From the NCBI GenBank assembly GCA_016791475.1, contig JAEUWI010000029.1:1-64000 (forward strand): DNA of 64,000 nt. Reading direction: 5' to 3'. Position 1 is the stretch's first letter; each line of letters starts with the position of its first letter. This document shows, one piece after another, positions 1 to 64,000 of the stretch. The position numbers and the translations under genes were made by a program. The notes under the pieces were generated by a model. The model was given only the letters and a program-made list of their open reading frames with translations, did not search any database and was not told the DNA's origin. The stretch is from Candidatus Hydrogenedentota bacterium. GTDB taxonomy: Bacteria > Hydrogenedentota > Hydrogenedentia > Hydrogenedentales > JAEUWI01.

Positions 1-132
1 GCCCACGTGGTTCTGAACTTCTTCCTCCATCAACTCGCGAAGGAACACCTCCGCCAGGGCGTGAAGAAAATCTCCGTCCTCGGAAAGTTGATTCTTAAAC
101 TGAGATACGAGAGACTGGGGGTGCGCGGCCAT
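1..132 (-). mobile_element. IS256-family transposase, N-terminal fragment running off the left edge
   Basis: On the minus strand an ATG at 132 opens a frame that stays open to base 1 (44 residues). It reads MAAHPQSLVSQFKNQLSEDG, then a helical stretch ending in ELMEEEVQNHVG. The LMEEEV...HVG pattern is the conserved N-terminal region of IS256/Mutator-type DDE transposases, which normally continues with a GAERYER-like segment beyond the edge. The family call rests on recall of that pattern, and only about a tenth of a normal transposase is visible. The element end must lie to the right of 132, probably within the next 80 bases, because IS256 elements carry a short non-coding lead before the start codon. 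I could not define the terminal inverted repeat from one end. Confidence 0.7.
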
Positions 133-210
133 GTTGTTCGAGTCCTATCTTGTTCTTGGTTAGCTACCCAAGATTGGAACGAATGCGTGGTCGCATTTTC
201 AATTTACAGA

Positions 211-933
211 ACATATGCTACGTCATCCGCTATAGTCGAAGCCCTTCAACGTCACCTACCGGATGGACTGTCCGCAGGTCAGAAGTCCGGATTGCTCGCT
301 TCTGTGGGGCTGATGGCCACCGACATTTCCAGGGCCGACTTTCGGCAAGAGGTCGGTTTGTTAGGCATTACCCATAAGGCCGAGTTGTCCGGGGCGGTAT
401 TCGCCACCTTGTGTGACCAGGGGCTGGTCGATTCCACGCCGGCTGAAACCAACATGGAAGTCTATAAATCGACACTAGATGAGGCACTTATAGGATTGTA
501 TGGTTCTCTTGACAACCTTCCAGCAGAAGTAGCCGAGAATATGGATCCGGATGTACATGCGGAAAGTATCAATTACTTTGAGCCCATGTTCCAGTTTCCG
601 TTGAGTGAAGAGGCCCAATCACGATTGAGTGCAAACCTCCAAACGGTGTTAACGTCCGCACAACAGGAAATCCAACACTACTTGGACTCCCCGGAACTCG
701 CAGATATGACAGCCGACGAGCAGAGCGAGCGGATTTCGCGCCTCTATTCCCGACACGCGCAGCAAATTAGAAATCTGGTGTACGCCGCGTTTCGGGATTC
801 GGTGCCAACCGAATTCTGGGAGCAGGTAGGTTCCAGTCTGTCAGCGGATTTTCATCGCGACAGCGTGAGACTGCAGGAGCTTCGTATGCTTCAGATGCAA
901 GAAATGCGTCCAATTCACGACGCATCGGAATAG
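211..933 (+). CDS. Unrecognised helical protein, 5' end probably cut by the IS insertion
   Basis: The plus-strand frame is open from base 7 to the stop at 931-933. Its first 126 bases are antisense to the transposase start, so that part is accidental reading and the host gene is trusted only after about 210. The remaining ~240 residues are acidic and mostly helical, rich in Glu/Gln/Leu, with no cysteine pair, membrane segment or motif I recognise. The first clear in-frame start after the junction is ATG 313 (GTG 304 is an alternative); neither has a good Shine-Dalgarno sequence, which fits a gene that lost its own start. It sits 11 bases before the next gene and is probably the first member of the 1-5 kb island operon. 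Function unknown; it may be a pseudogene. Confidence 0.5.
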   Translation, partial: TYATSSAIVEALQRHLPDGLSAGQKSGLLASVGLMATDISRADFRQEVGLLGITHKAELSGAVFATLCDQGLVDSTPAETNMEVYKSTLDEALIGLYGSLDNLPAEVAENMDPDVHAESINYFEPMFQFPLSEEAQSRLSANLQTVLTSAQQEIQHYLDSPELADMTADEQSERISRLYSRHAQQIRNLVYAAFRDSVPTEFWEQVGSSLSADFHRDSVRLQELRMLQMQEMRPIHDASE

Positions 934-944
934 GACGCCAACTC

Positions 945-1952
945 ATGCGGATTCAAATGGAAGAACTCACAACGTGTAATAAGTGTTTGGATAAGAAACG
1001 TCTGAATGTCATGACTGGCCGGATATTATCAGCGTCACTACTCGTATTGATGTTCTGTAGCCATCCTCTGGTAAGCGCCGACCATGAGGGAACGCTTGGC
1101 CCAGCGGGACTCGAACCTATACTGGAGGCGAAGTGGCTCTTGTCGAAATCCGATGCTACCTCAGTTGTGCAGTCAATCGAGAGGCAGCTTGATCGCTATT
1201 TAACCTCGGGGGATCACACAGAACGGTTGGCTGCGTTAGTTGAAGGGCTTCCTGCTTTGATAAACATGATGCCGCGAATGCCGCTTGACCAGCCCGAACT
1301 TGATGCGAGGCGTGAAGTTCTTCATCAATGCGTGAACGCTTTCATGACTGATACTTCGTCGACAAGCGGACAAGCACCCAACCGACGACGTATCTTGGAA
1401 GCCGCCGTTAACGGAAAAGTAGATGCGCTCCTATCTTGGAACTCTACCATCAATGTTAACGCCGCCGAATCAGCACGCTCTAGGCTGCTTGGAGAAGTCA
1501 CGCAGATATCTAAGAACGAGTTTTTGCTTTCGAGTTTAACTTATCGACTTGATAAGGCAGACATAGGTTCCCATGTCGGTGACACTGCGGATCAGGCTAA
1601 AGAGTGGGTTTGTACACTCTGGAACGAAGTTTGTGTGAAGTCTAGAACCGGAGATGAACCGATCACGGACATGCTAAGTTTTGAGTTTGTTCACAAAACT
1701 ACGCAGATCCTCGTGCAAGCAGACGCAGGCTTGGGCACCGTGCTTTCGGCAGCACTGCGGGATTCCATTGTTAAATCATTGAATTCGGACAAACTCGCCT
1801 TTTATGAGATCCGAGCCAATCAAACCTCCGAGAGCAAGATTCTCGATTTTTTCGGGCCCCATCTGGAAGAGGCCGAACAATGGAACCTCATCTTGTCTAT
1901 CATAAATGCGGAATTGAATACCAATCTGCAGAAAGGAGGTCGTCCAGAATAG
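945..1952 (+). CDS. Secreted protein of unknown function (island gene 2)
   Basis: The product is 335 residues. A hydrophobic stretch at about residues 26-42 (ILSASLLVLMFCSHPLVSA) looks like a signal peptide with a cleavable VSA site, preceded by an unusually long basic n-region. A start at ATG 1011 would give a classical signal peptide, but AGGA lies upstream of ATG 945 and nothing similar precedes 1011, so 945 is kept. The mature part is helical without recognisable motifs. It follows the preceding gene by 11 bases and precedes the next by 67. Its base composition is visibly more AT-rich than the genes after 6.4 kb, consistent with a transferred island. I do not recognise the family. Confidence 0.6.
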   Translation: MRIQMEELTTCNKCLDKKRLNVMTGRILSASLLVLMFCSHPLVSADHEGTLGPAGLEPILEAKWLLSKSDATSVVQSIERQLDRYLTSGDHTERLAALVEGLPALINMMPRMPLDQPELDARREVLHQCVNAFMTDTSSTSGQAPNRRRILEAAVNGKVDALLSWNSTINVNAAESARSRLLGEVTQISKNEFLLSSLTYRLDKADIGSHVGDTADQAKEWVCTLWNEVCVKSRTGDEPITDMLSFEFVHKTTQILVQADAGLGTVLSAALRDSIVKSLNSDKLAFYEIRANQTSESKILDFFGPHLEEAEQWNLILSIINAELNTNLQKGGRPE

Positions 1953-2019
1953 TAGCTTTGTTGAGTCCAAATTATGATCCGATGACAATCTAACCCATAT
2001 CTACGTAGGAGGTTCCCTC

Positions 2020-2823
2020 ATGAATAAGTTGCCATTTCGGAGAACAAGAACCGTGACGAAGCTTTACCTCTGCACCCTTGCCATAAGTAGTATTCTTTCG
2101 TTCCAGCAGGCAAACGCGTGGATTGTATGGGAGGAGGGCGAACCTGGTACCAACACGGATGCTCCGCCCGAGGATGGTTACGCCGCATATAGTTTCGCTA
2201 GCACTATGATCAGCGCATCGTATGCGACCGCGAACGATGGCTATACTTGGTCCGAGGCAGGCGGCACTGAAACGCAGGCGACGACGGGTTATTCAAAGTT
2301 ATATGTGAAGACCTATAATCCCACGCCTGCCCCAACCTGCTCCGCGCCTGATACAATTTGGGCCGAGGCTGAGGGAGGAGCAGGTGCCTACGTATATTTG
2401 GACTCCGAGAGCACAACTTGGTTTACTTACGGAAGCACCTACGGATATGGCTGGGCCACTGTTTCAGTTGATATAGACGACAACTGCTCGGAGAGCACGT
2501 CCAGTTACCACTCGGGTTCGCATCCAGCGGAAGCCGAGGGTAACGGTCACGAGAGCAGTGGGTGGAGTGTGAGTGGCGGAATCTCTATCAACGGAGCATC
2601 CGTCAGCATCGGAGATAGCGGTGAAGGTACCGTCGGCGGGGATGGCGGAAACAGTTCCGCAACTTGGTCTGGATATCTACGTGCACTTGGTGCGTTCGTG
2701 AAGGTTTCCCACTCATCCAAGTCAAAGGCTTGGATAGCGGATGACGCTCTTGATGCTTATGGAAACTCCGGGTCTGGCGTAACTTCTTACGCGCTACACG
2801 ATTGGGAGTATCCCGAGGACTAG
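2020..2823 (+). CDS. Secreted Gly/Ser/Ala/Tyr-rich surface-type protein (island gene 3)
   Basis: The product is 267 residues and starts at ATG 2020 with a near-perfect Shine-Dalgarno AGGAGG at 2007-2012, seven bases upstream. Residues 1-33 form a signal peptide (basic start, LYLCTLAISSILSF core, QANA cleavage site). The mature chain is low complexity, rich in Ser, Gly, Ala, Tyr, Trp and acidic residues, with only two cysteines (in TCSAP and DNCSE), so at most one disulfide. The composition suggests an extracellular beta-rich or matrix protein. No domain is recognisable. The strong ribosome site suggests high expression relative to its neighbours. Role unknown. Confidence 0.65.
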   Translation: MNKLPFRRTRTVTKLYLCTLAISSILSFQQANAWIVWEEGEPGTNTDAPPEDGYAAYSFASTMISASYATANDGYTWSEAGGTETQATTGYSKLYVKTYNPTPAPTCSAPDTIWAEAEGGAGAYVYLDSESTTWFTYGSTYGYGWATVSVDIDDNCSESTSSYHSGSHPAEAEGNGHESSGWSVSGGISINGASVSIGDSGEGTVGGDGGNSSATWSGYLRALGAFVKVSHSSKSKAWIADDALDAYGNSGSGVTSYALHDWEYPED

Positions 2824-2871
2824 TAGCAGAGTTGAAAGTATAAGCACGACGATAAAAGGAGTTTTGAACTC

Positions 2872-5094
2872 ATGGTAGCATTGCGAAATAGCCTCTGGAT
2901 CCTTCTGTTATTCTCCGCACGTATGAGTTTTGGAGAGCAGATTAATAACCGAGATGCGCGCGCATGCTACTTTGAGGCGGAACTGCATTCGACTGTCTAT
3001 GGAAAACGCATCATTGAAGGTGTGGCATATGCGGGCCAAGACGGCTTGACCCGCATATGCAACTATTGGATGGAACCCAGTGGTCAGTACATTCAAATGA
3101 CTGACGCACTGGCCTATTGCGATATATTGATGGAGGAGAAATCGATCCAAATCTGGCTTCATCACGAACCGCCTCCCGCCGAGGCCAGCTCTGACCGCAT
3201 GATTCGTCGATTGGATGTCGATACGAGGTACATTGCTCCTTCGAGACCAGACGCTTGGGCATTCTCAGACCAGTTGCGCTTATGTTTTCTTGGTTTAGAT
3301 TTCGGAGGCAGAGACCGCGACGCGTTACCGCACGGTTGGCCTTCCTCTTTGCTCGCATCTGAGAAGTGGGAAAAGAGTGCTTCGTTAAAGGTCTCGCCAA
3401 TCTGGGACCATTCATTCTTCAATCCTACGGGCGGAAATCATGAAAGGCCCGCCGTATTAGTTGAAAGGTATCCTCCCTTTGGACGAATAATCAATCCTAC
3501 AGAGGCGTCCTCGAACATGACGATCTATACCATGACCCGTCTGCTCGACCGTTTGCCCTTGGTAAAGGTAAAGATTACGTTGGTACTGCCGGAAAGGAAA
3601 GCTCTTGGTGAGGCTTTCTCTAGCGAGTCCCTAGGAAATTGGGTGGCGGTTCCGATCGAGTATCGAAAATATTGGAATTGCCTGTCCAGATACCGTAGTC
3701 TTTGCGCCGACCCAGATTCTGACGATCCCTTATCGCTTTTCGTCGACCTCCAAGCGTTGGGCGATAATATCGAAGAATGGCGTGTTAAAGGCGCGTCCGC
3801 TCAGCTAACTATGTTCGTAGCATGCCTTACTAAAGATTCCGATCTGGTGGCAGAAGCAGTCACGGCGTATGCCGAGGTGTTTGCGTCGTTCGCAGAGCGA
3901 GAAGATTCGGTGCTTTTCAGCATAGCGGAGTTGGATACAGAATTGAGTAAGATGGGGCTTGAGCCGCCAGCGCTCAAAGAATTCTATGCACGGGCGGCGC
4001 AAACGCTTTACAAACTCGACTATTTTGAAAACCGTGAATTCGCAATTAACTGCATTCAAACATTGCGGCGATCCGGCAAGATTTTTTTTGCGGAAGAATT
4101 GGCGCGGCTGCCATTGGCAGGTGCCAGCGATAGCGCGATGAGGCACTCTGCCGATAAAATGTCTCAGGGGGAGGCGAGTGTCGCCGCAACGGAAGGAGGC
4201 TCGGCAACTGGAAGACTAGATGCGAGTTTTGAGTCGGTCAAGCCCATAGAAATACAACGATTTATTGACTTGCTCGACGGTGCCATTAAACGGGCGTGCG
4301 CAGAGGGGGACGGATCTCACTTAGCAGCAAATGTCGTAGCTAGTAATGTCACTAGGGCGTTGGGGAGCGCACCTGGCAATTCCTACGGCGAGGCTATAGC
4401 GGTCGCTACGCATGACTTCATACATCGCACGGGTTGCACTGCTACTGTTTCGAATTCGCGATTGCTGGACGATCTCTCGTGGTTAATAGTTTTGATTTCG
4501 CACGATCCGTCCCGTAAAGATGATCATGTTCGCTTGCAACAACAGCTTGAAGAATTGATGGGCAAATGGCTTCAAGATTTCTGTAAGAGTCAGGCTACCG
4601 AACTGGAAATAAATGAAGTTGAACTCAATTCGTATCTAGAAACAATTTGCAGGAATCAGATCGAGGATACGATTCCGAGGCATGTGGACTCTCCGTTGTA
4701 TCCCATGCTCAAGCTGCCTTTGAACGACTTCGAGCTGAAGAAAGTTCGGAGCGCACTGTGGAAGCCCAATTTGATATTGCGACAAATGCGGGAGAATGAA
4801 AAATTATCTGATGCCAGAGGCGAGAGAGAAGACGGAGCCAGGATCGCAAATAGGACGAAGGCGGTCTGGATGGATGACTTACTGCCTAAAGAGGTGAAGA
4901 GGAAATGCCAGATGCTACTATTTGAGGTGGTGTCTGTTCGTCTCCAGTCGGAACCGCTTGATGTGGGAGTAACTTTTGACAGTTCGGGTGAGATCGCAAT
5001 TGGTCCTATAGGACCCAGTTTTCCAAACGACGAGACGCAAGCGAAGGAGATTGCCCGACAGATGTGTTCATGGTATCAGGCAACGCCAAAGTGA
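2872..5094 (+). CDS. Large secreted protein of unknown function (island gene 4)
   Basis: The product is 740 residues. The start ATG 2872 has AGGAG ten bases upstream. Residues 1-22 form a signal peptide (SLWILLLFSARMSFG). The rest is a mixed alpha/beta chain with scattered cysteines and no motif I can name; the central part (about 290-400) is helical, and a Ser/Gly-rich linker near residues 425-450 probably separates two domains. It lies 48 bases after the previous gene in the same direction and has the same AT-richer composition, so the four genes probably form one operon of exported proteins. No transmembrane segment other than the signal is evident. Function unknown. Confidence 0.6.
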   Translation: MVALRNSLWILLLFSARMSFGEQINNRDARACYFEAELHSTVYGKRIIEGVAYAGQDGLTRICNYWMEPSGQYIQMTDALAYCDILMEEKSIQIWLHHEPPPAEASSDRMIRRLDVDTRYIAPSRPDAWAFSDQLRLCFLGLDFGGRDRDALPHGWPSSLLASEKWEKSASLKVSPIWDHSFFNPTGGNHERPAVLVERYPPFGRIINPTEASSNMTIYTMTRLLDRLPLVKVKITLVLPERKALGEAFSSESLGNWVAVPIEYRKYWNCLSRYRSLCADPDSDDPLSLFVDLQALGDNIEEWRVKGASAQLTMFVACLTKDSDLVAEAVTAYAEVFASFAEREDSVLFSIAELDTELSKMGLEPPALKEFYARAAQTLYKLDYFENREFAINCIQTLRRSGKIFFAEELARLPLAGASDSAMRHSADKMSQGEASVAATEGGSATGRLDASFESVKPIEIQRFIDLLDGAIKRACAEGDGSHLAANVVASNVTRALGSAPGNSYGEAIAVATHDFIHRTGCTATVSNSRLLDDLSWLIVLISHDPSRKDDHVRLQQQLEELMGKWLQDFCKSQATELEINEVELNSYLETICRNQIEDTIPRHVDSPLYPMLKLPLNDFELKKVRSALWKPNLILRQMRENEKLSDARGEREDGARIANRTKAVWMDDLLPKEVKRKCQMLLFEVVSVRLQSEPLDVGVTFDSSGEIAIGPIGPSFPNDETQAKEIARQMCSWYQATPK

Positions 5095-5114
5095 TTTATA
5101 GAATTGGATCTTCG

Positions 5115-5327
5115 TCATTTTCCGGGAAGGGCCTGACGTATTCTTAGGAAGAAATACTCGTCATCCCTGAATCCGTAGGCCATCCTCTTGATAATTTTGA
5201 TTTTGTTGTTGATGCCTTCAAGAATGCTTGTATTGAACGGGTATTGAGAGTGGGAGAATATTCCGTGTAGCCGTTCCTTGAGCTTCCTTGCGAATTTCTT
5301 CAAAGGTTCTATTCGGCTGCCTATCCC
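5115..5327 (-). pseudogene. ISL3-family transposase C-terminal remnant
   Basis: On the minus strand a frame of about 70 residues runs from just below an in-frame stop at 5328-5330 to a stop at 5115. It contains FNTSILEGINNKIKIIKRMA followed by YGFRDDEYFFLRIRQ. This LEGINNKIK...AYGFRDDEYFFL block is the signature C-terminus of ISL3 (IS204/IS1001/IS1165) DDE transposases, which are normally about 400 residues. Upstream the frame is broken by the stop and no other transposase segment is seen in the next kilobase, so this is a dead fragment. It marks the right boundary of the AT-richer gene group. Confidence 0.85.
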
Positions 5328-5838
5328 TCAGACGAACTGGGCGAACTGGGAACAGCCACCGACTAAAGCGCCCAATTCCAACGTGTGAAGAAAACGGGGA
5401 TAGCCACCTATAAAAGAGGACTTCCTGCCCGCCGCTACGGGCACTCCCTGGAAACCATTTCTAAGGTCGCCCTTTTGAAACTTGCAGTCCACTTTCGGTC
5501 GCCTTTCAATTGCGGGGAGCATGTGTGGCGAGGGGGCTGCAGTACATGGCTTCGGCTTCTCGAGTAGCTGGTTCCCACCACCTGCCCGAACCCCATACCC
5601 CCCAATCCCTTCCCCTCCCGACACGTCAACGCCCGATCCTAATCTATAGGGTAGGTAGGTCAACCTCCACACAACGGACTCATTTCAGGCAGGGAAAACC
5701 CCATGCAGGTGACCCGACGCTACGACCCCGCCAAAGACGCCAGGTTTCACGTTTCCATCGCGACGACCGATGAAGTACGCCGGATATGGGCTGAAAGTCC
5801 GCCGCAGGAGGACCACGCCCCTGTCCGAGTGGACGGGG

Positions 5839-6117
5839 CCCAATGGGACTGTTCCGCCACGGCGCATCGCCGACCAACCTGCAAGCGCGCCCGACGGTAG
5901 CATCGCAGCCGAGACGGTAGCGTCAACCCAGGCGCACGCAGCGACTATAGGACTGTCCCCCGCTTTTGAAATCGCGGGACAGTCCCGAACGCGTAGCGTG
6001 CCTCGTCTTGTCGTGGATGCGTGCTTGGTGGGAGCGGTGTTTGGTGTCGTGGGGCCTCTGCGTTCAGGACAGTCCCGTCGCCCTGCCCCAAGGGGACGGT
6101 TCCGCCACGGCGCATCG
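5839..6117. repeat. Pair of 31-base direct repeats about 250 bases apart
   Basis: Bases 5839-5869 and 6087-6117 match at 29 of 31 positions; both begin with CCCAA and end with CCGCCACGGCGCATCG. Copies this close in non-coding DNA suggest duplicated mobile-element ends or a REP-like repeat. Confidence 0.7.
5950..5985. repeat. Inverted repeat GGACTGTCCC / GGGACAGTCC
   Basis: A ten-base perfect inverted repeat (5950-5959 and 5976-5985), extendable inward through CGC/GCG with a small bulge. The AGGACAGTCCCG motif recurs at 6066-6077. Such GGGACAGTCCC palindromes are typical of dispersed REP elements mobilised by REP-associated transposases; that link is inference. Confidence 0.6.
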
Positions 6118-6146
6118 ATGACAGGAACGCCTGGCGATGATGTCTC

Positions 6147-6231
6147 TGTCATTCCCGCGAAGGCGGGAATCCAGAGGGGGGCGGCGTAAACTGCGCGAAA
6201 GTACTGGATCCCCGCATGCGCGTGGATGGCA
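6147..6231. repeat. Palindromic ATTCCCGC-type dispersed repeat
   Basis: ATTCCCGC (6151-6158) and GCGGGAAT (6163-6170) form an 8-base stem with a four-base loop, followed by ATCCAG. A second, degenerate arm lies at about 6203-6230 (CTGGATCCCCGC...GCGTGGATGG) in opposite orientation. The arrangement matches the common bacterial 'CATTCCCGCGAA-GCGGGAATCCAG' dispersed element. Confidence 0.65.
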
Positions 6232-6355
6232 ATTTCTCGGAATGTCTTAAAATCCAATCGTTATTTGGTGATCCCGCTGCGCGATCAGCAACGCCTTCCG
6301 GGGGCAGGACGGTGCCGTCGGCGGGCAAAAATGCCAACGAAGCGGCTCGTCGTGC

Positions 6356-6361
6356 TACACT
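6356..6361 (+). promoter_or_regulatory. Putative -10 box of the pseudouridine synthase gene
   Basis: TACACT preceded by GC, 50 bases before the start codon. The same GCTAnACT shape occurs upstream of several other genes here (39736, 61476). No good -35 box is visible, so support is modest. Confidence 0.35.
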
Positions 6362-6411
6362 ATGTCCGTTGAGGGGCAGACCCGCCACAGATCCATCGCC
6401 AGGAAGCAATC

Positions 6412-7116
6412 ATGGAAGAACCCAAAAAGAAAAAGAAGGGTGGAAAGCACCAGCCGAAAGGTTTGCTGATCCTCCATGAGGACCGGGATATCCTGGTGGT
6501 GGACAAGGCACCGGGCCTTCTGACGATGGGTACGGACCGGGAGAAGGAGGATACGGCGTATTTCCGGATTACGGACTATGTAAAAAAGGGCAACCCGAAG
6601 GCGCCCCAGCGGGTCTATATTGTGCACCGGCTGGATCGCGAGGTTTCGGGTATTCTGGTATTTGCCAAGACGCCGGAGGCGAAGAACGCCTTGCAGTCGG
6701 ATTGGGAAAACTCGGAGAAGCGCTACTACGCCCTGGTCCATGGGATTCCCCGTGAGCCGGAGGGGACTTTCAGCTCCTACCTCATCGAGAATGGCGTCCA
6801 CAGTGTGCATGCGACGGCGGATACGAAGAAGGGGAAGCTCTCCTACACGGCCTACACGCTTCTGGGCTCCGCCCACGGCGTTTCCCTGCTGGAGATCAAC
6901 CTGTTGACGGGCCGGAAGCACCAGATCCGCGTTCACCTGGCCGATAATGGCCTCCCGATCGTGGGCGACAAAAAGTATGGCAAGCAGAAATCACCGGCGA
7001 AGCGCCTGGCGCTCCACGCGAAGTCGATCCGCTTCAACCACCCCTACACCGGGAAGCCCTGCTTCTTCGAGACGCGCATTCCCCACATGTTTTCCCACTA
7101 CCTTAAGAAGGAATGA
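6412..7116 (+). CDS. RluA-family RNA pseudouridine synthase
   Basis: A 234-residue enzyme expected to isomerise specific uridines of rRNA or tRNA to pseudouridine. The catalytic motif HRLDREVSG (about residues 71-79) contains the invariant Asp, and the C-terminal half carries the family pattern LLTGRKHQIRVHLAD and later ALHAKSIRF. There is no S4 RNA-binding domain; the N-terminus is instead a short Lys-rich tail (KKKKKGGKHQ) that may bind RNA. The length matches short RluA/RluE-type members. The gene stands alone, with non-coding repeats before it and 240 bases before the protease gene. The RNA target cannot be told from sequence. Confidence 0.9.
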   Translation: MEEPKKKKKGGKHQPKGLLILHEDRDILVVDKAPGLLTMGTDREKEDTAYFRITDYVKKGNPKAPQRVYIVHRLDREVSGILVFAKTPEAKNALQSDWENSEKRYYALVHGIPREPEGTFSSYLIENGVHSVHATADTKKGKLSYTAYTLLGSAHGVSLLEINLLTGRKHQIRVHLADNGLPIVGDKKYGKQKSPAKRLALHAKSIRFNHPYTGKPCFFETRIPHMFSHYLKKE

Positions 7117-7356
7117 CCCGGCGTTTGTGGGCGGATTGCGGGTATGGTAGTATGCGGGGCAGGCTGGCGGTGAGCTTGAGATCAGATCCCCGCCTCGACG
7201 GGCTTCGCGCCCGATTTTACACCGAAATTTAGATTGCAGGAATAGAGCACAGGGGGAGACCCCCGTGCCCGCGATAGTGAGCACCATTGCGCCGGCAGGT
7301 TGCGCAAGGCAGGGCCCGAATCATCGGATGTGGCAGAGCCACGCTAGGGAAAAGGC

Positions 7357-9390
7357 ATGAGACTTTCCAGAAAACTCTTCGCGATGGCCGCTTTGGGCGC
7401 GTCGCTTCTCCTGAGCAACGCCGGATTTGCCGAGACGCCCGCGACCTCCCTTCGCGAGGTGGTGGACCAGGCCCTTTCGGTGGTGAAACCCGCGCTCGTC
7501 CAGATCCATGTGGTGGAGTCCTATTTCCGCGACGGTCGCGAGACGAAATACCAGATTTCGGGCAGCGGCGCGGTGATTACGCCCGAGGGCCACGTCATCA
7601 CGAACCACCACGTGGCGGGTCACGCCACGCGCATCAAATGCATCTTTTCCGACAAGGAAGAGATGGAGGCGGTGCTGGTGGGCAAGGATCCCCTGACCGA
7701 TCTGGCCATTATCAAGCTCCAGCCGACCGAGCCCCGGACCTTCCCGACGGTTTCCTTCGGCGATTCCAGCGCGGTGCGCGTGGGTGATCAGGTTCTGGCC
7801 ATGGGCAGCCCCCTGGCCCTGTCCCAGTCGGTGACCCTGGGCATCATCAGCAACACGGAAATGATCATGCCCGAATCCATGCGTCGCTTTGGCGGCATGG
7901 AAATGGACGGGGAAGACGTGGGCGCGCTGGTGCGCTGGCTGGGCCACGATGCGGCGATTTACCCCGGCAATTCCGGCGGTCCGCTGGTGAACCTGAAGGG
8001 CGAAATCATCGGCATCAACGAGATCGGCATGGGCCTGGGCGGTGCGATTCCGGCCAACCTGGCGAAGCTGGTGGGCGAGGAACTGATCAAGACCGGCAAA
8101 ATGCAGCGGGCCTGGCTGGGCATTGAAGTGCAGCCCCGGCTGAAGCATGGTGCCCAGGAAAAGGGCGTGCTTGTCAGCGGCGTCCTCGGTGGTTCCCCCG
8201 GCGCGCTGGCCGAGGTAAAGTCGGGCGACGTTATCCTGTCGCTCAACGGCGCCCCCGTGGATGTGCAGTTCGCCGAGCAACTTCCGGACTACAACCTTCA
8301 GGTGGCGGAGCTTCCCATCGGGCAGCCGGTGGCGCTGGAGGTCCTTCGCGACGGCGCAACGGTGGCCCTGACGGTTACCCCGACCGAGCGGGAAGTACTC
8401 CTGCCGGACGAAGAAGAATTGAAAGAGTGGGGGCTCACGGTGCGCAATATCTCCCTGGGTATCGCCAAGGAATTGAAGCGCGAAACGACCGACGGCGTGC
8501 TGGTGACCTCGGTGCGCCCTGGTGGCCCGGCGGGCGCGTCCAAGCCCCAGATACAGCGCAACGACGTGCTGGTCTCCGTGGGCGGCGAACCGATCAAGAA
8601 TATCGAAGCACTGCGCGCGGCCACGGCAAAGACGCTGGGCGAATCCAAGAGCCCCGTGCCCGCATTGACTGGCTTCGAGCGCAAGACCGGCCAGTACCTG
8701 ACGGTGATCGAAATCGGCTCCAATGAGCTGCAAGATCCCGGCCTGGAAGTGAAGAAAGCCTGGCTCCCGGTGGAGGCCCAGGTCATCACGCGCGACATCG
8801 CGAAGCTGCTGGGCGACGAGAACCTGAAGGGTTTCCGCGTGACCCACGTCTATAAGGGTAGCACCGCCGAGACGGCGGGTGTTGTGGTGGGCGACCTCAT
8901 TTTCGCTGTGGATGAACAGCCGCTTACGGCGACCGCATTGGAGCACTACGAAGAGTTGCCCACCCTGATCCGGCAGTACCGCAGCGGCGCCAGCGTCACC
9001 CTCAGCGTCGGCCGCGCCGGGGCGGTGCAGAAGATCCCGGTGGAACTGGTGATGGCGCCGAAGCTGGACCGGGAGATGAAGAAGTACCGGAACGACGATT
9101 TCGAATTCACCGTGCGCGATATCACCTTCTTCGACAAAGCGCAGGAAAGCTGGAAGACCGATCAGGCCGGTGTGCTGGTGGACGAGGTCAAGTCCGGCGG
9201 CTGGGCGGCCCTGGGCCAGCTTGCCGTGGGCGATTTGCTCCTGTCCATCGATGGGCAACCCGCGGGCGATGTGGAAACGGTGGAGAAGCTGCTCACCGAT
9301 ATCGTGAACGCGAAACCGCGCACCGTGGTGTTCCGGGTGCTGCGCGGTATCCATACCTTCTTCATCGAAATTGAACCCCAGTGGTCCTGA
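7357..9390 (+). CDS. HtrA/DegP-type secreted serine protease with four PDZ domains
   Basis: A 677-residue exported trypsin-like protease for envelope protein quality control. Residues 1-25 are a signal peptide (LFAMAALGASLLLSNAGFA). The catalytic triad is intact: His85 (TNHHV), Asp115 (DPLTDLAII) and Ser206 (YPGNSGGPL). Four PDZ-like domains follow at about 250-340, 355-440, 475-565 and 585-675, each with a 'GxxxGDxxxxxxGxP'-type end such as VGDLLLSIDGQP. Ordinary DegP has two PDZ domains, so this is an extended form. The next gene, 74 bases downstream, encodes a catalytically dead relative, and the two probably work together. Substrate and regulation are unknown. Confidence 0.9.
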   Translation: MRLSRKLFAMAALGASLLLSNAGFAETPATSLREVVDQALSVVKPALVQIHVVESYFRDGRETKYQISGSGAVITPEGHVITNHHVAGHATRIKCIFSDKEEMEAVLVGKDPLTDLAIIKLQPTEPRTFPTVSFGDSSAVRVGDQVLAMGSPLALSQSVTLGIISNTEMIMPESMRRFGGMEMDGEDVGALVRWLGHDAAIYPGNSGGPLVNLKGEIIGINEIGMGLGGAIPANLAKLVGEELIKTGKMQRAWLGIEVQPRLKHGAQEKGVLVSGVLGGSPGALAEVKSGDVILSLNGAPVDVQFAEQLPDYNLQVAELPIGQPVALEVLRDGATVALTVTPTEREVLLPDEEELKEWGLTVRNISLGIAKELKRETTDGVLVTSVRPGGPAGASKPQIQRNDVLVSVGGEPIKNIEALRAATAKTLGESKSPVPALTGFERKTGQYLTVIEIGSNELQDPGLEVKKAWLPVEAQVITRDIAKLLGDENLKGFRVTHVYKGSTAETAGVVVGDLIFAVDEQPLTATALEHYEELPTLIRQYRSGASVTLSVGRAGAVQKIPVELVMAPKLDREMKKYRNDDFEFTVRDITFFDKAQESWKTDQAGVLVDEVKSGGWAALGQLAVGDLLLSIDGQPAGDVETVEKLLTDIVNAKPRTVVFRVLRGIHTFFIEIEPQWS

Positions 9391-9464
9391 GCCGCGGGCG
9401 GGATTAAATTGTGATCTGACGCTGTTCAACGGGTTCCGAAGGAGCCTTAGACGAGGATAATTTC

Positions 9465-10259
9465 ATGAGCATCACAGGCCGTTTCACTTCCCTTGCCGCC
9501 GCCTTTTGTCTGATACCCGCGCTGTTTGCGGGCGCGGACGAGGATGCCGCAGCCGGTCGCGAGATCTTGAAGAACAATATGGCGGCTGTGGTTACCGTGC
9601 AGATGGTGGTCAAAGTTTCCTCCTCCTTTGGCGGCGGCAATACCCAGGAACAGGAGAGCAAGGAAGAGGCGACAGGAACGATCATCCGGCCCGACGGCCT
9701 GACGGTGCTCTCTCTGTCCTCCACGGATCCGAGCAGCATTTTCAAGACCATGTCCGGTGGCGACGCCAACTTCAAGATGGATGCCCAGCTCAGCGACATC
9801 AAGCTGCTGCTGCACGACAACACCGAGATTCCGGCCGAAGTGGTCATCCGCGATATCGAGCTGGACCTGGCCTTCCTGCGCCCGCTGACGAAGCCCGCCG
9901 CGCCGCTGGCCTTTGTGGACCTCCAGGCCAACCAGGGCACGGTGGAGTTGCTGGATCGCGTGGTCACCTTGAACCGCCTCGGTCGCGTGGCGAATCGCGT
10001 GTTCTCGGCGTCCTTCGAGTATATCGACGCGGTGGTGGAAAAGCCCCGCACGTACTATATCCCCGGGAACGATCCCACGAGCACAAGCCAGGGCAGCCCG
10101 GTCTTCCGCCTCGACGGCAAGATCGTGGGCGTCTTCGTACTGCGCGCCATCAGCGCCGAAGCCGGTCAGGGCGGCCGCCGCAACAGCGTGATCCCCATCA
10201 TTCTGCCGGCGGCGGATATTGCCGAGGGCCTCGCACAGATCCCCCCGCAGGAAGGGTGA
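9465..10259 (+). CDS. Secreted trypsin-fold pseudoprotease next to HtrA
   Basis: The product is 264 residues, with a signal peptide at 1-23 (LAAAFCLIPALFAGA) and GAGGA upstream of ATG 9465. The chain follows the HtrA fold: TIIRPDGLTVLSLSS takes the place of the usual GSGxxI...TNxHV segment, DIELDLAFLRP matches the Asp segment, and TSQGSPVFRLDGKIVGV matches the active-site Ser segment. The expected catalytic His is replaced (LSLSS), and GNSGGP has become SQGSPV, so the enzyme should be inactive. No PDZ domain is present. Its position directly behind the active protease suggests an accessory or regulatory subunit; this is inference. Confidence 0.7.
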   Translation: MSITGRFTSLAAAFCLIPALFAGADEDAAAGREILKNNMAAVVTVQMVVKVSSSFGGGNTQEQESKEEATGTIIRPDGLTVLSLSSTDPSSIFKTMSGGDANFKMDAQLSDIKLLLHDNTEIPAEVVIRDIELDLAFLRPLTKPAAPLAFVDLQANQGTVELLDRVVTLNRLGRVANRVFSASFEYIDAVVEKPRTYYIPGNDPTSTSQGSPVFRLDGKIVGVFVLRAISAEAGQGGRRNSVIPIILPAADIAEGLAQIPPQEG

Positions 10260-10295
10260 CGCGCTCATGAAGCATTGCCCGCGCGCTGCCGGCGT

Positions 10296-10301
10296 TACAA
10301 T
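10296..10301 (+). promoter_or_regulatory. Putative -10 box (TACAAT) of the folate operon
   Basis: TACAAT lies 12 bases before ATG 10314, so transcription would start at or next to the start codon and the message would be essentially leaderless. TTGCCC, 15 bases upstream, is a weak candidate -35. Confidence 0.4.
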
Positions 10302-10313
10302 GGACATGGCCGC

Positions 10314-11063
10314 ATGACGGGGCTGCTCGAACTCGCGGGGAAGACCGCGCTTATAACCGGAGGCGCAAAGCGCCTGGGCGCCTGCACGGCCCTCGAACTC
10401 GCGCGCCGCGGCGTGCACTGTGTCATCCACTATCGGGCTTCCGAGGAAGAGGCGCGGGCGACTGCGGATCAAATCGAAGCGCTCGGCGTCAAAGTCTGGC
10501 TTGTGCAGGGCGATCTTTCCGTCGCGGGCACGCCCGATGCCGTGTGGGACCAGGCGGAAAAGGTCAGTGGCGGCATCGATTTCCTCATCAACAGCGCCTC
10601 GATCTTTCCCGAAGAGGCACTGGACGAGCTATCCGAAACCACCCTTGAACCGAACATCAACGTGAACACCCTGGCGCCCTTCCGCCTGGCCCGTCGCCTC
10701 GCGGCAACCGGACGGGAAGGGGTGGTGGTCAATTTCTTGGATACGATGGTCCGGGACTATGACCGGAAGCACGTACCCTATCACTTGAGTAAGAAAATGC
10801 TCCACCACCTCACGCGCATGATGGCGGTGGAATATGCCCCCCGGCTCCGTGTCAATGGCGTGGCGCCGGGCCTCGTATTGCCGCCCGAAGGTAAGGACCT
10901 CGCCTACCTGGAGTCCCTGAAGCATTCCAACCCGCTGCAGACGTACGGATGCGGTGAGCAGGTTGCCCACGCTGTAATCTTCCTTCTCGTGAATACATTC
11001 GTCACGGGGCAGGTTATCTACATTGACGGGGGACGGAATCTGCGAGGAAATATGTATGAATGA
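10314..11063 (+). CDS. PTR1/FolM-like short-chain pteridine reductase
   Basis: A 249-residue NAD(P)H-dependent SDR. The cofactor loop is TGGAKRLG, followed by NSAS in place of NNAG. The catalytic set is Asp-Tyr-Lys rather than Ser-Tyr-Lys: VVNFLDTMV with an Asp, then PYHLSKK, with 13 residues from Asp to Tyr and four from Tyr to Lys. This is the arrangement of pteridine reductase PTR1. The context agrees: folB overlaps its end by 8 bases, and folK and folE follow. It probably reduces dihydropterin or dihydrofolate. ATG 10314 is chosen over an upstream ATG at 10275 because the fold begins at MTGLLELAGKTALITGG. Confidence 0.85.
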   Translation: MTGLLELAGKTALITGGAKRLGACTALELARRGVHCVIHYRASEEEARATADQIEALGVKVWLVQGDLSVAGTPDAVWDQAEKVSGGIDFLINSASIFPEEALDELSETTLEPNINVNTLAPFRLARRLAATGREGVVVNFLDTMVRDYDRKHVPYHLSKKMLHHLTRMMAVEYAPRLRVNGVAPGLVLPPEGKDLAYLESLKHSNPLQTYGCGEQVAHAVIFLLVNTFVTGQVIYIDGGRNLRGNMYE

Positions 11064-11433
11064 CGTGATGGACAAAATCTATATTCGCGATCTGCTGTGC
11101 CGCTGCATTGTGGGGATCTACCCCGACGAGCGGGAAAACAAGCAGGACGTAATCATCAACATTGAGATGGCCTGCGACTTGAGTCGGGCCGCGGCTTCGG
11201 ACAATATCGAAGATACGGTCAACTATAAGTCGGTTAAGAAAGAGATCATCGCTCTGGTGGAGAATTCCGGTTTTCTCCTGATCGAGCGCATGGCCGGCGA
11301 AATAGCGTCGCTGTGCCTGGCCCACTCGGGCGTTCAAAAGGTACGCGTTACCGTGGACAAACCGGGCGCCTTGCGCTTCGCGCGCAGTGTCGCGGTGGAA
11401 ATTGTCCGCTTCCGACCGACCGGGCATGGTTGA
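11056..11433 (+). CDS. folB: Dihydroneopterin aldolase
   Basis: FolB cleaves 7,8-dihydroneopterin to 6-hydroxymethyl-dihydropterin and glycolaldehyde in folate synthesis. The 125-residue product has the family start DKIYIRDLLCRCIVGIYPDE, the NYKSV segment and the C-terminal pattern VRVTVDKPGALRFARSVAVE. ATG 11056 overlaps the stop of the pteridine reductase by eight bases, after GAGGA, and gives the normal length; the longer frame from 11023 would intrude into the previous gene. It overlaps folK by eight bases in the same ATGnnTGA style, so the four genes are translationally coupled. Confidence 0.92.
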   Translation: MNDVMDKIYIRDLLCRCIVGIYPDERENKQDVIINIEMACDLSRAAASDNIEDTVNYKSVKKEIIALVENSGFLLIERMAGEIASLCLAHSGVQKVRVTVDKPGALRFARSVAVEIVRFRPTGHG

Positions 11434-11962
11434 CGGTATCGCGGAGCGGGCCTATGTGTCCGTTGGAGCGAATATTGAGCCCGAGCGCAATATCATTGCC
11501 GGTCTCCGGCTGCTGTCGCGCCGCGTGCCCATCGTGGCCCTGTCCAGCTTTTACAGGACGGCGGCGATTGGTCGGCCGGAGCAGAGCGACTACCTGAATG
11601 GTGTGATCGCACTGGATACCGCCCTCGAGCCGATGGTGCTGAAAGAAGAGGTGCTCCGTGAGGTGGAGCATGCCCTGGGCCGGGTCCGATCCGAAGACGC
11701 TTATGCCCCGCGACCGCTGGATCTGGATATCCTTCTCCATGGAAACCGGGTCTTTCATGGCAGCGGAATGACAATTCCCGACCCGGATATCGCCGTGCGA
11801 CCCTTCCTGGCTGCCGGCCTGCTTGAACTGAACCCTTCCCTGGTGCTTCCCGGCGATGGCCGGCGCCTCGCGGATTGTATTGAACCCGGCGTAATTGCCG
11901 CCCTCAAGAGGGAGGAGGCATTTACCCGAGCATTGAAGGAGAGCCTGAATCATGAATCATGA
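11426..11962 (+). CDS. folK: 2-amino-4-hydroxy-6-hydroxymethyldihydropteridine pyrophosphokinase
   Basis: FolK transfers pyrophosphate from ATP to 6-hydroxymethyl-dihydropterin, the step after FolB. The 178-residue product starts [20 protein letters not shown] and carries the signature [12 protein letters not shown] (RPxDxDIL) whose two Asp bind magnesium. ATG 11426 overlaps the folB stop by eight bases and gives the usual length; the upstream in-frame ATG 11387 would only add out-of-family residues. It overlaps folE by 11 bases. Confidence 0.93.
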
Positions 11963-12524
11963 ACGTATAGCCGAACTCGTCCGCGAGTTGTTGATTGAAC
12001 TGGGCGAGGATCCGGATCGCGAAGGGTTGCTGAAGACGCCCGAGCGCGTGGCCCGCGCCTGGGATTTTCTTACCTGCGGCTACCGGCAAGATATTGATAC
12101 GATCATCAACGATGCGGTGTTCGAGGCGGAATCGAATAACATGATCATCAGCCGCGACATCGAGATCTACAGCATGTGCGAGCACCACATGCTGCCCTTC
12201 TTCGGCCGTTGCCATGTGGGCTACATCGCCGAGAAGAAAGTGCTGGGCCTGAGCAAACTCGCCCGCATCGTGGATTACTACGGCCGCCGGTTGCAGATTC
12301 AGGAACGGCTCACGGCGCAGATAGCCGAAGAGATCATGACCCATACCGGCGCCGAGGGCGTCGGTGTGGTGGTGGAGTGCCAGCACCTGTGCAGCATGAT
12401 GCGCGGTGTGGAGAAACAAAGCTCCGTAATGACCACCTCTTCGGTGCTCGGAAGTTTTCGGGACGATGCCGCCACCCGGCACGAGTTCTTGACCCTGATC
12501 GGGCGGAAAATTCCGGCGCTTTGA
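11952..12524 (+). CDS. folE: GTP cyclohydrolase I
   Basis: FolE converts GTP to dihydroneopterin triphosphate, the entry step of folate and pterin synthesis. The 190-residue product shows the zinc and active-site motifs [12 protein letters not shown] and [12 protein letters not shown] plus the [10 protein letters not shown] segment, all as in type IA enzymes. The start overlaps the folK stop by 11 bases. With the preceding reductase, FolB and FolK, the operon covers pterin formation but lacks dihydropteroate synthase and folC, which must be elsewhere. The zinc-type enzyme is the standard zinc-dependent form. Confidence 0.95.
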
Positions 12525-12547
12525 TGCGCATTGCCGTCGTGAAATGC

Positions 12548-12577
12548 TTGATTCCCGCCCCGGGCATTTGCTATTCT
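12548..12577 (+). promoter_or_regulatory. Promoter of the tRNA-Ala gene
   Basis: TTGATT (12548-12553), an 18-base spacer, and TATTCT (12572-12577), ending 13 bases before the mature tRNA 5' end. Confidence 0.55.
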
Positions 12578-12590
12578 TTGCGCCACCCAT

Positions 12591-12666
12591 GGGGCTGTAG
12601 CTCAGTTGGTAGAGCGCCGCGTTCGCAATGCGGAGGCCAGGGGTTCGATCCCCCTCAGCTCCACCA
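12591..12666 (+). tRNA. tRNA-Ala (anticodon CGC)
   Basis: A 76-base gene with full cloverleaf. The acceptor stem is GGGGCTG/CAGCTCC and contains the G3-U70 pair that marks alanine tRNAs. The D arm is GCTC/GAGC; the anticodon stem CCGCG/TGCGG encloses loop TTCGCAA (anticodon CGC, reading GCG); the T arm is AGGGG TTCGATC CCCCT. The CCA end is encoded. Confidence 0.97.
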
Positions 12667-12680
12667 TGATAAAAACCCCG

Positions 12681-12717
12681 CCGCCCGAGAGCCCAGACCC
12701 GCTCTTCGGGCGGTTTT
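12681..12717 (+). terminator. Rho-independent terminator after tRNA-Ala
   Basis: CCGCCCGA-GAG pairs with CTC-T-TCGGGCGG (one bulge), followed at once by TTTTCTGTTTT. It lies 15 bases after the tRNA. Confidence 0.85.
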
Positions 12718-12774
12718 CTGTTTTGGGCACACACCCGGGCCTCTGGCATGGCCACACCTTGAATCGAGGCAAGT

Positions 12775-14946
12775 ATGAAATCGACCCATGTGAAGTCTGC
12801 GGCGCTATTCTTTTTCCTCGGGGCGCTGGCGCCGATGGGCGGGGCCCAATCCACGTTTCTCATCGAGGTGGGGACCTTTGAACAGCAGATTCATACCCCT
12901 TACACGGTGGCAGAAGGCCTGCCGTCCAATGATGTGCTTCGTATCGCCTGGGTTGGGGGCGAGGTCCAGCAGTTGTCCGTGAGGACCTCGGGCGGCGAGG
13001 CGGTGCTGGCGGAAGGCGTCTGGACCTCGGCGGCTGAGCCCGATTCCGATGCCGTAGCGCAAGAGGCGCCACTCTGGCGGGATGCCTGGTCGGCGGTGTT
13101 GTCCCAGGGGGCCATTCGTGACACGGCGGATTTGAATGGCGAAGTCGCCGTCGCGGCGGCGGACGGGCTCTACATCGATGGTGGCACGGGCCTCGAGATG
13201 GTGCTGCCCCGGGATGGCGCGACGCGCTGGGCCCCGGTGGATGTGCGCGCGGTCGTTTACGATGGCGAGGGGCGCCTGTGGTTTGCGAGTCCCCAGGGCG
13301 TGGGGTGCCGGTTGGAATTGGAGAACTGGAAGCTCTACACCGGCAAAGAGGGGCTGCCATTCAACGATTTCACGTGTCTGGCGGCGGGTTCGTCGGGCGT
13401 GTGGTTCGGCACAACCAACGGCGCTATTCAGTTTGTGAATGGTGAGTGGCGTTTCCGACAGGGGCGACGCTGGCTGCTGAACAACCAGGTGAATGATATT
13501 GCGGTGGGTTCCGACGGCGCGGCGTGGTTTGCCACACCGGGCGGGGTTTCGAAGATTGGGAGCGTGCCCGCGACCCTGGCGGCGAAAGCGGCCCATTTCG
13601 AGGAGGAGATCGACCGCTATCACCGCCGCACCGAGTTTGAGTATGTGGCCGACGCTACCCTGCCGACGCCCGGAAAGAAAGAGGGCGGCGCCGCGCGGGA
13701 CACGGACAACGATGGGCACTTCACGGGGCTCTACCTCGGCTCGGCGAGTCTGGGCTATGCCGCGACGAAGGACCCCGAGCAGAAGCGCAAGGCGCATCGG
13801 GCCTTCGAGGCGCTGGCGTTTTTGAGCAAGGTTACAGAGGGTGGGAGTAACCCCGCGCCGAAGGGATTCATCGCCCGGGCGATTCGCTCTACGGACGGCC
13901 CCGATCCGAACCTGATCCTCAATCCGGAAACCGACCGCGCGCGCCGCGAGGAGCGGGACAAGCTCTGGAAGATTATGGACCCGCGCTGGCCCGTGGATGA
14001 ATCGGGCGCGTGGTATTGGAAGTGCGACTCCAGTTCCGATGAACTCGATGGTTACTACTTTGGCTTCGGTCTCTACTACGACCATGTATGCGAAACCGAA
14101 GCCGAGCGCGAGGCGCTTCGGGTCGTGGTTCGGCGCATGACGGACCACCTGATGAAGCATGATTTCAGCATGGTGGATCACGATGGCCAGCCCACGCGCT
14201 GGGGCCATTTCTCGCCGAAAGACCTGAATCAGAATGAAGACTGGTGGTTCGAGCGGGGCCTGAACTCGCAGAGTATCTTGACCTTCTTGCAGGTGGCCCA
14301 CCACATCACGGGCGATGACGGCTATCGAAAGGCCTACCGGAAGCTGATCGATGACCATGGTTATGGACTCAACGTGATGACCTCGCCCAAGATCCAGTTC
14401 GGGCCGGGGTCGCATGGCCAGGCCGACGACAACATGGCGATCATGAATTACTACCACCTGATTCGCTATGAGACCGATCCCGAGCTGCTCAGCATGTACT
14501 ACAACTCCTTTTACTGGTACTGGAACATCGAGAAGTACGAGCGGAACCCCTTCTTCAACTTCGTCTACGCCGCCTGCTGCAACGGAAAAGAGTGCACCGA
14601 CCACTGGGGCACGCGCGATTTGTCGCCGGGCGTGCCGTGGATGGCGATGGCGGTGGACACCTTGAAGCGCTATCCCATGGATTTGATCGTCTGGCCCATG
14701 TCCAACGCCCACCGTATCGATCTGGAGTTCCTCGGCGATCACACCCGGAGTCCCGGCGCACCGCTCACGGGCGCGGGGCACCGCAACGATGGTCTCGTCT
14801 ATCCTATCGATGAGAACCACGCGGTCTACTGGGGTGACGACCCCTGGACCTTGACCAGCGGTGGTGATGGCACGAAACTACGGGACCCGGTTTCCTACTT
14901 GTTGGCCTATTACCTGGGCGTGGTGCATGGATTTATCGCGCCGTAG
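12775..14946 (+). CDS. Secreted protein with propeller repeats and an alpha/alpha-barrel-like domain
   Basis: The product is 723 residues. Residues 1-24 are a signal peptide (SAALFFFLGALAPMGGAQ). Residues ~25-260 hold 'two-component-regulator propeller' type repeats, for example GEGRLWFASPQGVG, SSGVWFGTTNGAIQF and SDGAAWFATPGGVSKI. Residues ~280-720 form a helical domain rich in Trp, Tyr and His (YYFGFGLYYDHV, GHFSPKDLNQNEDWWFERGL, GQADDNMAIMNYYHLIRYE) that resembles (alpha/alpha)6-barrel sugar-processing enzymes, although I cannot assign a family or catalytic pair. Two adjacent cysteines (AACCNGKEC) stand out. It starts a new transcript after the tRNA terminator. Possibly a glycan-binding or -cleaving protein; unproven. 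Confidence 0.7.
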   Translation: MKSTHVKSAALFFFLGALAPMGGAQSTFLIEVGTFEQQIHTPYTVAEGLPSNDVLRIAWVGGEVQQLSVRTSGGEAVLAEGVWTSAAEPDSDAVAQEAPLWRDAWSAVLSQGAIRDTADLNGEVAVAAADGLYIDGGTGLEMVLPRDGATRWAPVDVRAVVYDGEGRLWFASPQGVGCRLELENWKLYTGKEGLPFNDFTCLAAGSSGVWFGTTNGAIQFVNGEWRFRQGRRWLLNNQVNDIAVGSDGAAWFATPGGVSKIGSVPATLAAKAAHFEEEIDRYHRRTEFEYVADATLPTPGKKEGGAARDTDNDGHFTGLYLGSASLGYAATKDPEQKRKAHRAFEALAFLSKVTEGGSNPAPKGFIARAIRSTDGPDPNLILNPETDRARREERDKLWKIMDPRWPVDESGAWYWKCDSSSDELDGYYFGFGLYYDHVCETEAEREALRVVVRRMTDHLMKHDFSMVDHDGQPTRWGHFSPKDLNQNEDWWFERGLNSQSILTFLQVAHHITGDDGYRKAYRKLIDDHGYGLNVMTSPKIQFGPGSHGQADDNMAIMNYYHLIRYETDPELLSMYYNSFYWYWNIEKYERNPFFNFVYAACCNGKECTDHWGTRDLSPGVPWMAMAVDTLKRYPMDLIVWPMSNAHRIDLEFLGDHTRSPGAPLTGAGHRNDGLVYPIDENHAVYWGDDPWTLTSGGDGTKLRDPVSYLLAYYLGVVHGFIAP

Positions 14947-14952
14947 GAGCGA

Positions 14953-14981
14953 TTGACAGATTCCGTCGAAAGGTATAGGCT
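14953..14981 (+). promoter_or_regulatory. Promoter upstream of the 202-residue membrane protein
   Basis: TTGACA (14953-14958), a 17-base spacer and TAGGCT (14976-14981), 30 bases before the start codon. Confidence 0.5.
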
Positions 14982-15011
14982 GGAGGCAGGTCCAACAGAG
15001 GGAGTCGAATC

Positions 15012-15620
15012 ATGGCGGCAAGAATGACGGCGGAAATGTGGAAGATCGGGGCGCGAAACGCCCTGATTGCCGGACTGACAATTCTGGTACTGTTGTGGGG
15101 CGGAACCCTGGTGGTCTCGCTCCTGTCCGACCAGTCCTTTATGCATACGTTGGGTGTGGTGTTCGATCTCTTCTGGATTGCCGTGTTCACAAACTTCTTC
15201 ATTTCCTGGTTATGGGGCCGATCCGTCTACGGTACGCTCGTACTTGACTGTGGCCCCGGTCCCAGCCGGGCACTCTACATTTTCAATGCGGCGATGTTTG
15301 TAGTGACTGGACTGATCTTTTTAGAGCAATCGAGTGGCGCGCCGCTGGGATACCGTTTCTCTTTTTCCGCCGCGCTGCTCTACACAATTGCGGGGCTCAG
15401 CCGCGTGCAGATTCGCGAGAACGGTATCTGGCAAGGCGCCACTCTCATGAAATGGGAGAAGATTCTGGCTTTCGAATGGAACGGCCAGGTTCAGGGGGCG
15501 ATCAAGGTCCAACTGCGGTCCAAATTCTCCTTCACCGGGCGGGGCGTGCTGCTCATTCCCGATGAGCACAAAGAGGCGTGCTGTCGCGCGCTTGAAGCGC
15601 ACGGCGTCGCTCGGGTTTGA
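15012..15620 (+). CDS. Integral membrane protein of unknown function
   Basis: A 202-residue protein with about four transmembrane helices: ~16-38 (LIAGLTILVLLWGGTLVV), ~46-67 (VVFDLFWIAVFTNFFI), ~87-104 and ~113-127. The C-terminal cytosolic part (about 128-202) has a small beta-rich unit, RVQIRENGIWQGATLMKWEK followed by ILAFEW, that resembles the PH-like 'DUF5673-type' domain seen on membrane proteins; this match is from memory and tentative. GAGGGAG lies before ATG 15012. It stands alone between a secreted protein and a kinase gene. Confidence 0.65.
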   Translation: MAARMTAEMWKIGARNALIAGLTILVLLWGGTLVVSLLSDQSFMHTLGVVFDLFWIAVFTNFFISWLWGRSVYGTLVLDCGPGPSRALYIFNAAMFVVTGLIFLEQSSGAPLGYRFSFSAALLYTIAGLSRVQIRENGIWQGATLMKWEKILAFEWNGQVQGAIKVQLRSKFSFTGRGVLLIPDEHKEACCRALEAHGVARV

Positions 15621-15791
15621 GCCGGCACCGTTCAGAAACTCCCTGCGCCCTTGGAGTATTGTTCTGGGGCGGTGTGATGGTTCTGTGGTTGTTTGCGCGG
15701 CGCGCGTGGGTTTTGATCGGTTTTCTGTTGGTCGGGGGGCTTTGAGCGGACAGCGGGTTTGGGGGTTGGGGCTTGTACTCGCAGTCTATTT

Positions 15792-15820
15792 TTGTATCAG
15801 GCATTCGCATACATTATACT
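15792..15820 (+). promoter_or_regulatory. Promoter of the Ser/Thr kinase gene
   Basis: TTGTAT (15792-15797), a 17-base spacer and TATACT (15815-15820), 53 bases before ATG 15874. The rest of the 253-base gap before it holds nothing recognisable. Confidence 0.55.
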
Positions 15821-15873
15821 TCAGTGCATGACTGGGTGGTGGGCAATGGGAAGGAAGTTGGAGTTCCGTTCAA

Positions 15874-18291
15874 ATGGAAGTGCCCTCGGGGGGGGAGAAG
15901 TACCGCCTTGTTCGAGAAATCGGGAAAGGCGGCATGGGCGTAGTGTACGAGGCTTGGGATCTGCGTCTTGATCGCCGTGTGGCGGTCAAGTATCTGAATC
16001 CCAGGTTCACGGCCGACGCGGAGAGTCTTGCCCGCGTGGAGCGGGAAGCGCGGAACGCCGCCCGCGTGGAGCACCCGAATGTGGTCCGGGTGTACGGTAT
16101 GACTTCCGTCGAGGGCCAGCTTGTTATTGAGATGCAGTACATCGAGGGGGCGCCACTCCATACAATTCTTGCGGCGGGCAAGCTTGCGCCCGCAGTGGCG
16201 GCGGATCTGCTGCGCCAGTTTCTGGAAGCGCTGGAAGCCTGCCACGGTCACGGCGTCATTCATTGCGATCTGAAACCCGGCAACTTGCTTGTGACGCCCC
16301 AGGGGCAACTTTACCTGACCGATTTCGGCATCTCCCAATCGATTCGATCGGAAGGGGACTGGAGAAGTGCCGAGCGCGGGCCGCTGTGGGGCACACCGCG
16401 CTACAGCCCGCCGGAAGCCTGGCGCGGGGAGAAGCCCGATCCTCGATGGGATCTTTATTCGGCCGGCGCGGTGATCCATGAAGTTCTTTCCGGCAAATCT
16501 TTTCAGGATACGTGTACGCCGGGCATGACCACCAAGTCCCTTCCGGAGAGTACGTCGCCTTCCCTCGCCGAATTGGCTCCGGATCTTTCGCCGGGGCTCT
16601 CAGACCTCATTGCCGACCTGACCGCGCGTGATCCGCAGGAGCGACCCGGAAGTGCCCGGGCGGCGCTGGACCGACTGATCGAGATACCGGAACTGAAGCA
16701 GCGCGAGAGCGGCAAGGATACCTTCGCAAAGTTGTTCCTGCGGCTGGATGCCGCGGAGGAAACGACCAAGGTGGTGAGCCAGTCGCAGGTGATGGTTCAT
16801 CCATTTTGGCGGCGTCTGCGGGTGGCTTTGGTGCTTCTGATGGTTGGCGGTGTACTGGGGGTGGGCTTCTACACGCGCAACGGACGAAGCCCACGCGAGG
16901 AGGAAGCGAACCCACGACCGGCGACGAGCTCCACAGCACCGGGAGCGGCGCGGGTGGCCCCGGTCACAACGGCGGGAGCCAAGACGATCAACTCACGTCT
17001 GGTGAGCACCAGCGCGGGGGTATGCTTCGCCTATGATGACGGGGTTCACGGGAACGAGCTCTGGTTCTGTGGATTTGGCAACCTTCACATGACCCTGCTG
17101 AAGGACATCGTTCCCGGGCCGGGATCCAGTAATCCACGCAACTTCTTGAGTCGCGAGTCGGCCAACTTTCTCTTTGCGGCGAGCACGCCCGAGACCGGCG
17201 AAGAATTGTGGTCCGCTCTCCTGGAGTATGACGGTAGCGCCCGTGATATCCGTCAGGTGATGGATATACTTCCGGGCCCCATGGGCAGCGAGCCCCTTCC
17301 TCAGGTTTCTCTACAGTCGACAGTGCTCTTCGAGGCCAAGACACTCGCCTTCGGTCACGAACTCTGGTGTACCAACACGAGGCCGGGCCAGACCGCGATT
17401 ACGGCGGATCTGGCGGAAGGTCCCAGCAACTCGGTTCCGATGCAATCGCGGCTTGCCACGGACGACAGCGGCGCTTATATGATCGCTTACAATCTTGATG
17501 GGATGCGACTGTGGCGGTATGACATTGCGAGCAACACGGTGCGCGAGATCGCGCCGGTAGATTTGGATTCAAATATAGCGGCCGTGGATGGGCACCGCGC
17601 CATCATTTCGAACCGGGACGCCGAGCACGGCATGGAGCTATGGTACTACGAGCCCGGAAAAGCCGGGTTCCACTTGCTTGGAGACCTCTGGCCCGGTGCG
17701 GAGTCGTCGGGTCCAGGCTACTTTTACAGTTGGAAGAAAGGGGTCATTTTCCGGGCGAAGACGCAAGCGCACGGTACGGAGCTCTGGTGCACGGACGGCA
17801 CGGAGGAAGGTACTCGGGAGCTCTCGGACATCAATCCGGGGGAGGCCGATGGCGAGCCCTACGGTTATGTCGCTGCTGGGGAGTATCTATTCTTCCGCGC
17901 CCACGACAGCGAGCACGGTCACGAACTCTGGATGACGGATGGGACACCCGAGGGGACGCGTCTCGCTGCGGATATCTGGAAGGGGCCCGAGTCATCGGAC
18001 CCATACAATATCGTTGCACATGGGAGAAATCTCTACTTCAGTGCGCGCGACGGTGTGCACGGCGAGGAACTGTGGATGCTCAGCATCGATGACCCAGCCA
18101 ATACGGTGCATCTCCTTGGAGACCTCTGGCCCGGTCCGACCGGGTCTGAACCAATCAGTCTGAACTGGTCCACCGGTCGATTTGGAATCTTCGTGGCGAA
18201 AACCGGCCCGGAAGTGTCCCAGCTTATCCAGATCGAGCCGTTGGACGCCGAGGGACAAAAGGTGCAACTCACGCCTGTGCCGCTGCCCTAG
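15874..18291 (+). CDS. Membrane Ser/Thr protein kinase with ELW-repeat sensor domain
   Basis: An 805-residue PknB-type receptor kinase. The cytosolic kinase domain (about 8-270) is complete: GKGGMGVV loop, Lys39 (VAVKYL), Glu58, HCDLKPGN with Asp132 and Asn137, and DFG at 150-152. A single transmembrane helix lies at about 315-335 (ALVLLMVGGVLGVGF), followed by a Pro/Ala-rich linker. The C-terminal ~430 residues carry about seven 'ELW' repeats (GNELWFCG, GEELWSA, GHELWCT, GMELWYY, GTELWCTDGTEEGT, GHELWMTDGTPEGT, GEELWML), probably one extracytoplasmic beta-propeller. The likely role is sensing an outside ligand and phosphorylating cytosolic targets. No phosphatase or partner is adjacent. Confidence 0.9.
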   Translation: MEVPSGGEKYRLVREIGKGGMGVVYEAWDLRLDRRVAVKYLNPRFTADAESLARVEREARNAARVEHPNVVRVYGMTSVEGQLVIEMQYIEGAPLHTILAAGKLAPAVAADLLRQFLEALEACHGHGVIHCDLKPGNLLVTPQGQLYLTDFGISQSIRSEGDWRSAERGPLWGTPRYSPPEAWRGEKPDPRWDLYSAGAVIHEVLSGKSFQDTCTPGMTTKSLPESTSPSLAELAPDLSPGLSDLIADLTARDPQERPGSARAALDRLIEIPELKQRESGKDTFAKLFLRLDAAEETTKVVSQSQVMVHPFWRRLRVALVLLMVGGVLGVGFYTRNGRSPREEEANPRPATSSTAPGAARVAPVTTAGAKTINSRLVSTSAGVCFAYDDGVHGNELWFCGFGNLHMTLLKDIVPGPGSSNPRNFLSRESANFLFAASTPETGEELWSALLEYDGSARDIRQVMDILPGPMGSEPLPQVSLQSTVLFEAKTLAFGHELWCTNTRPGQTAITADLAEGPSNSVPMQSRLATDDSGAYMIAYNLDGMRLWRYDIASNTVREIAPVDLDSNIAAVDGHRAIISNRDAEHGMELWYYEPGKAGFHLLGDLWPGAESSGPGYFYSWKKGVIFRAKTQAHGTELWCTDGTEEGTRELSDINPGEADGEPYGYVAAGEYLFFRAHDSEHGHELWMTDGTPEGTRLAADIWKGPESSDPYNIVAHGRNLYFSARDGVHGEELWMLSIDDPANTVHLLGDLWPGPTGSEPISLNWSTGRFGIFVAKTGPEVSQLIQIEPLDAEGQKVQLTPVPLP

Positions 18292-18353
18292 TCGTTCATT
18301 CGATTGGGGGACATTTCTCGGGCGCGGAGTTTTTCAGTGCCGCCGCCGCGTGT

Positions 18354-18359
18354 TACACT
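18354..18359 (+). promoter_or_regulatory. Putative -10 box (TACACT) of the NHL-propeller gene
   Basis: GTTACACT lies 42 bases before ATG 18402. No convincing -35 is visible in the GC-rich upstream bases. Confidence 0.3.
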
Positions 18360-18401
18360 CTTCCGATTAGCGTCCCCCCAGTCAATCGGAGAGCACTCAG
18401 C

Positions 18402-19322
18402 ATGGAAATTGGAAGCGGAAGCCATCGTTACAGCGTCATTGATCGGTGGGGCAACTTCCCCGATTCTCTGGTAATTGGCACGACCCACGGCGTGGTGGAA
18501 GATCGGTCGGGGCGCATTTTCATACATCACACCGGGCCGGTGTGCACGGTGATCTGCGATCCCGAGGGGAATGTGCTGGGTTCCTGGGGGGCACCGTGGC
18601 ACGAGGGCGCTCACGGCATGATTCTCAATGAAGAAGCGGATGGAGAATATCTCTATTGCTCCGCCACCTCCGAGGGCATTGTGGTCAAGATGACGCTCGA
18701 CGGCGAAGAGGTACTGCGCATTGCCACGCCTCCCCGCAAGGATATCTACGACGAGGAAAAGCGCTTTGTTCCCACGGAGAGCGCCGTCGCGTCCAACGGC
18801 GACATCTACATCGCCGACGGGTATGGCCAGAGCTGGATTCATCGCTACTCGAAGGGGGGCAAGTACATCGATTCCTTTGGCGGGCCGGGCAAGGCGCTGG
18901 GGCAACTGGATGGTCCCCACGGCATCAAAGTCGACCGTCGGAGCGGCGTGGAGCGGCTGCTCGTGGCGGATCGGCGCAACGTCCGGTTGGAGTACTTCAC
19001 CCTCGACGGCGCCTGCCTTTCCGAATTGACGGCGGAACTGCGCTTTCCCTGCACAGTGAATCCGTGGAACGACGAAAACTACATCCCCGATCTCCATTCC
19101 CGGATTTCCATCTTTGATAAAGACGACAAGCTCATCCTGCACCTCGGGGATCGTCCCGATTGCTGGAAAAAAGAAGGCTGGCCCAACCTTCCAGAATCGG
19201 ACTGGGTGGAAGGGGCCTTCTCTTCACCCCATGACCTGCACGTGGATAAAGCAGGCAACATCTACGTGGTGGAATGGCTCTCGAATGGGACAGGGAAGAT
19301 TACGAAGCTGGTGAGGCTGTAG
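18402..19322 (+). CDS. NHL-repeat six-bladed beta-propeller protein
   Basis: A 306-residue protein without signal peptide, built of NHL-type blades: GVVEDRSGRIFIHHTG, VASNGDIYIADGYGQSWIH, GPHGIKVDRRSGVERLLVAD and SPHDLHVDKAGNIYVVEW. The closest known group is the peptidyl-alpha-hydroxyglycine lyase-like/NHL proteins often found beside sugar-degradation genes in planctomycete-type bacteria; a catalytic role is not shown. GAGAG precedes the start. The stop codon TAG falls inside the first copies of the heptamer tandem repeat, so repeat growth abuts or may have trimmed the C-terminus. Confidence 0.8.
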   Translation: MEIGSGSHRYSVIDRWGNFPDSLVIGTTHGVVEDRSGRIFIHHTGPVCTVICDPEGNVLGSWGAPWHEGAHGMILNEEADGEYLYCSATSEGIVVKMTLDGEEVLRIATPPRKDIYDEEKRFVPTESAVASNGDIYIADGYGQSWIHRYSKGGKYIDSFGGPGKALGQLDGPHGIKVDRRSGVERLLVADRRNVRLEYFTLDGACLSELTAELRFPCTVNPWNDENYIPDLHSRISIFDKDDKLILHLGDRPDCWKKEGWPNLPESDWVEGAFSSPHDLHVDKAGNIYVVEWLSNGTGKITKLVRL

Positions 19323-19432
19323 GCTGTAGGCTGTAGGCTGTAGGCTGTAGGCTGTAGGCTGTAGGCTGTAGGCTGTAGGCTGTAGGCTGTAGGCTTCAGG
19401 CTTCAGGCTTCAGGCTTCAGGCTTCAGGCTTC
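19314..19432. repeat. Heptamer tandem repeat, 11 x AGGCTGT then 6 x AGGCTTC
   Basis: Seventeen uninterrupted 7-base units: AGGCTGT from 19314 to 19390 (11 copies), switching to AGGCTTC from 19391 to 19432 (6 copies). The first copy contains the end of the NHL gene, whose stop codon spans 19320-19322. All copies of each variant are identical, pointing to recent slippage. Confidence 0.97.
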
Positions 19433-19468
19433 AGGATGCTCCAGGCCATCAGGTAAATCGTGAGTTGT

Positions 19469-19521
19469 CAACTATCAACTATCAACTATCAACTCATAAG
19501 ACTCATAAGACCCATAAGACC
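19469..19521. repeat. Short tandem repeats CAACTAT and CATAAGACC
   Basis: Three copies of CAACTAT plus a variant (19469-19496), overlapped by three copies of a 9-base unit CATAAGACT/CATAAGACC (19495-19521). Together with the preceding heptamers, most of the 254-base gap before the rhamnosidase gene is simple repeat. Confidence 0.9.
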
Positions 19522-19576
19522 CATGCGCCCTGTCCGACGGCAAGGCGCTTAGCATAGACCATAAAGGACTACCCCA

Positions 19577-22500
19577 ATGCCACTCAGACTGGCCACCTTG
19601 CTATTGACAGGATTACTCGGAACGATGAACGCCATGGCCGCCATTCAGCCCACCAATCTTCGCTGCGAATACAAAACCAATCCCCTGGGACTCGACTTGA
19701 CCGCGCCCCGACTGGGCTGGACGCTGGCGTCGGAGTCCTCCGCGCAGGTGCAGTCGGGTTATCAGATCCTGGTGGCGAGTTCGCTCAAGGTGCTTCAGGC
19801 GGATCAGGGGGACCTGTGGGATTCGGGCAAGGTGGCCTCCGATGACACCACGTTTATTGCGTACGCGGGCAAGGCCCTCACGTCGCGACAGATGAGCTAT
19901 TGGAAGGTGCGGGTTTGGGATGGGGCGGACACGCCCTCGCCGTGGAGCGCGCCCGCCTTGTGGAGCATGGGGCTGCTGAAGCCGGACGACTGGACGGCGG
20001 CGTGGATCGGCTATGACGCCGTCGTGGAAGCGCCCGCTGCGGAAGAGGCCCCCGTGCTCGACATGGGTGGCGCCAACTGGATTTGGTTTGGCGAGGGAAA
20101 ACCGGGCGAGTCCGCTCCGCTGGGCGATGTGTATTTCCGCAAGGCCTTCACCGTGGCGCCTGATCGCCTGCTGGACTCGGCGAAGATCTATATCACGGCG
20201 GATAATGCCGCCCGGGCCTTTGTGAATGGGGTGGAGCTTCAGGCGACCATCACGACCTTCAATCAGATCTACGAAATAGACATGACCCCGCTGGTCAAGG
20301 ACGGTGAGAACATCATCGGCGTCATCGGTAAGAACGCGGGAGATGCGCCGAACCCGGCGGGCATGGTCGCGCGGATCGTGCTGGACTATGGCGAAGGGCC
20401 TTCGACCTTTATTGAAAGCGGGGCCGACTGGAAAGCCGTGCGCGACGCGGCACCCGATGGCTGGGACAAAGCGAGCTTCGACGACAGTGCGTGGCCCGGC
20501 GCGGGCGTCATCGGCACCGTGGGCACGCCGCCCTGGCCGGTGCCCGCGTTCCCCAAGGCGCTTGAACTGCCGCCGCCGCCGCAGCTCCGCAAGGACTTTT
20601 CGGCCGGAGAGGGGATCAAGCGTGCCACGCTTTACGCAACGGCCCTGGGTGTATATGACGCCTTCATCAACGGCGAACGGGTGGGTGATTTCATCTTCGC
20701 GCCCGGGTTTACGGACTACAACAAGCGCGTCTATTACCAGACTTACGATGTGACCCGGATGCTCAAGCCCGGCGCGGAGAATACCTTCGCCGCGCTGCTG
20801 GGCGATGGCTGGTATGCGGGCTACCTCGGCTTCCTGCCGCAATTGCCCGTGGACAGCCCGCGGGATCACTATGGCAAGGAACCGCGTTTCCGGGGTCAGC
20901 TCGAAATTGAGTACGCCGACGGACGCAAAGAGACGATCGCCACGGACGCTTCGTGGAAGGCGAGCTACGGCCACATTCGCGAGTCCGACATGCTCATGGG
21001 CGAGACCCACGACTATGCCCACGCGACTCCGGGATGGCTGCAGCCGGGCTTTGACGACAGCGCGTGGGATGGGGTGGCCACCGGCACGACCAGCACGGCC
21101 CCGGTGCAGGCCCACCCTGGTACACCGGTGACGCGTCACGAACGCATCGTCGCCGAATCGGTGACGGCGGTGGAGCCGGGCGTGCACATTTACAACCTGG
21201 GTCAGAACCTGGCGGGCTGGGCGGCCATTACCCTCGACGGCAAGGCCGGTCAGCGGGTCCGCGTGCGCTTTGGCGAGCGCCTGGATGCCGAGGGCAAGCT
21301 CTACACCACCAACCTGCGCAAGGCGCGCTGCATCGACACCTTCACGCTTTCGGCGGACGGCCCGATTACGCTGGAGCCCCACTTCACCTTTCACGGCTTC
21401 CAGTATGTGGAGATCGCGGGTGTGGACGAGGCCCTGCCGCTGGAGAACGTGGTCGGAGTGGTGCTTCAATCGGTCATCGAGCCTTCCGGGCATTTCGAAT
21501 GTTCCGAGCCGCTGTTGAATCAGCTTTTCCACAACATCACCTGGGGCCAGAAAGGTAACTACCTCGAAATTCCCACGGACTGCCCGCAGCGCGACGAACG
21601 CATGGGATGGACGGGCGATGCCCAGTTTTTCATCCCCACCGCGCTGTACAATGCGGACGCGGGCGCCTTCTTCACGAAGTGGCTCGTGGATCTTGTGCAG
21701 GACTCCCAGGCGGAAGACGGATCCTTCGGCGATGTGGCGCCCCGCGTGGCACTGGGCAGCGGCGCCGTGGCCTGGGGCGATGCGGCCATGATCTGCACCT
21801 ACCAGATTTATCGCTATTACGGCGACACGGCCATCATCGCGCGACACTTCCCCAACCTCGTGCGCGGGATGGAGTTTCTCGAGAAGACCAGCGAGAACGG
21901 CATCCGCAAGAAAATGGGGTACGGCGACTGGCTCAACAAGGGCGGCGGCGCGAAGGATGAGGTTATCTGCACGGCCTATTTCGCCTACCTCGCCGGCTTG
22001 ATGCGCGAAATGGCCGAGGTCATCGGGGAGACGGAGAAGGCCCAGCACTATGCGTCGCTGGAAAATACGGTGAAGAATGCCTTCGTGAAAAACTTCCTCG
22101 CGGAGGACGGCAAGATCTTGGAGAGCAGCCAGACGGGCTATGCCCTCGCCTTCACCATGGATCTCGTGCCGGCGGAATTGAAGGAGAAGGCCGCCGCGCA
22201 GTTCGAGGCCGAAGTCGCGCGCTTCGACAACCACCTTGCCACCGGGTTCATCGGCACGCCGCGCCTCCTGCCTGGTCTGGCGGAAGCCGGGAAGATCGAT
22301 CTGGCCTATCAGCTTCTCATGAACAAGGATTACCCCTCCTGGCTCTTCCAGGTAACCCAGGGCGCCACGACGATGTGGGAACGCTGGGACGGTTGGACCC
22401 CGGACAAAGGCTTCCAGGATCCGGGGATGAACTCCTTCAACCACTACGCCTTCGGCGCCGTGGGTGAATGGCTCTACAGCACGGTGGGCGGCATCGCGCC

Positions 22501-22780
22501 GCTGACGCCTGGCTTCAAGACCTTCGAAATCGCCCCGAAGCCCGGCGGCGGACTGACCTGGGCCACGACGCACTATCGCTCAATTCATGGGTTGATTCGC
22601 TCGGAGTGGGAGATTGTCGGCGTCGAGTTCAAACTCGAGGTGGAGGTGCCCGTGAATACGAAAGCGAGCGTGGTGCTGCCTGAGGCCTATCGAGGCAAGG
22701 TGCTGTTGAATGGCGAGCCCGCCGACGGGACGCTGGAGTTGGCTTCGGGGATTTATGTGATCTCGGGTAGCCGCGGCTGA
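19577..22780 (+). CDS. Secreted GH78 alpha-L-rhamnosidase
   Basis: A 1067-residue exported glycosidase that releases terminal alpha-L-rhamnose. Residues 1-21 are a signal peptide. The GH78 layout is complete: an N-terminal fibronectin-like domain (PTNLRCEYKTNPLGLD), an inserted beta-sandwich (~150-290), the rhamnosidase N domain (~340-500), the (alpha/alpha)6 barrel and a C-terminal beta domain. The catalytic block TDCPQRDERMGWTGDAQ lies at about 663-680 with the expected Asp, Glu and Asp; YGDWLNKGGG and TMWERWDGW follow. Length fits the family. A second GH78-like gene begins at 62484. A rhamnose-type aldolase fusion lies at 47-49 kb, so rhamnose use is plausible. Confidence 0.95.
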   Translation: MPLRLATLLLTGLLGTMNAMAAIQPTNLRCEYKTNPLGLDLTAPRLGWTLASESSAQVQSGYQILVASSLKVLQADQGDLWDSGKVASDDTTFIAYAGKALTSRQMSYWKVRVWDGADTPSPWSAPALWSMGLLKPDDWTAAWIGYDAVVEAPAAEEAPVLDMGGANWIWFGEGKPGESAPLGDVYFRKAFTVAPDRLLDSAKIYITADNAARAFVNGVELQATITTFNQIYEIDMTPLVKDGENIIGVIGKNAGDAPNPAGMVARIVLDYGEGPSTFIESGADWKAVRDAAPDGWDKASFDDSAWPGAGVIGTVGTPPWPVPAFPKALELPPPPQLRKDFSAGEGIKRATLYATALGVYDAFINGERVGDFIFAPGFTDYNKRVYYQTYDVTRMLKPGAENTFAALLGDGWYAGYLGFLPQLPVDSPRDHYGKEPRFRGQLEIEYADGRKETIATDASWKASYGHIRESDMLMGETHDYAHATPGWLQPGFDDSAWDGVATGTTSTAPVQAHPGTPVTRHERIVAESVTAVEPGVHIYNLGQNLAGWAAITLDGKAGQRVRVRFGERLDAEGKLYTTNLRKARCIDTFTLSADGPITLEPHFTFHGFQYVEIAGVDEALPLENVVGVVLQSVIEPSGHFECSEPLLNQLFHNITWGQKGNYLEIPTDCPQRDERMGWTGDAQFFIPTALYNADAGAFFTKWLVDLVQDSQAEDGSFGDVAPRVALGSGAVAWGDAAMICTYQIYRYYGDTAIIARHFPNLVRGMEFLEKTSENGIRKKMGYGDWLNKGGGAKDEVICTAYFAYLAGLMREMAEVIGETEKAQHYASLENTVKNAFVKNFLAEDGKILESSQTGYALAFTMDLVPAELKEKAAAQFEAEVARFDNHLATGFIGTPRLLPGLAEAGKIDLAYQLLMNKDYPSWLFQVTQGATTMWERWDGWTPDKGFQDPGMNSFNHYAFGAVGEWLYSTVGGIAPLTPGFKTFEIAPKPGGGLTWATTHYRSIHGLIRSEWEIVGVEFKLEVEVPVNTKASVVLPEAYRGKVLLNGEPADGTLELASGIYVISGSRG

Positions 22781-22828
22781 GATTTTTTGGACGGAATGGA
22801 CCGAGTGGACGGAGTGGACCTGAATCTA

Positions 22829-23587
22829 TCAGGCCACTGAGTTCACTTGGTCCATTCTCCTTTTGCGCCCCACGAATCCGTAGTGTGGCACCTTCGCCAG
22901 CGGCACAAAGGGCAATCCGCCCCGACATTCCGCGAGGTGAATGGTCTCAAAGGCATGCGCCAGCCAAGGCAGGTGATCAGCATTCAGAAAGACGTTGTCG
23001 TTGGCGAACCAGGCGGGCCAGAAGTGGCGCGTAAATGCGCTGTGGCGGCGATGGCCTTCCGCGACATACTTGCGCGATACGTAGAAGTCCACCACGCCGA
23101 TGTGGCCGCCCGGCTTGAGGAGGCGCAGGGCGTGCTCCAGTGCGGCGAACCAATTGGGGATCATGGTGAGCGAGTAGCTGAAGGTTACCAGGTCGACCGG
23201 GCCGCCGTCGGGCACAAAGGTGGTAACGTCGGCCTCGTGCAGGGCGACGTTGGTGAGACCGAGGGTGCTGACGCGTTTTCGCGCAATGTTCAACAGGCTG
23301 GGGGACAGGTCCACGATGTGGATGCGCTCAAGGGCGGCGGCGCGTTCGCCCATGAAGCCGATGGAGGCGCCGGTCGCGCCGCCCATGTCGATCCAGGTCT
23401 GTCCCGCTTCGAGTGGAAGCGATCTGAAAAGGGCTTCGCGCCCGTGCAGCAGGCGCTGGCGGAAGTCGTCGTAGCCTTCGGCCTGGGGGCCGTAGAACGA
23501 CTCCAGCCGCTGGGCGTGGGTGCCGCCGCGGACCGGCCGGACCATCAAATGGTATAGCGTCGCGAGGTCGCGCATCGCGGCGTTCAT
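22829..23587 (-). CDS. btaB: Diacylglyceryl-homoserine N-methyltransferase
   Basis: A 252-residue SAM-dependent methyltransferase that would add three methyl groups to diacylglyceryl-homoserine, the last step to the betaine lipid DGTS. The SAM loop is IDMGGATGASIGF; SYSLTMIPNWFAALEHA and LKPGGHIGVVDFYVSR are hallmarks of BtaB. Its ATG overlaps the stop of btaA by four bases (ATGA), so the two are translationally coupled, which supports the assignment. The length is slightly above that of the Rhodobacter protein. The C-terminal residues beyond the fold are basic. The neighbouring sigma factor and fatty-acid-modifying operon suggest a shared membrane-lipid theme. Confidence 0.88.
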   Translation of the reverse strand: MNAAMRDLATLYHLMVRPVRGGTHAQRLESFYGPQAEGYDDFRQRLLHGREALFRSLPLEAGQTWIDMGGATGASIGFMGERAAALERIHIVDLSPSLLNIARKRVSTLGLTNVALHEADVTTFVPDGGPVDLVTFSYSLTMIPNWFAALEHALRLLKPGGHIGVVDFYVSRKYVAEGHRRHSAFTRHFWPAWFANDNVFLNADHLPWLAHAFETIHLAECRGGLPFVPLAKVPHYGFVGRKRRMDQVNSVA

Positions 23588-24780
23588 GCGGGCAGTAGAT
23601 CGGCGATATAAAAGCTGCCGTAGGTGTGCACCCGGTCGCGCTCGTGCAGTGCGGCCGCCTTGTTCCGGTCGTATTGGAGTGCTTCCGCCAGCCGGATCGC
23701 GCGTCCTCCGCGGACGACTTCAACGTCGTCAACAAAGGTGGTGTTCAGACCGCCGCTCCGCCAGATGATACGGGCATCCTCGGAGGCGCGATTGACGATG
23801 GCCTGCCATTCTTTCGTAAGCTCGCGGTTGGGGTCCTGGCAGAGCCAGTCCATGTGGTCGAGGAGCACGAAGCGGGAGATGGTTCCCTCGTAGCCTTCCA
23901 GGAATTGCCTTACCGTGCCCGTGTTCACGGAGACGGCCTCCGCCGCGCCCGCTTTCAGGCGCTGGAAACCTTCGGGCTTGAGATACTCGGGACAACAATC
24001 GGGGGTGTAGGCTCCGGTTAGATAAACGCGCCAGAAGTAGTTGTCGTGCAGGGGCAGGTGGCCGAAGACGGCGTCGACGCAGTCTTCCACGAAACCCACA
24101 ACCCCACCGGGATGGAAGCGCTCCACGGTCTCGCGCTGTCGCAGCGGGACGCCGAGCATGCTGAGGGTCATGTCGCGATCCATGAGCCAGCGGACGTATC
24201 GCGTCCAGAAGGCTTCCCGAATTTCGGCATAGTACAGGGCGCGCTGCGATTCAAGGTCGGGCGCGGAAAGCAGTGCGTCCACGCCCTCACGCAGGGCCGG
24301 TCGGCAGCCGAGGTAGGCATTGATAAGCCACGCGAAAGCGCCGGAGGTGCCCCGAAAATAGAAGCTTCGCCGGGATTGCGCCGGGTCAAAGAAGTCGGCG
24401 TTGCGGTCCCAGTAGGCCCGGGCGCTTTCGCCCAGCCGAGGCCGCAGGGCGCTGCGATAGATGCGATGAAACTCCGGCAGGCGGCCTCTGCCGAAAAGTG
24501 CGAAGAAGTCCTCGTAGTCCAGTTCGTGGAGGCCGGCCAACTTGAGCTCTAAAAGGGCATTCTGCCGGTGATTCATATCCACCGTGTGGACCTGGCCCGC
24601 GCCCGCCAGCGCGTAGTCCAACGCGTTGCACCCGGCCGACGTGATGACGAGAACCGCGTCGCGCGGCGTAAGCTCCAGCGCCTCCCGGTCGATTCGGGGG
24701 TCCTCCCAGCAGGTGTTGTAGACCAGGTTGCGGGAGTGAACAAGGCGGAATCCAGCCTGACTGAGGAAATTGCCTATCAT
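23584..24780 (-). CDS. btaA: SAM:diacylglycerol 3-amino-3-carboxypropyltransferase (DUF3419)
   Basis: BtaA transfers the aminocarboxypropyl group of SAM to diacylglycerol, the first step of betaine lipid synthesis. From ATG 24780 the product has 398 residues. Recognised segments are NLVYNTCWEDPRIDREAL, ITSAGCNALDYALAG (SAM loop), HTVDMNHRQNALLELKLAG and VLLDHMDWL, all typical of DUF3419/BtaA. A longer frame to 24897 exists, but its 39 extra residues have no family match. btaB follows with a four-base overlap. The gene is divergent from the ECF sigma factor at 24957, with 176 bases between. No Pho box could be identified by eye. Confidence 0.9.
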   Translation of the reverse strand: MIGNFLSQAGFRLVHSRNLVYNTCWEDPRIDREALELTPRDAVLVITSAGCNALDYALAGAGQVHTVDMNHRQNALLELKLAGLHELDYEDFFALFGRGRLPEFHRIYRSALRPRLGESARAYWDRNADFFDPAQSRRSFYFRGTSGAFAWLINAYLGCRPALREGVDALLSAPDLESQRALYYAEIREAFWTRYVRWLMDRDMTLSMLGVPLRQRETVERFHPGGVVGFVEDCVDAVFGHLPLHDNYFWRVYLTGAYTPDCCPEYLKPEGFQRLKAGAAEAVSVNTGTVRQFLEGYEGTISRFVLLDHMDWLCQDPNRELTKEWQAIVNRASEDARIIWRSGGLNTTFVDDVEVVRGGRAIRLAEALQYDRNKAAALHERDRVHTYGSFYIADLLPA

Positions 24781-24931
24781 GGTGTCGCGCGGTCCTGTGT
24801 TTCGGGTAAAGTGCTTAGCGATACGGCAGAGTACTGCAGGTTTGTATGGCAAAAATGAGGCCGAGGTTATGGCCGCGTGAAAAACGATAGTCCCCACTTG
24901 GTCCCGTGCGGGTACAGAATAGGCAAATCGT

Positions 24932-24937
24932 TATACT
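24932..24937 (+). promoter_or_regulatory. Putative -10 box (TATACT) of the sigma-factor gene
   Basis: TATACT in GTTATACTACA, 19 bases before ATG 24957, leaving a very short leader that begins about at the GAGGAG ribosome site. No clear -35 box. Confidence 0.4.
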
Positions 24938-24956
24938 ACACAACGAGGAGCCAGCG

Positions 24957-27308
24957 ATGTTTAATCTATTGAAGCGGTCCGACACGCGGCAAGTGCGTCA
25001 GGTTTTGTCGGGGCAATCGGAGGCCTTCGGGCCGCTGGTGGATCGCTATTTGCCCGCGGTGTATGCCGTGTCCTACGCGTATCTCGGCAATCATGCCGAC
25101 GCGGAGGACGTCACGCAGGAGGCTTTTGTCTCCGCCTATACGAGTCTGCACACGCTGAAAGAACCGAAGAAGTTTGAGGGATGGGTAGTCAGCATCGCAC
25201 GGCAGACGGCCTCCAAGCTGCGACGCAAGCAGCGACGGGAGGAGACTGTCTCCGCCGCGCTCCCAACCGATGCAATCCATCAGCCCGATCCGGCGCGCGA
25301 GGAATTGCGCCGCCTCTTGCGCGCCGAGATCGAGCGCATGGACGACGAGCCGCGTGAGGTGTTGCTGTTGCATTACCACGCGGGAATGAACGCCCGGGAG
25401 ATCGCGGCGGCACTCGACATCAACCGGGAGGCGGTGAAGAAGCGCCTGCAGCGGGCGCGGCAGACGTTGAGCGAGAACCTGCTCGCGGTGATCGGCGAGG
25501 AGTCGAGGCCGAAGACCGACTACGTGCGGCAACGAAGTGCGATCATGGGGCTTGTGGCTGCGGCGGGCATTGGGTGGACGGCAAGTGCGGTGGCCGGTGC
25601 AGGGGACTTAGGCCGAGCGTCATCCATGGCGCTGCCAATGAAACTTGGCGGAGCTGCGCTTGCTATCGTGGTGATACTCGGAGCGACCTATGTGGCGACG
25701 AGGAACATGCCGCCTCGCGTGCCTACGGAAGGGGTGTTGGCTAATGCTCTGAATACCGTCGATGTGCGACCAGTTCATGCGGAAATCGTTGCTGTCCCCA
25801 GTGAGGTGAGCGTAGAGGAAGACGCAGTAGAGCCTGGGGAGTCCCTGGAAGAAGGCACCGCGGCGGGCTCCCTGACCGGCTATTGGAGGGCCTGCAATCT
25901 GGTCACAAATACGGGATTCTTTTCGAGTTGGAATGGGAAAAGCGACATTGTCTTCCTGGAGCAAGTCAACGACGATGTAACCCTCTATGCGATGTCGAGT
26001 GGCGAAACGAAGTTTGTAGCCGGGCATGGCGCTATAGAAGGCAATCAACTTCGCATCGCGCTTCCCATGTCCGATGGTCCGATGATTGGCAAACAGGCGA
26101 GCATAAAATCGGACTCATCGACTCCAACGGCGGATGAATCAGTACCTGCCAAGCCCGATATCACGTTTGCCCAAGTGCCCGGCTCGCAGATCATAGAGGT
26201 TTATGATACGACAGTCAGGGAGGAGGCGAGAGATGATGATGCTCCCCGTTCGACGCAGGAATTGGTGTGTACGGGGACTCTCTCGGATGGCAACTCCATG
26301 ATGCTGAGCTGTATAGTAGAGGGAGGTAGCAAGCAGACTCCATTCACTCAGGACGCCGAATTTACCCGTCTTGCAGAGCGGGATGTGGCGGAACTGAAAA
26401 TAATGGGTCAGCGAATTCACGAGATGGAAATCTTGGCGACTGCGTTGAAGGCGTTCCACACGGCTTACCCATCAACTTTTCCCGAGGAACTAAGTGGGTT
26501 GAGCGATGGCTTTCTTGATTCGCCTCAACTTGTCGTATCTAGCGGAAGTCGAATATTGGAATACTCGCCCAATGCACCTTGGAATCAGGGCTATTCCGAG
26601 AGACCCGAGGAAATGACAAGCCAAAACTATCTGCTGCAACGTGAAAAAGATGCCTTGGCTCCCTGGCCGGACTTTCCCAACGCGCCTCCACTGTTACGCG
26701 CCCGGTATTCTACGCCACCCATGATTCTAGAAATTCGAGAGGCAAATCCGTCCAGCGTAGAGCGAGTAGATCCGGGGAACCGGTTGCGCTGTTTCAGTTT
26801 CGGCACGTCCCCCTGGACGCCTGAAATCCAGGAAAGATGCATAGAATCGTGCCAGAAAAATATGAAGCAACTTGGCCTGGTGCTCAAAATGTTCGCCAAT
26901 GAGGCTGAAGAGGGTCGATTTCCCGCAGGCTGGGCGACGACCGTTCCCGAATACTTGGCCAATACGAATGTGCTCACCTGTCCCAGCGTCAGCGGGGAGG
27001 AGGGCTCCACCCGCTCGGTAAGCTACGAATTGCTATTTCCCGCCATCAATGAGGAAGAACTCGTTATCCTTGCGGAAGAAATGGGATTGGATACTGGCGA
27101 TATAAAAGCGCTGAAACACAAGGTTCCTGTGATCATCGAAAACCACCCCTGCGCCGATGGGAAGTCTCGGAATGTTGTCTTTTTGGACGGTGATGCCGAG
27201 CGAATCGAGGACAGTGATTGGGCAAGGGTTGTGGCTCCGTTCATCGCGGCTTCGGAAGCGTATCGGACGGATGTCTTTTCAAACGGGGAGGCTGTAATGG
27301 GTGGGTAG
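24957..27308 (+). CDS. ECF-type sigma factor fused to a transmembrane, extracytoplasmic domain
   Basis: A 783-residue fusion. Residues ~1-185 are an ECF sigma factor: region 2 (YLGNHADAEDVTQEAFVSAY), then region 4 (LLHYHAGMNAREIAAALDIN, EAVKKRLQRARQTL). One or two hydrophobic segments follow (LVAAAGIGWTASAVAGA, and AALAIVVILGATYVA at about 235), then ~540 presumably extracytoplasmic residues. The C-terminal ~120 residues contain NMKQLGLVLKMFANEAEEG...FPAGW and VFLDGDAERI, resembling the C-terminal domain of planctomycete-type prepilin-like (DUF1559/HX9DG) proteins. Start chosen for GAGGAG seven bases upstream. No separate anti-sigma gene is adjacent, so the fused domain may replace it. Known ECF factors of planctomycetes also carry fused sensor domains; this combination is one I have not seen described. 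Confidence 0.85.
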   Translation: MFNLLKRSDTRQVRQVLSGQSEAFGPLVDRYLPAVYAVSYAYLGNHADAEDVTQEAFVSAYTSLHTLKEPKKFEGWVVSIARQTASKLRRKQRREETVSAALPTDAIHQPDPAREELRRLLRAEIERMDDEPREVLLLHYHAGMNAREIAAALDINREAVKKRLQRARQTLSENLLAVIGEESRPKTDYVRQRSAIMGLVAAAGIGWTASAVAGAGDLGRASSMALPMKLGGAALAIVVILGATYVATRNMPPRVPTEGVLANALNTVDVRPVHAEIVAVPSEVSVEEDAVEPGESLEEGTAAGSLTGYWRACNLVTNTGFFSSWNGKSDIVFLEQVNDDVTLYAMSSGETKFVAGHGAIEGNQLRIALPMSDGPMIGKQASIKSDSSTPTADESVPAKPDITFAQVPGSQIIEVYDTTVREEARDDDAPRSTQELVCTGTLSDGNSMMLSCIVEGGSKQTPFTQDAEFTRLAERDVAELKIMGQRIHEMEILATALKAFHTAYPSTFPEELSGLSDGFLDSPQLVVSSGSRILEYSPNAPWNQGYSERPEEMTSQNYLLQREKDALAPWPDFPNAPPLLRARYSTPPMILEIREANPSSVERVDPGNRLRCFSFGTSPWTPEIQERCIESCQKNMKQLGLVLKMFANEAEEGRFPAGWATTVPEYLANTNVLTCPSVSGEEGSTRSVSYELLFPAINEEELVILAEEMGLDTGDIKALKHKVPVIIENHPCADGKSRNVVFLDGDAERIEDSDWARVVAPFIAASEAYRTDVFSNGEAVMGG

Positions 27309-27504
27309 CCTTCCAGACTGATCTGTCGTGATGTAGCTACCCGCAGCGTTCGTCTGATAGACGGGAAGCCCAGGAACCCTTATCCTGAATCGGGAGATCT
27401 GTCCAGGGCAAGGGGCTTTTCCGGCCACCGCATACCTTTGCCTCAGCCTGGAAGGCCAAGCCACGTTGGCTGCCTCTGATTGCGTTGAGTGATTCGGTTA
27501 AGGC

Positions 27505-28050
27505 TCAGGGTTTATTCTTCCGTTCCTTCTCGATCTTCTCACGCGCTTCTTCCACGGCCTCGTGGAGCCGCTTCTTGACCTTGTTCACGAACCATTTCAC
27601 CACGGGCACGCGCTCGTAGATGTACTCGCCCATGTCGAAGTAGTCGCGGTGGTAGATGATCTTGTTGCTCTCGCCGAATTTGAGGTGAGAGACGCCGTCG
27701 ATGCTGAAGGGTTGGCCCTTGTTCAGGCCCTTGGTGGTTAGCGTCATGGTCCAGACCAGCACGTGGGTGTCGCCGTCGATGACTTCGTCGTGGTAGGTCC
27801 ACTTTATGTCGGTAACGTATTGATACATGGCCTCCATGTAGATCTTGAACTCGCCGAGGCCCTCGGTGCGGTCGAGGGGATCCTGAAAGACCATGTTCTC
27901 GTCGTAGAGTTCGTCGAGAAGGTAGAGGTTGTGCACGCGGACGTCGTCGTAGGCGCTGCGGATGCGGGCGGAACGTTCTTCGGACAGGGTAAGGGGCATG
28001 CTGTTCTCCGCGGCCATCAGGAGGCCCAGGGTGAGTGCGATGGTGGTCAT
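27505..28050 (-). CDS. NTF2/SnoaL-like protein of the fatty-acid-modification operon
   Basis: A 181-residue protein, last gene of the minus-strand operon. The core (about 28-140) matches the SnoaL/NTF2 fold: YDENMVFQDPLDRTEGLGEF, a central YHDEVIDGDTHVLVWTMTL strand pair, and SHLKFGESNKIIYHRDYFD. The N-terminus may be a short signal or membrane anchor; the C-terminus is a charged helix (KKRLHEAVEEAREKIEKERK). Proteins of this type accompany cyclopropane-synthase/DUF1365/FAD-oxidase clusters in proteobacteria; their role is unproven. Its ATG overlaps the stop of the preceding gene by four bases. Confidence 0.75.
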   Translation of the reverse strand: MTTIALTLGLLMAAENSMPLTLSEERSARIRSAYDDVRVHNLYLLDELYDENMVFQDPLDRTEGLGEFKIYMEAMYQYVTDIKWTYHDEVIDGDTHVLVWTMTLTTKGLNKGQPFSIDGVSHLKFGESNKIIYHRDYFDMGEYIYERVPVVKWFVNKVKKRLHEAVEEAREKIEKERKNKP

Positions 28051-28652
28051 GGGCGTTGGGTTTCCTTCTCGGTTTCGCGCGCCGCGATTTCTTCGGTTGC
28101 CGGGTTCAGCGAGGCGAGCTTAGTACGGTCCACGATTTCGGTGGTGGGGCCGAGGCACATGGCCCAGAGGGCGCGCACGAGGGCGGGGTCTTCCCACTGA
28201 CCGATTATGGTGTCGTCGTGGCGCACTTGCAGGCGTCCATCCGGGCTTGCGATGAAGAACAGGCGCTCTCCGCGGGCGAACGGCGCCTGAAAGGCGTCAA
28301 CGAAATCCTCGCGCGGTTTCATATCGAGATCCTTGAAGTGCTTCTTCCAGGAATGGCGGATGCCATGGGCCGGCACGCTCTTGTAGACCCCATGGAAGAT
28401 GAGCACCTTGTGCGCGGGGGTGTCGATGTACTGGCTAAGTCGCGCGTCGGGGTGCTGAGCCTCCTCGGGCATGCCGGCAATGTAATGGGCCACGGCATAG
28501 GCATCGCGACCGAGGGCTCTGCGCCGATCCACGCCGGTGAGTTGCAGGGTCTGATCCCCTATCATCATCGTGGCGTCGAAGGTTACTTGCGTATTCGGCT
28601 CGATCACGGTGGCCGCCGAGGCGAGGACTATCGAGAGCAGCGCGTGGAGCAT
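28047..28652 (-). CDS. Exported chalcone-isomerase-like protein
   Basis: A 201-residue protein from ATG 28652, whose A is shared with the stop of the upstream methyltransferase (TGATG). A short signal sequence (MLHALLSIVLASAA) precedes a lipocalin-like chalcone-isomerase fold: VTFDATMMIGDQTLQLTGVD, DAYAVAHYIAGM and LIFHGVYKSVPAHGIRHSW, then ERLFFIASPDGRLQV and IVGQ-like IIGQWEDPALVRALWAMCLG. Bacterial members bind fatty acids or similar ligands and commonly sit in these lipid clusters; enzymatic activity is doubtful. It overlaps the NTF2-like gene by four bases. The longer frame to 28733 lies inside the methyltransferase gene and is not used. Confidence 0.75.
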   Translation of the reverse strand: MLHALLSIVLASAATVIEPNTQVTFDATMMIGDQTLQLTGVDRRRALGRDAYAVAHYIAGMPEEAQHPDARLSQYIDTPAHKVLIFHGVYKSVPAHGIRHSWKKHFKDLDMKPREDFVDAFQAPFARGERLFFIASPDGRLQVRHDDTIIGQWEDPALVRALWAMCLGPTTEIVDRTKLASLNPATEEIAARETEKETQRP

Positions 28653-29701
28653 CAGGTGGCTACCGCCATTGCGGGAAGGGGTTCTTCTATGGCAGACGTC
28701 GTGGGCGCCATCAGGTAATGCCCCACGTACCATTCCTTGCCACCGTTCCAGGCGAAAAGCTCTTCACAGGCCATGAAGAAAATGCGCCAGCGCTGGGCCT
28801 GGAGGGCGGCCTCCACAGGGGAGAGATCCTTGCGCAGCACGGCCTCGACCGAACCGCGCCGCTCGTCGAGGCGGCGGAGCCAGTCCCGGCAGGTGCGGGC
28901 GTAGTGTGTGCCGTTCACGGGCCAGGCCTGCTCCACGGTGAAGGGAACGGGCAGTGATTTGAAGTAGTTGAAGGAGGGCATCATGCCGCCGCTGAAGAAG
29001 TGGCGGGTCATCCAGTCGCTTTCGCCCTGATCTTCATAGGTGTAGGTATATTGATTGTGACAGAAGATGTGCACGAAGAGCTTTCCCTCGGGCTTGAGCC
29101 ACTGGGCGATGCGCTCCAGGAGGACCACATGATTGCGGACGTGCTCGAACATCTCCACAGACACGACGCGGTCGAAACGGTTGTCAGGACGGAATCGGTT
29201 GATGTCGGCGGTTTTCACGGTGACGTTGGTCAGTCCCCGTTCGCGCGCGAGGGCCTCGATCGTTTCGCGCTGAGGTTTGGAGTTCGAAATGGCGGTGATG
29301 TGGCTGCCGGGGTAGCGCTCCGCCATCCACAGGGTGAGGGAACCCCAACCGCAGCCGAGTTCCAGAATGTCCATCCCGTCTTCCAGGCCCGCATGCTCAC
29401 AGGTCTGGCGCAGCATGGCTTCTTCGGCGACCCCAAGGGGCGTCTCGGGCGTGGTGTACCAGCAACAACTGTATTTGCGTCGCGGTCCCAGCACGAGCTC
29501 AAAAAAAGCGGGATCGACTTCGTAATGCTGCTCGTTGGCCTGGTCCGTGGCCACGGCAATGGGCCTCTGGTGGTCCGTCAACAGGGGCTGGGGCGCGCGG
29601 CGGCACTGTTTGAGCCGCTGGGCGAGAAGGCGGCGAATGCCGAAGCGGATTACGCTGTCGGGGAGGCAGCCCCGCTCGGCAAGTCGGATGGGGAGTGACA
29701 T
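28652..29701 (-). CDS. CFA-family SAM methyltransferase, coclaurine-N-methyltransferase-like subgroup
   Basis: A 349-residue SAM enzyme. The SAM loop is ILELGCGWGSLTLW; VSVEMFEHVRNH and KLFVHIFCHNQYTYTYED follow, then DWMTRHFFSGGMMPSFNYF and WPVNGTHYARTCRDWLRRLD. This last pattern is characteristic of the cyclopropane-synthase subgroup related to plant coclaurine N-methyltransferases rather than of true CFA synthases, and the usual CFA N-terminal lipid-binding domain is shortened. It may methylate an unsaturated acyl chain or an amine. ATG 29701 (MSLPIRLAERG) is chosen over ATG 29749, which lacks family similarity. A 103-base gap separates it from the second methyltransferase, the only real gap in the operon. 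Confidence 0.8.
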   Translation of the reverse strand: MSLPIRLAERGCLPDSVIRFGIRRLLAQRLKQCRRAPQPLLTDHQRPIAVATDQANEQHYEVDPAFFELVLGPRRKYSCCWYTTPETPLGVAEEAMLRQTCEHAGLEDGMDILELGCGWGSLTLWMAERYPGSHITAISNSKPQRETIEALARERGLTNVTVKTADINRFRPDNRFDRVVSVEMFEHVRNHVVLLERIAQWLKPEGKLFVHIFCHNQYTYTYEDQGESDWMTRHFFSGGMMPSFNYFKSLPVPFTVEQAWPVNGTHYARTCRDWLRRLDERRGSVEAVLRKDLSPVEAALQAQRWRIFFMACEELFAWNGGKEWYVGHYLMAPTTSAIEEPLPAMAVAT

Positions 29702-29804
29702 GATTTGAAATTCCTTATGTCGGAAAGCTTGGACGGACAAAGAAGTCAAAGTTCACAAAGGTTTATGTTTTGAATTCTTCGTGGCTGACCAATCCTTAAA
29801 TGGC

Positions 29805-31067
29805 TCACATCGGTGCGCGATAGCCGGGACGGGCGTAGACCAGCTGGGAGACGCCGGTGAGGTGCTCTTCGAATCCGGACTGGCAATAGCACAAGTAAAA
29901 GCACCACATGCGCCGGAATGATTCGGAGTAGCCCAGAGCCGCGATACTCGCTTCATTCTCCAGGAAGCGTTCGCGCCATTTCGCGAGGGTTTTCGCGTAG
30001 TGGGGGGTCATGTCATCCAGGCAGACCAGTGCCAGGTCGGTGTGTTTCGTGGCGACATTGCACAGGGTCGTGTGGGAGGGCAGGCAACCACCGGGGAAGA
30101 TGTAGCGCTTGATAAAGTCCACATTGCGCCGGGCGAGGTTGTACTGCTGGTCGCGAATGGTGATGGCTTGCAGCCCCAGAAGTCCGTCCCGGGTGAGCAA
30201 ACGCATGCATTGCTTGAAGAAAGTGGGGTAATACTGGTGGCCCACCGCCTCGATCATTTCTATGGAGGCGATCTTCGTGTAGGTGCCCGTGATATCGCGG
30301 TAATCGGAGAACTTCGCGGTCACCCGATCCTCCAGGCCTTCTTCACGGATGCGATCCCGCGTGATTGCCAATTGCTCCTTGCTGATGGTAATGGTGGTTA
30401 CCTTGCATCCGTAGGTCGTCGCGGCGTGACACGCGAAGCCGCCCCAGCCGCTTCCGATTTCCAGCAGGTGGTCGTTCTCATTGAGATTCAACTTGCGGCA
30501 GAGGCGGTCGAACTTATTGGTGCTCGCCTGGGCCAGCGAATCATGTTCGCTTTCGAAGTAAGCGCTGGAATAGGCCATGGTCTCGTCGAGAAAGGTCTTG
30601 AAGAAGTCATTGCCCAGATCATAGTGGGCGGCAATGTTCTTGCGGCTGCCGCTGCGGCTGTTCTTGTTGAACCAGTGATAGGCCTTCAAGAAGGGGGCCT
30701 GAATGTCGCTGAGACGACGATCCATCGCGTCCAGTGTGGCGCTGTTGCGCGCGAGAATGCGGCAAAGGCTCGGCAGGTCGTCGGTGGCCCAGTCGCCGTC
30801 CATGTAGGACTCCGCCGCGCCGATGGAGCCGCCCAGGGCGATGCGCGAGTAGAAGCGCGGCTGGTACACGCGTACGGATGCCGTCACGGGAAAGGCGTCG
30901 GAATAGGAGCCGAAGGTGTGCTTCTCTCTCGGGTCGCTGAGGTGGAGCACACCTTCTTCGAGACCGGTGAGGCGCTTCAAGACCATGCGCCGACAGAGGG
31001 AATCGCACTTCGCGGGCTCTGCGGAAAGGCCCTCAAGCCGGGTGGTGTCAAAGGCGGAGTGTTTCAT
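29805..31067 (-). CDS. Cyclopropane-fatty-acyl-phospholipid synthase family methyltransferase
   Basis: A 420-residue SAM enzyme that modifies double bonds of acyl chains in membrane phospholipids. It has the full-length CFA layout: N-terminal domain with [43 protein letters not shown] loop [33 protein letters not shown], and [10 protein letters not shown]. Products could be cyclopropane acids or methylated intermediates such as those of furan fatty acid synthesis (UfaM of Rhodobacter is of this family). Its ATG overlaps the DUF1365 stop by four bases. The neighbouring FAD oxidoreductase and DUF1365 gene are the usual partners. Confidence 0.9.
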
Positions 31068-31837
31068 GGGGCTTTGCTCTCCTCCAGAGGGTCAATTCGC
31101 TTTGGGTACGGTTGAAAAGGCACGCCCTTGAGCCAAAGGCGCAATGCCTGCCAATAGATTGCGATAAAAATCCGCAGGGTCATGAATGGGTAGCCCACCA
31201 GGGTCCATGCCAGGCGGGGCGTGGACCAGGACCGGCGGAACATGGTCATTCCGGCCTCGAAGATCTCCGCGCCGTTCTGAATATTCTGAAGTTGGACGTC
31301 CAGAATATCGCCGGGCTCGTTCAGGCGACATCGGTACTCATGGTTCATTTCCATGAAGGGCGACACGTGAAAGGCCTTTGCGCAGCGGTAGGGGCTTTGA
31401 GGATCGCGACATACCTCGCCGGGCCAGATGTAGAGATGGCGTTCATTCCAGGGGGTGTTGTGTACTTCGGCGACGACGGTTTCCACCCGTGAATCGCTTT
31501 CGTCATAGCAATAGTAGAGGGATATGGGATTCATGTAGAACCCGAAGTAGCGAAGCTGGGTCAACAGTCGTACGGGGCCGGCCGGGCGTGTGCCGGTGGC
31601 TTCGGCCACCGCGCCGCGGATGGTTTCCCCCAGCGGCACGGCCGGTGCGCCCACGTGGTCTTTTCGCCGAAACCACGCCAGCGTAGGGAATCGGTGGGAC
31701 CAGCAGAGGCGTCCGGAGAAGGCCTCATCGAGGTGATCCAAGTCCAGCCAGGTCATAAAGAGACGGTAGCGGAAGGCGTGGGACTTTGGTGCGTGGCGCG
31801 CGTGCCAGACGGTACCGGTGTAGAGCGCGGCGTTCAC
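31064..31837 (-). CDS. DUF1365 protein
   Basis: A 257-residue protein of family DUF1365: [19 protein letters not shown], then [37 protein letters not shown], and [15 protein letters not shown] near residue 175, all family hallmarks. The molecular activity is not established; DUF1365 genes co-occur almost always with a FAD-dependent oxidoreductase and a CFA-family methyltransferase and are thought to act on acyl chains. Here it is coupled to both neighbours through four-base ATGA overlaps, which makes a joint function very likely. Confidence 0.92.
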
Positions 31838-33084
31838 TGGATTTGCCCCGCGCCGAAGAATTCACAGGCTTTCAGGGCGCTCTTCACGCCGTCTTCGTGG
31901 AAACCATAGCCCCAGTATGCACCGCAATAGTGGGTCCGGTTTGCGCCACTGATTTCGCCATGACGCGCTTGAGCCGTAACGGAGTTCCGACTGTAGGATG
32001 GATGGCTGTAGTTATAGCGTCCGAGTTGCTTTGCGATGTAGAGCTCGCTGGTTTGATTCAGGGACACAAGATAGTCGGTCCTGGAGTCCAGCGACTGAAG
32101 GCGATTCATGTGGTAGGTCAGGTGCGCGCGATTTCCAGCGCCGGGCGCCATCCGGTAATTCCAACTCGCCCAGGCGTCCCGGTTTTTCGGGAGGATGGCC
32201 GTGTCCGTGTGGAGCACGACATCGTTGTCCTGATACGGTATCGCGCCGAGAATCTCCCGTTCGGCATCGGTGGGCTGGGCCAGCATGCGCAGGGCCTGGT
32301 TGCTGTGAACGGCGAGTACCACATGGTCGAAGTGGAGCTGCTCCGCGTTGGGCATTTCCAGCGACACCCCCTCGGCGTTGCGGGTGATCCTGCTTACGGG
32401 CGAGAGGGTGTGGACCCGATCCTTGAAGCCCCGAATCAACGGGGGGATGTAGTTGCGGGAGCCTCCGGCAATAACGCGCCATTGGGGCCGCACTTTGAGG
32501 TTCATCAGCCCGTGATTCTCGAAAAAGTGCAGGAAATAGCTCGCGGGGAGATCCGCGACCGAATCGCAACCCGCCGACCAGATGGCGGAAATCATGGGAA
32601 CGAGATAGTGATCCAGGAAGGCCCTGGAGTAGCGCCCATGGGCAAAGAACTCGGACAGTGGAGCGTCTCCCCGACAGGTCTTGAGAAATGCGGGGCCGTG
32701 TTTGCTGAAGCGCGCGATGTCCCAGAGCATCCGGTAAAACGACGGACTGATCAGATTGGCCTTGTGAGCAAAGAGTCCGCGCAATTCCGGCGCCGCGTAG
32801 GCAAAGCCGCTTCTGGGATCGGAAAGAGCGAAGGACATGTCGCTCGCCTGGGTGGCCACCTTGAGCTTGTCGAGCAGTCGTATGAAATTGGGGTAGGTCC
32901 AATCGTTGTACACGATAAACCCCGTATCCACCGCATGGGTCCGGTCACCATCCTTCACGTCCACAGTATGGGTATGCCCGCCGATGTAGTCGTTGGCCTC
33001 GAAAAGCGACACTTCAGCTACATGTTGAAGCTGGTAGGCCGCTACCAGACCCGATATCCCCCCGCCTACGACGGCAATCCGCAT
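31834..33084 (-). CDS. FAD-dependent oxidoreductase of the amine-oxidase type (UfaO-like)
   Basis: A 416-residue flavoprotein, first gene of the operon. The N-terminal FAD loop is [15 protein letters not shown] with [10 protein letters not shown]; later [40 protein letters not shown] and [19 protein letters not shown]. These belong to the amine-oxidase/desaturase-like family whose Rhodobacter member UfaO takes part in furan fatty acid formation. ATG 33084 is chosen because AAGGAAG lies seven bases upstream; a start at 33102 has no such site. A candidate promoter and an inverted repeat lie just upstream. Confidence 0.88.
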
Positions 33085-33126
33085 GCTGACTTCCTTTTGC
33101 AATGTAATGAACTTGAATCCGACTAG

Positions 33127-33161
33127 AGGGTACCATTTTGTCTAGCTTTTGTCAATCTAGA
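33127..33161 (-). promoter_or_regulatory. Promoter and possible operator of the lipid operon
   Basis: On the minus strand TTGACA (33155-33150), a 17-base spacer and TACCCT (33132-33127) lie 43 bases before the FAD oxidoreductase start. The inverted repeat TCTAG-N11-CTAGA (33141-33161) covers the -35 box and could bind a regulator. The -10 is poor, so an activator or alternative sigma factor is possible. Confidence 0.4.
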
Positions 33162-33184
33162 GATAAACAAAAATAAACGCCCTG

Positions 33185-33193
33185 TGATACAAT
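33185..33193 (+). promoter_or_regulatory. Extended -10 promoter of the CIA30 gene
   Basis: TGATACAAT, an extended -10 element (TGn plus TACAAT), 46 bases before ATG 33240. Confidence 0.45.
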
Positions 33194-33239
33194 AAGCACA
33201 ACCTCCAGAACGCCCACGGGCGGAAGACAGGGCTCGAAC

Positions 33240-33851
33240 ATGAATACGTTGTCCAAAATCAGACGAAACGCCTGGGTGATACTGGCGTTCGGACTTTTGC
33301 AAACGGTCCGCGCGACCCCGCCGGAGGAGACCCCTCAGATGCAAATACTCTTTGGATTTGACGAGCCGACCAGGGCTTGGGATGTCATCGACGATGGCGT
33401 GATGGGGGGCCTTTCCCGGGGGAGTTGGAAGGTGGAAGAGGGTAAAGGCATCTTTCAGGGGCAACTGTCCCTGGAAAACAACGGAGGTTTCTCTTCGGTG
33501 CGTTCTGCTCCGCTGGATAGTGCCCCATCCGGCGCGACGGCCTTTCGCCTTCGTGTAAAAGGAGACGGCCGCCGCTATCAGTTCCGGGTTCGCACGGACG
33601 GGAATTTTGATGGTGTCAGTTATCGCGCGGAGTTTGAGACAACGAAGGATGAGTGGCAGGAGGTGGCGCTGGAACTGAAGGCGTTCGCGGCCGTGTTTCG
33701 GGGCAATGTACTCAATGACTATCCGCCATTGAGCGCGGAGCGCGTGGTTACCGTGGGCTTCCTGCTGGCCGACAAGACGCAGGGCGCCTTTCGCCTCGAG
33801 GTGGAATGGATCGGCGCATTGATGCCCGATTCGCCGTCAGTGGCCAGGTAA
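33240..33851 (+). CDS. CIA30-family exported protein
   Basis: A 203-residue protein. Residues 1-25 look like a signal peptide. The CIA30 domain (about 35-195) is clear: FGFDEPTRAWDVIDDGVMGG, then NNGGFSSVRS, AFRLRVKGDGRRYQFRVRT and a C-terminal GAFRLEVEWIGA. In eukaryotes CIA30 is a complex I assembly factor; bacterial members are beta-sandwich proteins of unknown role, many with an NDGVMGG signature as here. It diverges from the fatty-acid-modification operon, with 155 bases between the start codons, and may share its control region. Confidence 0.85.
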   Translation: MNTLSKIRRNAWVILAFGLLQTVRATPPEETPQMQILFGFDEPTRAWDVIDDGVMGGLSRGSWKVEEGKGIFQGQLSLENNGGFSSVRSAPLDSAPSGATAFRLRVKGDGRRYQFRVRTDGNFDGVSYRAEFETTKDEWQEVALELKAFAAVFRGNVLNDYPPLSAERVVTVGFLLADKTQGAFRLEVEWIGALMPDSPSVAR

Positions 33852-33936
33852 CGGTACCGGGGCGCTCGCGACCTCGAATCTCGATCACCGTACTGAGGGA
33901 CCAACCTGACTCGTTGACGAGGAATCCTCAATCCGG

Positions 33937-35379
33937 TCACGCAATTAGTTCCGGCACCAGATTGCCAAATACGTCGGTCAGTCGGAAGTCGCGGCCCTGA
34001 TAGTGATACGTCAGTCGGGTGTGATCCATGCCCATCAGGTGGAGAATCGTCGCCTGCATGTCGTGCACGTGGACCGGGCGCTCCGCAATGTGGAAACCCA
34101 GTTCGTCCGTTGCGCCGAGGGTGTGGCCCGCGCGCACGCCGCCGCCGGCCATCCACATCGTGAAGGCCTGGGGGTGGTGGTCCCGGCCCATGCTGCGCCC
34201 GAGGGCGGCGATGGATTCGACCATGGGCGTGCGACCGAATTCGCCGCCCCAGATGACGAGGGTCTCGTCGAGCAATCCGCGGCGCTTCAGATCTTTGATA
34301 AGAGCGGCGCAGGCCTGATCGGTCTCTTTGCACTTGGCCTTCAGGCCGCCCGCCACATCGCTGTGGTGATCCCAGCTTCCATGGTAGATATTGACGAAGC
34401 GCACTCCGCGCTCGACCATGCGGCGGGCAAGCAGGCAGTTGTTGGCGAAGGAAGGTTTACCGATTTCCGCGCCATAGAGGGCGAGGGTTTCGGGTGTTTC
34501 CTGCGAGAGATCGATAAGGTCGGGCGCGCTGCTCTGCATCTTGTAGGCCATTTCATAGGCGTTGATGCGCGCCGTGATCTCGGGATCGCCGAAGCTGTTG
34601 AAGCGGTGCTGGTTGAGCTGGTTGATGAGGTCGATGCTGTTCCGCTGTAGGGCGGGGTCTATGCCTTTCGGGCTATTCACGTTCAGGATGGGGCTGCCCT
34701 GGCTGCGGAAGGGCACGCCCTGATATTCCGTGGGCAGAAAGCCGCAGCCCCAGTTGTGGGCGCCCGCACTTGTGCCCGATCCCGATTGCAGCACGACGAA
34801 GCCGGGCAGGTCGTCGGCCAGGCTACCGAGGCCATAGCTCGCCCAGGCGCCCAGGCAGGGCCTACCCTGGAGGGGCGAGCCGGTGTTCATAAACAATTGC
34901 GCCGGCGCATGATTAAACTGGTCGGTGTGCACCGAGCGCACGATGGCGAGTTCATCGGCCACCGTGGCCAGGTGGGGGAGCAGTTCGGATAGTTCCGCAC
35001 CGGACTGACCATGCTTCGCAAATGCGAAGCGGCTGGACATGAGGTTGGCGTCGGGCTGGATGAAGGCGTAGCGCTGATCCTTGACCACTTCGGCGGGGAT
35101 GGGCTTGCCGTCATATTTCGCCAGGACCGGTTTGTAGTCGAACATGTCCAACTGGCTCGGCGCGCCTTCCATGAAGAGGTAGATCACGTGCTTGACGCGG
35201 GTGTTGAAGTGGGAGGGTTTCGCGGCAAGGGGATTGGCGGGTGCGGCCGCTGTGGCCGTGCGCGAGCACAGGAGGGAGGCGAGGGCGATCTTACCGAGGC
35301 CCACGCCGCATTCCCGGAAGAAATGGCGGCGGGTCGTGCTGTGCAGCGGGTGAATCCGTTCTTCGTCGTTATGCATCAT
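33937..35379 (-). CDS. DUF1501 protein with Tat signal
   Basis: A 480-residue exported protein. The N-terminus has a Tat-type signal (TTRRHFFRECGVGLGKIALA). Family segments are VIYLFMEGAPSQLDMFDYKP, SVHTDQFNHAPAQLF, RPCLGAWASYGLGS, GGEFGRTPM and HNDE-distant DHHPQAFTMWMAGGGVRAG. DUF1501 belongs to the alkaline-phosphatase/sulfatase-like fold, although the substrate is unknown. It starts five bases after the stop of the DUF1549/DUF1553 protein, the classical planctomycete/verrucomicrobial pair; the two probably act as one exported system. ATG 35379 is used rather than an upstream frame inside the neighbour. Confidence 0.92.
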   Translation of the reverse strand: MMHNDEERIHPLHSTTRRHFFRECGVGLGKIALASLLCSRTATAAAPANPLAAKPSHFNTRVKHVIYLFMEGAPSQLDMFDYKPVLAKYDGKPIPAEVVKDQRYAFIQPDANLMSSRFAFAKHGQSGAELSELLPHLATVADELAIVRSVHTDQFNHAPAQLFMNTGSPLQGRPCLGAWASYGLGSLADDLPGFVVLQSGSGTSAGAHNWGCGFLPTEYQGVPFRSQGSPILNVNSPKGIDPALQRNSIDLINQLNQHRFNSFGDPEITARINAYEMAYKMQSSAPDLIDLSQETPETLALYGAEIGKPSFANNCLLARRMVERGVRFVNIYHGSWDHHSDVAGGLKAKCKETDQACAALIKDLKRRGLLDETLVIWGGEFGRTPMVESIAALGRSMGRDHHPQAFTMWMAGGGVRAGHTLGATDELGFHIAERPVHVHDMQATILHLMGMDHTRLTYHYQGRDFRLTDVFGNLVPELIA

Positions 35380-35384
35380 GGGTA

Positions 35385-38300
35385 CTACCCTCGTGTTATC
35401 GTTTCGTCGAGATTCAACACCGCGCGGCAGAGGAGGGTCCATGCCGCCTCCTCGACACCGCCTTGCCCATTGACCAGCGCTAGAACTTGATCCGCAGGCT
35501 GCTGACGCAACAGGGTCCGCTGTCCATCCAGGTAGTCCAACAGCGCCTGGGCTTCCATCGCATCCGGTTCGCGGGCCACGCAGCGCAGGAAGAGGACTCG
35601 AAGTCGTGCCGCCGGGTCGGCGGGTACTTCCGCAATCAGGGAGCGCGCCATGCTGCGTGCGGCCTCCATGAACACTTCGTCGTTCAGCAGTGTGAGGGCC
35701 TGCATGGGGGTGTTGGTGCGCAATCGCCGTACGCAGGTCATATCCCGTGCGGGCGCATCGAAAACAGCCGCCGTGGGATAGGTCAGCATGCGCTTCCAGT
35801 ACGTATACATGCCGCGGCGCAATCGGGCTTCGCCTTCATCAGCCTTCCACGACGTGCCGCCGTAGACCATGTCCAGCAAGCCTTCGGGCAGGGGCGGGAA
35901 GACGCTGGGGCCGCCCACGCTTTTGTTGAGCGAGCCGCTTGCCGCCAGGGCTATATCGCGCACGAACTCGGCATCCACCCGGAAGCGGGGTGCGCGGGCG
36001 AGATAGATATTCTGCGGATCGATCTGCTGCTGCTCCGGTGTTACCTTCGCCGACTGACGGTAGGTGGCCGATGTGACCATGAGTCGGGCCATATCCTTGA
36101 TGGCCCACTGGCGCCGCATAAACTCCACGGCGAGCCAGTCGAGCAATTCCGGATGGCTCGGGGCTTCGCCCTGAACGCCAAAGTCTTCCGTGGTACGAAC
36201 GAGCCCGCGCCCGAAGAACTGCTGCCACATCCGGTTCATGGTGACCCGTGCGGTAAGCGGATTCTCTTCACTCATGATCCAGCGTGCGAGGGTCAGGCGA
36301 TTTCGCGGTGCGAACTCGGGCAGGCGCGGCAAGACTTCAGGCACATCAGGCAGCACTGCCGCCCGGGGCTGGAGGAATTCGCCCCGATGGTGAATATTGG
36401 AAACCCGGACCTCCTCCCGCTCTTCCAGCGCCAATGTGGTGGGGTTCTTTGGAAGGCTTCTCTCAAGCTTCGCCATCTCGGCCTGGGCCTCGGCCAGCAG
36501 CGGCGTGTGCTCCAGGAAGTACTGGTGAAGCCGGGCCTGGTCCGAATCGGCGAGCTGGTCCTCCAGCATCAGCGCTTCAATCTCCGCGGGTACACCGGCG
36601 GCTTCGGGGGCGGGGCCGCCCGTGGTCATGATCCGGAATCGTCCGATGGTGTGCTGGTGGATATACTTCTGTTCCAGTGTAACGTAGAAGATTGTGCCAC
36701 CGGGGAATCCCGCAGGCTTGTCGAAGGCGAAGACGGCCTCGTGGGCCTTGCCTTCACCGCCCTTGATGGACCAGCCGGTGTCGGCGCGCCCGTCGAGGGT
36801 CTTCGCGGCAGTTTTGTCGCCATCGGCATGGCTTTCCGTGGCGCGGGCGATGCTAAGGGGGACCTTGGCCTCGGGGTCGTTCCAGGGGGCCGCGCTGACC
36901 TTTACTTCCGTCAAAAGGAAATCGCCTTCCGAGAGAATCACGCCCCGTCCAGGTCCACCACCGGGCAGGCTTTCGTGGGGCAGCACTTCGAGGCGCAGTC
37001 CGGTCACATGGGACTCGTCGGTGCGCAGGGCCAAGTCGTAGACGTCGTTGTTCGGAAGGTCGCCCTTCGCGAGGATGGAATTGTCTTCCAGCCGCTTCAG
37101 GGTCGTAAATTTCTGAGTCTTCATTTCGATGGGCGTCAGGTTGGCCCAGGGACGGGCCCTGGACTTCACGCCATCGGCCCACTCGGTGTATTTCTTCGCA
37201 AAGAAGGCGGCGCGCCGTTCATCGTCGCTCTGATTGACCACGGCAGGGTCATTGAGGATGCTTTCGAGACGAAAATCGCCAAGGGTGTGGAACTGGCCGT
37301 GCTCCTGCGTGAGGTGTACCTCGATTTGCAGGGGGGCAGTCAGATCGAGGGGCTCTGGGAAGAAGAAGCGGGCGATCTGTGCCTGACTGACGCCGCGAGG
37401 ATCACCGCCGACGGCCCATCCACTCTCGGGTTTGCCGTCAATGGCGGCCTCAATGGCGTAACTCGGCTGGGCGTAGTCCGCCTCGGCCCTGGCAAAGACG
37501 AGACTCGTGCGCGTGTCCGGTGCGGCGGGGTCAAACTGCCAGGCGGTGAACTCGCTGAGTACAAAGTTACCGTTGTCGGCCCGACCGGGGCCTTTTTCAC
37601 CCGGCAGCACCGACAGCCGGAGCCCCTCGACGCGGCCAGGTCCGATTTCGGCTTTGACGATGTAGGTGTTCCTATCCCGGCCGGCATTGGCTACGCGCAC
37701 GGTCCGGTCGGGTTCGATCATCAGCGCGCCGCCATCGCGGGCTTCGGCCGTGGCCGAGGCGAAGGGTACGTACTTGTCGCTTTCATCGCTCAGGGGGAAC
37801 TTGCCGCAGAGCGCGCCCTTCAGGTCCGCGATCTTAGTGAGTTGCTCTTGCCGATTCTTCTCCACTTCTGGCGAGGGCACTTCGAGGGTGACATCGTCGG
37901 TGTTGTTGAGAAAGGCGAAGAGCTGGAAGTACTCCCGCTGGGAGATGGGATCATACTTGTGGGAGTGACACTGGGCGCAACTCATGGTGAGTCCCAGCAG
38001 GGCGGTGGCGACGGTATTGGTTCGGTCGACCACATTCTTGTAGCGAAATTCGGCCACGTCGATGCCGCCTTCTTCGTTCAGCATTTCATTTCGGAAGAAG
38101 CCGGTGGCGATGCGCTGCTCGAGGGTGGGGGAGGGCAGCAGGTCGCCCGCGATCTGCTCTATGACAAAGCGGTCGAAGGGCATGTCGCTGTTGAAGGCGT
38201 TGATGACCCAATCCCGGTAGGGCCAGATGCTGCGGGGGCGATCCTTCTCATAGCCATTGGTATCGGCATAGCGGGCCACATCGAGCCAGTCGATGGCCAT

Positions 38301-39011
38301 GCGTTCGCCGAAATGGGGCGAGCGCAGAAACTCTTCCACCAGCGCTTCATAGGCATTCGGACGCTTGTCGGCCACGAAACGCTCCACTTCCGCCGGTGTG
38401 GGGGGCAGCCCACGCAGATCGAGGCTCAGCCGTCGAATGAGGGTGTTGCGGTCGGCTTCGGGCGAGGGGGAGAGGCCCCTGGTCTTCATGGTCTGGAGTA
38501 TAAAGGCGTCGATGGCGTTGCGGCCCCAGGTGGCGGCGTCCATCGCGGGCGGTGCGGGCTGTACCGGCGCCTTGAAGGACCAGATATCCGTCTTCGCGGA
38601 GGAGGTGTCGGCGGTCGCTTCGCCGCCAAAGGGTGCGCCAGCCTCCAACCAGGTTCTTAGAATTGCGGCGTCCTCCTCCGATACCCGGTCGCCTTTCGGC
38701 GGCATCCGCACGTCTTCCTCTTCCGATAGGATCCGCTGCAGCAGCGGGTAGCTGCCATCTTCCGCCGGGGCCAGGGGGGAGGCGTGGGAGTCGCCGCCGA
38801 GCCGCGCATCGGCCTCGTTGCTCAGGCGGAGTCCACCTTTTCGCGCTTCCGGGCCATGACATTCGTAGCAGTATTTCTGCAGAATGGGTGCTACGTCCTC
38901 GCCGGAGACGGGTGTGTCCTCCGCGCGCGAATTGGCGAAGGGCAAAGCGAAGAAGCATGCAAGGATGGCCACACGGCTCGCACGATGCGCTTGAAAGAAT
39001 CTGGTCTTCAC
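35385..39011 (-). CDS. PSCyt1/DUF1549/DUF1553 planctomycete-type cytochrome protein
   Basis: A 1208-residue exported protein starting at GTG 39011 with GGAG eight bases upstream and a signal peptide ending NSRA. A c-type haem site YCYECHGPEARKGGLRL lies at about 47-63 (PSCyt1). DUF1549 follows (AIDAFILQTMKTRGLSPSPE, DWLDVARYADTNGYE, TALLGLTMSCAQCHSHKYDP, with a second CxxCH). A long insertion with two related beta-domains (~430-570 and ~640-800; FVLSEFTAW and FLLTEVKVS) separates it from DUF1553 (RMWQQFFGRGLVRTTEDFG, TPMQALTLLND). The pair with DUF1501 is common in glycan-degrading planctomycetes; the reaction is unknown but haem implies redox chemistry. Confidence 0.93.
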   Translation of the reverse strand: MKTRFFQAHRASRVAILACFFALPFANSRAEDTPVSGEDVAPILQKYCYECHGPEARKGGLRLSNEADARLGGDSHASPLAPAEDGSYPLLQRILSEEEDVRMPPKGDRVSEEDAAILRTWLEAGAPFGGEATADTSSAKTDIWSFKAPVQPAPPAMDAATWGRNAIDAFILQTMKTRGLSPSPEADRNTLIRRLSLDLRGLPPTPAEVERFVADKRPNAYEALVEEFLRSPHFGERMAIDWLDVARYADTNGYEKDRPRSIWPYRDWVINAFNSDMPFDRFVIEQIAGDLLPSPTLEQRIATGFFRNEMLNEEGGIDVAEFRYKNVVDRTNTVATALLGLTMSCAQCHSHKYDPISQREYFQLFAFLNNTDDVTLEVPSPEVEKNRQEQLTKIADLKGALCGKFPLSDESDKYVPFASATAEARDGGALMIEPDRTVRVANAGRDRNTYIVKAEIGPGRVEGLRLSVLPGEKGPGRADNGNFVLSEFTAWQFDPAAPDTRTSLVFARAEADYAQPSYAIEAAIDGKPESGWAVGGDPRGVSQAQIARFFFPEPLDLTAPLQIEVHLTQEHGQFHTLGDFRLESILNDPAVVNQSDDERRAAFFAKKYTEWADGVKSRARPWANLTPIEMKTQKFTTLKRLEDNSILAKGDLPNNDVYDLALRTDESHVTGLRLEVLPHESLPGGGPGRGVILSEGDFLLTEVKVSAAPWNDPEAKVPLSIARATESHADGDKTAAKTLDGRADTGWSIKGGEGKAHEAVFAFDKPAGFPGGTIFYVTLEQKYIHQHTIGRFRIMTTGGPAPEAAGVPAEIEALMLEDQLADSDQARLHQYFLEHTPLLAEAQAEMAKLERSLPKNPTTLALEEREEVRVSNIHHRGEFLQPRAAVLPDVPEVLPRLPEFAPRNRLTLARWIMSEENPLTARVTMNRMWQQFFGRGLVRTTEDFGVQGEAPSHPELLDWLAVEFMRRQWAIKDMARLMVTSATYRQSAKVTPEQQQIDPQNIYLARAPRFRVDAEFVRDIALAASGSLNKSVGGPSVFPPLPEGLLDMVYGGTSWKADEGEARLRRGMYTYWKRMLTYPTAAVFDAPARDMTCVRRLRTNTPMQALTLLNDEVFMEAARSMARSLIAEVPADPAARLRVLFLRCVAREPDAMEAQALLDYLDGQRTLLRQQPADQVLALVNGQGGVEEAAWTLLCRAVLNLDETITRG

Positions 39012-39180
39012 TGCAACGACTCCAGACGGGGGAATGGGGTCCCGGTTACACTCAAAGCTCGACGCCAGAATATCAGATTCCCCATGGCCGGTCCCAATTG
39101 AAGAATCTCCGCCCCAAAAAAGACAAACCCGCCCTCCAGCGACGCCGGACAGCGGATTGCTGATGTTCTTGTAATCGGGA

Positions 39181-39288
39181 TTAGAGGGTAATGCCGAAGA
39201 AGCCGAGGAAAACGAGGATGGCTTCGAAGAGGTCTACATACTGGGTGATTTCGGCGATGAAGGCCAGCAGTTGGTCGAGTACAGTCAT
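39181..39288 (-). CDS. Small hydrophobic protein, 35 residues (candidate)
   Basis: On the minus strand ATG 39288 opens MTVLDQLLAFIAEITQYVDL followed by FEAILVFLGFFGITL and a stop at 39181. The peptide is short, acidic at the start and hydrophobic at the end, so it could be a membrane peptide. AGGAG lies 12 bases upstream, a little far. No homologue is known to me. The rest of the 410-base gap between the large cytochrome gene and the YqaE-type gene holds nothing else recognisable. Confidence 0.4.
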   Translation of the reverse strand: MTVLDQLLAFIAEITQYVDLFEAILVFLGFFGITL

Positions 39289-39421
39289 GTGAACGCAATG
39301 CTCCTGTGTAAAGTGTGTCGCAACCTGGTACCCGGACATAATGCAGGGTTCCCACATACTGTATGTACGAGTCTGCTTTATGTTACCAGCACACCGGGGG
39401 CATTTTCATCCATCCGGCGGC

Positions 39422-39589
39422 TCAACTCTCGTTGTTTTCGACCCGGGTGCAGAAAATCATGGCGGCGATCACCCCGGGGATCCAGCCCGCAAGCCAGAGA
39501 ACGAAGGTCAAGATGATAGGGCCGCAACCTTTGTCATAGACCGCGGCGGGGGGAAGGAGGATGCAAACAAGGGTGCGCAGGAGGCTCAT
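39422..39589 (-). CDS. YqaE/Pmp3-family small membrane protein
   Basis: A 55-residue protein with two transmembrane helices: LLRTLVCILLPPAAVYDKGC and a second helix, PIILTFVLWLAGWIPGVIAA. The LPP-A-V---G-G pattern and the WIPG-IHA-like turn identify the Pmp3/YqaE (UPF0057) family, linked to membrane potential and stress in yeast and plants; the bacterial role is unclear. AAAGGA precedes ATG 39589, which is preferred to the frame start at 39607. It stands alone and is divergent from the glycosyltransferase. Confidence 0.85.
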   Translation of the reverse strand: MSLLRTLVCILLPPAAVYDKGCGPIILTFVLWLAGWIPGVIAAMIFCTRVENNES

Positions 39590-39735
39590 GGCGATTTTTC
39601 CTTTCATCGACCGAAATGATGGTGGTCCATACTATACGACCGTCCAGACAGCAGTACAACCGGAATCCGAAGTTATTCGCGGATTCCGGAGTCGAACGCT
39701 TCGATCCCGGGCGCATCGCGCTGCTCGCGGTCTGC

Positions 39736-39741
39736 TATACT
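39736..39741 (+). promoter_or_regulatory. -10 box (TATACT) of the glycosyltransferase gene
   Basis: TATACT ends only ten bases before ATG 39752, so the message would begin at or within a few bases of the start codon. No ribosome site precedes the ATG (CGTCACC), in keeping with a leaderless message. Confidence 0.45.
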
Positions 39742-39751
39742 TCGCGTCACC

Positions 39752-41080
39752 ATGCGCCCACCCCTTGTCTACGTTATTGTCATTAACTGGAATGGCCGAG
39801 AACACCTCGACGCCTGCTTCTCGTCGCTGCTTGCTTCGACCTGCGAGAATGTAGTCTTTCTTCTGGTGGACAACGCGAGCACGGATGGCTCGGCAGGGTA
39901 CATCCGGGAGCATTTTGGCAACGACCCGCGGGTGGAAATTCTTTCGCTTTCGTCGAATCTGGGCTGGTCCGGCGGAAACAACGCGGGGATTCGTCTGGCG
40001 CTGAAGGCCGCCGCGGACTACATTTTCCTTTTGAATAATGACACGGCGACGGAGTCCGGGGCGCTTTCGGCCATGTTGGCGGCGATGGAGACGGATAGCA
40101 GCCTCGGGGCTCTTGCGCCGCGCATGGTGCTTTTCGACCAACCCGAGCTGCTCAATTCCGTTGGCTTGAATTTGTCGGTCATTGGCGCAGCGTGGGACCG
40201 GGGGATTGGCCGCCTGGACGGTCCGCGCTGGCACGAGCCGATACCGGTTGTCGGCGTTTGTGGCGGCGCCCTGTTTCTGCGGGCCGCCCTGCTGGAACGA
40301 ACCGGCCTGCTGCCGGAGGATTTTGAGATTTACCTGGATGACCTCGACCTGTGCCTGCGCGTGTGGACGGCGGGTTACACAATTCGGAGCTGCCCCGGAG
40401 CGGTTATCCGGCACAAGTTCAGCGCCACCATGGGGCAGGGGGCACGGGCGCGCCACAAGTATTACCTCAACACGCGAAACCGATTTCGGATTGTGCAGCG
40501 TCACTTCCCGATGGCGCTCCGCGTCCGCGCCTTCCCGCTCTTGCTGCTGGGTGAGTTGCGCGCCATGGGTCGCGCGGTGCTTTCGGGCGAGGTTTGGCGT
40601 GTTCCCGCACATATCAAGGCATGGCGCTCGGCGTTGGCCTATTTACCCGAGGCGCGTCGCTTCCGGCGGACCCGGCAAGCTGCCGGCACGGCACCCTGCT
40701 GGCGTCTGGTACTCGATTCGCCGTTATTCTGTCCTCGGATTGTGTTTCCGGAACAGGGATGGTATCCGCCGGTCACGGTCCGTGGGCTGCGACTTCGACC
40801 CATGGCCCGCTGCGCAACCCTTGCGTTGGGGCCGGGGCCGTTGCAGGTGTGTCTGGTGAATTGTTATCCTGCACAAGGTCTGGCCCGGCTTTCCCTCTAT
40901 TCGGAGGATCGTTGCCTGGCGACGCTGGAAACGGCGGACGCGGCGGAGCTGCATATGGATTTTTCAGGCGGGCTGCTGACCTTCCGGACCGAGTCCTCAT
41001 TCTACTTGGAAGACACGGGCGCCGCACATGATGCGGGGGCCTGGCTTCAGGTGACGCGGGACGGTATTCACCTGGTTTAG
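39752..41080 (+). CDS. Family 2 glycosyltransferase (WcaE/rhamnosyltransferase-like)
   Basis: A 442-residue enzyme that would add a sugar from a nucleotide donor to a cell-surface glycan. The GT-A core occupies about 1-270: VYVIVINWNGREHLDACFSS, VDNASTDGSAGYIREH, SNLGWSGGNNAGIR, the metal-binding IFLLNNDTAT, then PVVGVCGGALFLRAALLERT and FEIYLDDLDLCLRVW. This is the pattern of the 'GT2 rhamnosyltransferase-like' group. The C-terminal ~150 residues are of a different, beta-rich kind and unrecognised. No membrane helix. It is alone, without other polysaccharide genes, so the acceptor is unknown. Confidence 0.88.
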   Translation: MRPPLVYVIVINWNGREHLDACFSSLLASTCENVVFLLVDNASTDGSAGYIREHFGNDPRVEILSLSSNLGWSGGNNAGIRLALKAAADYIFLLNNDTATESGALSAMLAAMETDSSLGALAPRMVLFDQPELLNSVGLNLSVIGAAWDRGIGRLDGPRWHEPIPVVGVCGGALFLRAALLERTGLLPEDFEIYLDDLDLCLRVWTAGYTIRSCPGAVIRHKFSATMGQGARARHKYYLNTRNRFRIVQRHFPMALRVRAFPLLLLGELRAMGRAVLSGEVWRVPAHIKAWRSALAYLPEARRFRRTRQAAGTAPCWRLVLDSPLFCPRIVFPEQGWYPPVTVRGLRLRPMARCATLALGPGPLQVCLVNCYPAQGLARLSLYSEDRCLATLETADAAELHMDFSGGLLTFRTESSFYLEDTGAAHDAGAWLQVTRDGIHLV

Positions 41081-41140
41081 TTCGAACGGAAGGTGTTGAC
41101 CACGGAAGGCCCCGTTGCGTGCATTGGTATAGAGGAAGAG

Positions 41141-41240
41141 CTTCCCGCAGAACAGCACAGATACCAGGTCGAGATTTCTTAACAGGCCGTTCAGGAGATT
41201 CGGTCCAAATCTGTGCGGATCCGGGTGAGTCTGCGGGAAG
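41141..41240. repeat. Imperfect long inverted repeat before the GH42-like gene
   Basis: CTTCCCGCAGA (41141-41151) pairs with TCTGCGGGAAG (41230-41240), and GCACAGAT (41155-41162) with ATCTGTGC (41209-41216). Together they can fold a long imperfect hairpin, as in a short miniature transposable element. The 243-base gap holds no gene. Confidence 0.65.
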
Positions 41241-41323
41241 TTCTTTGATTGCTGTCGGTGACTCGGCCAGTCGTGGTCAACACGATTGCCGTAGTCACGG
41301 ATAGATGACTAAAGAGTGAATAG

Positions 41324-43681
41324 ATGTCCCAAGATAAAGAACTGACGCGATTCGCCATCGCACTGCGCATTGCCGGCGCTGCCGCGATTGTCGTGGTCGC
41401 CGGCCTGCTGGGCTTGGTGGCGGGTCGTCTGAGCGCGCCCGATCTGTTGCCGACACCGTTGCCCGAGGAGGGAGGAGAAAAAACAGCGGAAGGCGCAGCG
41501 CCGGGTGCGCCCGTTCCCGGCGAGCCGCCCGCGCCGCTGGAAACGCCGCCCATATTCCTGCAATTGGGCATTGGTCCCGACGCCCTTTGGGATGTGATCG
41601 AGGCGGAGGCGGCGTATGCCAGCGGAATCGGCCTCCATCGGTTCATGATTCCCGCGGTCCTGCCCTGGAACGATGGGGAAGCAACAACGGCAACGCTGGA
41701 CGCCATGAAGCGCCTGCTGGCCATTGACTCCGAGGCGGAGTTCTTATTGCAGGTGGACTTCAATCCGCCGGCGCCCTGGTTCGATACCCACGGGGACGAC
41801 CGGATGGCCGGCACCGTGGGCGATGTGCCCCTGCCGAGTCCGGCATCGACGCCGTGGCTGGAAGCGTCGCGCGCCGCGTTTGACCGGCTCCGGCAGGCGC
41901 TGATCCAGGCGGAACTGGAGTCCTCGGTGAGCGGCTACGCGCTTCAGGGGTTGTTGAACGGCGGCTGGCAGCGGGGGCCGAGTGCGGATACCTCCCCCGC
42001 GAACCTGGCGGGATTCCGCGCCTGGCTCGCCCGGACCTATGCCGATGACGCCGCGCTCCAGAAGGCCTGGAAGAATCCCGAGGCCACCCGGGCTGCCGCC
42101 GAGATTCCCGTGGAACCGGAAGGCGCGGAATCTCCGGAAATTTTTCATGCATTGGACACGGAGCAGCATTTCGTGGACTACCATCGCTATGCCGCAGAGT
42201 CCGTGGCGGATGCGATCGGGGCGCTGGCCGCGCACATCCGGGGCACGGCGGGCGCGGTTCCCGAAATCTGGGCGAACTATGGGCATACTTTTGAGAAGGC
42301 CGGGAGCAGCGATGGCCATCTGGCGCTGATCGCGCTGCTGGACAGCGATGTGGACGGATTCGTATCGCCCGTAAGCATGTTGAATCGGGGCATCGGCGCC
42401 ACGGGCGGCTACATGGGCCCTGTGGACAGCGCCAGGGCCCATGGCAAGACGTGGGTCATTGTGGATGATACGCGGACCGGCATCGCGTGGAACAAGGAGA
42501 CGGGTCAGATCGAGCAGATACGCGGCCTGCGCGCCGAGGATGTGCACGACGTGCAGCGCCGTAATTTCGCGTTGGCGGCGATGCACGGCCTGACCCTGGT
42601 CTGGTCGGACCCCGGTGGTGAGGGTTTCTTTCACGACGATGAGCAGTGGAAGGTCTTCGGCCAGCTTTTCGACGTGTATCAAAAGAATATACTCGCGGGC
42701 AGCGCCACGGAGGTGGTCGAGGCCCCGGCGCCTGCGGGTGAAGAAGAGACGGCGACCGAGGAAGGCGCCCCCGAAGAGTCGGCGCCGGTGGAGCCCGTCG
42801 ATGGAGAAGTAGTGCCCCTTCCGGTTCCCGGTGGGGAAGTGGTTCACCCGACAATCGTCGCGCTCGTCGATGAGGAGTCGCAGTTTCTTACGAAAGATGC
42901 AACCGGCATTGACGGTATGGTCATGGCCAATCGTGATGCCATTCTGCAATCGGGGGCGAGTGCCGAATTTTATTTGCTGGATGACCTGCTGGACGAACGA
43001 ATCTCGCCCGCGCCGGTTTACATTTTCCTCAACGCCTATCACCTCTCGTCCGCGGAAGTGAAAAAGCTTCACGAGCGATTCGCGGCCGAACGCGCGACCG
43101 CGATCTGGATTTATGCGCCGGGCTATCTGGACGTGACGATGAACCGGACTAACGTCCGCGATACGGTCGGCATGGAAGTAAAGGTGTTCGGTGAGCCGAC
43201 GCCGACCGGATCGAAATATGCGCTGGGCGGCGGCCATTGGATTGATGCGCAACAGCCCATCGGTGAGGCACGGCTTCTCAAACCTCTGTTCTATATTGAT
43301 GATCCGGAAGCGGACGTGCTTGCGAACTTCCAGAAGGACGACAAACCCAGTGTGGCGGTCCGGACCATGGAGGCCGGTTGGACTTCCGTGTTTATCGCGG
43401 AGCCGGTCGTTTCGTCGGGGCTGCTTCGGGAGCTGCTGCGAATTCTGGAGCAACCCCTGTTCTTTCGTCCGGGCAAACAGCGTTTTTTCGATACGTCGGT
43501 TATCAATGACGGGCTGATCGCCATACACGCGGAACAGTCGGGCGAGCGGATTGTCAATCTTGGACGGTTTTACGACGTTAAAGACCTCTTTGATCCTGAA
43601 ATCGGTTGGCCCCAGCGCGAGAGCTTTGTACTGGAAATGAGCAAGGGTGAGACCCGACTGCTCCAGTTGAGTCCGCTCTAG
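41324..43681 (+). CDS. Membrane-anchored GH42-like (clan GH-A) protein
   Basis: A 785-residue protein. A transmembrane anchor lies at about 13-35 (IAGAAAIVVVAGLLGLVAG), followed by a Pro/Ala/Glu-rich linker. Residues ~75-460 follow the barrel of GH42-type beta-galactosidase relatives (FLQLGIGPDALWDVIEAEAA, FVDYHRYAAESVADAIGALA, GKTWVIVDDTRTGI). A second acidic linker (~465-505) precedes a domain (~510-710) like the GH42 trimerisation/Rossmann-type unit (PTIVALVDEESQFLTKDATG, ILQSGASAEFYLLDDLLDE), then a beta tail. I cannot point to both catalytic Glu, so activity is uncertain. The sulfatase maturase follows with no real gap, implying joint expression and a glycan-related role. Confidence 0.7.
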   Translation: MSQDKELTRFAIALRIAGAAAIVVVAGLLGLVAGRLSAPDLLPTPLPEEGGEKTAEGAAPGAPVPGEPPAPLETPPIFLQLGIGPDALWDVIEAEAAYASGIGLHRFMIPAVLPWNDGEATTATLDAMKRLLAIDSEAEFLLQVDFNPPAPWFDTHGDDRMAGTVGDVPLPSPASTPWLEASRAAFDRLRQALIQAELESSVSGYALQGLLNGGWQRGPSADTSPANLAGFRAWLARTYADDAALQKAWKNPEATRAAAEIPVEPEGAESPEIFHALDTEQHFVDYHRYAAESVADAIGALAAHIRGTAGAVPEIWANYGHTFEKAGSSDGHLALIALLDSDVDGFVSPVSMLNRGIGATGGYMGPVDSARAHGKTWVIVDDTRTGIAWNKETGQIEQIRGLRAEDVHDVQRRNFALAAMHGLTLVWSDPGGEGFFHDDEQWKVFGQLFDVYQKNILAGSATEVVEAPAPAGEEETATEEGAPEESAPVEPVDGEVVPLPVPGGEVVHPTIVALVDEESQFLTKDATGIDGMVMANRDAILQSGASAEFYLLDDLLDERISPAPVYIFLNAYHLSSAEVKKLHERFAAERATAIWIYAPGYLDVTMNRTNVRDTVGMEVKVFGEPTPTGSKYALGGGHWIDAQQPIGEARLLKPLFYIDDPEADVLANFQKDDKPSVAVRTMEAGWTSVFIAEPVVSSGLLRELLRILEQPLFFRPGKQRFFDTSVINDGLIAIHAEQSGERIVNLGRFYDVKDLFDPEIGWPQRESFVLEMSKGETRLLQLSPL

Positions 43682-43702
43682 TTGAGCGAAAGGCAGCATC
43701 TC

Positions 43703-45028
43703 TTGAGCAGTACTGAATCAGGCCGCCCTGTCGGCTTTCACGTGATGACCAAGCCCTCGGGGCCGCTGTGCAATATCGACTGCAAGTATTGCTTTTACCT
43801 CGAAAAGTCCAAGCTTTTTCCGGATGAAAAGCATTGGCGCATGCCCGACGATGTACTGGAGAGCTACATTCGCCAGTATATCGAAGCGCAGGAGACGCCC
43901 GAGGTCCAGTTTGCCTGGCAGGGCGGCGAGCCCACCGTGCTGGGCGTTGGCTACTTCGAGAAGGTGGTAGCGTTGCAGGCGAAATACGCCAACGGCAAGT
44001 CCATTGCCAACGCGTTCCAGACGAACGGCACGCTGCTGAACGACGCCTGGGGCGAATTCCTCCATCAGCACAATTTCCTCGTGGGCCTTTCCATCGACGG
44101 GCCGCAGGCCATCCACGATGCCTACCGCGTGGACAAACAGGGCAAGCCGACCTTCCACAAGGTCATGCGCGGCATGGAGATTCTGAAGAAGCACAAGGTG
44201 GAGTTCAACACCCTTACGTGCGTTAACCGAAAGAACGCCACCCAGGCCCTCGAAGTCTATCGCTTTCTCCGCAAAGAGGGCAGCGGTCACATGCAGTTCA
44301 TCCCGATTGTGGAGCGCCGCGCGGAGGGATGCGGAAACAATGAACTGGAGTTGGTACTGCCGAGCGCGCCGATGGAGGCGAAAGTAACCGCGTGGTCCGT
44401 GCGCCCCGACGAATTCGGCCAGTTCATGAGCAACATCTTCGACGAATGGGTGCGCCACGACGTGGGCAAAGTCTTCGTCCAGACTTTTGAAGTATCACTC
44501 ATGGCGTGGATGGGGATGGAGCCGAATCTGTGCATCTTCCAGAAGGAATGCGGCCTCGGATTGGCCCTGGAGCACAACGGCGATCTGTATTCCTGCGATC
44601 ACTTCGTTTACCCGGAGCACCAGCTCGGCAATATCATGGAAAAGACCATCGCCGAAATGGTTTCTTCGTCCCAACAGCAGCAGTTCGGCAAGGACAAACT
44701 GGAGACATTGCCGAAGTACTGCCTCAATTGCGACGTGCGCTTCATCTGCAACGGCGACTGCCCGAAACACCGCTTCACCACGACCCCGGATGGCGAAGAG
44801 GGCCTGAGCTACCTCTGTGCGGGTTACAAGGCCTTCTTTCATCACATCGACCCCTACATGAAAATCATGGCGAAAGAACTCCGAGCCGGACGCCCCGCCA
44901 CATCCATCATGGCCTACGCCCGCCAGCAGGATTTGGCGGCGGCGGGCCAGAAGACGCCGGGGCCGAACGATCTTTGCATCTGCGGCAGCAGCAGGAAGTA
45001 TAAGAAGTGCTGCGGCCGCGGGCGGTGA
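43703..45028 (+). CDS. Anaerobic sulfatase-maturing radical SAM enzyme with C-terminal SEC-C motif
   Basis: A ~441-residue anSME that converts an active-site Cys or Ser of sulfatases to formylglycine. The radical SAM cluster site is CNIDCKYCFY, followed by FAWQGGEPTVLG, FQTNGTLLND and LSIDGPQAIHDAYR. SPASM cysteines appear in CIFQKECGLGLALEHNGDLY, CLNCDVRFICNGDCPKHRF and LCAGY. A SEC-C zinc motif (PNDLCICGSSRKYKKCCG) ends the protein. The start is TTG 43703, with AAAGG nine bases upstream; the frame also allows TTG 43682, directly after the previous stop. No sulfatase is in this window, so clients are elsewhere. Confidence 0.93.
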   Translation: MSSTESGRPVGFHVMTKPSGPLCNIDCKYCFYLEKSKLFPDEKHWRMPDDVLESYIRQYIEAQETPEVQFAWQGGEPTVLGVGYFEKVVALQAKYANGKSIANAFQTNGTLLNDAWGEFLHQHNFLVGLSIDGPQAIHDAYRVDKQGKPTFHKVMRGMEILKKHKVEFNTLTCVNRKNATQALEVYRFLRKEGSGHMQFIPIVERRAEGCGNNELELVLPSAPMEAKVTAWSVRPDEFGQFMSNIFDEWVRHDVGKVFVQTFEVSLMAWMGMEPNLCIFQKECGLGLALEHNGDLYSCDHFVYPEHQLGNIMEKTIAEMVSSSQQQQFGKDKLETLPKYCLNCDVRFICNGDCPKHRFTTTPDGEEGLSYLCAGYKAFFHHIDPYMKIMAKELRAGRPATSIMAYARQQDLAAAGQKTPGPNDLCICGSSRKYKKCCGRGR

Positions 45029-45087
45029 ATTGCAGAATCTCTTCGCGTGTCAGGTTTCACGATTTTCGCGTGAACATACAAGAAAGC

Positions 45088-45205
45088 GCGCAAGCTGGGA
45101 GCGCCGGCATCCCTGCCGGCACGTGCCCGACGGGCACGATCCTTTTTGACTTTGTTTGCCTTCGGCACACGTGCCGGCAGGGATGCCGGCGCTCCCAGCT
45201 TGCGC
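45088..45205. repeat. Perfect 38-base inverted repeat with internal hairpins
   Basis: Bases 45088-45125 and 45168-45205 are exact inverted copies, beginning GCGCAAGCTGGGAGC and containing the palindrome GCCGGC-N6-GCCGGC. The outer stem can close around several smaller hairpins, including CGTGCCC-GAC-GGGCACG (45122-45138). It shares the GGGAGC/GCTCCC closing stem and a CGTG..CACGAT arm with the repeat at 51446. The rest of the 358-base gap before the DUF4126 gene shows nothing. Confidence 0.95.
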
Positions 45206-45386
45206 ATCTTTGTTGATGACTTGTAGTCAGTTGTGGTGGCTCCATTCAACCGCCTCACCATCCTTACGAATAAAAACACCTTTCCGACGGTACCCCATTC
45301 GACGCCATTCAACCATTGCAACCCGGCGAGCTTCGCGCTATCATCGAGTCATCGGTCCAGGCAGCAAAACCACAGGTAACCTTCCC

Positions 45387-46004
45387 ATGGAAGCAATCAC
45401 CCTCATCGGAACCATCTTCGGACTCGGCTTCGTCTCCGGATTGAATCTTTACGCCACCGTGCTCACCGTCGGCCTGATCGTTCGGCTGAATCTCATGACC
45501 CTGCCGGAATCCATGCAGGACCTCGCGATCCTCGGCCACCCCACGGTCATGATCGTCGCGGGCGTGCTCTTCGCGATTGAGTTCGTGGCCGACAAGATCC
45601 CGTGGGTAGATTCCTCGTGGGACAGCGTACACACCCTGATTCGTCCCGTGGGCGCCGCAGTCGTGGGCGGCTACGCCCTCACGGGAGCCGACCCCGCCAC
45701 GGAGACCGCCCTGGCCCTCGCCTGCGGCGGCGTGGCGCTGACGAGCCACACGGCCAAAGCGGGGACGCGCGTCATGGCCAACGCCAGCCCCGAGCCATTC
45801 TCCAATACTTTCCTGAGTCTCTTTGAAGACGTGATCGTGGTGGTGGGCGTTGGTCTGACCTTCATGCTGCCGCTGATCATGCTCGCGATGGTGATCTTGT
45901 TCATCATGGTGTTTATCTGGCTTTCGCCCAAGTTCTACAGGGTAATCAAGGGCGGTGCGGGCAGAGTGCGTGGGGTGTTGGGCAAGCGTGGCGGTCCCGC
46001 CTGA
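45387..46004 (+). CDS. DUF4126 membrane protein
   Basis: A 205-residue membrane protein with about five helices. The N-terminal GLGFVSGLNLYATVLTVGLI matches DUF4126, as do FAIEFVADKIPWVDSSWDSV, HTLIRPVGAAVVGGYALTG and THTAKAGTR-like SHTAKAGTRVMANASPEP. The function is unknown; the family is widespread. The long frame from 45156 covers the inverted repeat and has no family match, so ATG 45387 (MEAITLIGTIFGLGF) is chosen, although its ribosome site is weak. It is followed 40 bases later by the SRPBCC gene. Confidence 0.88.
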   Translation: MEAITLIGTIFGLGFVSGLNLYATVLTVGLIVRLNLMTLPESMQDLAILGHPTVMIVAGVLFAIEFVADKIPWVDSSWDSVHTLIRPVGAAVVGGYALTGADPATETALALACGGVALTSHTAKAGTRVMANASPEPFSNTFLSLFEDVIVVVGVGLTFMLPLIMLAMVILFIMVFIWLSPKFYRVIKGGAGRVRGVLGKRGGPA

Positions 46005-46043
46005 GGGCAATAGTCGTGCCCCGTACAATGAAGGAATGCGAAT

Positions 46044-46943
46044 GTGGATCTAGGGGAATATAGTTCGACACAGGTGATCCGACGCTTTAACGTTTCTCCC
46101 GAAAAGGTATTTGATGCCTGGCTTGACAAAAGCCTGTTGGGGAAATGGCAACTCGTGGCGCTATATCCAGATACAGCACGATTGGACGTGGACGCACGTG
46201 TCGGAGGCGGATATCGATTCAGCGAATGGATCTGGGGAGAGGAATATGTGCAACTGGGAACATACGTTGAGATTGAACGACCCAAGCGCTTGATCATTGA
46301 CGAATCCTTCCCAAAACACGGTGGAAACACGGGGCGCGTGATGGTGGAGATAGCCCCCAGACAGGAAGGCTGTGATCTAACTGTGACCGTGGGAACACCT
46401 TCAAGCGAGGGGAGTCAGTATTCGATTCGGTACGGCTGGGCGATCATGCTGGAGAAACTCGCATCAACCCTGACTTCCATCGAAGCTGCCGATACAAGTG
46501 CGAACCCAGACCCTCGTATCGCCCGCGCCACGCGCCACATTAAGGCTGCCCCTGAACACGTTTTCGATGCCTGGCTCGATCCCGATCTCCTGGGCCAGTG
46601 GATGTTCGGTCCGGATGTGCGGGACGAGGAAATCCTGCACCTCAAGGTGAATCCGAAGGTTGGGGGATCGTTCTCGTTTCTGGTGCGGCGCGGGGATATG
46701 GAAATCGACCACATCGGCGAGTACCTGGAGATTGACCGTCCTCTATGGCTGGTCTTTACCTGGGGCGTGCGTCAGGACGAAGGCACGGAGTTCAGCCGCG
46801 TGGAGGTTGAGGTGGCGCCGATCGAGGGGGGAAGTGAGCTGAAAATCAGCCAGGTACTGACTCCCAAGTGGGCTGACTTCGTTGATCAAGCCCAGGGCGC
46901 CTGGCAGCGCATGGCCGATGCGCTGGCGCGGCTGGTGGAGTAG
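46044..46943 (+). CDS. Tandem SRPBCC (AHSA1-type) domain protein
   Basis: A 299-residue protein made of two copies of the AHSA1/START-like fold, at about 10-147 and 158-298. The repeat starts are VIRRFNVSPEKVFDAWLDKS and ATRHIKAAPEHVFDAWLDPD; each continues with a GGxxxF segment (VGGGYRFSEW, VGGSFSFLV) and an EYLEIDRP- or TYVEIERPK-type strand. Such domains bind hydrophobic ligands or act as chaperone cofactors. Single-domain proteins are the rule, so the duplication is unusual. The start is GTG 46044 with GAAGGA eight bases upstream. A strong hairpin follows the stop. Confidence 0.88.
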   Translation: MDLGEYSSTQVIRRFNVSPEKVFDAWLDKSLLGKWQLVALYPDTARLDVDARVGGGYRFSEWIWGEEYVQLGTYVEIERPKRLIIDESFPKHGGNTGRVMVEIAPRQEGCDLTVTVGTPSSEGSQYSIRYGWAIMLEKLASTLTSIEAADTSANPDPRIARATRHIKAAPEHVFDAWLDPDLLGQWMFGPDVRDEEILHLKVNPKVGGSFSFLVRRGDMEIDHIGEYLEIDRPLWLVFTWGVRQDEGTEFSRVEVEVAPIEGGSELKISQVLTPKWADFVDQAQGAWQRMADALARLVE

Positions 46944-46975
46944 AACAAGATAGTTTTCGCCGCGAATGAACGCAA

Positions 46976-47006
46976 AGAGCGCAAAGATATCTAATCTTTG
47001 CGCTCT
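46976..47006. terminator. Hairpin between convergent genes
   Basis: AGAGCGCAAAGAT (46976-46988) and ATCTTTGCGCTCT (46994-47006) form a perfect 13-base stem with a five-base loop between two convergent genes. There is no strong T run on either side, so termination is plausible but not certain. Confidence 0.6.
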
Positions 47007-47035
47007 CTGCATGCTGTTTGGTTAATCTCTTTGTT

Positions 47036-49084
47036 TTACGACAGCATCGTTTGCCCGCCGGTGACGGGCAGGGCCTGGCCGGTTTCGTATTGCTGCTGGA
47101 CGAGGTAGACGATGGCGCGCAGAACGTCCGGGCCGGTGCAGCCGCGACGCATGGGGACTTTCGCTTCGTAGAAGTGCTTCACGTCGTCGATGGTTTTGGC
47201 GCCGGGCACTTTACCCGAGTTCAGGTACTGCACGAAGAGGCCCTTCTCCGGGTCGGACCAGAGGGGGCCGTCGAAGAAGTTGCCGGGGCACACGCTGTTG
47301 ACCTTGATGCCGTCTTCCACGAGCTCCAGCGCGAAGGATTGGGTCAGGCCGATGCCGCCGAACTTGCTGCCCGCGTAGGCGCCATTCTTGTTGGATCCTT
47401 CGAGGCCGGACTTGGAGTTAATCTGGACGATGTCGCTCAGGTAGCTCGGTTTCGCGCGGTGCTGGCGGGCCATGATGGGCGCGGCGTTCTGCACGCAGAG
47501 GAAATAGCCCTTGTAGTTCACATTGGTGACGAAATCGAAATCGGCTTCGGGGAGCACTTTTACGCTGCCCGCCTTGAGCACGCCCGCGTTGGCCACGAAG
47601 AGATCGAAGCCGCCGTAGTTTCGCACCACCTGATGCAGGGCCTCGGCGATGCTTGCCCCATCGGTGACGTTCATGGCGAAACCCAGCGCACGGCCCGCGC
47701 CAAACTCTTTCGCCACACCCTCCGCAGCCGTCTGCGTTCCAGCGGCATTGATATCCGCCAGGACCACATGGGCGCCTTCCGCCGCGAGTCCCTTGGCGAT
47801 CTCCAGGCCGAAGCCCTGCGCCGCACCCGTGACCACGGCGATCTTGCCTTCCACCTGGCCCTTCGCGCGGCCGGCGGAGGCCACCTTCCGGCGGTAGTTC
47901 TCCACTTCCCAGTTTTCGATGAAGTCGCGGTCAACCTTGGTCATGTATTCCACCGCGCTGAACTGGCGTGCACCCGCCATGATCTTGATATCGTCGATAT
48001 AGATATCACGCACGGTGGCGGCGTCTTTATACGTGTCTCCCACGGTGAACATCCCGAGACCCTGCACCAGAATAACCAGTGGCGCGAAGTGGGTCTGCTC
48101 GGTGTGCGTGGCGACGGCGTTGCGCAGGTAGGTCGCGGTTTCCGCTTCGCTCGCCGTGGGGTCGCAGGCCACCCAGAGGGGAAAGGACTTGCAGTACACG
48201 ATCTGGTCCGGAATCATGGGGCCGCCCGCTGCGGTTTCCTGGCCGTTGACGCCACCGACGAAGGCTTTCACAATCTCGGAGTCGTCGAAGGTCACGACCT
48301 TGAGCGCCGGGCTGTCGGAGAGGAGGCCGCGCAGTGTGGGCCCGATGATGTTGATGAGATTGCGCGCGTGTTCGTCTTTCAGCATGGAGATTACGCCGAA
48401 GGGCACGGGGGAGAGCTCGCCCAGGGCAGTTTCAATCGTCGCGATGACGCGGTCCGTCTTTTCCTTGATCTCTGCCGGGGTCTCGCCGCTGATGATCAGT
48501 CCATGGTTGCCCATGAAGACCGCTTCCGGCTCAGCCTTGCCCGTGCGAGAGGTGTATTCCGCCATGGCGTCGAAAAGGGCCTTGGAGAGGATGAAGCCGG
48601 GCGTCACATAGGGCAGCCAGAGCACGCGATCACCGAACAACTTCGCGGCGATATCCTGTCCGCCCTTGGCGCACGTAATCATGTTCACAATGGTGGAGTG
48701 GGTGTGGACCACGAAGGTGCCGGGCATGAGATTGTGGAGCACGCACTCGACCGAAGGGCGCTGGCCCAGCTCCGGGTGGAGGCGGGCCGCCATGACGGCA
48801 TCCTTGAACTGGGCCTCGCGCGTGTCGATGTCGCTGCTCAGTTCCGACTTGAGGAGCGCATCCAGCGCGTCGCGATCCATTTCGACGAAGCCCTTCTCGG
48901 TGATATCGGCCAGGGAGGAGCCGCTGCCCTTGACCTGTAGGCGGTTGCCGATTTTGACGGAGGTGTTGCCGCCGCCCGCGATGACAAAGCTCGGGTCGGT
49001 GCCGTAGTACCGGGAAAGGGCGACGAGCTGGTCCATGGGCGTCGTGAGTGCGGAAAAATCGGGCCAGGCGAGGGGGGAGGACAT
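47036..49084 (-). CDS. Class II aldolase / short-chain dehydrogenase fusion (RhaD-ADH type)
   Basis: A 682-residue bifunctional enzyme. The N-terminal class II aldolase (about 10-390) has AGGGNTSVKIG, VKGSGSSLADI, the metal-binding FVVHTHSTIVN and FMGNHGLIISG. The C-terminal SDR (~420-680) has VVTGAAQGFG, VANAGVL, QINSKSG and YAGSKFG with the catalytic Tyr and Lys. Such fusions cleave a ketose-1-phosphate, best known for L-rhamnulose-1-phosphate, to DHAP and L-lactaldehyde and oxidise or reduce the aldehyde. The neighbouring gene is a sorbose-1-phosphate-reductase-like enzyme, so another polyol phosphate is equally possible. The last residues (VTGGQTMLS) complete the fold. Confidence 0.85.
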   Translation of the reverse strand: MSSPLAWPDFSALTTPMDQLVALSRYYGTDPSFVIAGGGNTSVKIGNRLQVKGSGSSLADITEKGFVEMDRDALDALLKSELSSDIDTREAQFKDAVMAARLHPELGQRPSVECVLHNLMPGTFVVHTHSTIVNMITCAKGGQDIAAKLFGDRVLWLPYVTPGFILSKALFDAMAEYTSRTGKAEPEAVFMGNHGLIISGETPAEIKEKTDRVIATIETALGELSPVPFGVISMLKDEHARNLINIIGPTLRGLLSDSPALKVVTFDDSEIVKAFVGGVNGQETAAGGPMIPDQIVYCKSFPLWVACDPTASEAETATYLRNAVATHTEQTHFAPLVILVQGLGMFTVGDTYKDAATVRDIYIDDIKIMAGARQFSAVEYMTKVDRDFIENWEVENYRRKVASAGRAKGQVEGKIAVVTGAAQGFGLEIAKGLAAEGAHVVLADINAAGTQTAAEGVAKEFGAGRALGFAMNVTDGASIAEALHQVVRNYGGFDLFVANAGVLKAGSVKVLPEADFDFVTNVNYKGYFLCVQNAAPIMARQHRAKPSYLSDIVQINSKSGLEGSNKNGAYAGSKFGGIGLTQSFALELVEDGIKVNSVCPGNFFDGPLWSDPEKGLFVQYLNSGKVPGAKTIDDVKHFYEAKVPMRRGCTGPDVLRAIVYLVQQQYETGQALPVTGGQTMLS

Positions 49085-49168
49085 GGTGTTGGGGGCTCCG
49101 AAGAATGGTTAGAATAAGGGGATTGGACATAGCGCGGTTTCTAGCCGCAGCGAAGAATTCTATCAAGC

Positions 49169-49257
49169 GTGCCACGCGATCCGGCGTTGCCGGATCGCGT
49201 GGCACGACCGAGGATTATTTGAAACGGGGAGCGACTCACTTGCACAGGTCGCTCCCC
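49169..49257. repeat. Two perfect hairpins between the reductase and aldolase genes
   Basis: Hairpin 1: GTGCCACGCGATCCGGC (49169-49185) with its exact complement at 49189-49205, loop GTT. Hairpin 2: GGGGAGCGAC (49226-49235) with GTCGCTCCCC (49248-49257). They lie in the 182-base gap between two co-oriented minus-strand genes and may attenuate or stabilise the message, or be REP copies. Confidence 0.8.
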
Positions 49258-49266
49258 TGGAAAAAA

Positions 49267-50535
49267 TTACCCAATAACCGGCGCATTCGCCATCAGATAC
49301 GCTTCCGCTTCAAGCGACCAGAGGCCATTGTTGGCCGCGGTGATCTCCGCCAGCTTCGCGTAGAAGGGGTCGTTCTTGCCGAGTTCCGGCAGGTCCCACA
49401 GGGCGAAGAGGGGCAGGTTCTTCGTGGTGTAGATGAGCTTCTTGCCGCCGGGGATCTTCGGCAGGTTTTCGGTCGTCTCGGCGGAGGCGTTCAGGCCACC
49501 GATGTGGGTCACCATCACCGCCGGCTTCAGCTTGCCTTCGCTCATGTACTTCAGCGCGATGCGCATGTCGTTCGTGTCGCCGCCGCTGTTCGCCGCCACG
49601 TGGTGGGCCGCATAGTGCACGTCGTAGAAGTTGATCGTCGCCTTGAACTCCGTGTCCGTCGGACCCGCGAAGAAATTGAGGCAGCCGTTCACGCCCATGA
49701 TGGCGCTCGCCTGCTCAATCAATCCGGCCACGGGCGCGAAGACGAACACGTCCGCATAGCCCTTGCCGCCGGTGATGTCTTTCATGTCCTGCACGGGGTT
49801 GCCGCCACCGGTGTTTACATAGTGCAACTCCACGCCGTTCGCCTTGGCATCCGCCACGGTGAAGAGAGACGCCGCCCGATCCAGGCGGGCCTGATCAATA
49901 TCCGTCACCACGAGAATCTTCGGCTTGTTCGGGCCGTGAAGCGCATAGTCGATTGCGCCCAGGCCCATGGGGCCCGTGCCGCCGAGGAGGGCCATGTTGC
50001 CGTTGGTGTCGATGCCCATCTGGTGGACGTAGGACCCGTGCTCGAAGTGGTACTGCACATTGAAGCCACCCACGATGCAGGAAACGGGCTCGGCCAGGGA
50101 TGCCTGGAAGTAGCCTTCACCGTCATAGGAAAGCAGACAATCCTGCTCCATAACCTCACGGGGGATGATCACGTGGGTTGCGTGCCCGCCCAGGTAGGGG
50201 AAGGAGTAGCCCGGCGCGTCGAATTCGCGGCCGGGAATGTTCAGCGCGGGCTGAAGGCTGTACTTCGCGCCGACCTTCACCAGGTCCTTGTGCTTAGCAC
50301 CCACTTCCACAATCTCGCCGCACATCTCGTGGCCCAGGATTATGGGCTTTTCCTTCAGGTTGTTCGGAACGCGCTTGTGATCCGAGCCCTGCTGCACGAT
50401 CTTATAGTCCGACATGCAGATGCTGTTCGTCTTGACGGTGGCCAGGATCTCGTCGTCCTTAAGAGCAGGCAAATCAAACACTTCCAGCCGAAGATCGTGT
50501 TTGTCATAGAGGCGGAGTGCGCGGGTCTGGGTCAT
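49267..50535 (-). CDS. Zinc-type dehydrogenase, L-sorbose-1-phosphate reductase-like
   Basis: A 422-residue member of the medium-chain dehydrogenase family. The N-terminal domain has TNSICMSDYKIVQQG and the conserved ILGHEMCGEIVEVGA; the cofactor domain has LLGGTGPMGLGAIDYAL. Length and features such as PALNIPGREFDAPGYSFPYL resemble the sorbose-phosphate reductase subgroup (about 410-420 residues), longer than ordinary alcohol dehydrogenases. It would interconvert a ketose phosphate and a polyol phosphate with NAD(P). It precedes the aldolase fusion in the same direction and is divergent from a DeoR regulator 110 bases away, which fits a regulated sugar-use operon. Confidence 0.82.
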   Translation of the reverse strand: MTQTRALRLYDKHDLRLEVFDLPALKDDEILATVKTNSICMSDYKIVQQGSDHKRVPNNLKEKPIILGHEMCGEIVEVGAKHKDLVKVGAKYSLQPALNIPGREFDAPGYSFPYLGGHATHVIIPREVMEQDCLLSYDGEGYFQASLAEPVSCIVGGFNVQYHFEHGSYVHQMGIDTNGNMALLGGTGPMGLGAIDYALHGPNKPKILVVTDIDQARLDRAASLFTVADAKANGVELHYVNTGGGNPVQDMKDITGGKGYADVFVFAPVAGLIEQASAIMGVNGCLNFFAGPTDTEFKATINFYDVHYAAHHVAANSGGDTNDMRIALKYMSEGKLKPAVMVTHIGGLNASAETTENLPKIPGGKKLIYTTKNLPLFALWDLPELGKNDPFYAKLAEITAANNGLWSLEAEAYLMANAPVIG

Positions 50536-50586
50536 GATGTGTTAGCTTCCTGTTGTTTTTATGTGAAGGAGTTTGATTATTTGTGA

Positions 50587-50614
50587 TTGATTTCTTCCGA
50601 AAATATAGTATAAA
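50587..50614 (+). promoter_or_regulatory. Promoter of the DeoR-family regulator
   Basis: TTGATT (50587-50592), a 16-base spacer and TATAAA (50609-50614), 31 bases before ATG 50646, in the AT-rich divergent region shared with the reductase operon. The regulator probably binds here; I saw no clear operator repeat. Confidence 0.55.
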
Positions 50615-50645
50615 CTCTCACTAAGTTTCAAGGACTATCTTTTGT

Positions 50646-51440
50646 ATGCCTACTGCCCAGATTCATAAGACACGGGAAATCGCTGCGGAGCGCGTGGACA
50701 GGCTGCGTGCTATTCTACGCGAAAACGCGATTGTCCGGGTAGATGAACTCTGCGCGACGCTTCAGGTTTCTCCTGCCACGGTCCGGCGCGATCTGGAAGA
50801 GCTGGAGCGCCTCGGTGAGGCCCGTCGCGTTCATGGCGGCGCGGTTTCGGTGGGGGAGAAGCGCTATGAAGAGCCCTTCTTCGACGACAAGGCCGCCTTC
50901 GCCAAATCGGAGAAGCAGCGGATCGCCCGTAAGGCCCTGGAATTGATTGCGCCCCGCGACACGATCTATCTCGACGGCGGCAGCACGGCGTTGGAACTCG
51001 CGCGACTGCTGCGCGACTACGGCGGCGCGATCACCATCGTGACGAATTCTCTGCGCGCGGCCACCGAACTCGCGGGCAGCGGACCTCAGTTGATCCTCAT
51101 TGGCGGCGAGTTGCGCCGCTTGAGCCAGACGATGGTCGGGCCGCTAACGCGCCTGATGTTGGAACCGATGCATATCGACAAGGCCTTTATGGGCACCATC
51201 GGCCTCTCGCTGAAAGCGGGCCTTACCACGACCGATGCGGGCGAAGCCTACACCAAAGAATTGGTGATGGAGCGGGCGAGCGAGGTCATTCTTCTCGCCG
51301 ACAGCAATAAAGTAGGCGTGGTGACCTTCGCCCAGGCGGGCAAGTTGTCTCAGTTAGATGTGCTGGTGACGGATGCGCCCCTGCCGCGTGATTATGAAGA
51401 GTATTGTGAAGCGAATGACGTTCGGGTGATGGTGGCGTAG
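50646..51440 (+). CDS. DeoR/GlpR-family transcriptional regulator
   Basis: A 264-residue regulator. The N-terminal winged helix (about 15-70) contains RVDELCATLQVSPATVRRDL and EELERLGEARRVHGGAV, the DeoR signature. The C-terminal sugar-phosphate sensor (~80-255) has YLDGGSTALELARLL, IVTNSLRAATEL, LIGGELRRLSQTMVGP and TTDAGEAYTKELVMERA. It is expected to repress in the absence of a phosphorylated sugar. Its divergent position next to the reductase and aldolase fusion strongly suggests those as targets. Confidence 0.93.
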   Translation: MPTAQIHKTREIAAERVDRLRAILRENAIVRVDELCATLQVSPATVRRDLEELERLGEARRVHGGAVSVGEKRYEEPFFDDKAAFAKSEKQRIARKALELIAPRDTIYLDGGSTALELARLLRDYGGAITIVTNSLRAATELAGSGPQLILIGGELRRLSQTMVGPLTRLMLEPMHIDKAFMGTIGLSLKAGLTTTDAGEAYTKELVMERASEVILLADSNKVGVVTFAQAGKLSQLDVLVTDAPLPRDYEEYCEANDVRVMVA

Positions 51441-51445
51441 TAAAG

Positions 51446-51524
51446 CGGGAGCGCGGGTTTTCCTACCCGCGTATCGTGTGCCAAAGGCACACGATGTACA
51501 CGGACAAGAAAGTCCGTGCTCCCG
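51446..51524. repeat. Cloverleaf-forming REP-like repeat
   Basis: CGGGAGC (51446-51452) pairs with GCTCCCG (51518-51524) and encloses three hairpins: GCGGGT/ACCCGC (51453-51470), ATCGTGTGCC-AAA-GGCACACGAT (51473-51495, ten perfect pairs) and CACGGAC/GTCCGTG (51499-51518, its last base shared with the closing stem). It fills the gap between the DeoR and E2 genes and resembles the element at 45088. Confidence 0.9.
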
Positions 51525-51569
51525 GGCGTCGCTTTTGAATGAGTCTAGAACAGGAAGACAGGAAACCCA

Positions 51570-52907
51570 ATGCACGAAATTAAACTCCCCCAACTGGGAC
51601 AGAGCGTGGAAGAGGCCGAAATCACGCAGTGGCTGAAGAAGGAAGGCGACACCATCGCATTGGGCGAGCCGATCTTCACCATCCAGACCGACAAGGCCGA
51701 AATCGAATGTGAATCCACCGCCGCCGGCGTACTTCGCAAGATCATCATCGCCGAGGGGATCGAAGTGCCCGTGCTGACCGTGGTCGCGCTGGTGGGCGAT
51801 GCGAACGAAGCCCTGCCGGATCTCCCCGGTGCCCCGGCAGCCGCCCCTGCGCCTGCGGCCGCGCCAGTTGCCGCGCCGGCTCCCGTGGCTGCTCCTGCTC
51901 CAGTTGCCGCGTCCACGCCGGTGGCCGAAGTGCCCGCGGCCAACGCCGGTGGCGCCATCTCGCCACGCGCGCGCTCCGCGGCGGATCGCCTCCATATCGA
52001 TTCCTCTTTCGTCGCCGGTACGGGCCCCGAAGGTCGCATCATCGAAGAAGACGTGCTGGCTTACAGCGAAAAGCGAGACGCGGTACGCTCCACCCCAACC
52101 GCCCGCAAGATCGCCCGCGAGCATGGCATCGACATCACCACGGTGGCCCCCGGCGGCGCGACGGGCCGAGTGGAAAAGGACGATGTACTCGCTGCGGCCT
52201 CTGCTGCACCCGCAGTCCCGGCGGCCCCAGTGTCCCTGCCCGCGACGACCGGCGAGCGCGTACCCCTTACGCCCATGCGCAAGATCATTGCCCAGCGCAT
52301 GGTGGAGAGCAAGTTTGGCGCGCCCCATTTCTACATCACCGTGGAAGTGGACATGAAGGAGGCCGTGGCCTTCCGTGGCGCTCTGCCGAACTTCAAGCCC
52401 TCCTTCAACGACCTCGTCATGCGCGCCACGACCCGGGCCATCCAGGCCTTTCCCGTGGTGAACGCCAAGTGGCTCGGCGACGCCATTGAAATGCGCAGCA
52501 CCATCAACCTGGGCTTCGCTGTGGCGCTGCCCGCCGGACTCATTGTGCCGGTAGTGAAGGGGATCGAGACGAAGTCCCTGCAGGACATCAGCCGCGACTG
52601 CAAGGCCCTGGTGGAGAAGGCCAAGACCGGCAAACTCACGCCGGATGATTACCAGGGCAACACCTTCACGGTGTCGAACCTCGGTGCTTTCGGTGTGGAC
52701 CACTTCACGGCCATCATCAACCAGCCCGACAGCGCAATCCTGGCCATCGGCCAGATCAAGGACCGCCCGGTGGTTATCGACGGCGGCATCCAGGTGCGCC
52801 CGATCATGAAGCTGACCCTGAGCAGCGATCACCGTGTTATCGACGGGGCCGTCGCGGCGCAGTTCATGGGCCACCTGAAGACCCTGCTGGAGACGGCGGA
52901 TTTTTGA
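51570..52907 (+). CDS. 2-oxoacid dehydrogenase E2 (dihydrolipoyl acyltransferase) with two E3-binding domains
   Basis: A 445-residue E2 that passes the acyl group from E1 to CoA. One lipoyl domain (1-80) carries the lipoylated Lys in TIQTDKAEIECES. After an Ala/Pro linker (~88-128) come two peripheral subunit-binding domains, ISPRARSAADRLHIDSSFVA...GRIIEEDVLAY and TPTARKIAREHGIDITTVA...GRVEKDDVLAA. The catalytic domain (~225-445) ends in SSDHRVIDGAVAAQFM with the active His and Asp. Most E2 proteins have one binding domain, so two is unusual. The fused E1 lies 227 bases downstream; no E3 gene is present. Pyruvate and branched-chain substrates cannot be told apart. Confidence 0.93.
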   Translation: MHEIKLPQLGQSVEEAEITQWLKKEGDTIALGEPIFTIQTDKAEIECESTAAGVLRKIIIAEGIEVPVLTVVALVGDANEALPDLPGAPAAAPAPAAAPVAAPAPVAAPAPVAASTPVAEVPAANAGGAISPRARSAADRLHIDSSFVAGTGPEGRIIEEDVLAYSEKRDAVRSTPTARKIAREHGIDITTVAPGGATGRVEKDDVLAAASAAPAVPAAPVSLPATTGERVPLTPMRKIIAQRMVESKFGAPHFYITVEVDMKEAVAFRGALPNFKPSFNDLVMRATTRAIQAFPVVNAKWLGDAIEMRSTINLGFAVALPAGLIVPVVKGIETKSLQDISRDCKALVEKAKTGKLTPDDYQGNTFTVSNLGAFGVDHFTAIINQPDSAILAIGQIKDRPVVIDGGIQVRPIMKLTLSSDHRVIDGAVAAQFMGHLKTLLETADF

Positions 52908-52951
52908 GAAAGAGTTTAACCGCAAATTAACGCAAATTTGTTGGTTTCTTA

Positions 52952-53057
52952 GCCCCGCAGGGGCGACATAGCGTAGTCCGCCGCAGGCGGATGAAGCGAG
53001 GTACGAGCGGAACCCTGGGGACACAAGTTAAAAAGTTTGTTTGAGCCCTGAAAGGGC
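52952..53057. repeat. GCCCC-GCA-GGGGC type dispersed hairpin repeat
   Basis: Three tri-loop hairpins: GCCCC-GCA-GGGGC (52952-52964), TCCGCC-GCA-GGCGGA (52977-52991) and GCCCT-GAA-AGGGC (53045-53057), with the text GGGGCGACATAG / GGGCGGCACAGAG after the first and third. This resembles the 'GCCCTGAAAGGGC' element dispersed in planctomycete-like genomes. It occupies the gap between the E2 and E1 genes. Confidence 0.75.
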
Positions 53058-53134
53058 GGCACAGAGATTTTCATCCGCGCACCAAACCGCGCGAAAACGA
53101 TATTGCAACGTTAAACCAAAACAAGGAACCACCC

Positions 53135-55666
53135 ATGCCCAAGCCCCTCATGGTCGTGCCGGAAGTAGTCCGGAAATCCGACTACGTCAAGATCGGCGAC
53201 ATCCCCGTCAACGCCTACAAGAAATCCGTCAAAGACGAGCTGAAGAGCAACAAGGCCATCACGCCCGAGCGTCTGCTCCGCGCCTACCGCGACATGGTGG
53301 TCATCCGCGAATTCGAGAACATGCTCGACAGCATCAAAAAGACCCAGAGCTACCAGGGCATCAACTACAACCACGCCGGCCCCGCCCACCTTTCCACCGG
53401 GCAGGAAGCCGCCGCCGTGGGCGAGTGCTTCCACCTCGCGGTGAACGACCACATCTTCGGCAGCCACCGCAGCCACGGCGAAGTGATCGCCAAGGGCATG
53501 CGCGCCATCGACGAGCTGCGCGACACCGGCCTCCAGGGCATCATGGAAAGCTTCTGGGATGGGCGCATCCTTCGCATCGTCGAGAAGAACGAGCCCGACT
53601 GGACGGGCCTCAAGGCGGGGAAGAAAGACGCCCTCAGCACCGTCGACAAGGAGGAACTCGGCATCGACTTCTTGCTCTACGGCCTACTCGCCGAGATCTT
53701 CGGTCGCGAGACCGGCTTCAACAAGGGCATGGGCGGTTCCATGCACGTGTTCTTTACACCCTTTGGCATCTATCCGAACAACGCCCTCGTGGGTGGCAGT
53801 GCCGACATCGCCACGGGCTCTGCGCTCTTCAAGAAGGTGCAGCAGGCCGGCGGCATCACCATTGCCAACATCGGTGACGCCTCCATGGGCTGCGGCCCGG
53901 TGTGGGAAGCCCTCGGCTTTGCCTCCATGGGCCAGTTCACCCGCCTGTGGGAGAAGGACTTCCGCGGCGGCCTGCCCATCGTCTTCAATTTCATGAACAA
54001 CTTCTACGGCATGGGCGGCCAGCCCATCGGCGAGACCATGGGCTTTGATCGACTGGCCCGCGTGGGCGCGGCGGTGAATCCCGATTGCATGCACGCGGAA
54101 TGCGTGGACGGCAACAACCCCCTCAGCGTGGCGGATGCCTACCAGCGCAAGCTGGAATTGCTCCATGCGGGCAAAGGGCCGGTCCTGCTCGATGTGCAGT
54201 GCTACCGCCAGACCGGCCACTCCCCGAGCGACCAGTCTTCCTACCGCGAGCGTGAAGAGATCGAGATGTGGCGCAAGGTCGACCCCATTGTCGAGTTCGG
54301 CGGCAAGCTGGTAGATGCCGGCGTCGCCACCCAGGCCGATCTGGACGCGGTCCAGGCCTATGCCACTCGCAAATGCACCAAGGCCTGCCGCCTCGCGGTG
54401 GACTGCGATCACTCGCCGCGCCTGGCCCTCGGTGTTCGCACTGGGATCGCCCCGATCATGTTCAGCAATGAAATCGATGCCGCCCTGCCCGGCCTGCGCC
54501 GCAAGGACGACGTGAACATTCCCATGGAAGAGATTCCCCGAGTCAAGTCCATCGCGAAGAAGTCCCGCAAGGGTATCGACGAGACCGGCGCGGTGCTCAA
54601 GGGCACCAAGGCCGTAACCTACGGCGAAGCCATCTTCGAAGCCGTCGTGCACCACTTCTACAACGACCACCGTCTGGTGGCCTATGGTGAAGAAAACCGC
54701 GACTGGGGCGGCGCCTTCGCCGTGTACCAGGGTCTCACCGAAGCCCTGCCCTATCACCGTCTCTTCAACTCGCCCATCTCCGAAGCGGCCATCGTGGGTA
54801 CCGGCGTGGGCTATGCCCTCGAAGGCGGCAAGGCCCTGGTGGAGCTGATGTATTGCGATTTCCTCGGCCGGGCCGGTGATGAAGTATTCAATCAGATGTC
54901 CAAATGGCAGGCCATGTCCGGCGGCTACTGCAAGATGCCCATCGTACTGCGCGTGTCCGTCGGCAACAAGTATGGCGCCCAGCACTCCCAGGACTGGACC
55001 GCCCTCTGCGCCCACATCCCCGGCCTGAAAGTTGTGTTCCCCGCCACGCCCTACGACGCCAAGGGCATGATGGCCACCGCCCTCAGTGGGAATGATCCGG
55101 TGGTGTTCTTCGAGAGCCAGCGCCTCTACAGCAGCCAGACCGAGACGGTCCACCCCGAAGGCGTGCCTGCGGAATACTACCGCGTGCCCATCGGCGAACC
55201 CTTCGTGGCGAAGGAAGGCAAGGACCTCACCATTCTCACCTTCGGCGCGACCCTCTACCGCGCGCTGGACGCCGCGAAGCAGCTCGAAGAGCAGCACGGT
55301 ATCTCCACCGAAGTCATCGACGGACGCAGCCTGGTACCCTTCGACTACTCCACGCTCTACCAGTCCGTGAAGAAGACCGGCCGCCTCATCCTCGCGAGCG
55401 ACGCCTGCGAACGCGGCAGCTTCATGCACACTATCGCTTCGCAGATCAGCACCATGGCCTTCGACCACCTCGACGCGCCCCCGGTCGTCCTCGGCGCCTA
55501 CAACTGGATCGTGCCTCCGGCGGAAATGGAAGACGAATACTTCCCGCAGCCCTTCTGGTTTCTGGACGCCTTCCACACCCACATCAAGCCCCTGCCCGGC
55601 TACACGCCCACGCTGAACTTGAGCGCGGGCGAGATGATCAGCCTGTCCAAGATGGATGTGTGCTGA
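53135..55666 (+). CDS. Fused alpha-beta E1 component of a 2-oxoacid dehydrogenase
   Basis: An 843-residue TPP enzyme that decarboxylates a 2-oxoacid and passes the acyl group to E2. The alpha part (about 40-440) has RAYRDMVVIREFENML, HLSTGQEAAAVGECF and the TPP motif from GDASMGCGPVWEAL to FNFMNNFYGMGG, with extra residues (FTRLWEKDFRGG) inside it. The beta part (~490-830) has AVTYGEAIFEAVVHHF, YGEENRDWGGAF, NSPISEAAIVGTGVGYALEG and VGNKYGAQHSQDWTAL. Fusion of the two chains is known in several lineages. It follows E2 in the same direction, the reverse of the usual E1-E2 order. A clear terminator follows. Confidence 0.93.
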   Translation: MPKPLMVVPEVVRKSDYVKIGDIPVNAYKKSVKDELKSNKAITPERLLRAYRDMVVIREFENMLDSIKKTQSYQGINYNHAGPAHLSTGQEAAAVGECFHLAVNDHIFGSHRSHGEVIAKGMRAIDELRDTGLQGIMESFWDGRILRIVEKNEPDWTGLKAGKKDALSTVDKEELGIDFLLYGLLAEIFGRETGFNKGMGGSMHVFFTPFGIYPNNALVGGSADIATGSALFKKVQQAGGITIANIGDASMGCGPVWEALGFASMGQFTRLWEKDFRGGLPIVFNFMNNFYGMGGQPIGETMGFDRLARVGAAVNPDCMHAECVDGNNPLSVADAYQRKLELLHAGKGPVLLDVQCYRQTGHSPSDQSSYREREEIEMWRKVDPIVEFGGKLVDAGVATQADLDAVQAYATRKCTKACRLAVDCDHSPRLALGVRTGIAPIMFSNEIDAALPGLRRKDDVNIPMEEIPRVKSIAKKSRKGIDETGAVLKGTKAVTYGEAIFEAVVHHFYNDHRLVAYGEENRDWGGAFAVYQGLTEALPYHRLFNSPISEAAIVGTGVGYALEGGKALVELMYCDFLGRAGDEVFNQMSKWQAMSGGYCKMPIVLRVSVGNKYGAQHSQDWTALCAHIPGLKVVFPATPYDAKGMMATALSGNDPVVFFESQRLYSSQTETVHPEGVPAEYYRVPIGEPFVAKEGKDLTILTFGATLYRALDAAKQLEEQHGISTEVIDGRSLVPFDYSTLYQSVKKTGRLILASDACERGSFMHTIASQISTMAFDHLDAPPVVLGAYNWIVPPAEMEDEYFPQPFWFLDAFHTHIKPLPGYTPTLNLSAGEMISLSKMDVC

Positions 55667-55694
55667 AGGTAGCGCGCGATAGCTGAAGATTAGA

Positions 55695-55725
55695 ACGGGC
55701 CGCCCGACTGGACGGCCCGTTTTTA
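55695..55725 (+). terminator. Rho-independent terminator after E1
   Basis: ACGGGCCG (55695-55702) pairs perfectly with CGGCCCGT (55713-55720), followed by TTTTT, 29 bases after the E1 stop codon. Confidence 0.93.
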
Positions 55726-55818
55726 TAATGTCGGGGTCACGGGCGGCTCAGACCAATCAGAAGCAAGCATCCGATCGGTCCTGTCCGTCCTATCCGTCCA
55801 ATTCGTGACTTGGCCTCC

Positions 55819-55847
55819 TTGACAGAATACTCCGCCTCGGCTAGGAT
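55819..55847 (+). promoter_or_regulatory. Sigma-70-like promoter before the antitoxin remnants
   Basis: TTGACA (55819-55824), a 17-base spacer and TAGGAT (55842-55847), 121 bases before the first antitoxin gene. The leader in between contains only a 14-codon frame (ATG 55879) with no recognisable content. Confidence 0.6.
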
Positions 55848-55968
55848 GAAGTTGCTGGCAACGAATACAAGTGATCACGATGGCCGACTACGACGTACGC
55901 GGAAGATGCGGCGGAGTTGTATAGTGGCTTAAAGCGATTAAATCAGCCCAAAGAAAGGGGGCCAAACC

Positions 55969-56205
55969 ATGACCTATCAAGGCCACATTGAATCAGGCAA
56001 GGTCGTGTTCGACGAGCCCGTCCAATTGGTCGAGGGTGCCCGGGTTCGCGTCGAATTATTTCCGGTAGATCATGACACAGTGCCTCCCTCCACCGGAAAG
56101 ACGCTGGCGGAGGAACTCGCCAGCGTAATCGGCAGGGCGAGTGGACTTCCCGGGGATAGTTCCGAGAACCACGACAGATACCTTCGGGACGAACACTCGG
56201 CGTGA
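55969..56205 (+). CDS. Antitoxin-like protein (DUF104/AF2212-like)
   Basis: A 78-residue protein starting MTYQGHIESGKVVFDEPVQL followed by VEGARVRVEL. This short beta start (GxVxNGxVVLDEPxxLPEGxxVxV) is typical of AF2212/DUF104 antitoxins that pair with PIN toxins. The acidic C-terminus (HDRYLRDEHSA) would contact the toxin. GGGGG precedes ATG 55969. Its stop overlaps by four bases (GTGA) the start of a truncated PIN toxin, the normal arrangement of such operons, so this is an antitoxin gene that has lost its toxin. Confidence 0.75.
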   Translation: MTYQGHIESGKVVFDEPVQLVEGARVRVELFPVDHDTVPPSTGKTLAEELASVIGRASGLPGDSSENHDRYLRDEHSA

Positions 56206-56273
56206 AAGCCGTCTTCGTGGACACGTCATTCTACCTCGCGCTGCTGGATCCGGGAGACCAATGGCACAAATAG
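56202..56273 (+). pseudogene. Truncated PIN-domain toxin (VapC-like), 23 codons left
   Basis: GTG 56202 overlaps the antitoxin stop and opens KAVFVDTSFYLALLDPGDQW, the start of a PIN domain with the first catalytic Asp (FVDTSF), then HK and a TAG stop at 56271-56273. PIN toxins are about 130 residues, so more than 80% is missing. The following 100 bases show no continuation in another frame that I can recognise. A dead toxin. Confidence 0.8.
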
Positions 56274-56372
56274 GCGCCAAGACCCTCCAAGGCGGAAACT
56301 GACGCGCAAGAGCTTGCGGACTTACCGATGCTGGGTAACATTCGGGGGCTCGCTTGTCTGAGATAGAAATTC

Positions 56373-56582
56373 ATGAGAATTGCTCTCGAAATAGATGACA
56401 AACTCTTCCAAAGCGCGGCGCAACTTCTGGGCACGGACGACCACTCGACGGTGATTAATGCCGCGCTCCAGGTCCTCGTGGAACGCGAAAGCGCGCGACG
56501 GCTTGTGAATCTCGGCGGGAGCGATCCTGATATGAGCGTAATTCCTCGTCGGCGCACGCCAAAGGGGCCACCGAGCACATGA
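56373..56582 (+). CDS. VapB-family antitoxin
   Basis: A 69-residue protein: MRIALEIDDKLFQSAAQLLG, then TVINAALQVLVERESARRLVNLGGSDPD. The beta strand followed by a T--INAAL--L-ERE-ARRL-NLGGS block is the ribbon-helix-helix VapB type (DUF2191) that normally precedes a VapC PIN nuclease. Here the next gene, overlapping by four bases (ATGA), encodes a membrane protein instead. The ribosome site is weak. It lies 100 bases after the broken toxin, so this stretch has been a toxin-antitoxin hotspot. Confidence 0.85.
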   Translation: MRIALEIDDKLFQSAAQLLGTDDHSTVINAALQVLVERESARRLVNLGGSDPDMSVIPRRRTPKGPPST

Positions 56583-57157
56583 TTGTCCTCACCATCGTTC
56601 TGGTCGTTTTTGGTGTATTTATCCAAGTTATTAGCGCCCTCTCAGGGCTCATCTGCCGGAAACGGCCTACGGACGTGAGCGAGAGCTTCTCGCCCATCCT
56701 TGTCCCGCTGCTTGGGCCTCTGTCGCTTACACTCGCGATAATCCTGAACAAATGGCCGTGGTGGCTGATACTGATCGCCTGTATGACCGATCTCGGAACA
56801 CTGGTTCTTCTCTGGTATCTCCCGGCAATCATCAGGGAAGAGTCGAAAACATCCCGCTTCACTTGCGTAATGCGACTTAAAGGCAGGTTTGACAATGCGC
56901 ATACCGTCTTGACCTTCCATACTTCTGGAAAATACAGCCTGCAAAAGCGATGGAGTCGCCCCTTAAAAGAGGGCGATGCCATTGAGACGGGAGAATTGGG
57001 CACGTTTGCGGAAACCACCGATGGCTATGCCTTGACTTCGGATGAGGGGATTAAGCGAGATTTGGTTCGCGATGGAAAGGCATACCGCGTGAAACTCGAA
57101 TCCGAATTGCCGGAGCGGTGTCCATATCTTTCGATTGCAGGTTGGATACTTGTTTGA
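56579..57157 (+). CDS. Unrecognised membrane protein coupled to VapB
   Basis: A 192-residue protein with about three transmembrane helices: 1-26 (IVLTIVLVVFGVFIQVISAL), ~40-58 (LVPLLGPLSLTLAIIL) and ~62-83 (WWLILIACMTDLGTLVLLWY). The C-terminal ~100 residues are a soluble beta-rich domain (FTCVMRLKGRFDNAHTVLTF, GTFAETTDGYALTSDEG). Its ATG overlaps the VapB stop by four bases, precisely where a VapC start would be, so it is probably co-translated. I know no family. Either it replaced a toxin by recombination or it is the partner of this antitoxin; the sequence cannot decide. Confidence 0.65.
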   Translation: MIVLTIVLVVFGVFIQVISALSGLICRKRPTDVSESFSPILVPLLGPLSLTLAIILNKWPWWLILIACMTDLGTLVLLWYLPAIIREESKTSRFTCVMRLKGRFDNAHTVLTFHTSGKYSLQKRWSRPLKEGDAIETGELGTFAETTDGYALTSDEGIKRDLVRDGKAYRVKLESELPERCPYLSIAGWILV

Positions 57158-57269
57158 GAATGATAGGTAGCATCTGAGCGAGGCCGTTCTCTGCAAATGA
57201 GCCAGTTCGCATCATCGCATTTTACCGCGATGCCCTGCTAAGATGCTCCCGCTATAAGGAGAGCTCCCC

Positions 57270-59831
57270 ATGACCAAGTTGTACCCCCTCATCACCCTTT
57301 CCCTCACCCTGCTCGCGGCCATGAGCGTCCCCGCCGCGGAGCCATCCTCCACCTACCTCCGGGACTGGCTGCTGCTTGGTCCCATTGCCACGGAAGGAAA
57401 ACTGCCCGAAGCGGGCGATCTTTTTCATCTCCAGGGCTTTGACCGGAATTACTTCGAGGCCCAGGGCGAGGAAGGGGCCGTGAAGCCTGTCGCCGGGCAG
57501 AAGGTGGTTTTTCCCGGAGGGGAGGCCGTGTGGACGGCCCATAATTCGTCCACGGATGATGTCAATTTGAGCGCCATCTTCGGCAAGATCGACCTGAATC
57601 TCGCCTATGCCTTCACGGAGATTAAGTCCGACGCCGATACGGCGGCGGTACTCTCGCTGGGGAGCAATGATGGTTGCCGGGTGTGGCTGAATGGGGAGGT
57701 CGTTTTTGATCACGCGGGGGCGCGGGGTCTGGTCCTGGATGGCGACCAGGTGCCCGTTCTGCTGAAAAAGGGCAGCAACGCGCTGCTCATCAAGGTTGAA
57801 GATCAGGGGAACGACTGGGGTTTCTCCTGCCGCTTTCTTCCCTTTGCCCAGGACGACTTTTCGAGTCGGATTAACCTTTTCGAGGCGGGTCAGAAGGGGG
57901 AAGAGCCCGCGTCGCTTACCTTCACTGCACCGGCCTCCCTGTTGGGCAATGTGGTTCTCGGCGCGGACCTGGAACTGCGCCGCGCTACGGATCAGACGGT
58001 GCTCTGGACGGGGCCGTGGAACGTGAATGAAGTTATGGAGCTGCCCGTGGACAGTTCCGAGTTCGGCCAGTATGTATTGAACGTAAAGACCAAACTCGCG
58101 GGCAGCCTGGCGGCCTATTACTCCATGGCCTTCACTGCGGGCACGCCCGTAGACCACCCCCTGTTTGCCAATGGCGCGAGTGACTACGTCATTGCGGTGG
58201 ATGCGGCGGCTTCGGAGTCCGAGGTGTGGGCCGCGAAGGAGCTCCAGCACTGGCTGGCCGAGATCAGCGGCGTCACGCTGCCGGTTGTCGCACCCGGCGA
58301 AGTGGGGGAGAAGCCTGCCATTGCCATTGGCTGGAATGACCTCACCGCGAAATTGGCGGAGAAGGACGCGAAGGCGCCCGAAGTCCACGATGAGTCCTTC
58401 ATTTATCACAACAACGGTGCGAACATCGCAATCTACGGTGGCAGTCAGCGCGGCACGATGTATGGCGTGATGGCCTTCCTGGAAAACGAATTGGGCGTTC
58501 GTTTTTACACACCGAAAGTTACCGTGGCTCCCAAGCGGGAAAGCTATGCCTTCCGCCTGCTGCGCTTTGCCGACAAGCCGGGCATCCGCGTGCGGAATGA
58601 CTTCTATTTCGAAGCCTTCGACCCGATCTGGGCCGCGCACAACCGGGGCAACGGCGCCATGGGTACGCGCGTGCAGCCGGGCGGGGTGGAGGGCTACTGG
58701 GCGGTCCACACCTTCTATCCGCTCCTGCCACCGGAAGAGTTCTTCGAGGCCCATCCCGAGTGGTACAGTCTTATCGACGGCGAGCGCACCCATGACCGCG
58801 CCCAGCTCTGCCTGACGAATCCGGAAGTGCTGGACATGCTGACCGAGCGCCTGAAACAGCGCATGCGGGAGAATCCCGACAACCTGATCTATTGCGTCTC
58901 GCAGAACGACTGGCACGGTGCGTGTCAGTGCGACAACTGCCAGGCCATTGCGACGCGCGAAGAGAGCGAGGCCGGACCGGTCGTCTGGTTTGTGAATCAA
59001 GTGGCCGAACGCATCGAGAAGGAGCTTCCGGACAAGTACGTGGGCACGCTGGCCTACCAGTACACGCGCAAGCCCCCGAAGACCATCAAACCCCGGGACA
59101 ATGTGGTCATCCGCTTCTGCAGCATCGAGTGTTGCTTCGCCCATGATTTCCTCACCTGTCCGCAGAATGTGTCCTTTGTGGAGGACATGAAAGGCTGGGC
59201 GGCGAAGGCGAAAAACATCTATATCTGGGACTACGTGGTCAGCTTCAGCAACTACGTCATGCCTTTCCCGAACTTTGCCGTGCTGCAGCCAAACATCCAG
59301 ACCCTGCGCGACCACAACGCCATTGGCATCATGGAGCAGGCGGCCTACCAGAGCCGTGGCGGCGACTTCTCCGAGCTGAAGGCCTACCTGATTTCCAAGC
59401 TCCTCTGGAATCCGGATGTCGAGGTAGAACCCATCATCGACGACTTCATGTACGGCTTCTACGGCCGTTCAGGGCAGTACATCCGGGAGTATTTCGACCT
59501 CGCCCAGAATCTGGTCACGCCAGATACGCACTTCATGATCTGGATCCAGCCGAATGATCCCCTGTATAACGAGGAGTTCATCAAGGAGGCAGGAGCGATT
59601 TTCGATCAGGCCGAGCGCGTCGCGGACAACCCCGAGATCCTGGCGCGTGTAGAAATGGCGCGCCTGCCCCTGCTCTACTTGAAGTGCCGGCGGACGCCGA
59701 AAGACGCCATCCGCGATGGCTCGTATGACCGGCTGCTCAAAATCATCGAGCGGGAAAACGTTACCCACTTCGCGGAAGCGGGCCAGCCCCATCTCGAGGC
59801 CTTCCTCGCCGAGATGGAGGCCCAGCGATAG
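57270..59831 (+). CDS. Secreted DUF4838 protein (putative glycoside hydrolase)
   Basis: An 853-residue exported protein with AAGGAG before ATG 57270 and a signal peptide at 1-23. Residues ~25-290 are beta-rich accessory domains. Residues ~300-400 resemble the N-terminal domain of GH67/GH20-type enzymes (SEVWAAKELQHWLAEISGVT, IAIYGGSQRGTMYGVMAFLE). The DUF4838 barrel follows: FFEAHPEWYSLIDGERTHDR, LCLTNPEVLDMLTERLKQRM, CVSQNDWHGACQCDNCQAI and IRFCSIECCFAHDF, then a helical end. DUF4838 proteins are abundant in planctomycete-like bacteria and probably act on polysaccharides; the substrate is unknown. A long hairpin separates it from the convergent malic enzyme gene. Confidence 0.85.
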   Translation: MTKLYPLITLSLTLLAAMSVPAAEPSSTYLRDWLLLGPIATEGKLPEAGDLFHLQGFDRNYFEAQGEEGAVKPVAGQKVVFPGGEAVWTAHNSSTDDVNLSAIFGKIDLNLAYAFTEIKSDADTAAVLSLGSNDGCRVWLNGEVVFDHAGARGLVLDGDQVPVLLKKGSNALLIKVEDQGNDWGFSCRFLPFAQDDFSSRINLFEAGQKGEEPASLTFTAPASLLGNVVLGADLELRRATDQTVLWTGPWNVNEVMELPVDSSEFGQYVLNVKTKLAGSLAAYYSMAFTAGTPVDHPLFANGASDYVIAVDAAASESEVWAAKELQHWLAEISGVTLPVVAPGEVGEKPAIAIGWNDLTAKLAEKDAKAPEVHDESFIYHNNGANIAIYGGSQRGTMYGVMAFLENELGVRFYTPKVTVAPKRESYAFRLLRFADKPGIRVRNDFYFEAFDPIWAAHNRGNGAMGTRVQPGGVEGYWAVHTFYPLLPPEEFFEAHPEWYSLIDGERTHDRAQLCLTNPEVLDMLTERLKQRMRENPDNLIYCVSQNDWHGACQCDNCQAIATREESEAGPVVWFVNQVAERIEKELPDKYVGTLAYQYTRKPPKTIKPRDNVVIRFCSIECCFAHDFLTCPQNVSFVEDMKGWAAKAKNIYIWDYVVSFSNYVMPFPNFAVLQPNIQTLRDHNAIGIMEQAAYQSRGGDFSELKAYLISKLLWNPDVEVEPIIDDFMYGFYGRSGQYIREYFDLAQNLVTPDTHFMIWIQPNDPLYNEEFIKEAGAIFDQAERVADNPEILARVEMARLPLLYLKCRRTPKDAIRDGSYDRLLKIIERENVTHFAEAGQPHLEAFLAEMEAQR

Positions 59832-59850
59832 CCTGTTGACCAGCAAGAGA

Positions 59851-59892
59851 CATGGGACGGATGCCCGCTATCGAGCGGGGATCCGTCCCATG
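59851..59892. terminator. Long hairpin between convergent genes
   Basis: CATGGGACGGAT (59851-59862) pairs with ATCCGTCCCATG (59881-59892), continued inward by CCCGCT/AGCGGG. It lies between convergent stops and could end both transcripts, although no T run follows. It may equally be a REP-like repeat. Confidence 0.5.
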
Positions 59893-59933
59893 AATTAGTC
59901 TGATGTTGAGCGACGTGAGTCTCAATGCGGGGC

Positions 59934-61130
59934 CTAGTGGGCACCCGACATCTGGGCCTCGTCAATCGCCGCTTTTGCCACGGCCTTGGCGACATAGGCC
60001 GCCACGGTCCGGTCGAGGGGGTCGGGGAGGATGCGCTCCGCGGTCATGTCGCTGGTGGCGGTTGCGAGGGCGCGCGCCGCGGCGATCTTCATCGATTCGG
60101 TGATGCGCGTGGCCTGGGCGTCCAGCGCACCCCGGAAGATGCCCGGAAAGGCGAGGAGATTGTTCACCTGGTTGGGATAATCGCTTCGTCCCGTGCCGAC
60201 GATAGCTGCGCCGCCGCGCCGCGCCTCGTCGGGTTCGATCTCGGGTTGGGGATTGGCCATGGCGAACACCATGCAGTTGGGATTCATCCGTTTCACGTCG
60301 TCGGCGGTGAGGAGATTGCCCTTGCTGACGCCCACGAAAACATCCGCGCCCTCGATGACTTCGTGTACCGAACCGGCGCGACTTTCGCGGTTGGTATAGG
60401 TCAACATTTCGAGCTTGTAGCCGGCGAGGTCGGAGCGCCCGCGGTGAATGGCCCCCTTGGTGTCGCACATAATGACATCGGCCACGGAGCCGCAGACGGT
60501 CTCATCGTGCCCCACGCACCGGAGAATCTTTGCGATGGCGGTCCCTGCGGCGCCCGCGCCGTTGATGACCACCTTCAGGGACTCCAGGGGCTTGTCAAGC
60601 AATTCACAGGCGTTGAAGAGTGCGGCCAGCAGCACGATGGCCGTGCCGTGCTGGTCGTCGTGGAAGACGGGGATACCGATATCCTGGAGGCGGCGTTCCA
60701 CCTCGAAGCAACGCGGTGCCGAGATGTCTTCCAGGTTGATGCCGCCAAAGACCGGGGCAATGATCCGGACGGTGTTTACGATCTGGTCCACGTCCTGCGT
60801 GTCGAGGCAGATGGGGAATGCGTCGATTCGTGCAAAATCTTTGAAGAGGAGCGCCTTGCCCTCCATCACGGGGATGGAGGCGTAGGGGCCGATGTTGCCG
60901 AGGCCCAGCACGGCGGACCCGTCACTGACGACGGCGACCGTGTTGCGCTTCAGGGTAAGGTCCCAGGCCTTGTCCTTGTTCTCGGCGATGACGCTGCACG
61001 GGCGCGCCACGCCGGGGGTGTAGGCCAGGGACAGGTCGTCCTTGTCCACGATGGGCATCTTGCCGACGGTGCCAATCTTCCCCCGAAGATGTTCGTGCAA
61101 GATGAGGCTGCGTTCATAATAGTCAAGCAT
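59934..61130 (-). CDS. NAD(P)-dependent malic enzyme
   Basis: A 398-residue enzyme that oxidatively decarboxylates malate to pyruvate. Diagnostic segments are LSLAYTPGVARPCSVIAENK, NTVAVVSDGSAVLGLGNIGP, VMEGKALLFKDFARIDAFPI, INLEDISAPRCFEVE, FHDDQHGTAIV (metal site) and the Rossmann loop VINGAGAAGTAIAKIL. MANPQPEIEPDEA and ATGRSDYPNQVNN-like GTGRSDYPNQVNNLLAFPGI complete the pattern. The length matches short bacterial enzymes such as YtsJ without the phosphotransacetylase extension. The gene is divergent from a parvulin gene, with 403 bases between. Confidence 0.95.
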   Translation of the reverse strand: MLDYYERSLILHEHLRGKIGTVGKMPIVDKDDLSLAYTPGVARPCSVIAENKDKAWDLTLKRNTVAVVSDGSAVLGLGNIGPYASIPVMEGKALLFKDFARIDAFPICLDTQDVDQIVNTVRIIAPVFGGINLEDISAPRCFEVERRLQDIGIPVFHDDQHGTAIVLLAALFNACELLDKPLESLKVVINGAGAAGTAIAKILRCVGHDETVCGSVADVIMCDTKGAIHRGRSDLAGYKLEMLTYTNRESRAGSVHEVIEGADVFVGVSKGNLLTADDVKRMNPNCMVFAMANPQPEIEPDEARRGGAAIVGTGRSDYPNQVNNLLAFPGIFRGALDAQATRITESMKIAAARALATATSDMTAERILPDPLDRTVAAYVAKAVAKAAIDEAQMSGAH

Positions 61131-61475
61131 GTTGGTTCCCTTTCATTACCACGGGTCTCCACCGCGCGGATAGCGGCCGACGGCGGAGCGCTGTAAGATT
61201 TTCGACGCCCTTCCGAAGACCCGGGAGACGTTTCCCCCAATCGGTTCATCGACGGGCCTGGGGGGACCCGCGGTGAACCTGGCGGGGAAGCGTTGCTCTC
61301 CGCAGGTACTACAGAAGTGGACAATCAATGACGTCGAGATACGCTTTGTGACCGCGATCCCCGTCGTTCCCCCGACAAAGTATCTTGACCACGTCTATTA
61401 CGGTAGCAGGTTTGGTCACTCGGTTGCCACGAATGCCCCCCCGGCACCAATCTGTAATCAAATCGCCGCTTCTGC

Positions 61476-61493
61476 TACACTACCAACGTGTAG
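61476..61493 (+). promoter_or_regulatory. -10 box overlapped by a small palindrome before the parvulin gene
   Basis: TACACT (61476-61481), preceded by GC, lies inside CTACAC-N7-GTGTAG (61475-61493, stem of six). The hairpin is followed by TCTTTTT and could instead be a weak terminator. The rest of the 403-base divergent gap (61131-61533) shows no gene. Confidence 0.35.
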
Positions 61494-61533
61494 TCTTTTT
61501 CGCGCATCTGGCCCCGATAGAGGAATATTCTGA

Positions 61534-62388
61534 GTGTCTTTGAAAGTGAATGGAGAATTGCTGGATGGTGACGCCATCGCGGCCGTCCGAATGGAACTGG
61601 AGGCTCAGGACCGCGCTTTCGCGGCGCTTTCCGAGGGCGAACAGATGGAACGGGCGGAGTCCGCGCTGATCGAGCGCGTGCTCGTGCGCCAGGCGGCCGT
61701 GAAGGAAGGCCCCGCCATTCGGGCGGTGGACGTGAAGCGCGAAGTGAAACATGCCGTGCAGCGTATGGGTGGCCCCGACACCTTTCAGAAGTACCTGGAG
61801 CAGCGTGGACTGACCTTGGAGGCTCTGGAGGCCGACGTAGAACTTCGGCAAAAAATTGATGGCCTGCTCGATCAGATTTGCGCCGCCGTGCAGCGGCCTT
61901 CCGACGAAGCTTGCCTGGCGTACTACCGGGCCCATCCGGAGCAGTTTCGCACCGAGGAGCATATTCGCGCGAGCCACATAATCTGCCATACCACGGGCAA
62001 CATACTGGACGAGCACGCCGCCCGAGAGACGCTCAACGATGTGCGCAGACAGATCGACGAGGGCAAGCCCTTTTCCTCCTTTACCGGCGGCTGCAACGAT
62101 TGTGGCGACGACCACGGCGATATGGGCTATTTCGGCCGCGGTACGATGGTGCCGGAGTTTGAGGAAGTGGTCTTCGCTCTGCGCCCCGGCGAAGTGAGCG
62201 AGGTGTTCAAGACCCGTTTCGGGCTCCACATCGTTAAGGTGCTGGACTACATTCCCGCGAAGCCCCGCGAATTCGACGAAGTGAAGGAAGAGGTCCGCCA
62301 GCATCTCTTCGATCAGGCGGAGAATGCCTGCATCGACGCGTATACCGCCGACCTGAAGGCCAGAGCGTCCATCGTGCGTGAATCGTGA
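61534..62388 (+). CDS. Parvulin-type peptidyl-prolyl isomerase
   Basis: A 284-residue folding helper. The N-terminal half (~1-125) is a SurA/PpiC-like helical chaperone part (ALIERVLVRQAAVKEG). The parvulin domain (~145-245) has EHIRASHIICHTT, DMGYFGRGTMVPEFEEVVFA and GEVSEVFKTRFGLHIVKVLD, with the conserved FG-H-V. A cysteine/Asp cluster (GGCNDCGDDHGD) interrupts the domain and might bind metal. There is no signal peptide, so it should act in the cytosol. The start is GTG 61534 with GAGGA upstream. It is 95 bases before the second GH78-like gene. Confidence 0.9.
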   Translation: MSLKVNGELLDGDAIAAVRMELEAQDRAFAALSEGEQMERAESALIERVLVRQAAVKEGPAIRAVDVKREVKHAVQRMGGPDTFQKYLEQRGLTLEALEADVELRQKIDGLLDQICAAVQRPSDEACLAYYRAHPEQFRTEEHIRASHIICHTTGNILDEHAARETLNDVRRQIDEGKPFSSFTGGCNDCGDDHGDMGYFGRGTMVPEFEEVVFALRPGEVSEVFKTRFGLHIVKVLDYIPAKPREFDEVKEEVRQHLFDQAENACIDAYTADLKARASIVRES

Positions 62389-62483
62389 CCGCGCGGCGCC
62401 GCGTTTGCCCGGCGTCGGTACCCGACCGGCGCGATGGCGCGTTCTTCCTAGCAGTACCCCCATTCAAACAGGAGTTGGCCTTG

Positions 62484-64000
62484 ATGTTTCGATACGTTTT
62501 GCTTCCGGTACTGTTCGCTCTTTCGGCGGCGGCCGGAGCGGATGTGTTTGAGGGTGCCCAGTGGCTTCGCGATCCGAGGATGGAGGGGGAGCCCGTGGTG
62601 AACTTTCTGCAGCGGGAGAAGGCGGAGCCCCCGGAGGCTTCCGGTCCGCGAAATATCCACACGCTTCTGCGCAAGGGCATTCAGCTCAAGGAGAAGCCCG
62701 CCGGCGCGCAACTCTTCATCTCGGGCGATGACTACTACAAGTTCTCGATCAACGGCTACCCCGTGGTACAGGGCCCCGAGGGCGGTTACCATTTTTCCTA
62801 TCCCTATTACTGGCTCGACGTAACGGATTTTCTGGATGCGGGAGACAATTGCCTCGCGAGCCATGTCTTTTATCAGGGGCTGCGCAACCGGGTGTGGTGC
62901 AGCGGGGACAATCGGAGTGGCTTCATCGCCCGGCTCGACGTGAGCTACGCGGACGGGACGAAGGAAAGTTTCGTAACCGACAAGACCTGGCGCGCCCATG
63001 AGCTTGCGGCCTTTCCCGGCGAAGTTGCGACGGGCTACGCCACGCAGTTCCTGGAAAACATCGATATGCGCGCCTTCCCCGCCGGATGGGACAAGTCAGG
63101 TTTCGACGACAGCGCGTGGGTGGAGCCGCTGGTGGAGCGTCAGGATCATGTGTTCATTCTGCAGGCCACGCAGCCGCTCCAGCGCTACCGACTGGATCCG
63201 GCCGTGGTCAAGGAGCTGGGCGGTGGCGGTTACTTCTACGATTTCGGCGCGGAAGTCGTGGGACATACCGTAATCCAGATCCAGGGCGAAGCCGGGCATC
63301 CCCTGATTGTGCGCCACGGCGAACAGCTCGATGAGTACGCCCGCGTGCGTTTCAAGACCCCCAATCTGGTGTATGAGGAGAAGCCCGTGCTTTCCGGCGG
63401 TGAGGACACCATCGCGTTCTACGACTACCGGGCTTTTCGATACATCGAGATTCTTGATGCCCCGGTCCCCCCGGTCGTGTGGGTGGAGGTGCGCCATCAT
63501 CCTTTCAATGCGCAGGCGGCCCAGTTCACATCAACCGACGCCTCGCTCGAGAATGTCTTCGCGATCTGTAAGAATGCCGTGCAGATGGGCGCGCAGGGCG
63601 GCTTTCTCGATTGTCCGTCGCGGGAGAAGGGTCAGTATCTCGGGGACGCCGTGATAACTTCCCGGTCCCACTTGTGGCTCACGGGCGATGGCAGCCTGAC
63701 GCGCAAAGCGCTCTACGACTTTTACCTTTCCTGCCAGGTGCATCCGGGAATGATGGCGGTGGCGCCGGGAAATTTCATGCAGGAGATAGCCGAGTTTCCC
63801 CTTCAGTATCCGCTCATGCTGGAGAACTACTATCTCCACACCGGCGATTCCGCCATGCTTTCCGCCATGGTGGACACGGTGCTTCCCGGCCTTTTCAAGT
63901 ATTACGAAGGGTTTGACAAGGGGGCGGGTCTCATCGAAGGACTCAACAAGCCGGAGAAGTGGCTTGTGGTGGATTGGCCCGGCAATCTGCGCGATGGATA
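62484..64000 (+). CDS. GH78-like alpha-L-rhamnosidase, cut by the window end
   Basis: The frame from ATG 62484 (ACAGGAG nine bases upstream) stays open to the last base, giving 505 residues. It starts with a signal peptide (MFRYVLLPVLFALSAAAGA). Residues ~20-190 form the N-terminal beta domains (LFISGDDYYKFSINGYPV, FDDSAWVEPLVERQ). Residues ~250-345 match the rhamnosidase C-like sandwich (VRHGEQLDEYARVRF, YRAFRYIEIL). The barrel starts near 355 with FLDCPSREKGQYLGDA, the variant of the GH78 motif with Asp, Glu and Asp kept and one residue fewer than in the 19.6 kb homologue. The remaining ~400 residues lie outside. The two GH78 proteins are clearly different subfamilies. Confidence 0.88.
   Translation, partial: MFRYVLLPVLFALSAAAGADVFEGAQWLRDPRMEGEPVVNFLQREKAEPPEASGPRNIHTLLRKGIQLKEKPAGAQLFISGDDYYKFSINGYPVVQGPEGGYHFSYPYYWLDVTDFLDAGDNCLASHVFYQGLRNRVWCSGDNRSGFIARLDVSYADGTKESFVTDKTWRAHELAAFPGEVATGYATQFLENIDMRAFPAGWDKSGFDDSAWVEPLVERQDHVFILQATQPLQRYRLDPAVVKELGGGGYFYDFGAEVVGHTVIQIQGEAGHPLIVRHGEQLDEYARVRFKTPNLVYEEKPVLSGGEDTIAFYDYRAFRYIEILDAPVPPVVWVEVRHHPFNAQAAQFTSTDASLENVFAICKNAVQMGAQGGFLDCPSREKGQYLGDAVITSRSHLWLTGDGSLTRKALYDFYLSCQVHPGMMAVAPGNFMQEIAEFPLQYPLMLENYYLHTGDSAMLSAMVDTVLPGLFKYYEGFDKGAGLIEGLNKPEKWLVVDWPGNLRDG

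Follow-up and report, generated by a model that had tools for sequence, protein, structure and literature searches.

We found that an uncultured Hydrogenedentota bacterium encodes an ECF sigma factor carrying, in the same chain, a membrane helix and a large C-terminal module, whose last ~150 residues are homologous, as judged from profile comparisons, to the head of DUF1559/H-X9-DG prepilins. The protein, P0001 (783 aa), is encoded in a window of 64,000 nucleotides, by which we mean the whole stretch of DNA analysed, from contig C29 of a 7.7 Mb assembly in 529 contigs (G000, here the own genome). With moderate confidence, we read P0001 as a one-protein signalling system, in which a sigma factor tethered to the inner membrane would be released upon a signal received by a periplasmic sensor derived from a prepilin head. 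Self-anchored ECFs are already known, and they are common in Hydrogenedentota with other cargos; what is new here is the pilin-derived sensor, its occurrence on both sigma and anti-sigma factors, and a conserved juxtamembrane motif.

The fused sigma factor and its membrane anchor

The gene (24957-27308, + strand) is an open reading frame uninterrupted from end to end, with AGGAG before the ATG at 24957 and an alternative in-frame GTG 51 nt upstream. Reading of the frame together with Pfam gave the order ECF sigma regions 2 and 4, membrane helix, Pro/Glu-rich linker, and a module of ~480 residues. More specifically, Sigma-70 region 2 occupies residues 27-94 (25035-25238, + strand; PF04542, 4.6e-18, 65 bits vs a cut-off of 24) and region 4 residues 119-171 (25311-25469, + strand; Sigma70_r4_2, PF08281, 1.4e-10, 41 bits vs 25.7). 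TIGR02937 is also above its cut-off and region 3 is absent, the combination that defines an ECF sigma factor. Region 4 is followed by two hydrophobic stretches. Residues 194-207 (IMGLVAAAGIGW) are too few to span a membrane, and residues 226-248 (25632-25700, + strand; hydropathy 1.94 over 19 residues) form the membrane helix. With this helix after region 4 and ~530 residues beyond it, P0001 has the layout of the anchored ECFs. The original prediction that sigma regions 2 and 4, a membrane helix, and a long outside part share one chain was therefore borne out by the open 783-aa frame, Pfam, and hydropathy. A linker rich in Pro, Glu, and Ala, recognized by sequence reading and of low model confidence, follows the helix (residues 249-304; 25701-25868, + strand). 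No zf-HC2 match was found by Pfam in P0001 or on contig C29, and all seven zf-HC2 matches of the own genome lie on other contigs, so that the absence of an anti-sigma gene nearby, as originally noticed, holds for the zinc-finger class. A promoter scan upstream of the gene did not find the ECF motif AAC-N-CGT.

Membrane-anchored sigma factors are numerous in Hydrogenedentota. Frames of at least 570 aa account for 13 of the 29 sigma matches in the own genome, and regions 2 and 4 are present in all 46 fused frames examined from the phylum, whose cargo is CarboxypepD_reg-like in 34, an STN (secretin/TonB short) domain in three, and a PQQ propeller in one. STN domains were seen in the cargo of L078, whose C-terminus is GspC-like by eye, and of L019, where the match is sub-threshold. 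Another ECF of the own genome (L021, G000:C2:172754-173272) is fused to what by eye are ankyrin-like repeats; the part that was read shows no evident membrane helix. Irrespective of the cargo, 30 of the 46 fused ECFs have a motif like IMGxIAAAPxxW at about the same distance from region 4, with 2.8 expected from shuffling the same stretch, an excess that is somewhat optimistic as the pattern was written after viewing some of the sequences. In P0001, this conserved juxtamembrane motif is SAIMGLVAAAGIGW (residues 194-207; 25536-25577, + strand), ~28 residues past the recognition helix of region 4. From its recurrence, we read it as a putative common anchor element with exchangeable cargos.

Several described systems are related to P0001 in design. 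The actinobacterial ECF52 (SCO4117), ECF48, and ECF53 (PMC5826349, PMC8999054) likewise combine an ECF sigma factor and a membrane helix in one chain without a separate anti-sigma, with proteolysis as the proposed release model (PMC8999054), and SCO4117 has a periplasmic domain in the same chain, as predicted for P0001. However, these proteins have a zinc-finger anti-sigma (ZAS) domain between sigma and membrane, which P0001 lacks, and the periplasmic part of SCO4117 consists of a Pro-rich portion and a carbohydrate-binding domain, whereas the outside module of P0001 is pilin-derived. In IutY of Pseudomonas putida (ECF243; PMC8999054), the sigma factor is also fused to its own membrane-bound regulatory part and is freed by Prc and RseP; this part is an iron-signalling anti-sigma, and both phylum and cargo differ from those of P0001. 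Planctomycete ECFs of the WD40 type (ECF57; PMC8999054, PMC8567305) resemble P0001 in having a long C-terminal extension with a large domain, but their cargo is made of WD40 repeats, a distinction drawn from their description and not from sequence. The original prediction had allowed for an ECF group already described with this architecture: in the general form of sigma, helix, and outside domain this architecture is known elsewhere, whereas pilin-derived cargo, on sigma or anti-sigma factors, was not found in the literature searched, a limited open-access set. No ECF study of Hydrogenedentota was found in the same literature.

The prepilin-like module

The last ~150 residues of P0001 (SCQKNMKQLGLVLKMFANE ... 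VPEYLANTNVLTCPS ... RNVVFLDG) align with DUF1559/H-X9-DG prepilin heads, mostly from the same phylum, and the homologous unit, delimited by the comparisons below and an AF2 model, covers residues 620-770 (26814-27266, + strand), with a helix, the two quoted segments, and an H-X13-DG hairpin. An HMM made from 11 prepilin heads alone matched P0001 at E=4.4e-17 and four relatives as well, while 200 shuffles all gave E>2 and control fused ECFs with other cargos gave no match. Profile-profile comparison (hhalign) of the C-terminal half with prepilin heads returned a probability of 99.8%. The C-terminal likeness to DUF1559/HX9DG prepilins, first noticed by reading, is thus beyond chance, and the reported distance of 13 residues between H and DG was confirmed, compared with 9 in prepilins. 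Pfam PF07596 remains under its cut-off in P0001 (12.9 vs 23.3 bits); TIGR04294 gave no match in P0001 and 18.0 vs a cut-off of 19 in the relative L111.

The module and the prepilins have in common the SCxxNxKQLGL helix, PEYLxDxxVLxCPS, the DG hairpin, and a cysteine pair. They differ in that the module is borne on the membrane helix of a sigma factor and has neither the type III signal of prepilins nor their hydrophobic N-terminal helix (FTLIELLVVIAIIGIL), with EIQERCIE standing before SCQKNMKQ. Lacking both elements, it cannot serve as a regular pilus subunit. Among the matches listed by the contig scan outside the phylum, there were ordinary prepilins plus one secreted non-pilin with the head, and nothing else; the latter is a secreted-looking protein of 252 aa in Abyssobacteria (L129, QZKI01000121, 3578-4333) ending in a DUF1559-like head, which is a reuse of the head outside pilins.

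Structure prediction of the outside part, proposed earlier as a check, succeeded in part. A model of residues 251-783 was unusable (mean pLDDT 41), whereas an AF2 model of residues 472-783 with prepilins added gave two helix-plus-sheet units at pLDDT 80. The first unit, residues 472-605 (26370-26771, + strand), has a 31-residue helix and strands at a pLDDT mostly of 80-92, and it is weakly alike to the last unit (hhalign E=2.4e-4, probability 44%); it is possibly a further pilin-like unit. Before it, residues 305-470 (25869-26366, + strand) form a poorly resolved "TGxW" stretch, probably beta-rich, whose outline is common to relatives (alignment A1) and whose model is of low confidence (pLDDT about 30). 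Foldseek of the module model gave no significant match against the PDB or viral structures (best E 1.2 and 0.6), and a profile search of PDB sequences gave no credible match, so that the pilin fold is deduced from sequence homology.

Cys632 (26850-26852, + strand) and Cys675 (26979-26981, + strand) form a co-varying pair. All 11 prepilins of alignment A5 have both, as do the four sigma-linked modules of alignment A4, whose ZAS-linked and TM-only modules all lack both. Of the two sigma-linked copies outside A4, that of G028 has the whole pair and that of G009 the second cysteine alone. This pattern fits a putative disulfide and a sigma-linked module that may be nearer to the prepilins. In the module tree, sigma-linked modules stand apart from those linked to anti-sigmas and TM anchors, with weak support (76/95).

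Distribution of the module and orientation of the chain

The module was searched for in 68 Hydrogenedentota genomes and is present in 16 of them. In G048, G052, G062, G042, G008, G040, and G065, it is carried by a membrane-anchored anti-sigma-like protein, an assignment made by eye in G052, G062, and G065. Above-cut-off zf-HC2 was found in three of the four module anti-sigmas tested (3e-13, 3e-9, and 4e-5), and the G040 protein is slightly under the cut-off (21.2 vs 22.2). T2SSC, the periplasmic GspC domain, is likewise above cut-off in three of the four, one protein having both zf-HC2 (3e-13) and T2SSC (2e-9). A sigma gene lies directly upstream of the module anti-sigma in L110, where the end of the sigma frame (...GKQSNDL and stop) overlaps the anti-sigma start (MTCNDSN) in another frame, and also in L088-L091 and L095. 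These zf-HC2 anti-sigmas share with P0001 the same extracytoplasmic module on a sigma-pathway protein, but here the module follows a GspC-like domain on the anti-sigma, the cysteine pair is lost, and the sigma, which belongs to another clade, has a gene of its own. The presence of the module on zf-HC2 anti-sigmas beside sigma genes suggests that it belongs to sigma signalling, P0001 having it wired straight to the sigma. The outside module is thus probably the sensor deciding when the sigma factor works, and one sensor wired in two ways, to an anti-sigma or to the sigma itself, offers a natural comparison.

In G010 and G033, the module sits on a membrane anchor alone, without sigma or zinc finger (L068 and L112), and the neighbouring gene is of one kind in both, SPFH-like as judged by eye; the match in G014 is a contig fragment. 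In G042, two secretin-domain genes lie less than 5 kb from the module-carrying sigma/anti-sigma pair (L213, G042:C83, 1293-3850).

The ECF sigmas paired with module anti-sigmas are distantly related to the sigma of P0001. In a tree of ZAS-linked sigmas, six module-bearing sigmas, and other-cargo fused ECFs, a deep clade of their own holds the ZAS-linked sigmas (support 100/100, branch 1.95), which argues that the module has moved between two sigma systems that are unlike each other. Five of the six module-bearing sigmas group with four other-cargo ECFs (89/93), and that of G018 is placed elsewhere with weak support.

Two rival readings concern the architecture itself. That the fusion is an assembly artefact, a frameshift, or a decaying gene, a danger already recognized in the original prediction, is very improbable, and a frameshift or assembly join was rejected: the frame stays open through all 783 codons, and the chain of sigma, membrane helix, and module occurs with identical domain order in six genomes, namely the own genome and five other Hydrogenedentota (G018, G035, G063, G028, and G009, the last copy being divided by a contig end over two contigs). 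What speaks for this reading is the G028 copy (L066, G028:C242), a pseudogene or sequencing error with in-frame stops at 690 and 1935, and the lack of the gene in the syntenic block of the congener G001. The other reading supposes two membrane segments, around residues 194-213 and 226-248, that would return the C-terminal module to the cytoplasm as an internal regulator. Residues around 195-213 do attain a hydropathy of 1.69; however, the conserved core of this segment is just ~14 residues long with a W at its end, the module homologues on zf-HC2 anti-sigmas and in TM-only proteins have a single helix, and the module has the same cysteine pair as the exported prepilins. A cytoplasmic C-terminus is judged unlikely on these grounds, and we leave it a slight chance. 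We infer instead that the module is periplasmic, because in zf-HC2 anti-sigmas, where the zinc finger has to be in the cytoplasm, it lies beyond the only membrane helix.

Proposed release of the sigma factor and its possible targets

In the proposed mechanism, the tether, perhaps with the IMGxxAAAxxxW motif, would hold the sigma off core polymerase until a periplasmic signal lays the stalk open to a first protease; an RseP-type site-2 protease would then cut the membrane helix, and the sigma would be freed. An RseP homologue that has PDZ-like regions is encoded in the own genome, next to a dxr-like gene. That the sigma of P0001 requires release is plausible by analogy, as it matches the published models for ECF48/52/53 and IutY (PMC8999054), and the pairing of fused and separate versions makes the release question for self-anchored ECFs directly testable.

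As for the signal, we suggest the state of the type II secretion or type IV pilus machinery, or something bound by pilin-like heads. In its most specific form, which is tentative and which we hold to be rather unlikely, the sigma would read the state of the cell's own pilus or type II secretion machinery: in the periplasm, the grafted pilin head, together with the GspC-like domain in the anti-sigma version, would contact pseudopilins or the secretin, and a change in assembly or secretion would release the sigma. This link to the machinery is suggested by domain resemblance and by one neighbourhood (G042). A T2SSC match and a secretin lie ~2.3 kb apart in the own genome, which thus has a locus resembling type II secretion. 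Both pilin heads and GspC-like domains are in this respect candidate reusable periplasmic sensors.

The main rival to release is that the sigma works without it, the membrane-bound sigma binding core polymerase in place, much as membrane-bound regulators of the ToxR/CadC type bind DNA, and the module altering its conformation; we take this seriously as a minority reading. A conformational switch would agree with the constant spacing between region 4 and the conserved juxtamembrane motif, and in Tuwongella, planctomycete ECF sigmas were obtained from the detergent-soluble (Triton/SDS) fractions (PMC8567305). On the other side, no ECF is known to initiate while membrane-bound, a sigma has to travel with or leave the polymerase, and for the anchored ECFs studied or modelled, release is put down to proteolysis (PMC8999054). 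Compatible with the tethered, releasable sigma that we favour, but doubtful and with a small chance in our estimate, is control of the adjacent lipid genes, as in proteobacterial ECF/ChrR systems. The gene indeed sits between two lipid clusters: betaine-lipid btaA/btaB-like genes (window 22829-24897) and a furan-fatty-acid-like cluster (window 27505-33102; UfaD-, UfaO/DUF1365-, and UfaM/CMAS-like) in the order SnoaL, chalcone isomerase, CMAS, CMAS, DUF1365, amine oxidase. In Rhodobacter, a ChrR-controlled sigma governs ufaD/ufaO/ufaM (PMC7380195, PMC5507510). Against this, the ECF promoter motif was not found in the intergenic regions, and, of the 68 genomes of the phylum, the 9 with DUF1365 include seven in which the module was not matched; in G028, one of the remaining two, the two lie on separate contigs.

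The neighbourhood of sigma-linked module copies is not conserved. The congener G001 keeps the same gene block at 55-92% identity without the sigma gene, so that regulation of the adjacent lipid genes by P0001 is not supported, adjacency being no evidence of control, and the sigma was either gained in the own genome or lost in G001. The empty site is visible in L228 (G001:C10) at about 5365-5530, where the SnoaL and btaA matches lie ~165 bp apart.
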